Source: Paraoerskovia sediminicola (lineage in GTDB: Bacteria > Actinomycetota > Actinomycetes > Actinomycetales > Cellulomonadaceae). Taken from it: 64,000 nt of DNA. Where the stretch lies: contig NZ_AP027729.1 in NCBI RefSeq assembly GCF_030296575.1, forward strand, positions 372,001-436,000. The letters run 5' to 3'. Below, in pieces: positions 1 through 64,000 of the stretch (positions within the stretch are counted from its first letter, which is position 1; the number at the start of each line of letters is the position of its first letter). The notes under the pieces were generated by a model that worked only from the letters and a program-made list of their open reading frames with translations, ran no database searches and was not told where the DNA came from. A program made the translations under genes and the position numbers.

Positions 1-120
1 GTCGGTGGTCACGACCGGTGGGTGCTGGACCAGAGGTCACCGTCACCCGTCCCCGCCGGGCGCGCCGCCGGCGCAGACCTGCCCCGCGGGAACCGCGGGC
101 GGGAGATCAAGGGTGATCTC

Positions 121-3100
121 ATGCGAGAACCACGACCGAGCAGCACTCCCCCGACCCGGGAGGTGCTGGACCACAGCCGACACCACGGGACCGTCACGAG
201 GCGTCTCGTCCCTGGGCTGACGGCGCTGGGCCTCCTGGCGCCGCTGACCCTGCTCGCGGCTCCGGCGCACGCGTTGGCGCCCGACGTCGCCGCCGGCACG
301 GCGGCCACCGCGACGTCCACCAACGCCCCGTACGGGACGGCGAACCTCGTGGACGGGAACCAGGCCACGTACTGGGAGTCGACCAACGGGACGCTCCCCA
401 GTCGGTGACCCTCGACCTCGCACGTCAGGTCGACGTCCAGGACGTCACGCTCATGCTCCCGGCCGGGTGGGGCGCACGCACCCAGACGGTCGGGATCTCG
501 ACGAGCACGGACGGCGCGACGTTCAGCACCGTGCAGACGGCCACGGCCCGCCTGTTCGACCCTGCGACGCAGAACATCGTGCAGATCGACGTCCCCGACA
601 CCACCGCGCGGTACGTCCGACTGGAGATCAGCGCGAACACGGGCTGGCCCGCCGCGCAGCTCTCCGAGGTCCGTGTCCACGGCGTCCCCGTCGGCGCACC
701 CGACCCGACCGACCCGCCCGTCGATCCCACCGACCCGCCCGCCGGGGACACGGACCTCGCCGCCGGACGGCCCGCGAGCGCCTCGTCGTCCGAGTGGGTG
801 TACACCCCCGGCAAGGCGGTCGACGGCGACCGCGGCACGTACTGGGAGTCCGCCGGCGGAGCGTGGCCCGCCGACCTCGCCGTCGACCTCGTGGAGACCT
901 CTGCCGTCTCGTCGGTCACGGTCGCCCTCGACCCGGCGGCGATCTGGTCACCGCGCACCCAGCGCTTCGAGGTCCAGGGACGCGCCGACGGCGGGGCGTG
1001 GACGACGCTCGCACCTGCCGCGGACCATGCCTTCAGCCCCGCGACCGGCAACCAGGTCACGGTCCCCGTGTCCGCGCAGGCCGCGGCCGCGGTCGACGAC
1101 GTCCGCGTGCGCACGACCGCGAACAGCGGATCGAGCGGCGCGCAGATCGCCGAGCTGACCGTCATGGGTCACGCCGTCGACGACGGTCCGGACCCGACAC
1201 CGGACCCCACCCCCGATCCCACGCCCGACCCGACACCGGACCCCACGCCCGACCCGACGCCCGATCCCACCGACCCGCCCGTGGTCGACGGGGGCGACCT
1301 CGCCTCGGGGGCGCCCGCGACGGCGTCCTCCACCGAGCTGTCGTTCGTCGCCCGCAACGCCACCGACGGGAACCGCGGCACGTACTGGGAGGGAGCGGGC
1401 GGCCAGTACCCGTCGACCCTCGCCGTGGACCTGGGCGCACCGGCGAACCTGTCCGGGGTCACCGTGCAGCTCGACCCCTCGACCGCCTGGTCGGCACGGA
1501 CCCAGACGTTCGCCGTCGAGGCGAGCGCCACCGGGACCGGCGGCTGGACCACCGTCGCGGCGAGCAGCGCGCACCGGTTCGACCCGGCCTCCGGCAACGA
1601 GGTCACGGTCCCCGTCGCCGGCCCGGGCGCGCAGGACGCGACCCACGTGCGGCTCCGCTTCACCGCCAACACCGGGGCCGGGAACGCGCAGGTCGCCGAG
1701 CTCAAGGTGCTGGGCGACCCGGCGCCGAACCCCGACCTGGTGCCGACGGCGCTCACGTCCGACCCGGGCGCACCGGACTCGACCCAGGACGTCACGGTCA
1801 CCGCCACCGTCGAGAACGAGGGCGACGAGGCGTCGTCCGCCACCACGGCCGACCTGACGGTGGACGGGACGGTCGTCGCGTCCGCCGACGTCCCGGCGCT
1901 CGACGCCGGCGAGTCCGCCGACGTCGTCGCACAGGTCGGTCGGCTCGCCGAGGGCACCCGCACCGTGGGGGTCACGGTCGACCCGGCCGACACCGTCACC
2001 GAGCAGGACGAGTCGAACAACGTGCTCACCGAGTCGGTCGTCGTCGGGCAGGCGCCCGGCCCGGACCTCGAGGTGACGGCCGTCAGCCCCAGCACCTCCA
2101 ACCCCGCGGTCGACGCGCAGGTGTCGTTCTCGGTGACCGTCCGCAACCGCGGCACGGAGGACGCCGCGGCGACCACCACCCGGCTCGAGGTCGGCACGAC
2201 CACCCTCGACACCGCCACGCCGGCCGTCCCCGCCGGGGCGTCCCGCCAGGTCGTGGTCGACGGGACCTGGACGGCGACCGCCGGCGGGGCGCAGGCCACG
2301 GCCACCGCGGACGCCACGGACGTCGTCGCGGAGACCGACGAGGACAACAACACGGCTACCACGTCGATCGTCGTCGGTCGCGGCGCGGCCGTGCCGTACA
2401 CGGAGTACGAGGCCGAGGACGGCGACTACGAGGGCACGCTCCTCGAGACGGACCCGCTGCGGACGTTCGGTCACACGAACTTCGCCACCGAGTCGTCCGG
2501 CCGTGCGTCGGTGCGCCTGGACGACACCGGCGACCACGTGTCGTTCGTATCGACGGTGCCGACGAACTCGATCGTCGTGCGGAACTCGATCCCCGACTCC
2601 GCCGACGGCGAGGGCCTCGAGAAGACGATCAGCCTCTATGCGGACGGACAGTTCGTCCAGAAGCTGACGCTCTCGTCCCGGCACAGCTGGCTGTACGGGA
2701 ACGTCGACGGCCCGGAGGCCCTCACGAACACCCCGGGCGGCGACGCACGTCGCCTCTTCGACGAGTCCCACGCCCTGCTCGGCAGGTCGTTCCCGGCCGG
2801 TACCGAGCTCACCCTCCAGCGGGACGCGGACGACGACGCGGAGTTCTACGTCATCGACCTGATCGACCTCGAGCAGGTCGCCCCGCCCAAGCCCAAGCCC
2901 GCGGCGTGCACCTCGATCACCGAGTACGGCGCGGTGCCCGGCGACGGGAAGGACGACTCGGCGGCGATCCAGGCCGCCGTCACCGCCGACCAGGAGGGGG
3001 ACATCGCCTGCGTGTGGATCCCGGCAGGCCAGTGGCGCCAGGAGCTCAAGATCCTCACCGACGACCCGCTGAACCGCGGGATCCACAACCAGGTGGGGAT

Positions 3101-4124
3101 CAGCGACGCCGACATCCGCGGCGCCGGCATGTGGCACTCGGAGCTGTACTCGCTCATCGAGCCCCAGGACCAGCCCGCGAGCATCAACCACCCGCACGAG
3201 GGCAACTTCGGGTTCGACGTCGACGACAACGTGCAGATCTCGGACCTCGCGATCTTCGGCTCCGGCCGGATCCGCGGCGACAACGCCCAGGCCGAGGGCG
3301 GCGTCGGTCTCAACGGACGGTTCGGCAAGGGCACCGAGATCACGAACGTCTGGATCGAGCACGCGAACGTGGGCGTCTGGGTCGGTCGTGACTACACGAA
3401 CATCCCGGAGCTGTGGGGTCCCGCGGACGGCCTCGTCTTCTCGGGCATGCGGATCCGCAACACCTACGCGGACGGGATCAACTTCTCGAACGGCACCAAG
3501 CGTTCGACGGTGTTCAACTCGTCGTTCCGCACCACCGGTGACGACGCCCTCGCCATGTGGGCCAACCCGTACGTGAAGGACCGCGAGGCCGACAACGAGC
3601 GCGACAACGCGTTCGTCAACAACACGATCCAGCTCCCCTGGCGCGCCAACGGGATCGCGATCTACGGCGGGATCGACAACCGGGTCGAGAACAACGTCGT
3701 CGCCGACACGATGAACTACCCCGGGATCATGCTGGCGACCGACCACTCGCCGCTGCCGTTCGGCGGCACGACGCTCATCGCCAACAACGCGCTCTACCGC
3801 ACGGGCGGGGCGTTCTGGAACGAGGACCAGGAGTTCGGTGCCATCACGCTGTTCCCGTCGACGCTGCCCATCACCGGCGTGACGATCCGCGACACCGACA
3901 TCTACGACTCGACCTACGACGGCATCCAGTTCAAGAACGGTGGCGGCGTGATGGACGTCGACATCGAGCGCGTGCGCATCGACGGCTCCCGCAACGGCTC
4001 GGGGATCCTCGCGATGAGCGGGGCTCGCGGGACGGCACGGCTCACCGACGTGACCATCACGGACTCGGCGGAGGGAGACATCGACATCGAACCCGGCTCG
4101 CAGTTCGTCATCGAGGGCGACTGA
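121..4124 (+). CDS. Secreted GH87 alpha-1,3-glucanase (mutanase/mycodextranase type) with discoidin and CARDB modules; frameshift near 396
   Basis: Predicted extracellular endo-acting glycosidase on alpha-1,3-glucans such as fungal wall glucan or dental mutan. About 1334 aa. Signal peptide around residues 35-57 ends at AHA; three F5/8C discoidin-like modules lie at about 55-195, 215-350 and 390-535, the last two joined by a Pro-Asp-Pro-Thr linker; two CARDB-like Ig modules follow (about 540-755), then a CBM6/35-like module opening YEAEDGD (about 758-920) and a parallel beta-helix catalytic domain (about 926-1334). Within it Asp1118 (YADGINF) and Asp1141-Asp1142 (TGDDALA) keep the spacing of the three catalytic aspartates known in GH87. 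The frame breaks at the CCCC run 396-399; one extra C restores TYWES...LPQSVTLDLA. ATG 121 is chosen as the start nearest the signal peptide. A strong hairpin follows the stop. Confidence 0.85.
1191..1270 (+). repeat. Degenerate 12-nt repeat encoding the Pro-Asp-Pro-Thr linker
   Basis: Tandem imperfect copies of a 12-nt unit coding PDPT join discoidin modules 2 and 3 of the glucanase. Thr/Pro-rich linkers between discoidin modules are known in Bacillus alpha-1,3-glucanases. Confidence 0.9.
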
Positions 4125-4138
4125 CCCGTACGAGGACA

Positions 4139-4177
4139 GGCCCCGGGCCCGCCGGCAGGACCGGCGGGCCCGGGGCC
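4139..4177 (+). terminator. Strong GC hairpin after the glucanase gene
   Basis: Perfect 17-bp inverted repeat (4139-4155 with 4161-4177) with a 5-nt loop, 15 nt after the stop codon. There is no U tract, as is usual for actinobacterial terminators. Confidence 0.8.
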
Positions 4178-4188
4178 CGTGCGTCGGG

Positions 4189-4194
4189 TACCTT
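4189..4194 (+). promoter_or_regulatory. -10 hexamer TACCTT, leaderless arrangement
   Basis: TACCTT ends 6 nt before the ATG at 4201, and no Shine-Dalgarno sequence is visible. This supports a leaderless transcript and that start codon. Confidence 0.5.
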
Positions 4195-4200
4195 CACGCC

Positions 4201-5893
4201 ATGACGCGCGCCCCTCGCGAGGGTGCCGGGGACACCGAGGAGCAGACCGTGCGGGTGCTGGACCGAGCGAGGCGGTGGGTGGAGCCGGCGAGGCGCAGGG
4301 TCGAGCCGGCCATGCCGTACGTCAACGCCACGACCCTGCGAGGAGCGCTCTTCGTCGGGCTCGGTCTGCTCGTGATCCTGCTCCCGAACATCAGCGTCGG
4401 GATCATCGAGGCGGCCATCGCGGTCGGGCTCGCCGTGTCGGGGGCCATGGACCTGCGCGCCACGTTCCGCCGCCGGCTGAGGTTCCGCACGAGGATCGCC
4501 TACTTCTTCCGCGGGCTCGGCTCGTGGCTCGCCACCCTCCTCTTCGTGGTCTCGGCGAGCAGCGCGTTCACGCTCCTCATCATCGTGCTCGCGGTCTACC
4601 TGACCTTCCGCGGTGTGATCACGGTCGTCATCGGCTTCGTCTCCCGGGACCGGCGACGGCGCTGGCCCCGGGTGACGGGCGGCGCCGTCCAGGCAGCGCT
4701 GGGCGCACTCCTCGTCGTCGATCCCGACATCGTGTCGGACGGCGTCATCGTCTCGGCGGCGATAGCGTCCGTGCTCGCCGGATCGATCATCATCGCCTAC
4801 GGCATGCGCCACGACCGGTCAGGCGACGTGTCCGCGCAGGACGAGACCCCGACGCTGACGGAGATCCTCTGGCTGTGGGTGCACGAGGTCGACATCGGCC
4901 CGGAGCGCCGGGAGGACCTCGCCGAGACGCTCTACCTGGACGGCGAGGGCGCGGCGGCAAGCTCGTGGCGTGGTGGACCATGCTGCTCCTGAGCGTGTGC
5001 ATCGCCACGTTCGCGGTACTCCAGGACTCCACCGCCGTCGTCATCGGCGCCATGCTCATCGCACCGCTCATGGTCCCGATCCTGGGTCTGGCCGCGGCAC
5101 TCGTGAACGGCTGGGTCCGCCGCGCGTGGGAGTCCTCGCTGCTGATCGTCGCCGGCGTCGTCGCCGCCGTGGTCCTGGCTGCGGCGATCACGCTGTGGGC
5201 GCCGGCGGTCGTGTCGTTCGAGACGAACTCCCAGATCACCTCGCGGGTCGACCCGAGCGTGCTGGACATGCTCGTCGCCATCGCGGCCGGCGCCGCGGGT
5301 GCCTTCGCCACCGTCAACACCCGGGTGGCGTCGTCGATCGCCGGGGTCGCGATCGCGGTCGCCCTCGTCCCCCGCTCTCGGTGGTCGGGATCTCCGCCGC
5401 CAACCAGAACTGGGATGACGCGTGGGGCGCCTTCCTGCTGTTCATGACCAACTTCGTGGCCATCGTCCTGGCTGCGTCCCTCGTGTTCGTCATGGCGGGA
5501 TTCGCCGTGCCCGACGACACCGGTGGCCGGCGGCTCGCCGCGGTGCTCGCCCCATTCGGGGTACTGGCCATGCTCATCCTCCTGCCGCTCACCGTCACCA
5601 CGGAGGGGACGCTGGCGCGGTCGGCCGAGGTCGGGACCGTGCAGCAGTCCGTCGACACGTGGCTCGGGGAGCAGTCGCCGTACGAGCGGAACGGCGTCTC
5701 GGTGAGCGCGGACCGCGTGGAGATCGACCTCGTCGGTCCGCTGCACGGACTGCCGGCGCTGGAGCCCCTGCAGGACGCCCTGATCTCCGGCCTCGGGCGC
5801 GACGTGGGGGTCTCGGTGCAGGTCACCCCGGTCGAGGTCACCGAGCTGCCGCGGACCGGTGAGACGGTCCGCCCGGCGATCACCGGCGACTGA
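4201..5893 (+). CDS. HdeD-like (DUF308) / DUF389 membrane fusion protein; frameshifts near 4948 and 5371
   Basis: About 564 aa when the two breaks are repaired. Residues about 40-215 form six hydrophobic segments resembling HdeD/DUF308 membrane proteins. A short linker leads into a DUF389 domain (about 255-500) with the family hallmarks GAMLIAPLM...PILGLA and ATVNTRVASSIAGVAIAVALVPP, followed by a soluble C-terminal tail of about 70 residues. One G is missing at the GGG run 4947-4949 (GEGRGGKLVAWW is restored) and one C at 5369-5373 (VALVPPLSVVGI is restored). DUF389 proteins are polytopic and of uncertain function. Joining to a DUF308 half is unusual. It stands alone between a terminator and a convergent operon. 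Confidence 0.75.
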
Positions 5894-5934
5894 CGTCGCG
5901 GTCCGGTCGCGGTCCGGTCGTGCTCCGGTGGCCG

Positions 5935-6417
5935 TCAGGTCAGCCCGAGACCGACGACCCACGCACCGGTCGCGATCAGGGCGCCGCCGAGCTCGACCAG
6001 GATCGACAGGCCCGTGGCCCGCAGCGCCACCCAGGTGGCCCGCCACGCGGCTCGGGCGTCGCGCCGCCGCACCAGCTCGGCCGCCCAGACCCCGACCACG
6101 AAGCCGAGCGGCAGTCCGACCACGGGGACGACGAAGAACCCGACGATCCCGAGCGCCCCACCCCAGATCAGGGTCGACGAGGGGACGTCGTTGCGCAGCA
6201 GGAAGCGACCGGCGAGCAGGTACTTCGCCACGGCGGCGACCAGGACGGCGAGCGCCCCGACGGCGAAGCACGTCCAGGCCGTCGCCCCGCCGGTGACGAC
6301 CGCCCAGACGAGCACCCCGCCGAGGACGATCACCGACCCGGGCAGCACCTGGACGACGACACCCACGAGGCCGACCAGGATCACCAGGCCGACCAGCACC
6401 TCGCCGCCGAGGCTCAT
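5935..6417 (-). CDS. DUF456 family membrane protein
   Basis: 160 aa with four to five predicted membrane helices and the DUF456 hallmark PVVGLPLGFVVGVWAAE near residues 97-114. The family has no established biochemical role. It starts 25 nt after the stop of the upstream small membrane protein on the same strand, so the two are probably cotranscribed. ATG 6417 has no obvious Shine-Dalgarno sequence. Confidence 0.8.
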   Translation of the reverse strand: MSLGGEVLVGLVILVGLVGVVVQVLPGSVIVLGGVLVWAVVTGGATAWTCFAVGALAVLVAAVAKYLLAGRFLLRNDVPSSTLIWGGALGIVGFFVVPVVGLPLGFVVGVWAAELVRRRDARAAWRATWVALRATGLSILVELGGALIATGAWVVGLGLT

Positions 6418-6442
6418 CGAGCGCGCCCGGCGGTGCCGCCCG

Positions 6443-6793
6443 TCAGACGAACACCGCCACCACGATGTTGACCAGCACCAGCGCGCCGACGGCGTGCTTC
6501 AGGGCCGGCGCGACCTTCTCGCCCTGGCGGGTCCCGACGAACGCGAGCACCGCGATGACGAGGGCGATGCCGAGCTTGATGCCGATCTTCGTCATCGACG
6601 GGCCACCGTCGTCCCAGAGCCCGCCGCCCTCGGCCACGCCGACCATGAGGATCCCCGCGAGCAGGGCGAGCGCGGAGCCGTGGAACACGCCCTTGGAGAG
6701 CTCGGGGCGGCGCACGCTGAGCGCGTAGCCGCCGAGGACGATCGCCCAGCCGACGAAGTGCAGGACGGTGAACACGTTGTAGAGGAATTCCAT
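6443..6793 (-). CDS. Small four-helix integral membrane protein (unknown function)
   Basis: 116 aa from ATG 6793 (MEFLYNVFTVLHFVGW). Four hydrophobic segments span nearly the whole protein, the last at its extreme C-terminus. It resembles small actinobacterial membrane proteins of unknown function. A GTG at 6802 would add three residues, but a -10-like TAGGGT lies 7 nt before ATG 6793, so the leaderless ATG is preferred. First gene of a two-gene operon with the DUF456 gene. Confidence 0.7.
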   Translation of the reverse strand: MEFLYNVFTVLHFVGWAIVLGGYALSVRRPELSKGVFHGSALALLAGILMVGVAEGGGLWDDGGPSMTKIGIKLGIALVIAVLAFVGTRQGEKVAPALKHAVGALVLVNIVVAVFV

Positions 6794-6800
6794 ACCCCGC

Positions 6801-6806
6801 ACCCTA
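6801..6806 (-). promoter_or_regulatory. -10 hexamer TAGGGT, leaderless arrangement
   Basis: On the minus strand TAGGGT ends 7 nt before ATG 6793, which fits a leaderless promoter for the two small membrane-protein genes. Confidence 0.5.
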
Positions 6807-6942
6807 GTTTGCTGACACGTGTGTCAGGTCGGGCCGCGGCCCATCAGCTTGTGAGAAACCTCCCACGGCGCGCAGCGCGTCCGCCACGCGAACACCGGTC
6901 CCAGGATCCGGACGGGCTCTTCCGGCTCCCGAGACAGGGCGG

Positions 6943-6948
6943 TACGGT
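6943..6948 (+). promoter_or_regulatory. -10 hexamer TACGGT of the cysteine-biosynthesis operon
   Basis: TACGGT ends 7 nt before the ATG of the Cys-rich leader ORF, placing transcription start at or next to the A of the ATG. A weak TTCCGG sits at the -35 distance (6920-6925). Confidence 0.6.
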
Positions 6949-6955
6949 GTCGCCC

Positions 6956-7048
6956 ATGCACACGGCCCGGACCACCATCGCCCCGCAGCGCACCCTCGCG
7001 CCCCGCGGCATGTCGATGTGTCCGGACAGCAGCTGTCGCTGTTGTTGA
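6956..7048 (+). CDS. Cys-rich leader peptide of the sulfate-assimilation operon (probable cysteine attenuator)
   Basis: 30-codon ORF ending CPDSSCRCC: four Cys in the last nine residues, all encoded by TGT although TGC dominates in the neighbouring genes. ATG 6956 lies 7 nt after TACGGT, so the transcript is probably leaderless. The stop is 132 nt before the sulfite reductase gene. Leaderless poly-Cys short ORFs that tune cysteine operons by ribosome stalling have been described in mycobacteria; transfer of that role here is inference. Slow decoding of the scarce TGT codons at low Cys-tRNA would let the downstream genes be expressed. Confidence 0.75.
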   Translation: MHTARTTIAPQRTLAPRGMSMCPDSSCRCC

Positions 7049-7080
7049 CTCGCGCCTGACTCCGGCGGAACCCTGACGGG

Positions 7081-7120
7081 CCCGCACCGACGAGCGGGCG
7101 CGCGACGCCGGCCGCTCGTC
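7081..7120 (+). promoter_or_regulatory. Possible alternative hairpins between leader ORF and sir
   Basis: A 9-bp inverted repeat (7089-7097 with 7112-7120) and a 5-bp stem (7081-7085 with 7094-7098) share bases and cannot form together. Lying between the leader ORF and the sir ribosome binding site, they could carry a stalling-dependent switch. Pairing was judged by eye only. Confidence 0.35.
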
Positions 7121-7180
7121 CCCTCTGGATCGAGCCTTCCGCCCTGCCTCGCGCGCCCTTGAACCACATCAAGGAGCACG

Positions 7181-8935
7181 ATGACGCCGCACCCTGCCGC
7201 CGGGACACCGGCCACCGACACGCGCACGGCCGCGGCCCCGGCCGCCCGTCCAGCCCGGGCTGCCCGCCCGGCCCGCCCAGCGCGCCCCAACGGGCAGTGG
7301 AAGATCGACGGCACCGAGCCGCTGAACCACAACGAGGCCTTCAAGCAGGAGGACGGCGGCCTCAGCGTCCGCCAGCGGATCATCGACGTCTACTCCAAGC
7401 AGGGATTCGACTCGATCCCGGGCGACGACCTGCACGGCCGCATGCGCTGGTGGGGCCTGTACACGCAGCGCAAGCCGGGCATCGACGGCGGCAAGACCGC
7501 CACACTCGAGCCGCACGAGCTCGAGGACGAGTACTTCATGCTCCGCGTGCGCATCGACGGCGGCGCCCTGACCACCGAGCAGCTGCGCGTGATCGCCGGG
7601 ATCTCCGAGGACTTCGGCCGGGACAGCGCCGACATCACCGACCGCCAGAACATCCAGCTCCACTGGATCGAGATCGAGTCGGTCCCGGAGATCTGGGAGC
7701 GGCTCGAGGCGGTCGGCCTCGGCACCACGGAGGCCTGCGGGGACGTGCCGCGCGTCGTGCTCGGCAGCCCCGTCGCAGGTATCGCCGCCGACGAGCTCAT
7801 CGACCCGGCGCCGTCGATCGCCGCGATCACCGAGAAGTACATCGGCATCCCCGAGCTCGCGAACCTCCCGCGCAAGTTCAAGACCGCGATCACGGGGCAC
7901 CCGAGCCAGGACGTCGTGCACGAGATCAACGACGTCGCCTTCGTGGCCCTCGAGCACCCCGAGCTGGGTGTCGGCTACGACGTCTGGGCCGCCGGCGGAC
8001 TCTCCGCCAACCCGCGCCTCGGCGAGCGCCTCGGCGTCTTCGCGACCGAGGAGCAGGTGCCGGACGTCTGGCACGGCGTCGCGCAGATCTTCCGCGACTA
8101 CGGGTTCCGCCGGCTGCGCAACAAGGCGCGGCTCAAGTTCCTCATGGCCGACTGGGGGCCCGAGAAGTTCCGTCGGGTCCTCGAGGAGGAGTACCTGGGG
8201 TACGCGCTCCCCGACGGCCCGCCGGCCCCGCAGCCGACGACGCCCGGCGACCACGTGGGCGTCCACAAGCAGAAGGACGGGCTCAACTACATCGGCGCGG
8301 CGCCGTACGTCGGGCGGGTGTCGGGGCCCACGCTGCGGGCCGTCGCCGACCTCGCCGAGTCCGCCGGGTCGCACCGGGTCCGGCTGACGCCGCACCAGAA
8401 GCTCCTCGTCCTCGACGTCCCGGACGCAGAGCTCGAGCGCGTCGTCGGCGACCTCAAGGCGCTGGGCCTCGACGCGAACCCGAGCCCGTTCCGCCGCTCG
8501 ACGATCGCGTGCACCGGCATCGAGTACTGCAAGCTGGCGATCGTCGAGACCAAGGCGACCGCGTCGTCCGCCATCGACGAGCTGGAGAAGCGCCTCGGCG
8601 ACCTGTCCCACATGAAGCCGCTGTCGCTGAACATCAACGGCTGCCCGAACTCGTGCGCCCGCATCCAGACCGCGGACATCGGGCTCAAGGGCCAGCTCAT
8701 CACCGACGACGCCGGGCAGCAGGTCCCCGGCTTCCAGGTGCACCTCGGCGGCGGGCTGGCCTCCGACGACCGGGAGGCGGCAGGACTCGGTCGTACGGTG
8801 CGCGGGCTCAAGGTCACGGCCGAGCAGCTGCCGGACTACGTCGAGCGCGTCGTGCGCTCCTACGAGGCCGAGCACGAGGGCGACGAGTCGTTCGCCCAGT
8901 GGGCGCACCGCGTGGACGAGGAGCTGCTGACATGA
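7181..8935 (+). CDS. sir: Ferredoxin-dependent assimilatory sulfite reductase (siroheme, 4Fe-4S)
   Basis: Reduces sulfite to sulfide in the cytoplasm with six electrons from ferredoxin. 584 aa with two ferredoxin-like/siroheme half-domains. The cluster and siroheme cysteines are seen as Cys444-X5-Cys450 (TACTGIEYC) and Cys488-X3-Cys492 (NGCPNSC). Tyr94 and Cys186 (TEACGDVPR) are 92 residues apart, the separation of the Tyr-Cys crosslinked pair in the M. tuberculosis enzyme (often named NirA), favouring sulfite over nitrite as substrate. The first 35 residues are an Ala/Pro/Arg-rich extension. AAGGAG precedes the ATG. The stop overlaps the cysH start (ATGA). First large gene of the cys operon, behind the Cys leader. 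Confidence 0.92.
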   Translation: MTPHPAAGTPATDTRTAAAPAARPARAARPARPARPNGQWKIDGTEPLNHNEAFKQEDGGLSVRQRIIDVYSKQGFDSIPGDDLHGRMRWWGLYTQRKPGIDGGKTATLEPHELEDEYFMLRVRIDGGALTTEQLRVIAGISEDFGRDSADITDRQNIQLHWIEIESVPEIWERLEAVGLGTTEACGDVPRVVLGSPVAGIAADELIDPAPSIAAITEKYIGIPELANLPRKFKTAITGHPSQDVVHEINDVAFVALEHPELGVGYDVWAAGGLSANPRLGERLGVFATEEQVPDVWHGVAQIFRDYGFRRLRNKARLKFLMADWGPEKFRRVLEEEYLGYALPDGPPAPQPTTPGDHVGVHKQKDGLNYIGAAPYVGRVSGPTLRAVADLAESAGSHRVRLTPHQKLLVLDVPDAELERVVGDLKALGLDANPSPFRRSTIACTGIEYCKLAIVETKATASSAIDELEKRLGDLSHMKPLSLNINGCPNSCARIQTADIGLKGQLITDDAGQQVPGFQVHLGGGLASDDREAAGLGRTVRGLKVTAEQLPDYVERVVRSYEAEHEGDESFAQWAHRVDEELLT

Positions 8936-9763
8936 CCGCCGGGACGAGCAACCCGCTCGCCGCCCTCCGCGCGGCCGCGCAGGCCCGCAGCGCCGAGCGC
9001 GACGAGTCCCGCGCCCGAGCGCAGGCCGCACGGGCGTCCGCACCGCCGAAGCGCTCCGACGAGGAGCTCAAGGAGGTGGTCGCCCGCGGCGTCGCCGAGC
9101 TCTCCGGCTCCGGCGTGGGGTCGGACGACGAGGCGTCCGCGGCGGAGGTCGTCGCCTGGGCGGAGCGTGAGTTCGGGACGAGCATCGCGGTCGCCTGCTC
9201 GATGGCCGACGCCGTGCTGCCCCACGTGGTGGCGCAGGCCGCGCCGTGGGTCGACGTGCTGTTCCTCGACACGGGATACCACTTCGCCGAGACCTACGGC
9301 ACCCGGGACGCCGTCGCGCAGTCGATGGACGTCACGATCGTCGACGTCCTCCCGGAGCTCACCGTGGCGGAGCAGGACGAGAAGCACGGCAAGGACCTGT
9401 TCGGCCGCGACCCCGGGCTCTGCTGCCAGATGCGCAAGGTCGAGCCCCTGCAGCGCACCCTCGCCGGGTACGAGGTGTGGGTGACCGGCGTCCGCCGCGA
9501 CGAGGCCCCGACCCGCGCCAAGACCCCCTCGTGACGTGGGACCACAAGAACGGCCTGGTGAAGATCAACCCCTGGCCGCGTGGACCTTCGACGACCTGCT
9601 CGCCTACGCCACGAAGCACCAGGTCACGCTCAACCCGCTGCTGAACGACGGGTACCCGTCGATCGGCTGCGCCCCGTGCACCCGACGCGTCGCCCCCGGC
9701 GACGACCCACGCTCCGGCCGCTGGGCCGGCCTCGACAAGACGGAATGCGGGCTCCACGTATGA
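8932..9763 (+). CDS. cysH: Adenylylsulfate (APS) reductase; frameshifts near 9526 and 9570
   Basis: Reduces APS to sulfite with thioredoxin; about 277 aa once repaired. Seen: PAPS-reductase core with [12 protein letters not shown], the paired cysteines LCCQMRK and CAPC near the C-terminus, and a terminal ECGLHV. The CC...CXXC set binds a 4Fe-4S cluster and marks APS rather than PAPS specificity. One C is missing at 9524-9528 (restores [12 protein letters not shown]) and one at 9569-9572 (restores [11 protein letters not shown]). The N-terminal 40 residues are a low-complexity Ala/Arg extension. Start and stop overlap sir and cysD by ATGA, so translation is probably coupled. Confidence 0.88.
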
Positions 9764-10752
9764 CGACCGAACTGATCGACACCACGCCCCCCGGGGCCGG
9801 AGGGACCGACGTGACGACCACCGCGCAGGACGGGGCCGCGGCCCCGCTCTCGACGAGCCGCAGGCTCTCGCAGCTCGACGCGCTCGAGAGCGAGGCGATC
9901 CACATCTTCCGCGAGGTCGCGGCCGAGTTCGAACGGCCCGTCCTGATGTTCAGCGGCGGCAAGGACTCCGTCGTGATGCTGCACCTCGCGACCAAGGCGT
10001 TCTGGCCGGCGCCCGTGCCGTTCCCGGTGCTGCACGTCGACACGGGGCACAACTTCCCCGAGGTCCTCGCGTACCGGGACGCCACAGCCGACCGTCTGCG
10101 CCTGCGCCTCGAGGTCGCGTCCGTGCAGTCGTACATCGACGACGGCCGGCTCCGGGAGCGCTCGGACGGCACCCGCAACCCGCTGCAGACCCAGCCGCTG
10201 CTCGACGCGATCGCCGAGCACCGCTTCGACGCAGTGTTCGGCGGTGGTCGCCGCGACGAGGAGAAGGCGCGCGCCAAGGAGCGCATCTTCTCGCTGCGCG
10301 ACGAGTTCGGGCAGTGGGACCCGCGCAACCAGCGCCCGGAGCTGTGGAACCTGTACAACGGCCGCCACCGTCCGGGCGAGCACGTGCGCGTGTTCCCGCT
10401 GAGCAACTGGACCGAGCTCGACGTGTGGCAGTACATCGCCCGCGAGGACATCCAGCTCCCGGGCCTCTACTACGCGAGCGAGCGCGAGGTGTTCGAGCGC
10501 GACGGCATGCTCCTCGCCGTCGGGCCCCACTCCCGGCCGCGCGACGGGGAGACGGTGCAGACCCGCCTCGTGCGCTACCGCACGGTGGGCGACATGTCGT
10601 GCACGGGCGCGGTCGAGTCGGACGCCCGCGACGTCGAGGCGGTCATCGCCGAGGTCGCCGCGACACGCATCACCGAGCGGGGCGCGACCCGCGCCGACGA
10701 CCGCATCTCCGAGGCCGCCATGGAAGACCGCAAGAAGGAGGGGTACTTCTAA
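9760..10752 (+). CDS. cysD: Sulfate adenylyltransferase subunit 2
   Basis: Catalytic subunit that makes APS from sulfate and ATP, working with the CysN GTPase. 330 aa. The ATP-pyrophosphatase loop is seen as [11 protein letters not shown] near residues 65-75, with [16 protein letters not shown] and the conserved C-terminal [11 protein letters not shown] poorly conserved N-terminal extension of about 35 residues precedes the family start. The ATG overlaps the cysH stop; CysN starts one base after the stop. Confidence 0.95.
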
Positions 10753-10753
10753 G

Positions 10754-12110
10754 ATGAGCGCCCAGACCACCGTGCCGAGCACGCCCGCAGTGCTCCCCCG
10801 CACCACCACCACGATGCTGCGCCTCGCGACCGCCGGGTCCGTCGACGACGGCAAGTCCACGCTCGTGGGCCGGCTGCTCTTCGACTCGAAGTCGGTGCTC
10901 GCCGACCAGATCGAGGCCGTCGAGCGTGTCTCGCGCGACCGCGGCCTCGAGGGCGCCGACCTCGCGCTGCTCACCGACGGCCTGCGCTCCGAGCGCGAGC
11001 AGGGCATCACGATCGACGTGGCCTACCGGTACTTCGCGACCGCGAACCGCTCGTTCGTGCTCGCCGACTGCCCCGGTCACGTCCAGTACACGCGCAACAC
11101 GGTGACCGGTGCGTCCACCGCCGACGCCCTGGTCCTCCTCATCGACGCCCGCAAGGGTCTGCTCGAGCAGACCCGGCGGCACCTCGCGGTCGCGAGCCTG
11201 CTGCGCGTGCCGCACATCGTCGTCGCCGTGAACAAGATCGACCTGGTCGACTACTCGCAGGCCCGCTACGACGAGCTGGCGGCCGACATCCGTCGCACCG
11301 CGGCGTCGCTCGGCGTGGCCGACGTGCACCCGCTGCCTGTCTCCGCGCTGGTCGGGGACAACGTCGTGGACCGCAGCGAGCGGACCCCCTGGTACTCCGG
11401 GCCCACGCTCCTGGAGCTCCTCGAGTCGCTGCCGACCGCCGACGAGCCCGACGTCGAGGCGTTCCGGTTCCCCGTCCAGCTCGCGATCCGCCCCCAGGGC
11501 GCCGCGATCTCCGAGGAGCACCGCGACTACCGGGGCTACGCCGGGCAGATCGCCTCGGGTGTCGTCCGCGTCGGCGACCCGGTCGTCGTCCTCCTCCGGG
11601 CGGACCACGACGGTCGCCGGCATCGACACCGCCGACGGCAGCCGGACCGAGGCGTTCGCGCCCCAGTCGGTGACGATCCGGCTCACCGACGAGGTCGACG
11701 TCTCGCGCGGCGACCTCATCGCGGCCGCGGACGACGCCCCACCGGTCACGCAGGACATCGAGGGCATGGTCGCGTGGCTGGGTGACTCACCGCTGCGCCC
11801 GGGCGCCCGGGTGCTGCTCAAGCACACCACCCGGACGGTCAAGGCCGTGGTGCGCGACGTCGTCGGGCGCCTCGACCTGGACGCCGCCGAGCTCGTCCCG
11901 GGCGAGGAGCTCGGGCTCAACGACATCGGTCGGGTCCGGCTGCGCCTCGCCTCGCCGGTCGCGGCCGAGGAGTACGTGATCGCGCGGCGCACCGGCGCGT
12001 TCCTGCTGATCGACGCGCAGGACGGGGGCACGCTCGCCGCCGGTATGGTCGGCGACGCGCTGGCCGCCGTCCGCCACCCCGACGAACGACCGGCGCAGTA
12101 CTCGATCTGA
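10754..12110 (+). CDS. cysN: Sulfate adenylyltransferase subunit 1 (GTPase); frame break near 11593
   Basis: GTPase subunit that couples GTP hydrolysis to APS synthesis. About 452 aa after repair. EF-Tu-like G motifs are GSVDDGKST (G1), DCPGHVQY (G3) and NKID (G4), followed by two beta-barrel domains. There is no APS-kinase (CysC) fusion, consistent with direct use of APS by the CysH here. The frame changes at CC 11593-11594 by two missing bases (or one extra). This is the only break in the window that is not a net loss of one base; CTC-CCN-TCC-GGG would restore VVVLPSGRTT. Confidence 0.9.
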
Positions 12111-12162
12111 GCCGACGGCGAGGACGAGCAACGCGCACGACGTGACCACCGGGAGAGCAGGC

Positions 12163-13490
12163 ATGCACGACACGACAGGGTCCGGGGGCGCGGAGGACGT
12201 CACCGCGGTCGCCGACACGCCGCCCCAGGACCGGCTCTACCCGCTCGGCCTGGTGGTCCGGGACCGGCGGGTCGTCGTCGTGGGCGGGGGCCCCGTCGCC
12301 GAGCGGCGCACCCTCGGGCTCGTCGGTGCGGGCGCGCGCGTCACGCTCGTGGCACCCACGGTGACCACGTCGCTGCGCGCCCACGCCGAGGCCGGCACCA
12401 TCGACTGGCGGGCCCGCGACTACTCGGCGGGCGACGTCGACGGCGCGTGGCTCGTCCACACGGCGACCGGTGTCCCCGAGGTGGACTCGCGGGTGGCCGC
12501 CGATGCGGAGGCGCAGCGCACCTTCTGCGTCCAGGCCGGCGACGCCGGCCAGGGCAGCGCCTGGGTCCCCGCGGTGGCGCGGGTGACGGTGTCCGGCGGC
12601 GCCGAGGTCGGCATCGCCGTCCACGGCGGGCGCGACCCGCGCCGCGCACGCCGCGTCCGGGACGCCGTCGCGGCCGGCCTCGAGTCCGGCGCGCTCCCCT
12701 TGCGCCGGGTCCGGACGCGCTCCGGGACCGCAGCGGGGGCGGCCACCGCACCGACGGCACCGACGGCGCCGTCGGTCACGTCGCGCTCGTGGGCGGCGGT
12801 CCCGGCGCCGACGGTCTGGTGACCGCCCGCGGCAGGTTCCTCCTCGCCCAGGCGGACGTCGTGGTCGTCGACCGCCTCGCGCCGCGGGGTCTGCTCGACG
12901 ACCTGGCCGACGACGTCGAGATCGTCGACGTCGGCAAGCTGCCCGGGCACCACCCCGTGCCCCAGGACGAGATCAACGCGACCCTCGTGCGCCACGCCCT
13001 CGCGGGGCGGGACGTCGTCCGGCTCAAGGGCGGCGACCCGTACGTGTTCGGCCGGGGCGGTGAGGAGCTCGCCACCTGCCGCGAGCACGACATCGAGGTG
13101 GAGGTCGTGCCCGGCGTGACGAGCGCGATCTCCGTGCCGGCCGCCGTGGGGATCCCGATCACGCACCGCGGCCTGTCCCGGGGGTTCACGGTCGTCACCG
13201 GCCACGAGGACATCGGGAGCGTCCCTGCCGCGAGCGACCACACCGTCGTGCTGCTCATGGGGGTCTCGCGGCTGCGGGCGTCGGCCGAGGCGCTCGTCGC
13301 GTCGGGGCGGGACCCCGGGACGCCGGTCGCGGTCGTCGAGGACGGGTACGGCCCCCGGCAGCGCGCGACCGTCGGCACGCTCGCCACGATCGCGGACGTC
13401 GCGGCCGCGGCCGAGGTCCGCGCTCCGGCGATCACGGTGGTGGGGGACGTCGTCCGGCTCTCGCCCGCGTGGGTGGCCGAACAGAACTGA
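12163..13490 (+). CDS. cysG: Siroheme synthase: precorrin-2 dehydrogenase/ferrochelatase plus uroporphyrinogen-III C-methyltransferase; frameshift near 12735
   Basis: Supplies siroheme for the sulfite reductase encoded upstream. About 442 aa. The N-terminal half has a Rossmann NAD-binding site (VVVVGGGPVAERR) and CysG-N features; the C-terminal half is an SUMT methylase with VALVGGGPGADGL, VRLKGGDPYVFGRGGEE and VPGVTSAISVPA. The two halves lie in different frames, joined by a missing base in the G/C-rich linker (about 12720-12740). ATG 12163 has GGGAGAG at 12151-12157. It sits 52 nt after cysN and is followed by a strong terminator. Confidence 0.9.
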
Positions 13491-13505
13491 CTGAGCGCAC
13501 TGAAA

Positions 13506-13546
13506 AGCACCGAGGGTGCGGGCTCCTGGCCCGCACCCTCGGTGCT
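13506..13546. terminator. Bidirectional hairpin terminator after cysG
   Basis: Perfect 17-bp inverted repeat (13506-13522 with 13530-13546), 7-nt loop, with A residues before and GT-rich sequence after. It lies between two convergent genes and could serve both. Confidence 0.85.
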
Positions 13547-13598
13547 GTGGCGACTCGCGGCGGTCAGCCGCGGCCTGTGGTTCCCCGGAGGGGAGGTG

Positions 13599-14069
13599 TC
13601 ACGCGGTGATCTTCTCGGCCTCGGGGGCCTCGAGGAGCTCCTTCTTGCCACCGTTGACCTTGACGGTCACGATGCCGAAGAACGTGAACAGGGCGCCGAG
13701 GCCGACGACCAGGGCGGCGACACCGTAGGCGACGACCGAGGTGAAGAGCGAAGCACGCAGGAACGAGGCGTTCATCGCGGTGGCCCGCAGCGGGTCCTCC
13801 TTGTCGAGCTGGGCGTAGGTCTTGCCGTCGGTCGCCTCGAGGGCGTGGTGGTCGATGATCTCCGCCTGGGCGTAGGCCGAGAACGGCCCGTCGACGTCGT
13901 CACCGGCGAGGAAGTCGGCGTCCTCCGACACGGTGATCTGCTGCTCGGAGAGCTCCGCCGAGACGGTGCCCCACGTGACGGCGCCGGCGATGACCATGAC
14001 GAGTCCGGCGACGATCGAGACGATGCCGGTCCACTTGACGAGGCCGTTGCTGCGGGTTGCGGTGCTCAT
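13599..14069 (-). CDS. Two-helix membrane protein, often labelled aromatic ring-opening dioxygenase LigA (copy 1)
   Basis: 156 aa from ATG 14069: an N-terminal helix, an extracytoplasmic loop of about 80 residues with the motif IIDHHALEATDGKTYA, and a second helix near residues 110-135. It is a close paralogue of the protein at 18998-19642. Databases often call such proteins LigA, but nothing here resembles a dioxygenase active site; function unknown. Translation from 14123 would add an unlikely leader, so the ATG after AAGGGGA is used. A TATATT -10 and a palindrome lie upstream. Confidence 0.75.
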   Translation of the reverse strand: MSTATRSNGLVKWTGIVSIVAGLVMVIAGAVTWGTVSAELSEQQITVSEDADFLAGDDVDGPFSAYAQAEIIDHHALEATDGKTYAQLDKEDPLRATAMNASFLRASLFTSVVAYGVAALVVGLGALFTFFGIVTVKVNGGKKELLEAPEAEKITA

Positions 14070-14103
14070 GATGTGTGTCCCCTTCGATGCTTCGTGCGTC
14101 TTA

Positions 14104-14117
14104 GTGAAATCTTTCAC
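14104..14117 (-). promoter_or_regulatory. Palindromic operator candidate GTGAAA-n2-TTTCAC
   Basis: Perfect 6-bp arms around 2 nt, a few bases downstream of the TATATT -10 box of LigA-like copy 1. This is a repressor-type position at the transcript start. Confidence 0.45.
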
Positions 14118-14121
14118 AAGC

Positions 14122-14127
14122 AATATA
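14122..14127 (-). promoter_or_regulatory. -10 hexamer TATATT for LigA-like copy 1
   Basis: AT-rich TATATT on the minus strand, about 52 nt before ATG 14069, standing out from the GC-rich surroundings. The sequence from about 14130 to 14319 holds only imperfect GGCCAGG-like repeats and no visible gene. Confidence 0.5.
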
Positions 14128-14319
14128 AGCCCGGCAGGACCGGGAAATCCAGAGATGGTCGGCGTGCGAGACGCTCCCGTTCAGCTCGTGGACTCCGCGC
14201 CTGCGAACAGGCGATACGCGAGGCGGGTGCGGGCGGGTTGGCGGCCAGATGCAGGCCAGGGCCGCCCAGGGTCGGGCAGGGTCGGCCAGGTGCCGACCAG
14301 GGATCGAGCACAGGCCTCG

Positions 14320-15018
14320 TCAGAGCAGCCTGCGCTGCGCCGCCCACCGCGTGAGCTCGTGGCGCGAGGAGAGCTGGAGCTTGCGCAGGACGGCGGAGAC
14401 GTGGGTCTCGACGGTCTTGATCGAGATGAAGAGCTCCGCGGCGACCTCCTTGTAGGCGTACCCGCGGGCGATGAGGCGCATGACCTCCTGCTCGCGGGCC
14501 GAGAGCCGGTCGAGCTCGTCGTCGGTGATCGCGACGTCCGCGGCGGACGTGCCGAAGGCGTCCAGCACGAACCCGGCGAGACGCGGCGAGAACACCGCGT
14601 CCCCGCCCGCGACCTGGACCACGGCCGCCGCGAGGTCGGGACCGGAGATCGCCTTCGTCACGTACCCGCGGGCGCCGGCCCGGATCACCGCGACGACGTC
14701 CTCGGCCGCGTCGGAGACCGACAGGGCGAGGAACCTCGTCGTCGCCGTGAGGTCGGCGCAGCCCGCGAGGACCTCCGCTCCCCCGCCGCCGGAGCCTCCC
14801 GGCAGGTGCACGTCCAGGAGCACGACCTGGGGCCGGGTCTCGCGGACCACGGCGATCGCGCGGTCGACGGAGTCGGCCTCGCCGACGACCGCGACCCGGG
14901 TGTCCAGGCTCGCCCGGACCCCGGCCCGGAACATGTCGTGGTCGTCCACGAGCACCACCGTGACGGGTCCGCTCGCCGACCCCGGCCCCGGTCCCGCCCC
15001 GTGCGCCGTCGTGCTCAT
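14320..15018 (-). CDS. NarL/LuxR-family response regulator (LiaR/VraR-like)
   Basis: 232 aa. The receiver domain is at about 18-140: acidic pair VDDHD, phospho-acceptor Asp in VLLDVHLPGG, and the KA of YVTKAI. A LuxR-type HTH (LSAREQEVMRLIARGYAYKEVAAEL) occupies about 165-230. It overlaps the kinase stop by ATGA, so the pair is translationally coupled. With the divergent PspC/LiaF-like protein it forms a cell-envelope-stress type module; the stimulus is inferred from families. Confidence 0.9.
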   Translation of the reverse strand: MSTTAHGAGPGPGSASGPVTVVLVDDHDMFRAGVRASLDTRVAVVGEADSVDRAIAVVRETRPQVVLLDVHLPGGSGGGGAEVLAGCADLTATTRFLALSVSDAAEDVVAVIRAGARGYVTKAISGPDLAAAVVQVAGGDAVFSPRLAGFVLDAFGTSAADVAITDDELDRLSAREQEVMRLIARGYAYKEVAAELFISIKTVETHVSAVLRKLQLSSRHELTRWAAQRRLL

Positions 15019-16342
15019 CGCTGCTCCTCCGTGTCGTCCACCGGTACGGTCAGCCGTACCTCCGTGCCCCAGCCTGCCCGGCTCACCACCTGAGCCGTAC
15101 CCCCGCGTCGTCGGACCCTGCCGAGGATCGACTCGCGCACGCCGAACCTGTCGGGGGCGATCGCGCCCGGGTCGAACCCGTCGCCGCGGTCCCGGACGAA
15201 GACCGACACCTCGGACGCGCCGACCTCGAGGTACACCGACACCGGGGGCGCTCCGTGCGCGACCGCGTTCACGAGCGCCTCGCGCGCCGCCTGGAGCAGG
15301 GCCCGTGTCGCCTCCGTGGGGGTCCGGTCCCCGACGACGACCACGTCGATCGCGACCGCCTCGGTGCCTCCGTCGCCCGAGCGGTGGATCCGGGCGTCCT
15401 CGATCTCACCGACGAGCCCGCGCAGGTCGCTCGCCACGGACGTCCCCGCCTCCGCGCGGTCGTCGTACAGCCAGGTCCGCAGCTCGCGCTCCTGGCTGCG
15501 GGCGAGCCGCGCGACGGACTCCGGGTCGTCGGCACGGGCCCGGATCAGCGCCAGGGTCTGGAGCACGGAGTCGTGGAGGTGGGCAGCGATGTCGGCCCGC
15601 TCGGACTCCTCGCCCGGGCCGCGCGCTCGTCGCCGAGCTGGCGCACGAGCCGCAGCCACCACGGAGCCAGGACGACGGCCACCCCGGCGAGGACGGCGAC
15701 CGCGGACACCGTCGACCGCGCCATCGCCGCGAACGAGTCCGCCTGCGTGACCAGCAGCAGCAGCCCGACGAGCACCAGGCCCAGGCCCCCGAGCAGCCGG
15801 AACCGGCCGGACCGCGCGCGTCCGTCCACCGGGAGCACACCGTTGTCCGCGGCGGCTGCCCGACCGCGCCCGGCGAACCAGCTCCCGCGCTCGACGTCGT
15901 CCAGCCGGCTCCACGCGAGCGCGGCGCCACCGAGGACGATCAGCACGGGGACCAACCACCCGACCTCGACGTCGACCCCCACCCGCAGCGCGACGAGGAG
16001 CCCCGCGAGCGCCAGGAGGACGAGCCCGAGCACCACGTCCCTGGCGGTGACCGTCGTGGACCCGACGCGCAGCCGGGGCGCGATCCGGCCGAGCGCCGCG
16101 GGCCGCTGTGCCTCGGCCGCGGCCCTCGGGTCCCCGCTCGGGACGGTGAGCCACCAGAACACGTACAGGAGAACCCCTGCGCCGCCGGCGAGAGCCAGGA
16201 CGGCGATCGCGGCGCGCACGTACCCGACCTTGACGCCGGTGTGCGCGGCCACGCCCGCGCAGACCCCGGCCACCCAGCGGTCCTGGGTCGGACGGCGCAG
16301 CGGCAGCCGGGAGGGCGCCTGCCGGTCCGCGGTACTGGTCAT
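15015..16342 (-). CDS. PspC-domain sensor histidine kinase (HisKA_3, LiaS-like); frameshift near 15615
   Basis: About 442 aa. Residues about 15-75 form a PspC domain (QDRWVAGVCAGVAAHTGV), followed by several membrane helices to about residue 230, a HisKA_3 dimerisation helix with the phospho-His in HLHDSVLQTLALI, and an HATPase with REALVNAVAHG (N box) and DRGDGFDP. One base is missing near 15613-15618; restoration joins DERAAR to EESERADIAAHLHD. Signal reception through an N-terminal PspC domain is an actinobacterial variant of LiaS/VraS kinases. The gene is divergent from the PspC/LiaF-like gene, with a 146-bp shared promoter region. Confidence 0.87.
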
Positions 16343-16488
16343 GCCACGATCGTCACACGGATCCGTCGCGGCGAGCCCGTCTCCGGGGCATCAGGGGGAC
16401 GAACCAGGGTGGCGGGACCGCAGGACCAGGGTCCGGTCAGGGGAACACCCCATAGCCCGGGTGCGGCGGGCGGCACCACGATGGATGC

Positions 16489-18119
16489 ATGGACGAACGC
16501 ACTGATCCCGGCACGAACGCAGACATGGACGACGAGCGCCCCGACGCCTCGGCGTCGGACCGGCCCTCGACGGGTGGACCGACGGGTGCCCCGACGGGGG
16601 CGCCGACGGGACACGAGGGCCGACCGCCCGGACCGGGCGCACCACCCGACCCCACCGGACCCGACGCCACCGGACCCGGCGTCGCACCGCCGTCGGGCAC
16701 CGGGTTCTTCGCGTCGATCCGCCGCATGGGACTCGTCCGCGAGCAGGACCGCTGGGTCGGCGGCGTCGCCGCCGGCGTCGCCGCGCGCTTCGGGCTCGAC
16801 CCGCTGCTCGTCCGCGGGCTCCTCGTGCTCAGCTTCTTCCTCACCGGCCTCGGCCTCGTCCTGTACGGGTTCGCCTGGGCGCTCCTGCCCGACGCCAAGG
16901 ACGGGCGCATCCACGCGGAGCAGACCGCCCGCGGCGACGTCGACGTCGCGATCGTCGGCGCGGCCGCCGTCGTGGTCGCCGGGTTCAGCTGGGGCGACGG
17001 ATGGTGGTCCATCACCGACCGGATCGGGCTCGGGTGGCTCGGCGGGCTCTTCTGGCTCGCTGCGGTCGTCGGCGTGACGTACCTCGTCTTCGCGGGCGTG
17101 CGCTCGCACCGCAGGAGTCGGCGCGCTGCCGAGGCTCCGCAGGCCCAGCAGGCATGGGGTCCTGAGGCGTCGACGCCGTCCGCCGGTCCCGCCGGGCCCG
17201 CCGGGCAGCCCTCGACGACCTCGTGGTCCGCCATGCCGCCGGCACCGCCGGCACCGCCGGCCCCGGCTCAGGCGAACGCACGCGTCGAGCGCGAGCGCGC
17301 GGAGCAGAACAGGGCGTGGGCGGACCAGGTGGCGGCCCAGAAGGCACAGCAGGCCCGGGACAAGGCCGCGCAGCGCGCCGAGCAGAGCAGGGTCCGCGCA
17401 GAGCAGCGGCACGCCGAGCAGCTGCGCCGCCAGCAGGACCGCCCGCGGCCGGCCGGCAGCACGGTGGTCGGCATGGTCCTCGGCATCATGCTGATCGGCG
17501 GAGCAGGGATGCTGCTCGCCGATCAGGCGGGCACGCTCGCCGCGCCCGGCGTCCTCACGTGGGTCGGCGCGAGCCTCGTGCTGGTGGCGCTGGCGATCCT
17601 CGTGGTCGGTCTGGCCGGACGGCGCAGCGGTGGGCTGAGCGGGATCGCCTGGCTGCTCATGGTGGTCGGGGTCCCGATCGGCCTCTGGACCGCGAACGAC
17701 CTCTTCGAGCCGACCGGTGTGCAGCAGGCCGTGAGCAGCGGCTACTACGCGCCGACGGACCGCGCGGAGGCCGAGGACGGGCTCTCCTTCGTCGCCGGGG
17801 ACGCCACCCTCGACCTCACCTCCTCGACCTCACCGAGGGCGCGGGGGCCGGTGGACCGGTCACCGTCCCGGTGCGGTTCGGCGCCGGGAACGTGAACATC
17901 ATCGTGCCCGCGGAGGCCGCGGTCGTCGTGGACGCCGACCTCTGGGCGGGCCAGGTCACCTGGTACAACGACGACGAGGGCGGGTACCGGAGCGCCCAGC
18001 TGTTCGGTGGGGACGACATCCACTTCGAGGACGACGACGCCGAGGCCGGCGCGCGCCCCGACATCGCGCTCGACATCCGCGGGCGAGCAGGCAACATCGA
18101 CATCCAGGAGGCGTCATGA
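16489..18119 (+). CDS. PspC-domain / LiaF-like membrane protein; frameshift near 17819
   Basis: About 543 aa. A Pro/Thr/Gly-rich N-terminus with GAPTGAPTG repeats precedes a PspC domain (about 75-140, QDRWVGGVAAGVAARFGLDP) and two helices. A Gln/Arg/Ala-rich segment with coiled-coil character (about 255-325) follows, then three helices (about 325-410) and a LiaF-like C-terminal beta domain (VRFGAGNVNIIVPAEAAV...). One C is missing at 17819-17820, restoring the TLLDLTEGAGAGGPV join. LiaF proteins usually restrain the cognate kinase, so this is the likely inhibitor of the divergent kinase. The stop overlaps the next start (ATGA). Confidence 0.82.
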
Positions 18120-18919
18120 CCACGGCCGACGACCAGCAGGGGACGGCGCCGGACGAGGCGCGGCCGGCAGAGCAGCAGACCGAGCGACCGGACGACGTCA
18201 CGTCGGAGCCCGTCGACGACCTCGCACCCGAGGATGCCGACGACGAGCCGATCGCGAGCGAGCCCGACGAGAGCGAGCCGGGCGCCCCCGAAGCAGACGG
18301 CACGAAGACCCTTGCGGTGGAGAGCGAGACGTCCGAGGCGGCCGCTACCACCGAGACGCAGAGCATCATCACCCCGCACCCGGCGGCGGATCGCACCGAG
18401 CCGCTGGACACGGCGATCTTCGGGACGACACGGGACTCCGGCGACGCGACCGAGCCGCTCCCGAGCCACGGCAGCGGCACAGACGCCACGGCGGAGACGA
18501 CGCCGGACGCGACCGAGCAGATTCCGAGCTACGGCACCGCCGCAACTGCGGGGGCCCCGCTCGGTGCCGCGGGGCACACCCGACCGATCTCACGGTTCGG
18601 GTCCGGCGACACGACGGGCATCAGCGATGCTCCGAGCGCTTCTCAGGCAGCACCTCACCCTGGCGCACCTCAGGCAGAGGCGCACGGCACCGGACACTCC
18701 CCCGCGCCGAACGCCTCGGCCCGGCGTCCGCGCCGCGTCACCATCGCGACGGTGGTGTGGGCGCTGATCCTCGGGGTGATCGGCACGACCGTGCTGAGCG
18801 TCGCGCTCGGCGCGTCGTTCGACGCGGGTCTGGCACTCATCGTGGTGCTCGGCGGGGGCGGCGCGGCCCTGGTGATCGGGTCGGTCGTGGCCGCGGTACG
18901 CCGCCGATCGCGGGCCTGA
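18116..18919 (+). CDS. Acidic low-complexity protein with two C-terminal membrane helices (unknown)
   Basis: 267 aa. Residues 1-205 are Glu/Asp/Thr/Ala-rich with no recognisable domain and short repeats built on TEPL and TEQIPSYG. A basic patch RRPRRVT leads into two hydrophobic segments (about 210-255) and an RRRSRA end, suggesting that the long acidic arm is cytoplasmic. It overlaps the PspC/LiaF-like gene by ATGA and precedes a terminator, so it belongs to that operon. Function not recognised. Confidence 0.7.
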   Translation: MTTADDQQGTAPDEARPAEQQTERPDDVTSEPVDDLAPEDADDEPIASEPDESEPGAPEADGTKTLAVESETSEAAATTETQSIITPHPAADRTEPLDTAIFGTTRDSGDATEPLPSHGSGTDATAETTPDATEQIPSYGTAATAGAPLGAAGHTRPISRFGSGDTTGISDAPSASQAAPHPGAPQAEAHGTGHSPAPNASARRPRRVTIATVVWALILGVIGTTVLSVALGASFDAGLALIVVLGGGGAALVIGSVVAAVRRRSRA

Positions 18920-18935
18920 CGCACCGGCCCCGTCA

Positions 18936-18981
18936 CACGACAGGAGGGTGGGGCAGCGTGCGCTGCCCCACCCTCCTCGTG
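18936..18981. terminator. Hairpin terminator after the PspC operon
   Basis: 17-bp perfect inverted repeat (18942-18958 with 18961-18977), extended by CACG/CGTG flanks. It is placed between convergent genes, as after cysG. Confidence 0.8.
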
Positions 18982-18997
18982 CGTGCTGTCCGGAGAC

Positions 18998-19642
18998 TCA
19001 GACCCCGGAGCTGTCGTCCTTGGGCCGCTCGGTCTCCCGAGCCTGAGTGGGCTGAGCCGGCTGGGTCGGCTGGGTCGGCTGGGTCGGCTGGGTCGGCTGA
19101 GCCGGCTGGGTCGGCTGAGCTGCAGGAGCCGGGGCCGCTGCGGGCGCGGGCGCCGCTGCGGGCGCACGGGTCGAGGAGGACGAGTCCGCGGGCGCCGGCA
19201 CGACGTTGACGACCGATCCGCCGCTGAGCCTTCGCATGCCGATCCCGAGGAGGATGAACATGATGCCGAGGCCGAACACGAGGGCGCAGACGCCGTAGGC
19301 GACGACGGACGTGAACAGCGACGCGCGCAGGAACGAGGCCGTCATCGCGGTCTGACGGGTCGGGTCGTCCTGGTCGAGCTCGGCATACGTCTTGCCGCCG
19401 GTGGCCTCGAGGGCGTGGTGGTCGATGATCTGGGCCTGCGCGAACGCCGAGAAGGGGCCGTCCACCGTGTCCCCGGGCAGGAACTCCGAGTCGTCGGAGA
19501 CGGTGATCTTCTGCTCCTTGAGCTGGTCGCTCACGACGTACCAGGTCACCGCGCCGGCGACGATGAGGATGATCCCTGCGATGATCGAGATGAGCCCGAT
19601 CCCCTTCGCCCCGCGGGCGGGGGCTGCTGCTGTGGTCGACAT
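18998..19642 (-). CDS. Two-helix LigA-like membrane protein with Pro-Thr-Gln tail (copy 2)
   Basis: 214 aa from ATG 19642 (AAGGAG 6 nt upstream). The first about 140 residues match copy 1 closely, including GPFSAFAQAQIIDHHALEATGGKTYAELD (seen in parts) and ASFLRASLFTSVVAYG; copy 2 adds a tail of Ala/Pro runs and (Q-P-T) triplets. The two copies flank the LiaFSR-like module on both sides, both on the minus strand. Function unknown; the LigA label is a database habit, not supported by motifs. Confidence 0.75.
   Translation of the reverse strand: MSTTAAAPARGAKGIGLISIIAGIILIVAGAVTWYVVSDQLKEQKITVSDDSEFLPGDTVDGPFSAFAQAQIIDHHALEATGGKTYAELDQDDPTRQTAMTASFLRASLFTSVVAYGVCALVFGLGIMFILLGIGMRRLSGGSVVNVVPAPADSSSSTRAPAAAPAPAAAPAPAAQPTQPAQPTQPTQPTQPTQPAQPTQARETERPKDDSSGV
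19051..19118 (-). repeat. 9-nt tandem repeat encoding the Gln-Pro-Thr tail
   Basis: About seven near-identical 9-nt copies (GGCTGGGTC on the plus strand, some GGCTGAGCC) code for alternating QPT/QPA triplets at the C-terminus of LigA-like copy 2. Confidence 0.85.
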
Positions 19643-19878
19643 GATGCTCCTTGGTGTGGCGGTGGGTGAGGCGTGATCCGGACTCCTACCGTCGTCGCCC
19701 GCCGCCGTGCTGCGACCTGCCCCACCAGCGGATCGCACACGTTCACCAGGCTGACAAAAGAAACGCTAGTGCCATCTGTCCGATTCGTCGCGGAGAAGAC
19801 CTGTTCGCAATCTCCCCGTGACCTGGGGCGTCGACCGCCGGCACCCACGCACGGGCGCTCACCGGCAGGTGCGCCGGC

Positions 19879-21014
19879 TCAGGCCTGTGAGCACGCCTGC
19901 GCATAGACGTCCGCCGCCCGCGCGGTGGCGATCTCCCAGGTGAAGGGCGGGACCTTGTGCGCGTTGTGGTCGATCAGCCTGTCGAGGAGCTCCCGGTCGA
20001 CGGCGAGGCGGACCATCGCCGCCGCCATGCCACCGTCGCTGTCCACGAGCAGGCCTTCGTCGCCGTGGTCGACGAACTCGACGACGCCGGTCCCCCGGCG
20101 GGCGATGACGGCCAGCCCGGCGCTCCGCGCCTCGAGCGCCGCGATGCCGAACGCCTCGAGGATCGCCGGGGAGCAGAACACGTCGGCGGTGGCGTACGCC
20201 GCGCCGACCTCGGCCCTGGTCAGGCGGCCGGGCATGTCCACCAGGTGCTCCAGCCCGTGCTTCTCGACACGTCGGCGGAGCAGCTCGTCCTCGGACCCGG
20301 CGCCGATGATCGTGAGGCGGACCGCGCCGTCCGGCAGTGCCACCACCGCCTCGGCGAACGCGTCGATCAGGTGCCGGCCGCGCTTGCGCGGCTCGAGGCG
20401 CATCGTCGAGACGAACCGGACCACGCCGTCCGGGTCGGGCACGCGCCGTCCGACCTTCTCCTGCCAGTCCGCGACGTCGATCGCGTTGGGCACGACCTGC
20501 ACGGACCCGGGCTCGAGACCCATGACGGTCTCCACCCGTGCCCCCGCGGCCCGGCTGACGGCCGTCGGGACGATCCGCGATTCACGCCAGCCGAGCAGCC
20601 GCGTCCCTGCGCGCAGGACGGGGATCCCGCCGTCGAGCATCGAGTGCCACGTCACGACGGTCGGGAGCTCCAGAGCGCGCGCCGTGCGCGCACCGTCGTA
20701 GGCGAACGGGGCGACGAGGCCGGAGTGGACGTGGACGACGTCCGGCCGGACCTCGCGCAGGACGTCGCGCATGCGCCGGGGCCCGCTCCACGGGTTGACG
20801 GGGAGCCCCGCCGTGAACCGCGAGCCGAGCCGGTGCACCGTGACACCTCGCGAGTGCTCGACCGCGCCGGCGTGCTCGCCACCGGCCCCGAAGGTCGCGG
20901 TGAGGACGTGGACGTCGTCCCCGGCAGCGGCCTGTGCTGCGGCGAGGTCGCCGACCTGCGACTCGATCCCGCCCGTCCGGGGGCGAAGCAGTCGGTGACA
21001 TGGACGATGCGCAT
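19879..21014 (-). CDS. GT4-family glycosyltransferase; frameshift near 20981
   Basis: About 378 aa after repair. GT-B retaining enzyme: N-terminal MRIVHVTDCFAPRTGGIESQ, a VHVHSG stretch, the linker motif RLEPRKRGRHLIDA and the donor-site motif SPAILEAFGIAALEARSAG with its conserved E-X7-E. It probably transfers a sugar from a nucleotide donor to a lipid or wall intermediate; acceptor unknown. One base is missing at the GGGGG run 20979-20983, so the first 11 residues lie in another frame. The ATG at 21014 is supported by a leaderless -10 7 nt upstream. No partner glycan genes are adjacent. Confidence 0.85.
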
Positions 21015-21021
21015 GATGGGG

Positions 21022-21027
21022 AGACTA
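21022..21027 (-). promoter_or_regulatory. -10 hexamer TAGTCT, leaderless arrangement
   Basis: TAGTCT on the minus strand ends 7 nt before the glycosyltransferase ATG 21014. Confidence 0.5.
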
Positions 21028-21038
21028 CTGGCGCGCCG

Positions 21039-22676
21039 TCACTCCCACTCGATGGTGCCCGGCGGCTTGCTCGTGACGTCGAGCACCACGCGGTTCACCT
21101 CGCTCACCTCGTTGGTGATGCGGGTCGAGATGACCGAGAGCACGTCGTAGGGCAGACGGGTCCAGTCGGCCGTCATCGCGTCCTCGGACGACACCGGCCG
21201 GAGCACGATCGGGTGCCCGTAGGTACGACCGTCGCCCTGGACACCGACCGAGCGCACGTCGGCGAGAAGGACGACGGGGCACTGCCAGATCTCGCGGTCG
21301 AGGCCCGCCTTGGAGAGCTCCTCGCGAGCGATCGCGTCGGCCGCACGCAGGACCTCGAGACGCTCGGCGGTCACGTCGCCGACGATCCGGATGCCGAGCC
21401 CCGGCCCCGGGAACGGTTGGCGCCAGACGATCTCCTCCGGCACGCCGAGCTCGAGGCCCACCGCCCGGACCTCGTCCTTGAACAACGTCCGCAGGGGCTC
21501 GACGAGGGAGAACTGCAGGTCGTCCGGGAGCCCGCCCACGTTGTGGTGGCTCTTGATGTTCGCCGCGCCCTCACCGCCGCCCGACTCGACCACGTCGGGG
21601 TAGAGCGTGCCCTGGACCAGGAACTTCACCTCGTCGCCGTGAGCGCCGGCGTCCGCCACGACGTCGCGGGCGGCGTCCTCGAAGACACGGATGAACTCGC
21701 GGCCGATGATCTTGCGCTTGGTCTCGGGGTCGCTGTGGCCCGCGAGTGCCTCGAGGAACCGCTCGCGCGCGTCGACGACCATGAGCCGCACGCCCGTCGC
21801 GGCGACGAAGTCGCGCTCGACCTGCTCGGCCTCGCCCGCGCGGAGCAGGCCGTGGTCGACGAAGACGCAGGTGAGCTGGTCCCCGACAGCCTTCTGGACG
21901 AGGGCGGCGGCGACCGAGGAGTCGACGCCCCCGGAGAGCCCGCAGATGACGCGCGCGTCCCCGACCTGCGCGCGGATCGCGGCGACCTGGTCGGCGACGA
22001 CGTTGCTCGCGGTCCAGTCGGGTGCGAGCCCGGCGCCCTCGTAGAGGAAGTGCTCGAGCACGGTCTGGCCGTGCGCGGAGTGCTTCACCTCGGGGTGCCA
22101 CTGCACCCCGTAGAGGCGGCGGTCGCCGTCCTCGAAGGCTGCGACCGGGCTGCCGGACGACGTCGCGAGCACCTCGAACCCGGACGGCGCCTCGTGCACG
22201 GAGTCGCCGTGGCTCATCCAGGTGGTCTGGTGCTCGGGGGTGTCGGCGAGCAGCACCCCGGCCGAGCAGACCTCGACCTCGGTGCCGCCGTACTCACGGG
22301 CGCCGGTCTGGGCGACGGTCCCGCCGAGGGCCTTCGCCATGGCCTGGAAGCCGTAGCAGATGCCGAGCACCGGGACGCCGGCGTCGAACAGCGCGGGGTC
22401 GACGAACGGCGCGCCCTGGGCGTAGACCGACGAAGGACCGCCGGACAGGATGATCGCCACCGGGTCCTTCGCGAGCATCTGCTCGACGCTGAAGGAGTGG
22501 GGCACGATCTCGGAGTAGACGTTCGCCTCGCGCACGCGTCGCGCGATGAGCTGCGCGTACTGGGCGCCGAAGTCGACGACGAGGACGGGCCTCGGGGTCG
22601 GGGCGGGCGTGTGCGGAGGCACGTCGGAGGACGTCTCGTCCGAGGAGGGCGCTGCGGCTGCGGGGGTTGCGGTCAC
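21039..22676 (-). CDS. guaA: GMP synthase (glutamine-hydrolysing)
   Basis: Amidates XMP to GMP with glutamine and ATP. 545 aa, intact. The class I amidotransferase half has [17 protein letters not shown], the nucleophile Cys in GICYGFQAM and the His of GVQWHPEV. The ATP-pyrophosphatase half has the loop [10 protein letters not shown]. The dimerisation domain ends [10 protein letters not shown] 30-residue Ala/Ser/Thr extension precedes the conserved start. GTG 22676 is chosen because TATCCT lies 6 nt upstream (leaderless). It is monocistronic. Confidence 0.97.
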
Positions 22677-22682
22677 GGCCCC

Positions 22683-22688
22683 AGGATA
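22683..22688 (-). promoter_or_regulatory. -10 hexamer TATCCT, leaderless arrangement
   Basis: Minus-strand TATCCT ends 6 nt before GTG 22676 of guaA. Confidence 0.55.
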
Positions 22689-22737
22689 GTGGCCGAGCAG
22701 GGACCCGCGGGACGGCAGGTTCGCGCTCAGGCGGCCG

Positions 22738-23433
22738 TCATCTCGGCAGCCGGCCGCGCAGCGCCCGCGCCGCGGCCTCGGGATCGCTCGCGCCGGTGAT
22801 GGCGCGCACGACGACGGCCCGCGTCGCGCCGGCCGCCACGACCTCGTCGATGCGGTCGAGATCGATGCCGCCGATCGCGAACCACGGGGTCGTCGGGCGC
22901 GAGGCAGCGACCTCGCGCAGCAGGTCGATCCCCACCGCGGGCCGCCCGGGCTTGGTCGGCGTCGCCCACAGCGGCCCGACGCAGAAGTAGTCGACCTCCG
23001 GGTCTGCCTCCGCCGCGGCGGCCTCCGCAGCAGCGTGGGTCGAGCGTCCGAGGACCGGCCCGGCGCCCAGGAGCCTGCGCGACGCGGCGACCGGCAGGTC
23101 GTCCTGCCCCGTGTGGAAGATCGGCGCCGAGGTGAGTCCGGCCACGTCCGCCCGGTCGTTGACCGCCCAGAGCGCGCCGTGCTCGGACGCCACCGCGCCG
23201 ACCAGCTCGTGGAGCTCGAGCTCGCGGCGCACATCGAGCGTCCGGTCGCGCAGCTGGACCACGTCGACCCCGCCGCGGAGCGCGGCGTGCAGGAACTCCT
23301 CGAGGTCGCCGCTGTCCTCCCGGGCGTCCGTGCACAGGTACAGGCGCGCCCCGGCGAGCCGCGCCCGCCAGGCCGCCGGGCCGCCGTCCGACACGTCGTC
23401 GCCCTGCAGGTCGCGCTGCTCGTCGCTGGTCAT
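22738..23433 (-). CDS. thiE: Thiamine-phosphate synthase
   Basis: Couples HMP-PP and thiazole phosphate to thiamine phosphate. 231 aa TIM barrel with [26 protein letters not shown], the pyrophosphate-binding VLGRSTH and the phosphate-binding [12 protein letters not shown] 23433 is preferred over 23445 because TATGCT lies 7 nt before it. It diverges from thiO-thiS-thiG and so lies outside the TPP riboswitch, giving it an independent promoter. Confidence 0.95.
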
Positions 23434-23440
23434 CGCGGCG

Positions 23441-23446
23441 AGCATA
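23441..23446 (-). promoter_or_regulatory. -10 hexamer TATGCT, leaderless arrangement
   Basis: Minus-strand TATGCT ends 7 nt before ATG 23433 of thiE. Confidence 0.55.
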
Positions 23447-23499
23447 CCGACGGTCGGACGCGGGGGCCCCGGCGTCCGCAGGGCGGGTTACCCTGGCCG

Positions 23500-23578
23500 G
23501 GCACGGGAGCCCCGCTGGGGCTGAGAGGGCGAACCGCCGACCGTCGAACCTGCTCCGGGTCATGCCGGCGAAGGGAGC
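23500..23578 (+). promoter_or_regulatory. TPP (THI-box) riboswitch
   Basis: Contains the conserved elements in order: CACGGGAGCCC opening stem, CTGAGAGGGCG at 23521-23531, GAACCTG at 23546-23552 and the closing ATGCCGGCGAAGGGAG. It ends about 6 nt before thiO. The closing arm carries AAGGGAG, which doubles as the Shine-Dalgarno sequence, so ligand binding can hide the ribosome binding site. Confidence 0.93.
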
Positions 23579-23583
23579 CACCC

Positions 23584-24895
23584 ATGGTCGAACCTGCACG
23601 CGGGCACCACCGTGCCGATGGAGGTGCCGACGGAGGCGTCCGCGACCTCCTGGTCGTCGGCGCGGGCATCATCGGACTCAGCGTCGCGTGGCGCGCCCTG
23701 AGCGCGGGCCTGACCGTCGAGGTCCTCGACCCGACCCCCGGGGACGGCGCCACCCACGCTGCCGCGGGGATGCTCGCCGCCGTCACCGAGGCCGACTACG
23801 GCGAAGAGCGGCTGGCTGCGATGAACCGCGACTCCGCGGCGCTGTGGCCTGCGTTCGCGGCGGACCTCGAGGCCGCGTCGGGGCTGGACGTCGGCCTCCG
23901 CCGCACCGGGACGATGACCGTGGCCTACGACGCCGACGACGTCGCCGAGTCCCGGCGCCTCGCCCGGACCCAGCACCGCTGGGGCATGGACATCGAGGAG
24001 CTCACCGCAGCTGCCGCCCGCGAGCGCTCACCGCTCGTCGGGCCGGTAGCCGGGGCCTTCTGGTCCCCGAGCGACCACCAGGTCGACCCCCGCTCGGTGC
24101 ATCGCGCCCTGCTGATCGCCGTCCGCGAGGCGGGCGGGGCCGTCGTCCGCCGCCGCGTGTCCTCGCTGCTGACGGACCGCGCGGGCGGCGGGCCCCGCGT
24201 CACCGGGGCCGTCGACGAACGGGGGAGGAGCGCCGCGCCGGGACCGTCGTGCTCGCCGCCGGGACGGGCGCACCTGCGCTGCTGGCCGACCTCCCGGTCG
24301 CGGCTCCCGTCCGACCCGTGAAGGGCGTCACGCTCCGGCTCGCCGCACCGTCGTGGTTCGATCTGGCCCACGTCGTGCGGGGGCGCGTCCAGGGGCGGCC
24401 GGTGTACGTCGTCCCGCGCGCCTCGGGCCGGGGTCCCGAGGCGGGAGCCGACACGGCGACCGACTCAGCGACCGGCGGGGCGCCGTCCGAGATCGTCATC
24501 GGCGCGACGAGCGACGAGAAGCCCGACGACCGGCGCGTCGAGGCCGGCGCCGTGTTCGCGCTGCTGCGCGACGCCCGCGCCGTCGTCCCCGCGGTCGACG
24601 AGCTGGAGCTGGTCGAGGCGACGCCGCGGGCGCGTCCCGCGACCCCGGACAACCTGCCGATCGTCGGGCCGAGCGGTGTGCCGGGCCTCTCGCTGGCCAC
24701 CGGCCACCACCGCAACGGGGTCCTGCTCGCCCCGCTCACCGGGGACGCCGTCGTCGCCTCGCTGGCCGGGCGACCAATGGCCGCGTCCGTCGCTGCCGTC
24801 GACGCCGGGCGCTTCACGCCGCGGGCCGATCACCGGCCCACCACCGACCTCACTGCTGACCCCACGACCACTGCGATTTCGACTGCGAGGGCTCG

Positions 24896-24899
<4 letters not shown>
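23584..24899 (+). CDS. thiO: Glycine oxidase; frameshift near 24223
   Basis: FAD enzyme converting glycine to iminoglycine (dehydroglycine) for the thiazole ring. About 438 aa after repair. The FAD-binding GXGXXG is seen as VVGAGIIGLSVAWRA near residue 20; AAGMLA and SDHQVDPRSV follow, and the C-terminal half has TPDNLPIVGPSG and TGHHRNGVLLAP. One G is missing from the GGGGG run 24221-24225 (restores DERGEERRAGTVVLAAG). The tail of about 50 residues after VVASLAG is low complexity. The riboswitch is directly upstream, and the stop overlaps thiS (ATGA). Confidence 0.92.
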
Positions 24900-25969
<1,070 letters not shown>

Positions 25970-25995
25970 GCAAGGACCGGTCTCGACCCGTCCCT

Positions 25996-26020
25996 GTCCA
26001 GGTCCGGTTCCGACCTGGAC
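25996..26020 (+). terminator. Possible hairpin terminator after thiG
   Basis: 9-bp perfect stem (25996-26004 with 26012-26020) with a 7-nt loop, 27 nt after the thiG stop. It is weaker than the other hairpins in the window. Confidence 0.5.
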
Positions 26021-26092
26021 CCTGATCGGGGCTGAACCGCCGGGTCGGGCACGTGCTGTGGATCGTCGAACGCTCGTGTCGGTGGCTCGCCG

Positions 26093-26098
26093 TAGGTT
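26093..26098 (+). promoter_or_regulatory. -10 hexamer TAGGTT of the DUF222/HNH gene
   Basis: TAGGTT ends 6 nt before ATG 26105, overlapping the LexA-like box by two bases. Confidence 0.5.
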
Positions 26099-26104
26099 GT
26101 ACAT

Positions 26105-28176
<2,072 letters not shown>

Positions 28177-28283
28177 GCGCTCGCACCTCCCCTACCGACA
28201 CCCGCGGCCGTCGCTCTCGCCCCAGTGCTCCGACGCCTTCACTCTGCTGGTGTCCCGGCACCTGCGGCACGCGCCCTTGTCGT

Positions 28284-28348
28284 ACTTCCCGCTCGTGCCG
28301 CGACCTGCGGCACGAGCCCCTGCCGCACTTCCCGCTCGTGCCGCGACC
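28284..28348. repeat. 22-nt direct repeat, 43-bp period
   Basis: The same 22 bases occur at 28284-28305 and 28327-28348. Degenerate relatives of the CTGCGGCAC core continue to about 28255. The first copy also forms an 11-bp hairpin with the following sequence. It may be a terminator remnant or a decayed repeat. Confidence 0.7.
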
Positions 28349-28429
28349 GGCCGCGCGCGCCCCTGGCGCACTCTCCGCCGGCATCCCGAGAGATCCCCGC
28401 TCTCCCGCCAGGCCCCGCCGGCCGTCAGG

Positions 28430-28447
28430 TATCTTGACATCAAGACA
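28430..28447 (+). promoter_or_regulatory. Operator candidate TCTTGA-CA-TCAAGA overlapping a -35 box
   Basis: Perfect 6-bp palindromic arms (28432-28437 and 28440-28445), with TTGACA embedded at 28435-28440. A MarR-type repressor site is plausible; no such regulator gene is adjacent. Confidence 0.5.
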
Positions 28448-28454
28448 CTTCGCA

Positions 28455-28478
28455 ACCGACACCGACACCGACACCGAC
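28455..28478. repeat. Hexanucleotide microsatellite ACCGAC x4 in a 5' leader
   Basis: Four perfect units plus a fifth with one change, between the operator and the VOC ribosome binding site. Non-coding; copy number would change promoter-to-start distance. Confidence 0.9.
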
Positions 28479-28491
28479 ACCGAGGGACCCC

Positions 28492-28890
28492 ATGCACCTC
28501 CACCACGTCCAGATCGCTTGTCCGACGGGCGGCGAGGACGTCGCTCGACAGTTCTTCGTGCAGGCGCTGGGCATGACCGAGGTCGAGAAGCCGCCGGCGC
28601 TAGCGGCTCGCGGCGGCGTGTGGTTTCGCGCATTCGACACCGCGGGCTCGGTGACCGCAGAGATCCACGTCAGCACGGAGGAACCGTTCACCCCGGCGCG
28701 ACGGGCGCACCCCGCGCTGGTCCTGGAGAGCCGCGAGGCGCTGGAGACGACCCGGTCCAGGCTCGTCGATCTCGGCTTCGAGGTCGACGACACCGAGAGG
28801 CACACCTTCGACGGCTACGAACGTCTCCACTGCCGCGACGGTCACGGGAACCGGGTCGAGCTGCTCGCCGAGGCGCCGTCCGCGCGGTAG
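28492..28890 (+). CDS. VOC-superfamily (glyoxalase/bleomycin-resistance-like) protein
   Basis: 132 aa, one vicinal-oxygen-chelate module: starts HLHHVQIACP (metal-binding His likely His5), ends CRDGHGNRVELLAEAP with the family Glu in RVELL. Length and layout fit a single-domain VOC dimer; substrate unknown. GAGGGA at 28482-28487 serves the ATG. It is convergent with moeZ. Confidence 0.85.
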   Translation: MHLHHVQIACPTGGEDVARQFFVQALGMTEVEKPPALAARGGVWFRAFDTAGSVTAEIHVSTEEPFTPARRAHPALVLESREALETTRSRLVDLGFEVDDTERHTFDGYERLHCRDGHGNRVELLAEAPSAR

Positions 28891-28940
28891 CCCGCACCGG
28901 AACGTGCGCTCGCGCTCGCGCAGCACGCTCCCGGCTCGGC

Positions 28941-30337
28941 TCAGTAGGTCCGCTCCCCGGGCGCGTAGCCGCGCACCCAGGCGAGGATCCCGCCGGCGAC
29001 CGAGCGTGCATCGACACCGACATCACGCGCTGCAGCAGCGACCGTCGCCGACCGCCCGCCGACCTTGCACAGCACCAGCACCGGGCGGTCGCGCGGCAGG
29101 TCCGCGAGCGCCGATCGAGCCGCGACACCGCCACCGACGAAGGTTCCGCTCGGCACGAGCCGCGCCCCAGGGATCGCCACGATCTGCGCCTCCCAGTCCT
29201 CGCGCACGTCCAGCAGCACGGGTCGCGGCCGATCAGGATCAACAGAGCCGCCCCAGTCCCCCAGCCCGTCGTCGAGCACAGCCGCGAGATCGGCTGCGGT
29301 GAACGCTTCAGGCCGCCCGCCGGAACCCGTGCGCGCAGCCGCGCCGCTACCGTCGCCCGACGACGGCAGGCCACAGAACGCCGCGTAGGCGTCCGCACCG
29401 CCCAAGAGCTCGGTCACGGGTTCGCGGGTGGGGTCGGGCCGCACCGACAGCTCGCGCCACCCCGCGTCGAGCGCGTCGTGGACGGCGAGCCGCCCGTAGA
29501 GGCTTCGCCCGACGCCGGTCACGAGCTTCACGACCTCGGTCGCCATCGCGGCTCCGACGCTCGCGCACATGGTGCCGAACACCCCGCCGCTCGCGCAGTC
29601 GGGCACCGACCCGGGCGGCGGCGGCTCCGGGAAGACATCGCGGTAGGTCACCCCCGGCCGTCGGGAAGCACGGCACCGGCGGCCACCTCGCAGCCCGGAG
29701 AATCCTCAGCGCCCGCCGAGCCCGCCGGGCCGGCGACCCCCGCGCGATCACCCTCGACCCCCGCACCAGCGAGCCGCGGCGCTCCCCAGAAGACACTGAC
29801 CTGTCCCTGGAACTGGAAGATCGAGCCCCAGACGACGGGGATCCCGACGACCTCGGCGGCGTCCGAGACCAGGTACCGGGTCGCGAAGTTGTCGGCCCCG
29901 TCGAGCACGACGTCGTACCCGCGCATGATCTCGACGGCGTTGGTGGCATCGAGCCGCACCGGGTGCGCGACGACGCGCACCGACGGGTTCACGGACGCGA
30001 TCGCTTCGCGCGCGGACTCGACCTTGGGCCGTCCGACGTCCGCGACCCCGTGGATCACCTGCCGCTGGAGGTTGCTCTCGTCGACGAGGTCGTCGTCGAC
30101 GATGCCGAGGGTCCCGACCCCGGCCGCCGCGAGGTAGAGCAGCGTCGGGCTGCCGAGACCTCCGGCGCCGACGACGAGGACCTTGACCGCACCGAGCCGA
30201 CCCTGCCCCTCGGGGCCGATCCCGGGGAGCACGAGGTGACGCGCGTACCGGGCCGCCTCGTCGGGCCCCAACGGTCCCGAGACTGCCACGAGGGGCGCGA
30301 GACGCACGGGAGATCCGACCGACCCGGGAGCGGCCAC
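28941..30337 (-). CDS. moeZ: MoeZ-type adenylyltransferase/sulfurtransferase (ThiF/MoeB plus rhodanese); frameshift near 29653
   Basis: Activates the C-terminus of ThiS/MoaD-like carriers by adenylation and then sulfurates it. About 465 aa. The ThiF/MoeB half has RYARHLVLPGIG, the nucleotide loop VVGAGGLGSP, DDDLVDESNLQRQ and VLDGADNFATRYL, then FPEPPPPGSVPDCASGGV. The rhodanese half has the active-site Cys in VLVLCKVGGRSA. One G is missing (CCCCC at 29651-29655 on the plus strand), restoring PDGRGVTYRDVFPEPP. Two Gly/Ala-rich inserts make it longer than the usual about 390 aa. GTG 30337 lies 3 nt after the DUF3817 stop. Likely partner of the ThiS in this window. Confidence 0.88.
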
Positions 30338-30339
30338 CG

Positions 30340-30830
30340 TCAGCCCTGCTCCGTGCCGGTACCGCCCGCAACCCCTGCGTGGCGCTGCTCGAGCGCGTCC
30401 AGGCGCGCGCCGACGTCCGCCACCACACGCTTCTCGAGGACGAACGACATGACCGGCACCACCCCGGCGAGCACGAGCGTCACGAGACGGCCGAGGCCCC
30501 ACCGCATCTTCGACCAGAGATCGACGACGGTGACGAGGTACAGCACGTAGATCCAGCCGTGCGCGAACGGGATCCACTCGATGTACGGCAGGAGCCCGTC
30601 CGAGACCCCGAGCCCCTGGACGAGCCCGTACTTGTAGATCATCTCGACGCACAGGATGAGCAGCATCACACCGGTGATCAGGGCCATGACGCGGTACCGG
30701 CCGAGCGACCGGCGCGCCTTGCCGATCGCGTCCTGGATCGTCGCGTCACCGACCTGCGCAGCGGCACCGGGCGCGCCCGCGCCCCCTCGACAGGAGCAGA
30801 CGACGTCGCGGCAGATTCTGGTGTGGTCAT
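30340..30830 (-). CDS. DUF3817 integral membrane protein; frameshift near 30777
   Basis: About 163 aa from ATG 30830 when one base is restored at CCC 30776-30778 ([22 protein letters not shown]). The alternative upstream frame (GTG 30882) reads an implausible Cys/Arg-rich leader. Three hydrophobic segments and the family pattern [11 protein letters not shown]...DLWSKMRWG support DUF3817, a family of unknown function common in actinobacteria. The C-terminus is soluble with a short helix. It leads directly into moeZ and diverges from the ABC exporter genes. Confidence 0.75.
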
Positions 30831-30887
30831 CGGCACAAATCCTCACGCTGGCAGCAAAAACGTGGCTCAGGCCCTGAGCCATCCCTC

Positions 30888-32642
30888 ATGCTAGTTCGAG
30901 TGCGCACCCTCCCCCTCGCCGATCCCGGCGCTCTGCCGCTGACGAGCCCCGGACGGGCGCTCGGCTGGATCGCGTGGCGACAGCGCGGGCTGCTCGTCCT
31001 GGCCATGCTCGCGGGAACGGTGACCATGCTCGCGCAGGCGATGGTCCCGCTGATCATCGGCATCGCCATCGACGAGGGCCTCACCCAGGGATTCGGCGCG
31101 GGACTCTGGCGCTGGTGCGGCATCCTGCTGCTGAACGCCGCCGTCATCGTCGTGGCGGGTGCGTTCAGCCACAAGTACGACGTCGAGAGCTGGCTGCGGT
31201 GCGCGTTCCGGCTCGCGCAACAGCTCGGCTACAAGTCGTCGCGCTCCGGGCACGCGATCACCAAGACGCTACCGACGGGTGAGGTCGTCGCCGCCGTGGC
31301 GAACGACGCCCTCGGCATCGGTGAGGTCTTCGCGATGGCGGGGCGGTTCATCGGCGGGCTCGCCGCGTACCTGGCCGTCGCGGTCATCATGCTGAACCAG
31401 TCGGTGACCCTCGGACTCGTCGTCATCCTGGGGATCCCCGCCGTCGCCGCGGTGCTCGCCGTCCTCGTGCGTCCGCTGCAGGCGAGGCAGGCCGCGCAGC
31501 GCGAAGCCACGGGCCGGCTCACCGCGCTCGGCTCGGACACGGTCTCCGGGCTGCGCATCCTGCGCGGGATCGGCGGCGAGGACGTCTTCAGCGCCCGGTA
31601 CGCGGAGCAGTCGCAGAGCGTGCGCCACGCCGGGGTCCGCGTGGCGACCGTCCAGTCGTGGCTCGACGCCCTGCAGGTCCTGCTCCCGGGGATCCTCGTC
31701 ACCGTGATCCTCTGGGTCGGCGCGCGGGGTGCGATCGCCGGCGACCTGAGCGTCGGTCAGCTCGTCACGTTCTACGGCTACGCGGCGTTCCTCGGCTGGC
31801 CGCTGCAGATCGCCACGCAGATGCTCCAGATCGTCACCCGCGCCGTGGTGTCGCTGCGCAAGATCCAGACCGTGCTGCGCGTGCCCGAGGCGACACCCCA
31901 GGCCGCCCACCCTCCGGTGGCACCCCCGGAGGGCAGCGAGCTGGTCGACGAGACGACCGGCCTCGTGCTGCGCCCGGGCCGCGTCGTGGGCCTCGTCTCG
32001 GCCGACCCTGACGCGTCCGCGGCGCTCGCGGCACGGCTCGGGCGCTTCGACGACGAGGCGGAGGCCGCGACCCCGGTGCGCCTCGGCGGCGTGCTCCTCG
32101 CCGACGTCGACAGGGCGCACCTGCGGCACCGGATCGTCGTGTCCGAGGCGTCGAACCACCTGTTCTCCGGTCCGCTCGCCGAGGAGCTCGACCCGCGGGG
32201 ACGCGCCGTGCGCGACGCCCTGCTCGACGCGATCGCCGTCGCCGACGCCCAGGACGTCCTCGACTCCGTCCCGGGCGGCCTCGACGGCGACATCGCAGAG
32301 AAGGGGCGCTCGCTCTCCGGCGGCCAGCGGCAGCGTGTCGCCCTCGCCCGCGCGCTGCTCACCGAACCCGAGATCCTCGTGCTCGTCGAACCCACGAGCG
32401 CCGTCGACGCGCACACCGAGGCGCGGATCGCCGAGCGTGTGGCCCGGGCGCGACAGGGCCGCACGACCCTCGTCGTCACGGCGAGCCCGCTCGTCCTCGA
32501 CCACCTCGACGACGTCGCCCTGCTCGAGGGCGACCGGATCGTCGCGCACGGGACGCACGCCGACCTGCTCCACGGCGACGGTGACGTCGCCGCGAAGTAC
32601 CGGGCCGTCGTCGGACGATCGATGAGCGAGGAGGTCCGATGA
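30888..32642 (+). CDS. ABC exporter half-transporter with degenerate nucleotide site (subunit 1)
   Basis: 584 aa: six membrane helices (about 25-310) then an ATPase domain. The Walker A loop is lost (SADPDASAA where the partner has GPSGAGKST, no Lys). Walker B reads LVLVEPTS with Val instead of Asp, but the signature LSGGQRQR is perfect. It can therefore contribute a signature motif but not bind ATP normally. It overlaps the next gene by ATGA. The start is uncertain: GTG 30900 would be 7 nt after CATGCT, a weaker -10. Function: the regulatory half of a heterodimeric exporter; substrate unknown. Confidence 0.9.
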
Positions 32643-34386
32643 GCGCCGCCCGCCCGACGCTGCCGATCGCGGACCGCACCGAGGTGCGTCGCACCACCGG
32701 AGCGCTCTTCATGAAGCACCGGCGCGCCCTCGCCGGCATGGCCGTCCTGCACACCACCTCCGCGGTGGTCGGCCTCGCCGGCCCGTTCCTCCTCGGCCGG
32801 CTCGTCGACTCCGTCACCGGAGGGACGACCACCGGCCACGTCGACACCCTCGTGCTCGTCCTGCTCGCCGCGTTCGTCGTGCAGGCGGTCGTCGTGCGGT
32901 TCGCCCAGAAGGTCTCGATGGTGTTCGGCGAGCAGGTGTTCGCCGAGCTCCGCGAGGACTTCATGGGGAAGGTGACGCGGCTGCCGCTCTCGGTCGTCGA
33001 GACCGCAGGGACGGGCGACCTGCTCGCGCGCACCACCAACGACATCAACAAGCTGCAGCACGCGATCAGGTTCGGCGTCCCCCAGGTCCTGGTGTGCGTC
33101 ATCACCATCGTGCTCACGATCGCCGCGGCGGTCGTCGTCGCCCCGTTCGTCGCCCTCGGCCTGCTCGTCGGAGTCCCGATCGCGGTCGTCGCGACGCGTC
33201 GCTACCTCGCCCGGGCGACAGCGGGGTACCTGCGCGAGTCCGCGGCGTACGCGACCCTCAACGGGACGATCACCGAGGCCGTCGAGGAGCCCGGACCACC
33301 GACGCCCTGCACCTGGGTCGGCGCGTCCGCCGCCGCGTGGACCGCGACCTCGGCGAGGCGTTCGCCGCCGAACGGTTCACGCTGGGGCTGCGCCTGCGGC
33401 TCATCCCCGCTCTCGACGCGGCGATCGTCGTCGCGCCCGTCGCGATCCTGCTCTGGGGCGGGTGGCTGATCTCGCAGGGCCACGCGACGCTCGGGACGGT
33501 CACGACGATCGTGGCCTTCAGCGTCCAGCTCGGCGAGCCCCTGTTCAACCTCGTGTTCTGGCTCGACGAGCTGCAGGTCGCGGGCGTCTCCCTCGCGCGC
33601 GTCGTCGGCGTCGGGCTCGTCCCGCCGGACCGCACGGCGGGGACCGCAGCACCGACGGACGACCACGTCGAGGTGCGCGACGTGCGCTACGCGTACCGCG
33701 AGGGGCGCGACGTCCTGCACGGCATCGACCTGGATCTCCGCGTCGGTGAACGGCTCGCCGTCGTGGGTCCGTCCGGCGCCGGGAAGTCGACGCTCGGGCG
33801 CATGCTCGCCGGGATCCACCCGCCCACCGGAGGGTCGGTGACCGTCGGTAGCGTGCCGCTGGTCGAGCTGCCCGTCGACGACCTGCGGCAACGCGTCGCC
33901 CTGGTCACGCAGGAGCACCACGTGTTCGTGGGGACGCTCGCCCAGAACCTGCGCCTCGCCGACACCTCGGCGTCCGACGAGCGGCTCGCCGAGGCGCTCG
34001 ACGCCGTCGACGCCCTCGGGTGGGCACGCGCGCTGCCCGACGGGCTCGAGACCGGCGTCGGCTCGGGCGGGCACGTGCTCACGCCCGCCCAGGCGCAGCA
34101 GGTCGCGCTGGCCCGCCTCGTGCTGCTCGACCCCCACACCCTCGTGCTGGACGAGGCGACGTCGCTGCTCGACCCGCGCGCCGCGCGCCACCTCGAGGGA
34201 TCGCTCGACGCCGTGCTCACCGGCCGCACGGTCATCGCGATCGCGCACCGACTCCACACGGCCCACGACGCCGACCGGGTCGCCGTGGTCGACGCCGGCC
34301 GGATCACCGAGATCGGGCCGCACGACGACCTTGTCGCCGCCGGGGGCGAGTACGCGCGGCTCTGGGAGTCCTGGCAGCAGGAGTAG
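32639..34386 (+). CDS. ABC exporter half-transporter with catalytic nucleotide site (subunit 2); frameshift near 33287
   Basis: About 582 aa after repair. Six membrane helices, then an ATPase with intact Walker A (GPSGAGKST), Q-loop, Walker B LVLDEATS and H-loop IAIAHRLH, but a degenerate signature LTPAQAQQ in place of LSGGQ. This complements subunit 1 exactly: one composite site keeps all motifs, the other keeps none. One G is missing at GG 33286-33287 (restores [14 protein letters not shown]). Convergent with the giant surface-protein gene. Confidence 0.9.
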
Positions 34387-34410
34387 GCGCCGGAGCCCCT
34401 CCGGACGAGA

Positions 34411-37400
34411 TCAGGCCCGTCGCCGCGCCCGCAGGCCGCCCACGACGACGACCCCGCCCAGCAGCACCAGCGCCAGCGCCCACGGGACGAGCGCGAGCGC
34501 CTGGCTGCCGGTCATCGGCAGCGAGCCCGAACCGGAGCCGTCCGCGTCCGGTGCCGGAGCGGGGTCCGGTGGCGCGGTGACCGTGTCCTGGGCGGTGACG
34601 GGCTCCCCGCCCGGCCCGCCGCCGGTCGCCGTGGCGACGTTGACGACCTCGACGTCCGGGTCCGCGGTGATCGCGGTGACCACCGTGATCGGCGGCGCGG
34701 CGGCACCCACCGCGAGCGTCCCCGAGTACGTGCACTCGACGGCGTCGCCCTGGTCGCCGGCCTGGTCGCCGCACGCCCAGCCGGTGCCGGAGGCGTCGAC
34801 GAGCTCGAGCCCGTCCGGCAGGTCGTCGGTGACCACGACGGGCTCCACCGTCTCGTTCGGTCCCTCGTTCGTCACCTCGATGCTCCACGTCGCCTGCCGG
34901 TCGACGGTGCCGTCGGGCAGGTCGCCCTGGTCGGTGAGCGTCTTGTCGATCGCCAGCTGGACCTTCGGCGTGACCGGCGCGACGTCCGTCGCGACGTCGT
35001 CGTCCGTGGTCGTCTGGGCGGACGGCGTACTCAGCTCGGCGGTGTTCGTCACCTCGGGGTAGGCGCCGGGCAGGACGTCGACGGCGACGCTCACCTCGAA
35101 CGAGTCCCCGATGCCGAGGGCGCTCGTGCGCAGGCAGGTCACCGTCTGACCGCTGATCGTGCAGTCGGAGCCGTCCGACGTCGCCGAGATCGGTGCCAGC
35201 GCGTCGGGCAGCGTGTCCGTGACGGAGATCGGCCCCGGGTCGGGTGTCGGCCCCTCGTTCGTGACCGTCAGCGTGTACGTGCCCTCCTCGCCCACGGCCA
35301 GGTCCCCCTCGTGGGACTTGCCCATGACGAGGTTCACCAGGGCCGGGACGGTCGCGGTGTCGGTCGCCTCGTCGTTGGTCGTGTCGGTCTGGTCGGTGGG
35401 AGTGGAGACGATCGCGGTGTTCGTCACCTGCGGGTACGCGCCCGGCAGGACGTTCGCGGTCACGAGCAGCACGTCCTCCTCGCCCACCGCGAGGCCGTCC
35501 GTGTCGGTGCACACGAGCTCCGCGCCGGAGACCGCGCAGTCGGTCGAGGGGTCGATCGAGCCCGACGACGACGTCACGTCGACGTACTCGAGCCCCGGGG
35601 GCAGAGAGTCGAGGATCTCCACCGGACCGGGGTCCGGCGTGGGGCCGTCGTTGCGCACGGTCACGGTGTACGTGACCTGGCCACCGACCACGAGATCGCC
35701 CGTGTGCGACTTCGTGATCTCCAGGTCGACGAGCTCGGGGACGTCGACGACGTCCGTCGCCGTGTTGTCGTCGAGCGCGGTCTCCGGCGTGGTCGTCGCG
35801 ACGGTCGCCACGTTCTCGACCTGCGGGTACGCCGCGACCTCGACCATCGCGGTGATCGTGATCGGTGCGGCGTCCGCACCCGGCAGCAGCGGGTCGTCGA
35901 GGTCGCACGTCACGTCCTGGCCGGCGATCGCGCACGTCCACCCGCTGCCGGTCGCCGCGGTGGGGACGAGCCCGGCCGGGAGCGGGTCGTCCATCGTGAC
36001 GTCCGTCGCGGTCGACGGGCCGGCGTTGGAGACCTCGACCGTGAAGTCGAAGGCCTCGCCGATGATCACGTCGTCTGCCGCGTGCGTCTTCGTGATCGCG
36101 AGGTCCGCGAGGGCGACGACGTCCACGTCCGCGTCGTCCGAGTTCGGCAGGGTGCCGGTCTCGGTCGTGCTCGTCTCGACGAAGGCCGTGTTCGTCAGGG
36201 TCGTGCCGTCGGGGACGCCGGCGAGCACGTCGACGTCGACGACGAGCTCGGCCGCGTCACCGGGGTCGAGCGGGGCGTCGAGGGTGCAGATCACCGTCGG
36301 GGTGATGATCGGGCAGGACCAGCCGGTGCCGGCGGCCGCGGTGGCGACCAGGCCGGTGGGGAGGGCGTCCCGGACCGTCACGGCGTCGGCGGTCGAGGGG
36401 CCGGCGTTCGTCACCTGGATCGTGAACTGCGTGGTCCCGCCCGCCGTGGCCGGGTCGTCGCCGGTCGTCGTCTTGACGATGCCCAGGTCGACCTGGTCGA
36501 CGATCAGGACGTCGTCGCGGTCGTCGTTGTTCGTGAGGTCGGGGTCGTTGGTGGTCCCCCGGACCGACGCGATGTTGGTCAGGGTCGCGGGGCCGGCGTC
36601 CGGCGCGATCGTGGCGACCACCGTGATCGACGGCGCGTCGGCACCGGCGGCGAGCACGGTCGCCCGGACGCACGAGACCACGGGCGGTGTGTCGGACGAG
36701 ACCGAGCAGGTCCACTCGGGACCACCGTCGGCCGTGGCGCTGACGACGCCCGCCGGGAGCGGGTCGCTCACGGTGATGGGGCCCTGGGAGTCAGACGGTC
36801 CGTCGTTGCTGACGTCCAGCGTCCACTCGACCGTCTCGCCGGCGGTGAACGTCGCGTCCGGGTCGTGGGACTTGTCGAGCACGAGGTCCGCCGACGTGTC
36901 GAACACCGACTCGTCGGTCGCCACGTTGTTCGTCAGGTCCGGGTCGGTCGTCGTCGTCGTGACCCTCGCCTCGTTGACGATGAGATCGACCTGGTCCTGC
37001 GTGATCGACGCGGGGACGGCGACGGTGATGTCGACGGTCGCGAAGTCGCCTACCACCAGGTCGCCCGCGAGGTCGCAGGTGAAGCTGGTCGCGTCCGTGG
37101 ACGGGGTGCAGCTCCAGGCTCCTCGACGTCGAGCGCGCTCACGAACGTCAGGCCGGCAGGCAGGTCGTCGGTGATCGAGACCCCGGCCGCGTCCGACGGA
37201 CCGTCGTTGTCGACCCGCAGCTCGTACGTCGCATCCTCGCCGGCGACGAGATCGACGGTGGCCCGCTTGTCGATCCGCACGTCGGCGACGGTCGTGACGG
37301 TGTCGGTCGTGGAGTCGGTGTCGTTGTCCGGGTTCGGGTCGGTGGTCGAGCCCGTCACCGTGGCGGTGTTCGTCAGGTCGCCGACCGTCCCTGACGGCAC

Positions 37401-40400
37401 CGACACCGTGATCGCCAGCTGCTCGGCCGGAGCACCCGCCGGGAGGTCCGCGGAGTACTCGCAGCGCACGACGCCCGCGCCCTGGTCGGCGCACGCCCAG
37501 TCGGTACCGACCCCCGAGACGAAGGTCGTACCCGCGGGGAGCGTGTCCTCCACCCGGATGGGCGCCAGCGAGTCCGACGGACCGAGGTTCGTCACGTCGA
37601 GCGTGTACGTCGCGTCGGTACCCGCGACGAGCGTCCCCGTCAGGTTCTTGTCGATCGCCAGGTCGGCCAAGGTCGTCACCGACACCGAGTCGGTGTCGGT
37701 GTTGTCCGCGGGGACGAGCTCGTATGTCGGGCTCGAGACGGTCGCCGAGTTCTCGAGCGTGGTCCCCTCGGCGGCGTCCGCCGGGATGGCGACGGTGACG
37801 GTGATCGGCGGCAGCGACGCCCCCGGCGCGAGCGTGTCGGCAGCGTTGCTCCGAGCACAGTGGACGGCACCCGCGTTCTCCGTGCACGTCCACCCCGACC
37901 CGGTCGCCCCGACGAACGAGACGCCTGCGGGAAGGGTGTCGCTCACCTCGATCGGCGCCGCCGCCGTGTCCGTCGCGCTCTGGTTGGAGACGTCGATCGT
38001 CCAGTCCAGGGTCTGACCCGCCACGACAGGAGCCGTCGGATCATGTGACTTCTCGAGCAGGAGGTCGACCGCGTCGATGTACGTCGTCGCCGTCGCGCGA
38101 TCGCCACCATACGGGCCGTTCGCGCTCCCGGTCTCCGCGGTCTGGTCGAAGGCGATCGCCCGCGCACTGTTGACCTGCGGGACGGCATGACCGACGCCGG
38201 GCGTCGTCACCACGTCGGCGTCGGGCTGCGCCTGGAACGTGACCGTCGCTGACTCGTTCGGCGCCAGCTGTCCCAGCGCCGCCCAGGTGGCGGTCGTCGG
38301 GTCGCCGGCGGGCAGCAGGACGGGTTCTCGAGCCTCGGACCCGAGGTCCGGGGAGGTGACCGTCGCGGACCCGGGCACGTACGACCAGGACTCAGGGAGG
38401 GTGTCGACGGCGGTGACGCCGTACGCCGTGCCGGTCCCGGTGTTCGTGAGCGTGATGGTCCAGGTGTACGGGTCGCCGATGTAGGCGGTGGGGCCGTCGG
38501 TCGCCTCCTTCACCGCGGTGATGAGCGGCAGGTCGGGGGTCACCGTCGCGTCGGAGTCGTTGCCCGCGTAGGTGCGGCCACCCGACGGCAGGCCCTCGTA
38601 GGAGTCCAGGCTCGCCGTGTTCGTCAGCGGGTCACCGGTGATCGTCGGGCTCTCCGCCAGCGTGGCGTCGTAGCTCAGGGCGAAGCTCGCCCCGGGATCG
38701 AGCGGTCCGGGCAGGTCGGCGGGCAGCCAGGTGATCGTCCGCGTCGTCGGGTCGTACGACCCGCCGTTCGAGATCGATGTGGGGAAGACCTCGACGCCGA
38801 CAGGTACGACGTCGGACACCGTGGCGTTGTAGGCCGGGCTCACGAGGTCCCCCGTCGCGTTGGCGACATCGAGCGTGTACGTGAAGCGGTCGCCCGGCTC
38901 GGGGGTCTGGTCCGACACGGACTTGTCGATCGTCACGGACGGCTCGAGCACGGTCACCGTCGCGGTCCGGGTGATGCCGGTGTTGGTCCAGGCATAGCTC
39001 GGGTCGGGCGGATCGGTCGCGAGGTCCACGTTGTCCCAGCGCGCCACGGCCTGGTTGACGATCGTGGCACCGGCGACGTTCGAGCCGATGTCGGCGACCA
39101 CACCCGAGTAGCGGATCGTGAGCACGCGGGTCGTGGGGGCGGCCGTCACGTCACCGACGTACATGCCCAGCAGCGTCGAACCGTCAGGTCCGCCGGTCGG
39201 CGGCAGGAGAGTGGCACCGCAGTCGGTCACACCGCTGAAGCCGACGCAGGTGACACTCTGGAGCTCCAGAGAGCCGGCATCGATCCCCGCGGGCACCTGG
39301 TCGGTGATGGCCGCCTGGTAGAAGTTGGTGTCCGACGGCACCGTCGCGACCACGGTGTAGGTCACCGTCTCGCCGATCGTCGCGCGCTCCGGCGTGACGA
39401 ACTTTGCGGTGCCCGCCCCCGGCACCAGCACGGTCGCGCTGTCCTGGGCCGAGTACTGCCGCTCGTTCGGGTCACCCGGTGTGCTCGGCGTGTCGCCCGG
39501 CCCGTCCGCGGTCCCGTCGTCGAGGGAGCTTCCGGTCAGCGTGACCGTGTTGGTGTACTCGTCACCACCGACGGCCGAGGTGTCGACGGTCGCCGTATAG
39601 GTGCGCGTCACCGCGTTGCCGCCACCCGCGAGGACCTCGTCGAGCGCGAACGCGATGCGCTCCTCGTCGGGGGCGCACCCGTCCGCCCCGAGGTCGGGGC
39701 CGAGCGTCGTGCCGCTGCCGGGACCGAACGCGTCGAACGTGAGCCCCGCCGGGATGCAGTCGACGAGCCAGGCGTCGTGCAGCGGTGGGCGGTTGTTCGT
39801 GTTCGACGCGGTCAGCGTGTACTCGACGGTGTCGCCGCCTCGCACGACCGTGGGGTCCGCGACCTTGGCGACGGCGGGTGCGGGCTGACGGACCTGCACC
39901 TGGTAGGACGCCGGCGGTGTCACCACGGGCGCGCCGCCGACCTCGTCGAACGACCTGAAGGTGGCGGTATTCGTCAGTGTCGGCTGACCGCCCACCGTGC
40001 TCTTCACCCGCGTCGTGAGGGTGACCTCGAAGCGCTGCGTGAGGTCGGTGCTGTTGGTGTAGGTCTCCGGGAACGTCAGCGTCCCGTCCGCGTCCACGGA
40101 GAAGCCTGCCGGGAGCGTGTCCCGGACGGGGTTGGTCGGGTCGGCGATGAAGGCGCCGGAGGGCGCGGGGGCGACGATCTCGAGCTGGTTCGGGATCGGG
40201 TCCGTGAGCGTCGCCTGGAAGACCGACGTCTGCGCGGGGATGTCGACGGCGTACGAATAGGTCACGAGCTCGCCCGGGACCGCCTGGCTCGGCGTGTTGT
40301 TCCCCGACTCGGTGATCGAGGTCGTCCCGCTCTTGGAGACCACCGCGCCGGGCGTGAAGACGTTCGAGTCGTCGGTCGCCGCCGGCGCATTCTCCTGGGC

Positions 40401-43255
40401 CGCGGCCACCGTGTCGTCGATGTTGTCGGCCGGGTAGTAGGTCGCTCCGACGTTCGTCTCGTTCGTGAAGGCCTCGTAGCTGCGCACCGCAGCCGTGTTG
40501 GTCAGAGTGACACCCGCGCTCGTCGGGGTCGGGATCGTCATCGTGTAGTTGAGCGTCCGGGTCTGCCCGAACTCCACCTGCCACCGGTCGACGTCGGCAG
40601 GGTCGACCGGGAACTGCCAGCGCACCGCGGAACGCACCCCGGACAGCGTGAACGGAGGTTGACCGGCATCGCCCGGGTCCGTGCACGTCCCGTAGACCGG
40701 GCCGGTCCCGGTGTCGTCGATGAAGTTCGTGATGCCGCCGATCTGCGTGCAGCGGATCCCCTGCGGCAGGACGTCCCAGACGTCGAGGTCTCGCACGGAG
40801 AAGTCGTTGCCGGTCGCGGTGGAACCGTTGTTCGTCACGTCGACCCGGAAGACGACGTGCGAACCCTCCTCGACCTCGATCCCGTCCACGTCCGGGTCGG
40901 CCGTCGAGAACGCGGGGACGTCGACGGACTGGACGCCCTTGGTCACGAGGACGTCGGCGGCCGGTGCGAGCTCGAACGGGACGGAGTCCCGGTACGAACG
41001 TGCCGCTCCCCCGTTGCTCTCGATCCGCATCTTCACGAGGTTCCCGCGGACCTCGGGCTCGGTGCCGTCCGCCGGCGCCACGACGCGAGCCGCGACGACC
41101 GACTCGAAGACCGCTCCCTTGGGCACGTACCGGATGCCGTTGGTCAGGTCGCCGAGGAGCCAGACCGGCACCGCGCCGGCGACGGCCTCGGTCTCGTTGA
41201 AGTCCACGGTGGCGACCGTGTTCACGGGAGTCGTGATCGCGGACCCCGCCTCGTACTCGGTGCCCACGGGCAGGTAGTCACCGACGACAGGGTTGCGGGT
41301 CGACGTCTCCGCCGAGAAGTCAGCGCGCACGATGAAGCACACCCGGTCGCCGAGGCGGTAGAGGAGATCCTCGGCGTCCACCCCGGGGTCGTCGGCCTCC
41401 ACGTAGAGCGAGGCGTCGGTGGGGCACGGGTCGCCCGCGTCGAGGCGTCCGCGCGGCAGGATCTTCTTGTCGAGGGACGGACCGGTCGACGTCTGGGTCG
41501 CGTCGGAGATGTCGTTGACGGTCGTCGACTGGTCGGGGATGCCGGGGATCGGGATGGTCGTCGCCGACGCGGCGACGCGGTTGGTGAACTCGTCGCCGCT
41601 CGCCGTCTTCAGGCCCGTGTCCGGCCCACCCTCGTACTCGTCGAGCATGCGCCCGTAGTAGGTGACGACCGCCGTCTGCTCGTCGGCGAGCTGGGCGATC
41701 TCCCCGAAGTAGACGGCGTAGCCACCGTTCGGGAGGACTTCGACCCGCTGGTACGGCAGGGGCTCGTCGGGGCCACCGGCCACCGAGATCGTCGGCGCGT
41801 ACGCGGCGTCCGGGTCGCAGGTGGCACCGCTGGGTGAGTAGTTGGTCTGGTCGTCGAGCGGGCAGACGCCGTCGGGGATCGTGTCGATCAGCTTCACACC
41901 ACCCTGAGCCGCGTACTCGCTCGCATCGACGGTGATGGTGTAGGTCGCGACGTCCCCCGCCGAGAACTCGGTCGGGTCGACGTCCTTGCGGATCCGGAGG
42001 TCCTCGATCGAGCGGGAGACGGAGTCCTCGTTCTCCACGGTCGTCGGCGTCCCCGGCTCGACATCCCCCGTGTAGTCGCCGGAGACCCGCGCGACGTTGG
42101 TCACCGAGCTCTCCGAGGACTGCTCCTGGGTCGCGGCCCCGGTGTTGTTGTCGAGGTTCGCGCCCTGGAGGCCGGACGCCGCATCGGGTGCCGGGTCGGG
42201 GAACGCGACGTTCGCCTGCAGGCCGATGCCTGCCGCGTACGGCAACGAGACGTCGGCTCCGGCCGGCAGGTCCCCGAGATCCCAGGTGAGCTTGGTGTAG
42301 ACCCCGGCCGGATACGTCGTCCCGCCGTCGGGTGCCGGATCCGTCACGGTCTCGACCGAGTCCGGGGCCACGCAGTCGGCGACGACCGGCGTCGCGTCCA
42401 ACCCACCGGAACCGGGATACTCCTCGGTCACCGTCTGGGAGTTGTCGACACCGCCACACCCGAGGAACTCCAGTTCCGCCGGCAGGTAGTCCGTGACGAC
42501 GACGCCGTCGACGCCCGCCTGATCCGTCGTGCGGATCCGCAGCGTGTACACGGTGCTGAACCCGTCGTGCAGCCCGCGCATCAGCTCGCCCTCGGGGCTG
42601 GGCTCGGACTTGTCGACCTCGATGGCGGTGAGCGTCGTCGTGCTGTCGTCGGAGTCCGAGTCGACGGACCCCGAGGCGATCGGGACGCCGTCCGCGTCGA
42701 AGGTCGGCACCACCCGCGCATCGGGGCTCGCGTAGGACTCGCCCGTGTTCGTCACGCTGGAGCCGACGACGTACTCCGTGCCCCCGGGGTCGCCGCCGTG
42801 TCGCTCAGGGTCACCTGGAAGCTGATCGTGGTGGAGTCGCCCGGCTGCAGGTCCGCGACGTTCTTCCAGATCAGAGTCTGCTGGTCGACGAACTCGCCCG
42901 AGCCGGGCGGGTCCTCGACGCTGTTGGTCACGATCGTCGGCTCGCCCGCACCCGCAGGGGACGACGAGCCCGGGACATAGGTCACGCCAACGGGCAGCTC
43001 GTCGCGGAACGAGAGGTTGAACTCGGGCTGATCGCCCGGGTTCGTGGCCGTGAGCGTGAACGTCACCGGCTCACCGGCGAGCACGGAGCTCGGGGACGAC
43101 TTGGTGAGGGAGAGCTCGGCGTCGGCGCTCGCCGGCTGCGCGCCGGCGAGCATCAGCGCGACACCGCCGACCAGGGCAGCCAGGCTCCACCGGCGCGAAC
43201 GGGCACGGCTCGTCGGACCGGGAGTACCGCCGGCACGGCGGTGACGTGGCTGCAC
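34411..43255 (-). CDS. Giant LPXTG-anchored DUF11-repeat surface protein; frameshifts near 42783 and 37121
   Basis: About 2948 aa when two missing bases are restored. A signal peptide (RRWSLAALVGG...QPASA, about 20-45) is followed by DUF11/isopeptide-type beta modules through about residue 1730. Nine tandem repeats of about 130 aa (about 1730-2900) each carry a version of LxITKSH...YTVxVxNxGPS...LPxGL...GWxC...NTAxV. The sorting signal is LPMTG, then a membrane helix and an RRRA tail, so sortase should attach it to peptidoglycan. Repairs: one C at 42781-42785 (GGTEYVVGSSVTNTG) and one at 37121-37122 (DVEGAWSCTP). GTG 43255 is preferred because TACCGT lies 6 nt upstream. Likely an extended adhesin or stalk; ligand unknown. 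Long open frames on the opposite strand are composition shadows. Confidence 0.88.
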
Positions 43256-43261
43256 TCCGCG

Positions 43262-43267
43262 ACGGTA
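43262..43267 (-). promoter_or_regulatory. -10 hexamer TACCGT, leaderless arrangement
   Basis: Minus-strand TACCGT ends 6 nt before GTG 43255 of the giant surface-protein gene. Confidence 0.5.
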
Positions 43268-43328
43268 TGCGAGATGCGTCACAACCGCAGCCGTTCCGAC
43301 GGGTGAGAACACCGCCGTGCTCGAATCG

Positions 43329-44186
43329 TTAGGATCGCGGCGTGGCACGGCGGACGACGGCCTCGGCCTGCTTGAGCAGCGGCCCGTCGATCATCCGGCC
43401 CTCGTGGACGAAGACGCCGTCGTGGCCCTCCGCGGCGGCGAGGAGCCCGCGGGCGGCGGTCACGTCGCCCTCCGGGGGCGCGTAGGCCGCACGGATCACG
43501 GCGACGTGCGACGGGTGGACGCACGCGGTGGCCGCGAACCCGACCGCGGCGGCGTCCTCGGCCTCGACCCGGAGGCCGTCGAGATCGTCGACCGCCAGGT
43601 GGACGGCGTCGATCGCCGCGACACCTGCCGCGCCCGCCGCGAGCAGCACCGTCGACCGCGCGTGCCGCGCGACGTCCCGGTAGCGGCCGTCGGCCCGCCG
43701 GCTCGACGTCCCGCCGAGGGAGGCCACCAGGTCGTCGGCGCCCCACATCAGGGCCACCACCTCGGGCCGTCGGGCCAGCTCGGCGGCCGCGACCACGCCG
43801 GCCGCGGTCTCGCACAGCGCGACGACGCGGCACTCCCCCAGCCGCGCGTCCAGGGTCGCGGGCAGCGACGCGTCGGCCTTGGCGACCATGACGGTCCGGA
43901 ACGACGTACCGGCGAGCGCATCGAGGTCGGCTCGGTGGTCGGGCGTCCCGACCGGGTTGACCCGGACGACGACCCGCTCCGGGTCCAGCGCCCGGCTCGC
44001 GGCCACGACGGCGCGCCGTGCCTCGGCCCTGCCCGCCGGCGCCACACCGTCCTCCAGGTCGAGGATCACCGCGTCGGCACGGTCGAGCGCCTTCGCGTAC
44101 CGGTCGGGGCGGTCCGCGGGGCAGAAGAGCAGCGCCGGGCCGAGGTCGAAGGCCGGCTCCGTGGCGCTGGTCCGTGCGGCGCTCAT
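43329..44186 (-). CDS. citE: CitE-like beta-hydroxyacyl-CoA lyase (HpcH/HpaI fold)
   Basis: 285 aa TIM-barrel lyase: [27 protein letters not shown] (metal ligand Asp/Glu), [17 protein letters not shown] (second acidic ligand), [13 protein letters not shown]. There are no citrate-lyase partner genes. In M. tuberculosis the homologue at the matching place (Rv2498c) is reported to cleave (R)-HMG-CoA in leucine breakdown and citramalyl-CoA in itaconate breakdown; the same role is inferred here. ATG 44186 overlaps the MaoC stop. Last gene of the bkd/leu operon. Confidence 0.85.
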
Positions 44187-44731
44187 CCGTCGGCGTCCCG
44201 TTCCGAGCCCGTGCCCCGGTCCTGCTCGCGCTGCTCGTGCGCAGCCCGCTCCCACAGCATGACCTGCCGGGTCGCCGACGCGACGAGCACGCCGTCCTGG
44301 TTGAGCCCGCGGTGCTCGAGCACCGCGATCCCCTGGCCGGGGCGCGACCGCGAGGCTCGCACGGAGCTCACCCGGGTCTCGGCGTACAGGGTGTCGCCGT
44401 GGAAGACCGGGGCGGGGAACACGACGTCCGACAGCCCGAGGTTCGCGACGATCGTGCCCTGGGTGAGCTGCGCGACCGAGGCCCCGACGAGCGTCGAGAG
44501 CGTGAGCATCGAGTTGACGAGGCGACGCCCGAAGGGCTGGGTCTCGGCCCAGGCGGCGTCGAGGTGGAGCGCCTGGGTGTTCATCGTCAGGGTCGTGAAG
44601 AGCACGTTGTCGGCCTCGGTGAGCGTGCGGCCGGGGCGGTGCAGGTAGCGCACGCCCGTCTCGAGCTCGTCGAGGTAGAGCCCTCGCTGCACGACGGTCC
44701 GCTCGCCGGCGGCCGCCCCGTCCTCGCTCAT
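44183..44731 (-). CDS. MaoC-like enoyl-CoA hydratase (probable methylglutaconyl/mesaconyl-CoA hydratase)
   Basis: 182 aa hotdog-fold protein. The hydratase motif region is seen as [26 protein letters not shown], with [17 protein letters not shown] and [12 protein letters not shown]. It corresponds by place to Rv2499c of M. tuberculosis, next to the CitE-like lyase, and probably hydrates 3-methylglutaconyl-CoA to (R)-HMG-CoA. It overlaps its neighbours at both ends by ATGA. The substrate is inferred from context. Confidence 0.82.
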
Positions 44732-45891
44732 GCGACCAGCCCCAGGTCCCGCGCGATGATCATGAGCTGGACCTCGGTCGTGCCCTCCCCGACCTCGAGG
44801 ACCTTCGAGTCGCGGTAGTGGCGCGCGACCGGGTTCTCGTTGAGGAACCCGTAGCCGCCGAAGATCTGCGACGCGTCACGGGCGTTGGCCATCGCGGCCT
44901 CGCTGCTGACGAGCTTCGCGATCGACGCCTCGGTCTTGAAGGGCCGCCCGTGGACGATCCGCTGCGCCGCGTCCTGGTAGCACAGGCGAGCCTGGTGCAC
45001 CCGGGCCTGCATGCGCGCGATCGTGAAGGCCACGTGCTGGTTCGAGCCGATCGACCGGCCGAACACCTCGCGCGTCGACGCGTACCGCACGGCCTCCTCG
45101 AGGCAACCCTGCGCGGCTCCCGTGGCGAGGGCGGCGAAGGCCACGCGGCCCTCGTCGAGCACCTCGAGGAAGTTCGCGTACCCGCGGCCCCGCTCGCCCA
45201 GCAGGTTCGCCTCAGGGACGCGCACGTCGTCGAACGCGAGGGGGTGGGTGTCCGACGTGTGCCAGCCGACCTTGTCGTAGGCGGGGCCGACCGTGAACCC
45301 CGGCGTGCCCGAGGGGACGAGCAGGCAGGAGAGCTCGGGCGCGGTGCTCCCGTCCGACCGCACGCGCTCGCCCGTGACGGCCGTGACCGTGACGACGCTG
45401 GTGATGGGCGTCCCTGAGTTGGTGATGAACTGCTTGGTCCCGTCGACGCGCCACTCGCCGTCCTCCAGCACGGCGGTCGTGCGGGTGGCCCCGGCGTCCG
45501 ATCCCGCCTCCGCCTCGGTGAGCCCGAACGCCGCGAGCGCGCGACCCGTGAGCAGGTCGGGCAGCCAGCGCTCCTGCTGCTCGGGCGTCCCGTGCCGCAC
45601 GATGGGCATGATCCCGAGGCCGACGCCGGCCTCGAGCGTGACGGCGATCGACTGGTCGACGCGGGCGAGCGCCTCGACCGCGAGGCACAGCGACAGGTAG
45701 TCCTTGCCGCCGCCGCCCAGGTCCTCGGGGAACGGCAGGCCGAAGAGTCCGAGGTCGCCCATCCCGGCGATGATCTCCAGCGGCAGCCGCCGCTCGGTGT
45801 CGTACCGGTACGCGGCCGGGGCGACGACGTCGTCCGCGAACTCGCGCACGGTCGCGGCGAGCTTCTCCTGCTCGGCGGTGAGCTCGGTCAT
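44728..45891 (-). CDS. Acyl-CoA dehydrogenase (probable isovaleryl/branched acyl-CoA dehydrogenase)
   Basis: 387 aa FAD enzyme that oxidises an acyl-CoA at C2-C3 and passes electrons to ETF. Family signatures: [37 protein letters not shown] and the C-terminal [21 protein letters not shown]. The general base is probably Glu364 within [12 protein letters not shown], as in short-chain and isobutyryl-type enzymes; isovaleryl enzymes keep it elsewhere, so chain specificity is open. In the operon it fits between BCKDH and the carboxylase. ATG 45891 overlaps the carboxylase stop by one base (TGATG). Confidence 0.9.
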
Positions 45892-48001
45892 CAGGACTCT
45901 CCTTCGGGGGTGGCGGCAGGGTGGACGACGGCGACGACCTGGTCGGCGCGGACGAGGTCGCCCACGCGCGCGCTCAGGCTGACCGTCCCGGCGTGCGGGG
46001 CGAGGAGGCGGCGCTCCATCTTCATGGCCTCGACGGTGAGGAGGGTGGCCCCTGCGGGGACGTCGTCGCCGTCGTCGACGTCGACCGCGACGACCGTGCC
46101 CGGCATCGCCGAGCGGACCTCCGGGTCCGTGGCGGACGACGGCCGGCCCCGCGCCGCTCGTGCGGCGGCCTCGGTCTCCGCGCGCGACGGCACGGCGAGA
46201 CGCACGGCTCGCCCCGCGCGGAAGACGTGCACCATCCCTTCGTGGAGCGCGACGCGCACCGGCTCGCCGACCCCGTCGACCGTCAGGCGCCGCAGGCCGG
46301 TCGGTCCTGGCCCGGGTGCGGGTGCGGGTGTCAGCACGCAGCGCCGCGGGTCGTCGCCGTCCACCGAGACGAGCAGCAGATCGTGCCCGACGACGCGGCC
46401 CACGTCGTCGACGTCCGGTGCCACGAGAACCACGTGGTCGCGGCCGACGTCGTCTCGGACGACCGTGCGGCGCGGCGCGGGGGCCGCCGCCGCGCGCCAG
46501 CCGTCGAGCGCCCACGGGTCGCGCGCCGTCCCGCTCCCTGTCGTCGCCAGCGCCGCGACCACCAGGTCTGCGGCGGTCGCCACGGCCTCGCCCTCGACGC
46601 CCGTCGCGACGGCGTCGACGATGCCGGTGTGCAGCCGGCCCGCGACGACCTCGTCGTCGGCGAGCAGCGTCCGCAGGAACCCCACGTTCGTGTCGACCCC
46701 GAGCACGACGGTCTCCGCGAGCGCCCGGTCCAGGCGGGCGAGCGCCTCGTCGCGGTCGCCGCCGTGGGCGACGACCTTCGCGAGCATCGGGTCGTAGTGA
46801 CCGGTGACCTCATCGCCCTCGCGGAGCCCCGAGTCGACGCGCACCCCGGGACCGGTCGGCTCGTCGAGCACGAGCACCGTCCCGGTCGCGGGGACGAAGC
46901 CCCGCCCGGGCGCCTCCGCGTAGACCCGTGCCTCGATCGCGTGCCCGCGCAGGCGGACGTCGTCCTGCCCGAACGCGAGCGGCTGCCCTGCGGCGACCCG
47001 CAGCTGGGCCTCGACGAGGTCGAGCCCGGTCACCGCCTCGGTCACCGGGTGCTCGACCTGGAGGCGGGTGTTCATCTCGATGAACCAGGCGGTCGCCGGG
47101 TCGTCGGCGGGCACGAGGAGCTCGACGGTCCCCGCGCCGACGTACCCGACGCTGCGGGCCACGTCGCACGCGAGGGCGCCGAGCCGCTCGCGGTGCGCGG
47201 CGCCGTCGGCCAGACCGGCGAACAGGGCGGACGGCGCCTCCTCGACCACCTTCTGGTGGCGACGCTGCAGCGAGCACTCGCGCTCCCCCAGGTGGACCAC
47301 GTGGCCGTGGGTGTCGGCGAGCACCTGCACCTCGATGTGCCGGGGCCGCTCGACGAGCCGTTCGAGCAGGAGGGAGTCGTCACCGAACGACGCCGCCGCC
47401 ACGCGGCGCGCGGAGCGCAGCGCCCCGGGGAGGTCGGACGACGTCGCGACGACCTCCATCCCCTTGCCCCCTCCCCTGCCGCGGGCTTCACGAGCAGCGG
47501 GAACCCGACGTCGGCGGCGCGGGCGGCCAGCGCGTGGTCGTCGAGGCCGGGCTCGTCGGTGCCCGGCACCACGGGGACGCCCGCGCTCGCGACGCGCTGC
47601 TTCGCCGCGATCTTGTCGGCCATCACCTCGAGCGCCTCGACGCCCGGGCCCACGAAGACGATCCCGGCCGCCGCGCACGCCCTGGCGAGCGTCGGGCTCT
47701 CGCTCAGGAACCCGTAGCCGGGGTGGATCGCCTCGGCCCCGGTGGCGACCGCGGCAGCGACCACCGCGTCGACGTCGAGGTAGCTCTGCGCCGCGGGCGC
47801 CGGGCCGAGGCGCACCGCGACGTCTGCGAGCGCGACGTGCCGCGCTCCTGCGTCGGCGTCGGAGTGCACGGCGACCGAGCGGACGCCCAGGCGCCGGAGC
47901 GTGCCGATGACGCGGCACGCGATCTCGCCGCGGTTCGCGACGAGGACGGTCGAGAAGGGGCGGGGGCCCGACTGACTCGGCACAGGTGTCGGCACGGCCA
48001 T
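45891..48001 (-). CDS. accA1: Acyl-CoA carboxylase alpha chain (biotin carboxylase plus biotin carrier), probably methylcrotonyl-CoA type; frameshift near 47474
   Basis: About 703 aa after repair. The biotin carboxylase domain (about 15-460) has [25 protein letters not shown], the ATP-grasp Gly-rich loop ([14 protein letters not shown] once one G is restored at 47473-47476), GECS-type [11 protein letters not shown] and [14 protein letters not shown]. The C-terminal biotinyl domain has EAMKM with the biotinylated Lys. With the adjacent beta chain it should carboxylate methylcrotonyl-CoA in leucine breakdown; acetyl/propionyl-CoA cannot be excluded from sequence. The ATG overlaps the beta-chain stop (TGATG). 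Confidence 0.9.
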
Positions 48002-49559
48002 CACATCCGGAACAGGCCGAAGCCCGGGTCGGGCAGCGGGGAGCGTGCGCAGACGGCGAGCGCGAGCCCGAGGACGCGGCGGGTGTCGAGCGGGTCGAGG
48101 ATCCCGTCGTCCCACATCCGCGCGGTCGCGTGGTACGGGTCGCCCCGGTCCTCGTACTCCTGGTCGATCCTGTCGCGGAAGGCGGCCTCGTCGTCGTCCG
48201 ACCACTCCTCCTCCCGCTCGGCGAGCTGGTCGCGGCGGACCGTGGCGAGCACGGCGGCGGCCTGCCGGCCGCCCATCACGGAGATGCGGCTCGCGGGCCA
48301 GGACCACAGGAACCTCGGCGAGTACGCGCGCCCGCACATCGAGTAGTTGCCCGCGCCGAACGACCCGCCGACGATCACGGTGAGCTTGGGGACCCGCGTC
48401 GTGGCGACAGCGGTGACCATCTTGGCGCCGTCCTTGGCGATCCCCCGGCCTCCGCGTCGCGGCCGACGAGGAACCCCGAGACGTTCTGCAGGAACAGCAG
48501 CGGCACCCCGCGCTGGTCGCAGAGCTCGACGAAGTGCGCGCCCTTGAGCGCCGACGCCCCGAGGAGGACGCCGTTGTTCGCGACGATGCCGACCGGGTGG
48601 CCGTGGATCCGCGCGAAGCCGGTGACGAGCGTCTGCCCGTACTCGGCCTTGAACTCGTCGAACCGGGACCCGTCGACGAGCCGGACGACGATCTCGCGCG
48701 CGTCGTACAGCTCCTGGACGTCGGTCGGAACGACCTCGTACAGCGACTGCGGGTCCACGGTCGGCTCCTGCGGCTCGAGGACCTCCCACGCCGGCGCGGG
48801 GTCCGGGGGCAGGGTCGCCACGATGTGCCGCACCCGCTCGAGCGCGTCCGCGTCGTCGTCCGCGAGGTGGTCGACCACGCCGGACCGGCGGGCGTGGAGC
48901 TCGCCGCCGCCCAGCTCCTCCGCCGTCACGACCTCGCCGATCGCTGCCCGCACGAGCGGCGGCCCACCGAGGAACACGGTCCCCTGACCGCGCACGATCA
49001 CCGACTCGTCGCTCATCGCCGGGACGTACGCGCCCCCGGCCGTGCACGAGCCGAGCACCGCGGAGATCTGCGCGATCCCGGCCGCCGAGAGCCTCGCCTG
49101 CTGGTAGAAGATCCGTCCGAAGTGGTCGCGGTCCGGGAACACCTCGTCCTGCATGGGCAGGAACGCCCCGCCGGAGTCGACCAGGTACACGCACGGGAGC
49201 CGGTTCTCGAGCGCGATCTCCTGGGCGCGCAGGTGCTTCTTCACCGTCATCGGGTAGTACGTGCCGCCCTTGACCGTCGCGTCGTTGCAGACCACCATCA
49301 CCTGGCGCCCGACGACGAGCCCGATCCCCGCGACGACCCCCGCACCCGGGGCGCCGCCGTCGTACATCCCGTACGCCGCGAGCGGGGCGACCTCCAGGAA
49401 CGGGCTCCCCTCGTCGAGGAGCCGGTCGACCCGGTCGCGCGGCAGGAGCTTGCCGCGCGCGACGTGCTTCTCGCGGGCGCGCTCCGGCCCGCCGCGCGCC
49501 GCGTCGGCCAGCCGACGGCGCAGCGTGTCGGCCAGCGCGCGCTGCGACGACCCGGTCAT
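48001..49559 (-). CDS. accD1: Acyl-CoA carboxylase beta chain (carboxyltransferase); frameshift near 48444
   Basis: About 519 aa crotonase-fold carboxyltransferase. Seen: [56 protein letters not shown] and, after one G is restored at 48442-48446, [14 protein letters not shown] and [22 protein letters not shown]. The Gly-Gly-Ser-Phe-Gly-Ala-Gly-Asn and Ala-Tyr-Ser-Pro-Arg-Phe motifs are typical of methylcrotonyl-CoA carboxylase beta chains. Overlaps E2 (ATGA) and the alpha chain. Confidence 0.9.
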
Positions 49560-50996
49560 GGCCGACCCACCAGGAGGGAGAGGGTCGGGTCCTCGAGGAG
49601 AGCGCCGACGTCCGCCAGGAACCGGGCGGCCTGCTCGCCGTCGACCACCCGGTGGTCGAACGTCAGCCCGAGGGTCAGGACGTCGCGCAGAGCCACCTGC
49701 CCCTCGTGCTCCCACGGCCGACGCCGTACCGCGCCGAGCCCGAGGATCGCGGCCTGGCCGGGGACCAGGATCGGCGTCCCGGCGTCGACCCCGAAGACGC
49801 CCACGTTCGTGATGGTGAAGGTGCCGCCGCGCAGCCGCTCGGGCGCCGTCCGGCCCTCGCGCGCCGTCGCGACGAGGTCCGCGAGCGCCGCCGCGAGGTC
49901 GGGGAGGGCGAGGGCGTCGGCGTCCGGGAGGTGCGGGACGACGAGACCACGCTCGGTCGCGACGGCGACGCCCAGGTCGACGTACCCGTGCTCGACGATC
50001 GACGCCGCGCCGTCGTCGTCCTCTGCTGCGTCCCACCGGCTGTTGACCGCCGGGTGGCGCGCAGCGAGGACGCACACGCAGCGCGCGACGAGCGCGAGCA
50101 GGAGACCCGCGCCTCGCCCGCGAGCGGGTGCCCCCGCCACCGGTCCAGCGCGGCCGACGTCGCCGTCGCGTCGACGGTGAGGAAGACGGTCGCCTGGGGC
50201 GCGGACGCGACGCTGGCGACCATGGCCTCGGCGGTGCTGCGGCGGACGCCGCGCACGGGGGTCCGGTGCTGGGGACGGGTGGCTGGAAGGCCCTGGCGGG
50301 CGGCGGGAGCGCTCTGGCGGGCGGCGGGAGGGCCCTGGCGGGTGGTGGGAAGACTCCCGTGGTGGCTGACGCATGCGAGGACGTCGTCCCGCATGACCAG
50401 CCCGTCGGGCCCCGACCCGTCGATCCGCTCGATGTGCACGCCCAGGTGCCGCGCAAGCGCTCGGACCGGCGGTGTGGAGCGGGGTCGCTCGCCCGGCTGC
50501 TCGTCCTGGCGATCGTCACGGTGCTCGCTCCGGTGCGCGCTGACCCCTGCCCCGGTCTGCGGCGCCGACGTGCGCGCCGCGGTCCGTGCCGTCGTGCTGC
50601 CTCTGCGCGCGCGCCGGGCCGGGCGGCCCAGCCGCTCCGGGCGTGCGCCGTAGCCGACGAGGTTCGGCGGGGCCGGGTCGTCCTCCGGCTCAGGCACAGG
50701 CTCCGGACCGGGTGCGGGTTCGGGTTCCCGCTCGTCGTCCCGCTCGTTCTCCGCGTCCTCGACCTCGAACGTCACCAGCGGGTCGCCGACGTTCACGGTC
50801 TCGCCCTCGCGGGCGTGGAGCGCCGCGACCGTCCCCGCGAACGGCGAGGGAGGTCGACGAGGGCCTTGGCGGTCTCCACCTCGGCGAGCACCTCGTTGAG
50901 GTCGACGTGGTCGCCGGCGGCGACGCACCAGCGCACGACGTCCGACTCGGTCAGGCCTTCACCGAGGTCGGGCAGACGGAACTCCTGCGTGCTCAT
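49556..50996 (-). CDS. bkdC: Branched-chain keto acid dehydrogenase E2 (dihydrolipoamide acyltransferase); frameshifts near 50105 and 50849
   Basis: About 480 aa after repair. The lipoyl domain has the lipoylated Lys44 in [16 protein letters not shown]. Pro/Arg/Glu-rich linkers flank an E3/E1-binding domain ([21 protein letters not shown]), and the catalytic domain has the active-site TFDHRVVDG near the C-terminus. Missing bases: one G in GGG 50848-50850 (plus strand) and one near 50100-50110. The linker before the catalytic core carries three 7-residue repeats (RQG/S-P-A-A). It overlaps E1 beta and accD by ATGA. Confidence 0.88.
50288..50350 (-). repeat. 21-nt repeat x3 in the E2 linker
   Basis: Three near-identical 21-nt units, sharing CTGGCGGGCGGCGGGAG at 50293, 50314 and 50335 (the last with changes), encode heptads in the flexible linker before the E2 catalytic domain. 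Confidence 0.85.
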
Positions 50997-52084
50997 CGCG
51001 TCGCCACCCCGCCTCGGCCGAGCACCCGGTCCACGCCGTCGAGGATCCGGTCGAGGTCGGGCAGGTGGTGCTGCTCGAGCCGGGCCGGCGGGTACGGGAC
51101 GTCGTGGCCGGTCACCCGCAAAGGCGCCGCCTCGAGGTGCTCGAAGCACCGCTCGGTCACCGTCGCGGCGATCTCGGCCCCGAGCCCGCACGTCCGCGCG
51201 GCCTCGTGCGTGACCACGAGGCGGCCGGTGCGACGCACCGACGCGGCCACGGTCGCGTGGTCGATCGGTGACAGCGAGCGCAGGTCGACGACCTCGATCG
51301 AGACCCCCTCGTCCGCGGCGGCCGAGGCGGCGTCGAGCGCGGTCCCGACGAGCCCGCCCCAGGTCACGAGGGTCACGTCGGTGCCCGTGCGCAGGACCCG
51401 GGCGGCGTCCATGGGGAGCGCGGCGTCGAGCTCGATCGCCTCGTCGACCTCGCCCTTGACGTGGTACCGCCGCTTGGGCTCGAAGAAGATCACCGGGTCG
51501 TCGCAGGCGATCGCCTGCCGCAGCACCGTGCACGCGTCCTGCGGGTCGGCGACCGAGACGACGCGCAGGCCAGCGGTGTGGGCGAAGTACGCCTCGGGCG
51601 ACTCGGAGTGGTGCTCCGCGGCCCCGATCCCACCGCCCACCGGGATCCTGATCGTCACCGGCATGGGGACCCGACCCGCGGTGCGCGCGTGCATGCGGGC
51701 GAGCTGCGACACGATCTGGTCGAAGGTGACGTACACGAAGCCGTCGAACTGGATCTCGACGACCGGCCTGAACCCCCGGAACGCCATGCCGATCGCCGTC
51801 CCGACGATCCCCGACTCGGCGAGCGGGGTGTCCACGACGCGGTGTCGACCGAACTGCTCCTGGAGGCCGTCGGTCACCCGGTAGACGCCCCCGAGCCGGC
51901 CGATGTCCTCCCCGAGGAGAACGACCTTCTCGTCGTCCGACATGGCGCGGCGCAACCCCGCCCCGAGCGCCCGGGAGAGCGTCAGCGTCGAGACGGCGCG
52001 CCCGCTCGTCGCCTGGCCGGCGCCGCCCGGCCCGGTCGTCTCGGTCGTCCCGGTCGCCCTGCTCGTCACCGTCGCGCTGCTCAT
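50993..52084 (-). CDS. bkdB: Branched-chain keto acid dehydrogenase E1 beta subunit
   Basis: 363 aa transketolase-like beta chain: VVLLGEDIGRLGGVYRVT, RVVDTPLAESGIVGTAIGMA, EIQFDGFVYVTFDQI, GGGIGAAEHHSESPEAYFAHTAGL, FFEPKRRY. HHSESPE is typical of branched-chain rather than pyruvate E1. An extra 25-residue Thr/Gly-rich N-terminus is present from ATG 52084, which overlaps the E1 alpha stop (ATGA). Confidence 0.94.
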   Translation of the reverse strand: MSSATVTSRATGTTETTGPGGAGQATSGRAVSTLTLSRALGAGLRRAMSDDEKVVLLGEDIGRLGGVYRVTDGLQEQFGRHRVVDTPLAESGIVGTAIGMAFRGFRPVVEIQFDGFVYVTFDQIVSQLARMHARTAGRVPMPVTIRIPVGGGIGAAEHHSESPEAYFAHTAGLRVVSVADPQDACTVLRQAIACDDPVIFFEPKRRYHVKGEVDEAIELDAALPMDAARVLRTGTDVTLVTWGGLVGTALDAASAAADEGVSIEVVDLRSLSPIDHATVAASVRRTGRLVVTHEAARTCGLGAEIAATVTERCFEHLEAAPLRVTGHDVPYPPARLEQHHLPDLDRILDGVDRVLGRGGVATR

Positions 52085-53232
52085 GACTGTCCCTCCGTCA
52101 CGTCGTCGTCGACGAACCCGTCGAGGTATTGGGCGTACTCGGCTCGCTGGGCGGCGAGGCCCGCGTGCTCCTGCGCGTGGACGTGGTCGAAGACGGTGAG
52201 CGGGTCCGGGTCGCGCAACGCGGTGCAGCCCGCGCGGACCGCCGCCGCGGCTCGATCGGCCGCCTCCTGGACCCGCGACTCCTCGTCGTCGTCGAGCACC
52301 CCAGCGCCGCGCAGGTATGCGGCGAAGCGGTCGACGGGGTCGCGCCGCGCCCACGCCTCGACCTCGGCGGCGTCGCGGTAACGGGTCGGGTCGTCCGCGG
52401 TGGTGTGCGGGCCGCGGCGGTACGTGACGGCCTCGACGAACGTGGGGCCTCCTCCGGTGCGCGCCCGGTCGAGGGCCTCGCGCGTCACGGCGAGCACGGC
52501 CAGGACGTCGTTGCCGTCCACCCTGACACCGGGAATCCCGAAGCCGGCGGACCGGTCGACGAGCGGCACCCGGGACTGGAGGTCGACCGGCTCGGAGATC
52601 GCCCACTGGTTGTTCTGGCAGAAGAAGACGACGGGTGCCTGGTACGTGGCCGCGAAGACGAAGGACTCGTTGACGTCGCCCTGGCTCATGGCCCCGTCCC
52701 CGAGGTAGGCCACGGCGACGTCGAGGTCGGGGCCGTCAGGGTCGTCAGCGCCGGAAGCGTTCACGGCCTCGGTCAGCACCCCCATGGCGTACCCGGTCGC
52801 GTGCAGCGCCTGCGCGCCGATGATCACCTGGGGCGAGGCCATGCGCACAGCGGTGGGGTCCCACCCGCAGGCCGCGATGCCGCGCCAGACCCGCACGAGG
52901 TCGACCAGCTCGACCCCGCGGCAGTAGGCGACGGCGTGCTCGCGATAGCTCGAGAAGACGAAGTCGTCGGGTCGCAGCGCGCGTCCGGACCCGATCTGCG
53001 CGGCCTCCTGGCCGAGCAGGGGCGGCCAGAGCGCGAGCTCGCCCTGCCGCTGGAGGGCCGTGGCCTCCGCGTCGATGCGGCGCACGACGACCATGTCCTC
53101 GTACAGCCCGCGCAGGGCCGCCTCGTCGAGGTCCTCGAGCCACCTGTCGTGGTCGGGCGCCGCGTGGCGGGTGCCGTCCGCGTCGAGGAGCCGGGCCACG
53201 CCGTCGCTCGGCGGGGCGTCCGTGACCGTCAT
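52081..53232 (-). CDS. bkdA: Branched-chain keto acid dehydrogenase E1 alpha subunit
   Basis: 383 aa ThDP-binding alpha chain. Decarboxylates the keto acids of Leu, Ile and Val. The ThDP/Mg motif is GDGAMSQGDVNESFVFAATYQAPVVFFCQNNQ (GDG...NN pattern); SSYREHAVAYCRGV and the phosphorylation-loop region YRRGPHTTADDPTRYR are conserved. ATG 53232 follows GGAGGTGG. First gene of an eight-gene operon with all junctions overlapping or nearly so. Divergent from the Lrp-type regulator. Confidence 0.94.
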   Translation of the reverse strand: MTVTDAPPSDGVARLLDADGTRHAAPDHDRWLEDLDEAALRGLYEDMVVVRRIDAEATALQRQGELALWPPLLGQEAAQIGSGRALRPDDFVFSSYREHAVAYCRGVELVDLVRVWRGIAACGWDPTAVRMASPQVIIGAQALHATGYAMGVLTEAVNASGADDPDGPDLDVAVAYLGDGAMSQGDVNESFVFAATYQAPVVFFCQNNQWAISEPVDLQSRVPLVDRSAGFGIPGVRVDGNDVLAVLAVTREALDRARTGGGPTFVEAVTYRRGPHTTADDPTRYRDAAEVEAWARRDPVDRFAAYLRGAGVLDDDEESRVQEAADRAAAAVRAGCTALRDPDPLTVFDHVHAQEHAGLAAQRAEYAQYLDGFVDDDVTEGQS

Positions 53233-53335
53233 CGTCCACCTCCGGACCGTCCCCGGGACGCACCATCGCGCCCCGTACGAGGGAACGTAGACCCGCGGGA
53301 CGAACGGCACCAGAGACGATCCGTCGACCACGCAG

Positions 53336-53351
53336 TGTGATGCACGTCACC
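53336..53351. promoter_or_regulatory. CRP/GlxR-type site between bkdA and the Lrp gene
   Basis: TGTGA-n6-TCACC, one base from the CRP/GlxR consensus TGTGA-n6-TCACA. It covers the region between the expected -35 and the -10 of the Lrp gene, about 26 bp before its start, and lies about 104 bp upstream of bkdA. Confidence 0.6.
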
Positions 53352-53355
53352 GCGC

Positions 53356-53361
53356 TACCGT
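53356..53361 (+). promoter_or_regulatory. -10 hexamer TACCGT, leaderless arrangement
   Basis: TACCGT ends 7 nt before ATG 53369 of the Lrp-type regulator. Confidence 0.55.
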
Positions 53362-53368
53362 GAGCGAT

Positions 53369-53881
53369 ATGCGCAGCTACGACGACATCGACCTGGATCT
53401 CCTGAACGCGCTCGTGGAGGACCCGCGGGGCACGATCGTCGCCCTCGCGCAGCGTCTGCGGATCTCGCGCAACACCGTGCACGCGCGGCTCGCGCACCTC
53501 GAGCAGGACGGGGCCCTGCTCGAGCTCGACCGCCGCATCAGCCCGGAGTTCCTCGGCCATCCCCTGCAGGCGTTCATCGAGGTCGAGGTCCGGCAGAAGC
53601 ACCTGGCGCGGATCGTCGCGCGCATCGCGGAGATCCCCGAGGTCCTGCAGGCCCACGGGCACAGCGGCGCCGCCGACCTGCGCGTGCTCGTCGCCTGCCG
53701 CGACACCGACGACCTGTTCCGCACGGACGCCGCGATCCTCGGGATCGACGGGGTCCGGCGCACCCAGACGTCGCTGTCGATGGGCGAGCTGATCCCCTAC
53801 CGGGTGCGGCCGCTCATGGAGCGCGCTCGTCACCTGCTGCACGAGCAGGCTCCGCCGGGTCAGGCACCTCGAGGTCGGTGA
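53369..53881 (+). CDS. Lrp/AsnC-family transcriptional regulator (probable BkdR)
   Basis: 170 aa. An N-terminal HTH (DDIDLDLLNALVEDPRGTIVALAQRLRISRNTVHARLAHLEQDG) is followed by a RAM ligand domain (about 70-150). It diverges from the bkd operon, the usual place of a branched-chain-amino-acid-sensing Lrp regulator, so it likely controls bkdA. ATG 53369 is preferred to GTG 53360 because of the leaderless -10. Its last 68 bp overlap the 3' end of the convergent SURF1 gene. Confidence 0.88.
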   Translation: MRSYDDIDLDLLNALVEDPRGTIVALAQRLRISRNTVHARLAHLEQDGALLELDRRISPEFLGHPLQAFIEVEVRQKHLARIVARIAEIPEVLQAHGHSGAADLRVLVACRDTDDLFRTDAAILGIDGVRRTQTSLSMGELIPYRVRPLMERARHLLHEQAPPGQAPRGR

Positions 53882-54719
53882 TGCCCTTGCGCCCCGAGGC
53901 CTCGTCCTTCACGAGGCGCACCCAGAGCGCGACCGCGAAACCACCGAACAGGAACCACTGCAGCGCGTAGAACGCGTTGCGCAGGTCCAGCCCCTCGCCC
54001 CCGGAGACGGTGGGCCGCGGGAGCAGGGCGGGGCCGCCGTCCGACGCCGCGACCTGCTCGGGGTCGGAGGTGACGAGGACGCCGTACCCCGAGTAGATGG
54101 GCGGCCCCCACGCGTTGGCGAGGGTGGCGGTCGAGATGGCGTCGGTGTAGCCCTCGGGCAGCCCGCCGTCGCCCGCGGCCTCCCCCGCCTGGAGGTAGGC
54201 GGTCAACCGGACCGTGCCGGACGGCGGAGCGAGGGCCGGCCCGTCGAGGTCGGCCACCGTGACGTCCCCCGGCACCCAGCCCCGCACCACCGGGAGGACG
54301 GGCCTGCCCGAGAGGTCGGCCCACGACTCGCCCTGCGTGCCGTCGTCCGACACCCGCAGCGGGGTCAGGACGAGCGACCCCGGGACGCCGTCGAGGACGC
54401 GGTCGACCACGAGGAGCTGGCCGTCGGTCTCGTAGGTCCCCTCGACCCACGCCTGGCGGCCGACGAGCTCGCCGGGGAACCCCGACTGCGGGGGCAGCAC
54501 GGTCCCGAGCCCGACGGGGCCGGCGCTGGTGAGCTCCGCCGCGGCCTGCTTCTCGGCGAGCTCGCCGCGCTCCTGGGCGCGGTCGATCTGCCAGATCCCC
54601 AGCCGGGCGCACACGCCCGCCGCCACGAGGAAGATCACGAGGAGCGCGATCATCCGCGGCCTGGTCGCCACGGACCAGAACCCTCGGCGGGCCGTCGTGG
54701 TCTCGTCGAGGTCGGTCAC
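53814..54719 (-). CDS. SURF1-family protein (cytochrome oxidase assembly factor)
   Basis: 301 aa from GTG 54719. Two membrane helices (about 20-45, RMIALLVIFLVAAGVCARLGIWQ with the conserved LGxWQ, and about 245-270, RNAFYALQWFLFGGF) enclose a large extracytoplasmic loop with VEGTYE, PVVRGWVP and ISTATLANAWG. Helps heme a insertion and assembly of aa3-type oxidase; no oxidase genes are nearby. ATG 54740 is an alternative, but TACCGT 6 nt before GTG 54719 supports the shorter form. Confidence 0.88.
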   Translation of the reverse strand: MTDLDETTTARRGFWSVATRPRMIALLVIFLVAAGVCARLGIWQIDRAQERGELAEKQAAAELTSAGPVGLGTVLPPQSGFPGELVGRQAWVEGTYETDGQLLVVDRVLDGVPGSLVLTPLRVSDDGTQGESWADLSGRPVLPVVRGWVPGDVTVADLDGPALAPPSGTVRLTAYLQAGEAAGDGGLPEGYTDAISTATLANAWGPPIYSGYGVLVTSDPEQVAASDGGPALLPRPTVSGGEGLDLRNAFYALQWFLFGGFAVALWVRLVKDEASGRKGITDLEVPDPAEPARAAGDERAP

Positions 54720-54725
54720 GGCACC

Positions 54726-54731
54726 ACGGTA
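54726..54731 (-). promoter_or_regulatory. -10 hexamer TACCGT, leaderless arrangement
   Basis: Minus-strand TACCGT ends 6 nt before GTG 54719 of the SURF1 gene. Confidence 0.55.
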
Positions 54732-54816
54732 GTTGCGCATCCTGGACACTCGGAAACCGAGGTGCGTCACGAGGCGACACCATGACAGAAAGTTCCTGAG
54801 AGAAAGGAAATCAACG

Positions 54817-54838
54817 TCACACCGTTATCGGGGTGTGA
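54817..54838 (+). promoter_or_regulatory. Operator candidate TCACACC-n8-GGTGTGA upstream of phosphoketolase
   Basis: Perfect 7-bp inverted repeat with an 8-nt spacer, 73 nt before the xfp ATG, in a locally AT-richer stretch. It probably controls the xfp-pta-ackA operon; the binding protein is unknown. Confidence 0.5.
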
Positions 54839-54910
54839 GCGCGCGCACAAGGGTTGGCCATGCGGTTGTATGGGAAGCGCAAGGAGAACCCCGGCGTGCA
54901 GGAGCGTGCA

Positions 54911-57390
54911 ATGAGCATCACGACACCTCGTCCGACCACCCGTGCCTGGGCGAAGGGAAGCGGGGACGTCACCTCCGAGACCCTCGGCACGATCGACCGC
55001 TGGTGGCGCGCCGCGAACTACCTCTCGGTCGGCCAGATCTACCTCCTGTCCAACCCCTGCTGCGCACCACGCTGTCCAAGGACGACGTCAAGCCCCGCCT
55101 CCTCGGCCACTGGGGCACCACGCCCGGGCTCACGTTCCTCTACGCGCACCTCAACCGCGCGATCGCCGAGCGCTCGCAGCCGACGATCTACGTCACCGGC
55201 CCCGGCCACGGCGGCCCGGGCCTGGTCGCCGCCGCCTACCTCGACCGCACCTACAGCGAGGTCTACCCCGACATCACCGAGGACGCCGAGGGCGTCAAGC
55301 GCCTGTTCCGGCAGTTCTCGTTCCCCGGCGGCATCCCGTCCCACGTCGCCCCCGAGACCCCGGGGTCGATCCACGAGGGCGGCGAGCTCGGCTACGCCCT
55401 GTCGCACGCCTACGGCGCCGCGTTCGACAACCCCGACCTGCTGGTCGCGACGGTCGTCGGCGACGGCGAGGCCGAGACCGGACCGCTCGCGACGAGCTGG
55501 CACTCCAACAAGTTCGTCAACCCGGCGCGCGACGGCGTCGTCCTGCCGATCCTGCACCTCAACGGGTACAAGATCGCCAACCCGACCGTCCTGGCCCGCA
55601 TCGGCGACGACGAGCTCGAGGCGCTCATGGTCGGCTACGGGCACAAGCCGCACGTCTTCGTCGCCGGGTTCGACGACGAGTCGCACGAGGACGTCCACGC
55701 GCGCTTCGCGGCGCTGCTCGACGAGGTCCTCGACGAGATCGCCGACATCAAGGCCAAGGCCGCCGACGGCGACGAGTCCCGCCCGATGTGGCCGATGATC
55801 GTCTTCCGCACCCCCAAGGGCTGGACCGGCCCCGACTACATCGACGGCAAGAAGACGACCGGCTCGTGGCGGGCGCACCAGGTGCCTCTCGCCAACGCGC
55901 GCGACACCCCCGAGCACCTCGAGGTGCTCCACAGCTGGCTCGCCTCCTACAAGCCGGAGGAGCTGTTCGACGAGGACGGCAAGGCCGCCGACGACATCCG
56001 CGGGCTCGCCCCCGAGGGCCAGCTCCGGATGAGCGACAACCCCAACGGCAACGGCGGCCTGCTGCTCAAGGACCTGCGCCTGCCGGACTTCCGCGACTAC
56101 GGCGTCGACGTGCCGGTGCCCGGCGGCTCGATCAGCGAGGCGCCGAAGATCCTCGGCACCTGGCTCACCGACGTGATCCGCCAGAACCCCGACAACTTCC
56201 GGATCTTCGGCCCCGACGAGACCGCGTCGAACCGCCTGCAGGCCGTCTTCGAGGAGACGGACAAGCAGTGGAACGCCGACTTCGTCGGCCCCGAGGTCGA
56301 CGAGCACCTCGCGCGCGCCGGACGCGTCATGGAGATGCTCTCCGAGCACCAGTGCCAGGGCTGGCTCGAGGGCTACCTGCTCACCGGTCGCCACGGGCTG
56401 TTCAACTGCTACGAGGCGTTCATCCACATCATCGACTCGATGTTCAACCAGCACGCCAAGTGGTTGAAGGTCACCGACGACATCCCGTGGCGCCGACCGA
56501 TCGCCAGCCTGAACTACCTGCTCTCGTCGCACGTGTGGCGCCAGGACCACAACGGGTTCAGCCACCAGGACCCGGGGTTCATCGACCACGTCGTCAACAA
56601 GAAGGCCGAGATCGTCCGGGTGTACCTGCCGCCGGACGCGAACACGCTCCTGTCGACGTACGACCACTGCCTGCGCAGCCGGCAGTACGTCAACGTCGTG
56701 GTGACCGGCAAGCAGCCCGCGCCGAACTTCCTGACGATGGACCAGGCCGTCGCGCACTGCACCCGCGGCCTCGGCATCTGGGACTGGGCCGGCACCGAGG
56801 TGGAGGGCGAGGAGCCGGACGTCGTGCTCGGCTGCGCCGGCGACGTCCCGACCCTCGAGGCCCTCGCGGCCGCGGACATCCTGCGCCGGGAGATCCCCGA
56901 GCTGAAGGTCCGCCTCGTCAACGTGGTCGACCTGATGCGGATGCAGGACGAGAAGGAGCACCCGCACGGGCTCTCCGACAAGGACTTCGACACCATCTTC
57001 ACGAAGACCAAGCCGGTCATCTTCGCCTACCACGGCTACCCGTGGCTGATCCACCGCCTCACCTACCGCCGCAACGGGCACGCCAACATCCACGTGCGCG
57101 GGTATAAGGAAGAGGGCACCACGACGACGCCGTTCGACATGGTCATGCTCAACGACCTCGACCGGTTCCACCTGGTCATCGACGTCATCGACCGCGTGCC
57201 GTCACTCGGCACCAGCCGCGCCGGGCTGCGCCAGCGCATGGTCGACGCGCGGCTCGACGCCCGTGAGTACACGCGCGCCCACGGCGACGACCTGCCCGCC
57301 GTCCGCGACTGGGTCTGGCCCGCAGCGGCCGAGGCCGGTCTCGACACCGAGGTGGACGCGACCGTGGCCACCGGAGGAGACAACGAATGA
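54911..57390 (+). CDS. xfp: Xylulose-5-phosphate/fructose-6-phosphate phosphoketolase; frameshift near 55055
   Basis: ThDP enzyme splitting Xu5P or F6P with phosphate to acetyl phosphate plus GAP or E4P. About 826 aa, the usual family length. Seen: [34 protein letters not shown], the ThDP motif [28 protein letters not shown] and the C-terminal [11 protein letters not shown]. One C is missing at CCCC 55054-55057 (restores [13 protein letters not shown]). ATG 54911 has GGAG 6-7 nt upstream. The stop overlaps pta (ATGA): acetyl phosphate is passed to the Pta/AckA pair encoded next. Confidence 0.94.
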
Positions 57391-59507
57391 GCGAGTTCGC
57401 TCGCAGCGTCTACATCACCAGCCCCGAGGGTGAGACCGGCAAGTCCACGGTCGCCCTCGGGGTGCTCGACCTCCTGGTCGCGCGGACCCGCAAGGTCGGC
57501 GTGTTCCGCCCGGTCGCGCGCACCAAGTCCCCGCCCGACGAGGGCGACCACGACCACGTGCTCGAGCTGCTGCTCGCCCACGACGGCGTGGACCTGACGT
57601 ACGACGAGGCGATCGGCGTCACCTACGAGGACGTCCACCGTGACGCCGAGGCGGCCCTGTCGCAGATCGTCGCCCGCTTCCACGACGTCGCCGCCAAGTG
57701 CGACGCCGTCGTGATCGTCGGCACGGACTACACGGACGTCGCCGGGCCCACCGAGCTCTCCTTCAACGCGAGGATCGCGGCGAACCTGGGCGCTCCGGTG
57801 CTCCTGGTCGTCTCCGGCAAGGAGCGCGCCGCGGCCGAGGTCGTCCAGCTCGCCGAGGTCTCGGTGTCCGAGCTCCAGTCGCACCACGCCCAGATGGTCG
57901 GGGTCGTGGCTAACCGGTGCGTCCCCGACCGCCTCGACGACGTCCGCACCGCCATGGCGGAGGGCCCCGGCGCGCGCTGGGGCCTCCCCACCTGGGCCGT
58001 CCCGGACGACCCGTCCCTCACCGCCCCGACGGTCGAGGCGCTCATGGAGGCCGTCCACGGCCGCCTCGCCTTCGGCGACCGCGAGCTCCTCGGTCGCGAG
58101 GTGCTCGACGTCCTCGTCGGCGCCATGACGCTCGACAACATGCTCGAGCGGCTCACGGACGGCGCGATCGTCATCACGCCCGGCGACCGGGCCGAGCTGC
58201 TCATCGGGCTCATCGCCGCGCACTCGGCGCCGGGGTTCCCGTCCCTGGCCGGCATCATCCTCAACGGCGGCTTCTACCCGCCGCTGACGAGCGCCGACCT
58301 GGTGGCCGACCTCGACCCGCGCCTGCCGGTCATCCGTACCGACCTGGGGACGTTCCGCACGGCGAGCGCCGCCGCGAACGTCAAGGGGCGCGTGACCAAG
58401 GACTCGCAGCGCAAGATCGACACCGCGCGGGCGCTGTTCGAGCAGAACGTCGACGGCGCGGCGCTGCTCGAGACGCTCGACCTCCCGCGCGTCGGCGCCG
58501 TGACCCCGCTGATGTTCGAGTACGAGCTCATCAGCCGGGCTCGGGCGGACCGGAAGCGGATCGTGCTCCCCGAGGGTTCCGACGACCGGATCCTGCGCGC
58601 CGCCTCGACGCTGCTGGGCCGGCAGGTCGCCGACCTCACGATCCTCGGCGAGGAGAAGGAGATCCGCTCCCGCGCGATCGAGCTCGGCCTGAACCTCGAC
58701 GCCGCGCACGTGCTCTCGACGCACGACCCGGCGCACGTCGAGCGGTTCTCCCACGAGTACGCGAAGATCCGGGCGCACAAGGGCATGACGGTCGAGCGCG
58801 CTCGGGAGATCGTCACCGGCGCCTCGTACTTCGGCACGATGATGGTCCACCTCGGCCTCGCCGACGGCATGGTCTCGGGGGCGGCGCACACCACCGCGCA
58901 CACGATCCGGCCGTCGTTCGAGATCATCAAGACGGTCCCCGGCGTCTCCGTGGTGTCGTCGGTGTTCCTCATGTGCCTCGAGGACCGCGTCCTCGTGTAC
59001 GGCGACTGCGCGGTCAACCCGGACCCGACCGCGACGCAGCTCGCGGACATCGCCATCTCCTCGGCCGCGACCGCCGCGCAGTTCGGGGTCGACCAGCGCA
59101 TCGCGATGCTGTCCTACTCGACCGGGAGCTCCGGCTCCGGCGCCGACGTCGACAAGGTGCGCGAGGCGACCGCCCTGGCCCGGGAGCGGCGTCCCGACCT
59201 CGTCCTCGAAGGACCGATCCAGTACGACGCCGCGGTCGACGCGAGCGTGGCGGCGTCGAAGCTCCCCGGCTCGGACGTCGCGGGCAAGGCGACCGTGTTC
59301 ATCTTTCCGGACCTCAACACGGGCAACAACACCTACAAGGCCGTCCAGCGGTCGGCGGGCGCCATCGCGATCGGCCCCGTGCTCCAGGGCCTGAACAAGC
59401 CGGTCAACGACCTGTCGCGCGGCGCCCTGGTGCAGGACATCGTCAACACCGTCGCGATCACGGCCATCCAGGCGCAGAACCCCACCGGAACCGGAGACGA
59501 CGCATGA
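57387..59507 (+). CDS. pta: Phosphate acetyltransferase (long form with P-loop and DRTGG domains)
   Basis: Interconverts acetyl phosphate and acetyl-CoA. 706 aa and intact: an N-terminal AAA_26/P-loop domain ([15 protein letters not shown]), a DRTGG domain at about 215-330, and the catalytic PTA_PTB domain (about 380-700) with [53 protein letters not shown] and [16 protein letters not shown]. Middle gene of the xfp-pta-ackA operon, overlapping both neighbours by ATGA. Confidence 0.96.
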
Positions 59508-60719
59508 GCACCGCGACCCCAGCCACGCGAGCCACGGTGCTCGTGCTCAACTCGGGCTCGTCCTCGTTGAAGTACCAGCTCGTCGACCCTGCCACGGGTA
59601 CCGCGCTCGCCGTGGGCCTCATGGAGCGGATCGGCCAGGACACCGGCCTCGTGAAGCACGAGGCCGGCCCCCGCGTGGCCAAGCGTGAGCTCCCGATCCC
59701 GGACCACGCGGCGGCGCTGACGATCGCCCTCGACCTGTTCGAGGAGGTCGGGCCGTCGCTCGCCGACGCGAACATCGTCGCGGTGGGCCACCGGGTCGTC
59801 CAGGGCGGGCCCCTGTTCGACGCGCCCGTGGTCGTCGACGACGCCGCCCTGTCCAAGATCGAAGGGCTCTCGCCTCTCGCCCCGCTGCACAACCCGGCGA
59901 ACGCGACGGGTATCGCCGTCGGGCGCCGGCTGCTGCCCGACGTCCCGCACGTCGCGGTCTTCGACACCGGGTTCTTCCACGCGCTGCCCGCGGCGTCGGC
60001 GACCTACGCGCTGGCGAAGGACGTCGCGGAGAAGTTCAGCGTGCGCCGCTACGGGGCGCACGGCACCTCGCACGAGTTCGTCTCCAAGGCCGTCGCCGAG
60101 CTCCTCGGCCGCCCGCTCGAGGACCTGAACCAGATCGTGCTCCACCTCGGCAACGGCGCCTCGGCGTCCGCCATCAAGGGCGGGTCGCCGATCGACACGT
60201 CGATGGGGCTGACCCCCTCGAGGGGCTCGTCATGGGCACCCGGACCGGTGACATCGACCCGGCCGTGATCTTCCACCTCATCCGCAACGCGGGTTCTCGG
60301 TAGACGAGGTCGACGACATCGTCAACAAGCGGTCCGGCATGCTCGGGCTGTGCGGCGAGAGCGACTTCCGTCTCGTGCACGACCTGATCGCCAAGGGCGA
60401 CGAGGACGCCCGCATCGCACTGGACGTCTACCTGCACCGGCTGAAGAAGTACATCGGGGGCTACACGGCCGTCCTCGGCGGCCTCGACGTCATCACGTTC
60501 ACCGCGGGCATCGGCGAGAACGACGACGCCGTCCGAGCGGGGGCGCTCGACGGCCTCGAACACCTCGGGATCAAGCTCGACCCGGAGCTCAACGCCGGCC
60601 GGGTCAAGGAGCCGAAGATCGTCTCGACCGACGACTCCCCCGTCACCGTCGTGGTCTACCCGACGAACGAGGAGCTCGCGATCGCCCGGCACACGATGCG
60701 GACCGCCGGCCTGGACTGA
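59504..60719 (+). CDS. ackA: Acetate kinase; frameshifts near 60215 and 60292
   Basis: Makes ATP from acetyl phosphate, releasing acetate. About 405 aa after repair. Seen: [80 protein letters not shown] (once one C is restored at 60213-60217), [11 protein letters not shown] (once one G is restored at 60291-60293) and FTAGIGEN. Without both repairs the protein would end before the ATP site. Last gene of the phosphoketolase operon. Confidence 0.93.
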
Positions 60720-60738
60720 GCCCGGAGCCCTCCGACCA

Positions 60739-61641
60739 GTGACCGTCCTCGTCGACCCTCCCTCGTGGCCCGCCCACGGCACGCTCTGGTCGCACCTCGT
60801 CTCCGACACGTCGCTCGACGAGCTGCACCGCTTCGCCGGGGCCGTCGGGATCGCCCGGCGAGCGTTCGACCTCGACCACTACGACGTGCCGGCCTCCCGG
60901 TACGACGAGCTCGTCGCGTCCGGGGCGGTGCCGGTCGGCGGACGCGACCTGGCGCGCCGGCTCGTCGCGTCCGGGCTGCGCGTCCCGGGCCGAGACCGAC
61001 GGGCCGCGAAGGACGCAGCGCTGCTGGGCCGCTGGTCGGCGGTGTGGGCGTCGGAGCACCCGGCGCCGCTCGAGCTCGGCAGGTCGCTCCTCGATCGCTG
61101 GCACGAGCCGCACCGCACGTACCACGACGCGGCGCACCTGACGTTCGTGCTCGACTCGCTCGACCAGCTGCTCGCGGAGTCGCCCGGCACCGCGGGCCCA
61201 CCCCGGACCCTCCACCTCGCGCTCTGGTTCCACGACGCGGTGCACGACGGCGTCGCCGGGGACGACGAGAAGCGCTCGGCAGCGCTCGCAGTCGAGTCGC
61301 TCACGCCCCTCCTCGAGCCCATCGACGTCGCCGAGGTCGCGCGTCTCGTGCGCCTCACCGCGACGCACGACCCCGATGCGGCCGACCTCGCCGGGGCGCT
61401 CGTGTGCGACGCCGACCTCGCGATCCTCGGGACGTCGTCCGACCGCTACGCGCGGTACGCGCGCCAGGTGCGCGCGAAGTACGCCCACGTCCCCGACGAC
61501 GTCTTCGCTTCCGCTCGTGCAGAGGTGCTCGAGACGCTGCTGACCCGCCCCGCGCTCTACCGGACCGATCAGGGCCGGCGGGCCTGGGAGGCCCGGGCCC
61601 GCGCGAACGTCGGAGCGGAGATCGCGGCGCTCAGGAGGTGA
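60739..61641 (+). CDS. DUF4031 plus HD-domain protein (predicted metal-dependent phosphohydrolase)
   Basis: 300 aa. Residues 1-85 match DUF4031 (VLVDPPSWPAHGTLWSHLVSD...HYDVPASRYDELV); residues about 110-300 form an HD-type helical domain with YHDAAHL, LWFHDAVHDG and a later LVCDADLAILG supplying metal-binding His/Asp. It probably hydrolyses a nucleotide or similar phosphate; substrate unknown. It starts with GTG 20 nt after ackA, so it may share that transcript. The last 11 bp overlap the convergent GNAT gene. Confidence 0.78.
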   Translation: MTVLVDPPSWPAHGTLWSHLVSDTSLDELHRFAGAVGIARRAFDLDHYDVPASRYDELVASGAVPVGGRDLARRLVASGLRVPGRDRRAAKDAALLGRWSAVWASEHPAPLELGRSLLDRWHEPHRTYHDAAHLTFVLDSLDQLLAESPGTAGPPRTLHLALWFHDAVHDGVAGDDEKRSAALAVESLTPLLEPIDVAEVARLVRLTATHDPDAADLAGALVCDADLAILGTSSDRYARYARQVRAKYAHVPDDVFASARAEVLETLLTRPALYRTDQGRRAWEARARANVGAEIAALRR

Positions 61642-62110
61642 CGGATCGGTCGAGCGTCCGCGCGTCGTCCCCGTCGCCCAACCAACGACCCAGGACGGCC
61701 GTGTCCTGGTCCTCGTAGCCGAGCCGCTCGTAGAAGCCGACGACCGCCGCGTTCGACCGCCGGACCATGAGCTGCACCTTGCGCGCACCGAGCCGTCGCA
61801 GGCGCTGCTCCGCCGCGGCGACCGTGCGACCGCCCAGGCCGTGCCCGCGGAGGCTCTCGTGGACGGCAACGTAGTAGACCCACCCGCGATGACCGTCGAC
61901 ACCGAGCATCGCGGACGCGACGACCGCGCCGCCCGAGCGCGCGACGATCACCGCGGAGGTGGGGCCGCTGCGCGCCTGCGCGATGTCGGTGTACGGGTCG
62001 TTCCAGGGCCGGACCAGGCCGCACTCCCGCCACAGCGAGACGACCTGCTCGACGTCCGAGTCCTCGATGTCCGTGATCGCGACGTCGGTGAGCTCGACGG
62101 GCACCGTCAC
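61631..62110 (-). CDS. GNAT-family N-acetyltransferase (YpeA-like)
   Basis: 159 aa single GNAT domain. The acetyl-CoA loop is RGHGLGGRTV in VHESLRGHGLGGR (about 90-102); NAAVVGFYERLGYE is the C-terminal motif. The N-terminal RECGLVRPWNDPYTDI resembles YpeA-type enzymes of unknown substrate. GTG 62110 overlaps the guaB3 stop by GTGA, so translation is coupled. Confidence 0.87.
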   Translation of the reverse strand: MTVPVELTDVAITDIEDSDVEQVVSLWRECGLVRPWNDPYTDIAQARSGPTSAVIVARSGGAVVASAMLGVDGHRGWVYYVAVHESLRGHGLGGRTVAAAEQRLRRLGARKVQLMVRRSNAAVVGFYERLGYEDQDTAVLGRWLGDGDDARTLDRSVTS

Positions 62111-63230
62111 CGCGGCTGGTAGGGCGAGATCACGACCTCGACCCGCTGGAACTCCTTGAGGTCGGAGTACCCGGTCGTGGCCATCGCGCGCCGCAGGGCG
62201 CCGACGATGTTGAGGGTGCCGTCGGCCTGGCGACCGGGACCGAAGAGGACCTCCTCGAGCGTCCCGGCCGTCCCGACGCGGACACGCTCACCACGCGGGA
62301 GCTGCGGGTGGTGCGCCTCGGGGCCCCAGTGCCACCCCTGCCCGGGGGCCTCCTCGGCGCGCGCGAGCGCGGCACCCAGCATGACGGCGTCGGCGCCGCA
62401 GGCGACGGCCTTCACGAGGTCGCCGGAGTGCCCGACCCCCCGTCGGCGATGACGTGCACGTACCGGCCGCCGGACTCGTCGAGGTAGTCGCGGCGCGCCG
62501 CCGCGACGTCCGCGACCGCGGAGGCCATGGGCGCGTGGATGCCGAGCGAGACACGCGTGGTGTGGGCGGCCCCGCCGCCGAAGCCGACGAGGACGCCCGC
62601 GGCGCCCGTCCGCATCAGGTGCAGCGCGGCGGTGTAGGTCGACGCACCGCCGACGACCACCGGCACGTCGAGCTCGTAGATGAAGCGTTTGAGGTTGAGC
62701 GGCTCGGCGTTGCCGGAGACGTGCTCGGCGGAGACCGTCGTGCCGCGGATGACGAAGAGGTCGACGCCCGCATCGACCACGCTCTGGTAGTGCTCCTGCG
62801 TGCGCTGCGGCGAGAGCGCCCCGGCGACGGGGACGCCCGCCGCGCGGATCTCGCGCAGCCGCTCCGTGATGAGGTCGGGCTTGATGGGCTCTGCGTAGAC
62901 CTGCTGCATGCGGCGGATCGCCTCGGTGGGCTCGAGGTTCGCGATCTCCGCGAGGATCGGCTCGGGCGACTCGTACCGGGTCCAGAGGCCCTCGAGGTCG
63001 AGGACGCCGAGCCCGCCGTGCCGGCCGAAGTCGATCGCCGTCGCGGGGCTCATCACCGAGTCCATCGGCGCCGCGATGATCGGCAGCTCGAAGTGGTAGG
63101 CGTCGATCTGCCACCCGACGGACACGTCCTTCGGGTCGCGGGTGCGCCTCGAGGGCACCACCGCGATGTCGTCGAACGAGTAGGCACGACGCCCACGCTT
63201 GCCTCGGCCGATCTCGATCTCGTTGCTCAC
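62107..63230 (-). CDS. guaB3: GuaB3-family IMP dehydrogenase-related protein; frameshift near 62439
   Basis: About 374 aa TIM barrel without CBS domains, the GuaB3 length. Seen: YSFDDIAVVPSRRTRDPKDV, AAPMDSVMSPATAIDFGRHGGLGVLDLEGLW, VVVGGASTYTAALHLMRTGAAGVLVGFGGG, and ADGGVGHSGDLVKAVACGADAVMLG once one G is restored at 62436-62441. The family is widespread in actinobacteria; its exact reaction in guanine nucleotide metabolism is not settled. GTG 63230 has TAGGCT 6 nt upstream (leaderless). Confidence 0.9.
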
Positions 63231-63236
63231 GCGGTC

Positions 63237-63242
63237 AGCCTA
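63237..63242 (-). promoter_or_regulatory. -10 hexamer TAGGCT, leaderless arrangement
   Basis: Minus-strand TAGGCT ends 6 nt before GTG 63230 of guaB3. Confidence 0.5.
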
Positions 63243-63369
63243 CCGGTCGGCGGGCCCTCGACCTGGTTGTCGGTGCCTCCTGGGAGAGTCGTTCCCGAGG
63301 GTCGGACGAGGCGACGCCGGACCGGCGGCAGCAGCGGAACCTGGCCGCGCGACAGGACGGAGCGAGGGC

Positions 63370-64000
63370 GTGAGGGACATGGGTTCGAGGGACACGGGTT
63401 CGAGCGGTGGGGGCTGGACGAGCGGTCCGCTGATCGGGTTCGACACCGAGACCACCGGGGTCGACGTGACGACCGACCGCGTCGTCACGGCCGCGCTCGT
63501 GCTCCGCGCGCCGGGGCGGCCCGCGTCGTCCCGGACCTGGTTGATCGACCCGGGGGTCGAGATCCCCGCCGAGGCGGCCGCCATCCACGGCATCACGACC
63601 GCGCACGCCCGCGCGCACGGCAGCGCGCCCGCCCCCGCGCTCGACGAGATCGCCGACGAGATCGTGGCGGCGCTGCGCGCCGACACCCCGGTCGTGGCGT
63701 ACAACGCGGCGTTCGACCTGTCGATCCTCGACGCCGAGCTCCGCCGGCACGCGCTGCCGACGCTGCGCGAACGGCTGGGGCACGAGGTCGGGCCGGTCAT
63801 CGACCCGCTCGTCCTGGACCGCGCGCTGGTGCGCAAGCGGTACGGCAAGCGCCGGCTCGGCGACCTGTGCCTGCACTACGGCGTCACCGCCGGCGCCGGA
63901 GGGCTCCACTCGGCCGACGTGGACGTCGAGGCGACGCTGGACGTGCTCGCGGCGATCGTCGCGGACCACCCCTGGGTCTCGACGAAAGACCTTGCCGAGA
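63370..64000 (+). CDS. DEDDh 3'-5' exonuclease (DnaQ / Pol III epsilon-like), cut by window end
   Basis: At least 210 residues, open at the window end. Exo I is FDTETTGVD (Asp, Glu), Exo II is PVVAYNAAFDLSIL (Asp), Exo III is HSADVDVEATLDVL (His, Asp), giving a complete DEDDh set. It is a stand-alone exonuclease typical of actinobacteria, probably for DNA repair or end trimming rather than replicative proofreading. GTG 63370 with GGAG 7 nt upstream is used; ATG 63379 is an alternative. Divergent from guaB3. Confidence 0.88.
   Translation, partial: MRDMGSRDTGSSGGGWTSGPLIGFDTETTGVDVTTDRVVTAALVLRAPGRPASSRTWLIDPGVEIPAEAAAIHGITTAHARAHGSAPAPALDEIADEIVAALRADTPVVAYNAAFDLSILDAELRRHALPTLRERLGHEVGPVIDPLVLDRALVRKRYGKRRLGDLCLHYGVTAGAGGLHSADVDVEATLDVLAAIVADHPWVSTKDLAE

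Follow-up and report, generated by a model that had tools for sequence, protein, structure and literature searches.

What is the function of a 30-codon open reading frame that ends in a cluster of cysteine codons in front of a sulfate-assimilation operon? An earlier note on a 64-kb stretch of the Paraoerskovia sediminicola genome (the window, in its whole length) had read this ORF as a lineage variant of the leaderless cysteine attenuators of mycobacteria, and every element that it described is present in the sequence. First, a −10-like TANNNT hexamer (TACGGT, 6943–6948, forward strand), the putative promoter of a leaderless mRNA, lies 7 nt 5′ of an ATG. Second, this ATG (6956) opens a 30-codon ORF on the same strand (6956–7048; MHTARTTIAPQRTLAPRGMSMCPDSSCRCC, followed by a TGA at 7046–7048), the peptide of which ends in MCPDSSCRCC and thus includes the reported CPDSSCRCC; all four of its Cys codons are TGT, as the note had observed, and the five Cys codons of the downstream sir gene are all TGC. 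Third, the next gene is a sulfite reductase gene, sir, which starts 132 nt behind the leader stop (ATG at 7181) and carries the NIR_SIR Pfam domains. The Cys codons are clustered at the end of a short ORF upstream of a cysteine-metabolism gene. The 30-residue peptide had no match in Pfam or NCBIfam. A TANNNT hexamer at matching spacing also precedes the leaders of relatives, and this spacing suggests that the leader ORF may be transcribed without a 5′ untranslated region.

The genes behind the leader all lie on the forward strand. The sir gene (7181–8935; PF01077 and PF03460), with the Shine-Dalgarno (SD) sequence AAGGAG at 7171–7176, encodes a sulfite/nitrite reductase family hemoprotein. It is followed by cysH (8932–9763; phosphoadenylyl-sulfate reductase family), cysD (9760–10752; sulfate adenylyltransferase small subunit, TIGR02039 above cut-off), cysN (10754–12110; sulfate adenylyltransferase large subunit) and a cysG-type gene (cysG/cobA, 12142–13490) with a uroporphyrinogen-III C-methyltransferase domain. 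The cysH frame is broken near 9519–9572, where the cysH of a relative aligned to the window in three frames by tblastn, and the gene was assigned from its N-terminal part and from tblastn pieces; the frames of cysN (about 11560–11790) and of the cysG-type gene (12447–12822) also appear broken. Because the source assembly (a 3.52-Mb genome) consists of two contigs with a completeness of 87.6%, these splits are likely insertion or deletion errors.

Has the leader been preserved among relatives? We defined a strict pattern consisting of TANNNT, a spacing of 5–9 nt, and an ATG or GTG opening an ORF of at most 55 codons with at least three Cys in the last 13 codons and Cys at two of the last three. 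The leader itself is the only match in the window, and 40 dinucleotide-preserving shuffles gave none. Upstream of sir orthologs in the same GTDB family, 71 of 141 loci (some of which are one genome fetched twice) match the pattern, with 0 matches on the reverse strand and an expectation of 0.00 from shuffles; a strict match is absent from about half of the loci. Within the genus, all four species keep the leader, with the ends MCPDSSCRCC, TCPDNSCRCC, ACPDNSCRCC and TCPDNSCRCC, so that CPD(N/S)SCRCC is constant and the N-terminal two thirds drift, the very pattern that the note had predicted for a sensor whose Cys run is kept while the rest varies. Rather than being lost from close relatives, an outcome that would have spoken against the note's reading, the ORF persists in these four species and in roughly half of the family loci. 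The number and spacing of the cysteines differ among genera (CCCC, SCCR, CRSCQP): the Cellulosimicrobium leader is MTTAARTLLVTSRHGMPACAHTCLSCCR, that of Oerskovia is MTTAAHLLLVTARHESTACARNSFCCCC, and that of Sanguibacter ends in TCAPSSTCCCCC; Antribacter has no strict match, yet it carries a variant that begins MTGLLMCSARCCL. In another large genus of the family (g21, loci L190–L213), a different Cys-rich ORF lies upstream of sir (e.g., CRCCRAAAVPCACCPRNR), for which a TANNNT hexamer is unclear. At the Arthrobacter and Microbacteriaceae sir loci examined, no comparable leaderless ORF was seen. The leader ORF is thus real and its Cys codons are preserved in relatives, and with the ORF conserved and the Cys run kept, the reading of the earlier note is supported.

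The preference for TGT generalises to the leaders of the family. Among 70 distinct family leaders, the ratio of TGT to TGC is 201:134, against 0:109 in the sir genes of the same group. The preference is positional and not uniform: the last two Cys codons give 121:19, the remaining leader Cys codons 80:115 (Fisher p 1e-17, which is only indicative because the leader sequences are related). It does not reflect general AT-richness, since, of the NNY codons for other residues within the last 12 positions of these leaders, 327 end in C and 34 in T. Nor is it special to this locus, because it is also strong in the RRHVD-bearing leaders found across the class, at 88:29 versus 6:112 in sir genes, the latter count covering only the class loci whose sir gene was read. 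The bias may reflect a slower, wobble-based decoding of UGU by tRNA-Cys(GCA); alternatively, it may keep GC pairs from forming in the RNA.

How might such a leader act on sir? We think it probable that the leader is a tRNA-Cys-sensing leader-peptide gene that controls the translation of sir-cysH-cysD-cysN-cysG through a switch among three RNA segments. Transcription would begin at the leader ATG, and 70S ribosomes would initiate on the leaderless end. When cysteine is sufficient, the ribosome would finish the leader and leave, segment 1 would pair with segment 2, and segment 3, then free, would pair with the sir SD and hide it. When Cys-tRNA is short, the ribosome would pause at the terminal UGU codons with its leading edge covering segment 1, segment 2 would pair with segment 3, and the SD would be more exposed. 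We infer three parts of this scheme, namely that the signal is cysteine, that the transcript is leaderless and which way the switch turns; such a sensor would most likely raise sulfur assimilation in cysteine shortage. In favour of the mechanism, 71 family loci keep the leader in its place before sir, together with the leaderless spacing and an end rich in Cys. The positional TGT bias, the co-varying helix described below and the lack of an intrinsic terminator before sir also count for it.

The RNA between leader and sir contains candidates for all three segments, on the forward strand: segment 1 (CGCGCCTGACTC, 7051–7062) right behind the leader stop, segment 2 (GACGAGCGGGCGCGCG, 7089–7104), and segment 3 (CGCGCGCCCTTGA, 7150–7162), which is complementary over 9 bp to segment 2 and, as CCTTGA/TCAAGG, to the SD of sir. 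In relatives, the distance from the leader stop to sir is mostly 130–160 nt, and an alignment of 28 dereplicated sequences places CGCGCC right behind the leader stop, GGCGCGCG some 45 nt further on and CGCGCG just ahead of the SD. We compared the pairing of each arm with the arm of its own species and with those of other species. In this swap test, which together with the alignment defines the first two segments, the helix between segments 1 and 2 co-varies (z −4.7 for 28 sequences; p 0.004–0.005 for 8 dereplicated sequences), the signal coming mainly from CTCAG/CTGAG, CTCGG/CCGAG, ACTC/GAGT and CTG/CAG variants. The pairing of segment 3 with the SD gave z −2.6 and p 0.005 for 28 sequences, and lost significance with 8 (p about 0.1). 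For segments 2 and 3, which are complementary and nearly invariant, the swap test detected no co-variation; a hairpin that minimum-energy folds predict in the stretch separating them (approximately 7110–7136) likewise has no co-variation signal. The pairings of segment 2 with segment 1 and with segment 3 are mutually exclusive, and the 9-bp helix of segments 2 and 3 uses two bases of the 6-bp stem that hides the SD. The elements of the switch are thus supported, and the switching itself is a predicted step. Under equilibrium ensemble folding the SD of the window stayed paired with or without masking of segment 1, and over 73 sequences the masking changed SD exposure little on average (15 up, 6 down). 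This folding result, the lack of co-variation between segments 2 and 3, the significance that segment 3 and the SD lose on dereplication, and the roughly half of loci without a strict match count against the mechanism. So does the reach of the ribosome: given the size of its footprint, only stalls at the last two Cys codons cover segment 1, and a stall at the first Cys would not. Searches with a model of the RNA gave no further copies above background in the genome, and only weak matches near background when applied to sir loci outside the family but within the class. The only Rfam match in the region lies on the opposite strand, far below the gathering score, and was rejected.

A second candidate of the leaderless kind was found elsewhere in the same genome. 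Outside the window, on the reverse strand at C1:1978065, TACCGT is followed after 7 nt by MTCRMCCC and a stop, upstream of a metY-like gene, the product of which we take to be O-acetylhomoserine sulfhydrylase-like from its sequence features. Several relatives keep MTxRMCC(C) before metY. A genome-wide pattern search for CC-ending leaderless ORFs returned only this site, with zero control matches; such patterns miss longer leaders, the sir leader included. Unlike those of the sir leader, its Cys codons are all TGC. From its sequence, the metY leader would be a second member of the kind and would count for the cysteine-sensing mechanism.

The same Cys leader could instead act on transcription, with the stalled ribosome preventing Rho from acting on naked RNA or preventing a pause structure from forming. 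The absence of co-variation between segments 2 and 3 and of any computed opening of the SD would fit this explanation, as would the long and strongly structured intergenic RNA, and Rho has been suggested for mycobacterial cys leaders (PMC1262725). However, no intrinsic terminator (a GC-rich hairpin with a U run) was found between leader and sir, segment 3 adjoins the SD and is complementary to it with some co-variation, and PMC13236596 and PMC9031893 describe the mycobacterial case as one of translation. We therefore regard an action on transcription as rather unlikely. A classical transcription attenuator was rejected, the sole terminator-like match of the region (GACAG-CAG-CTGTC, then GCTGTTGTTG, at 7025–7045) falling inside the leader ORF, where it probably arises as a side effect of the TGT codons.

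Does the peptide, and not the codons, carry the signal? In our class sample of 148 genomes, a peptide of the form R(R/L)H(V/I)D..RV.S..C is encoded upstream of most of the sir genes fetched (73 motif matches), in many cases with a single TGT-coded Cys. NCBIfam models such peptides as NF042936 (leader_Ms4527A, Cys-rich leader peptide) and NF042934 (cis_reg_atten, putative leader peptide), the cut-offs of which are passed by class loci L289 (NF042936, 49.7 bits) and L273 (NF042934, 36.4 bits). An arrest by the nascent peptide, perhaps sensing a signal other than tRNA-Cys and with the class-wide RRHVDLxRVxSAxC peptide as its original form, would explain why this motif is so strongly conserved with often a single Cys, and why LVxxRH is kept in many family leaders. 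Nevertheless, the window leader is without the motif, neither model matched any of five leaders of its family, its own included, and the genus conserves nothing of the peptide but its Cys-rich end, so that we consider nascent-peptide arrest improbable at this locus. One family locus (L205) still carries the RRHVDL motif, and in the simplest history the family leader would descend from the class-wide one, having given up the motif and gained additional Cys codons. Because most of the sampled class sir loci carry an RRHVDL-type Cys leader, it is the loss of the motif and the gain of Cys codons that appear distinctive here. It is also conceivable, although we hold it to be doubtful, that UGU has been selected at the last Cys codons in order to place the stall where the ribosome covers the switch's first arm, that this is a class-wide actinobacterial rule, and that this family swapped a conserved arrest-like motif for several Cys codons.

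Could the ORF encode a small Cys-rich protein, metal- or redox-binding, that acts in trans? The CxCC-type ending conserved in the genus would suit such a protein, but the cysteines vary in number and spacing between genera, the N-terminus drifts, neither Pfam nor NCBIfam holds a match, and conserved RNA follows the ORF at a constant distance, all of which makes this explanation very improbable. The ORF is short, and the GC-rich DNA around it holds many mechanical ORFs; a chance origin is nevertheless ruled out by its conservation in the family and by the shuffle and reverse-strand controls.

If the tRNA-Cys-sensing reading is true, ribosome-based cysteine sensing, for which the experimental evidence considered here is mycobacterial, extends to a large group of Micrococcales, where it can be tested directly through the conserved RNA and the position-dependent codon bias. 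The coexistence of RRHVDL-bearing and motif-free Cys-rich leaders at one gene would then be a natural experiment on codon sensing versus nascent-peptide sensing.

How does this locus compare with the systems already known? In mycobacteria, a leaderless Cys-rich sORF lies upstream of nirA/Msmeg_4527 (Shell 2015, PMC4633059). Like the window leader, it is short and directly precedes a sulfite/nitrite reductase gene; the peptide of the mycobacterial type, however, has RRHVDxKRVCSxCC, and that of the window is without the motif. Similarly, NF042934 describes a short leader peptide, but its profile misses that of the window. Candidate Cys leader peptides have also been predicted in Mycobacterium and P. 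acnes (cys operons) and at B. longum cbs (Seliverstov 2005, PMC1262725), which share with ours the Cys codons near the stop, the position upstream of cys genes and the lack of an obvious terminator; conserved hairpins were not found there, whereas the RNA between leader and sir contains a co-varying helix here. Cysteine-responsive translation attenuation is credited to Canestrari 2020 (doi 10.1111/mmi.14498) in PMC13236596 and PMC9031893. As portrayed there, the polycysteine attenuators of M. smegmatis are leaderless ORFs with clustered terminal Cys codons at cysteine-metabolism genes, and ribosome pausing with translation attenuation was proposed for them, as we propose here. The M. smegmatis cysteines are contiguous and the response to cysteine was reportedly shown, whereas those of the window leader are spread over nine residues, its response is a prediction, and a different RNA follows it, with a helix that co-varies within the family. 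The window leader probably works like these attenuators. Because cysteine-responsive attenuation by leaderless Cys ORFs has been published for mycobacteria, we place the system described here within a known kind, of which it is a variant, most likely a divergent version of the mycobacterial switch.
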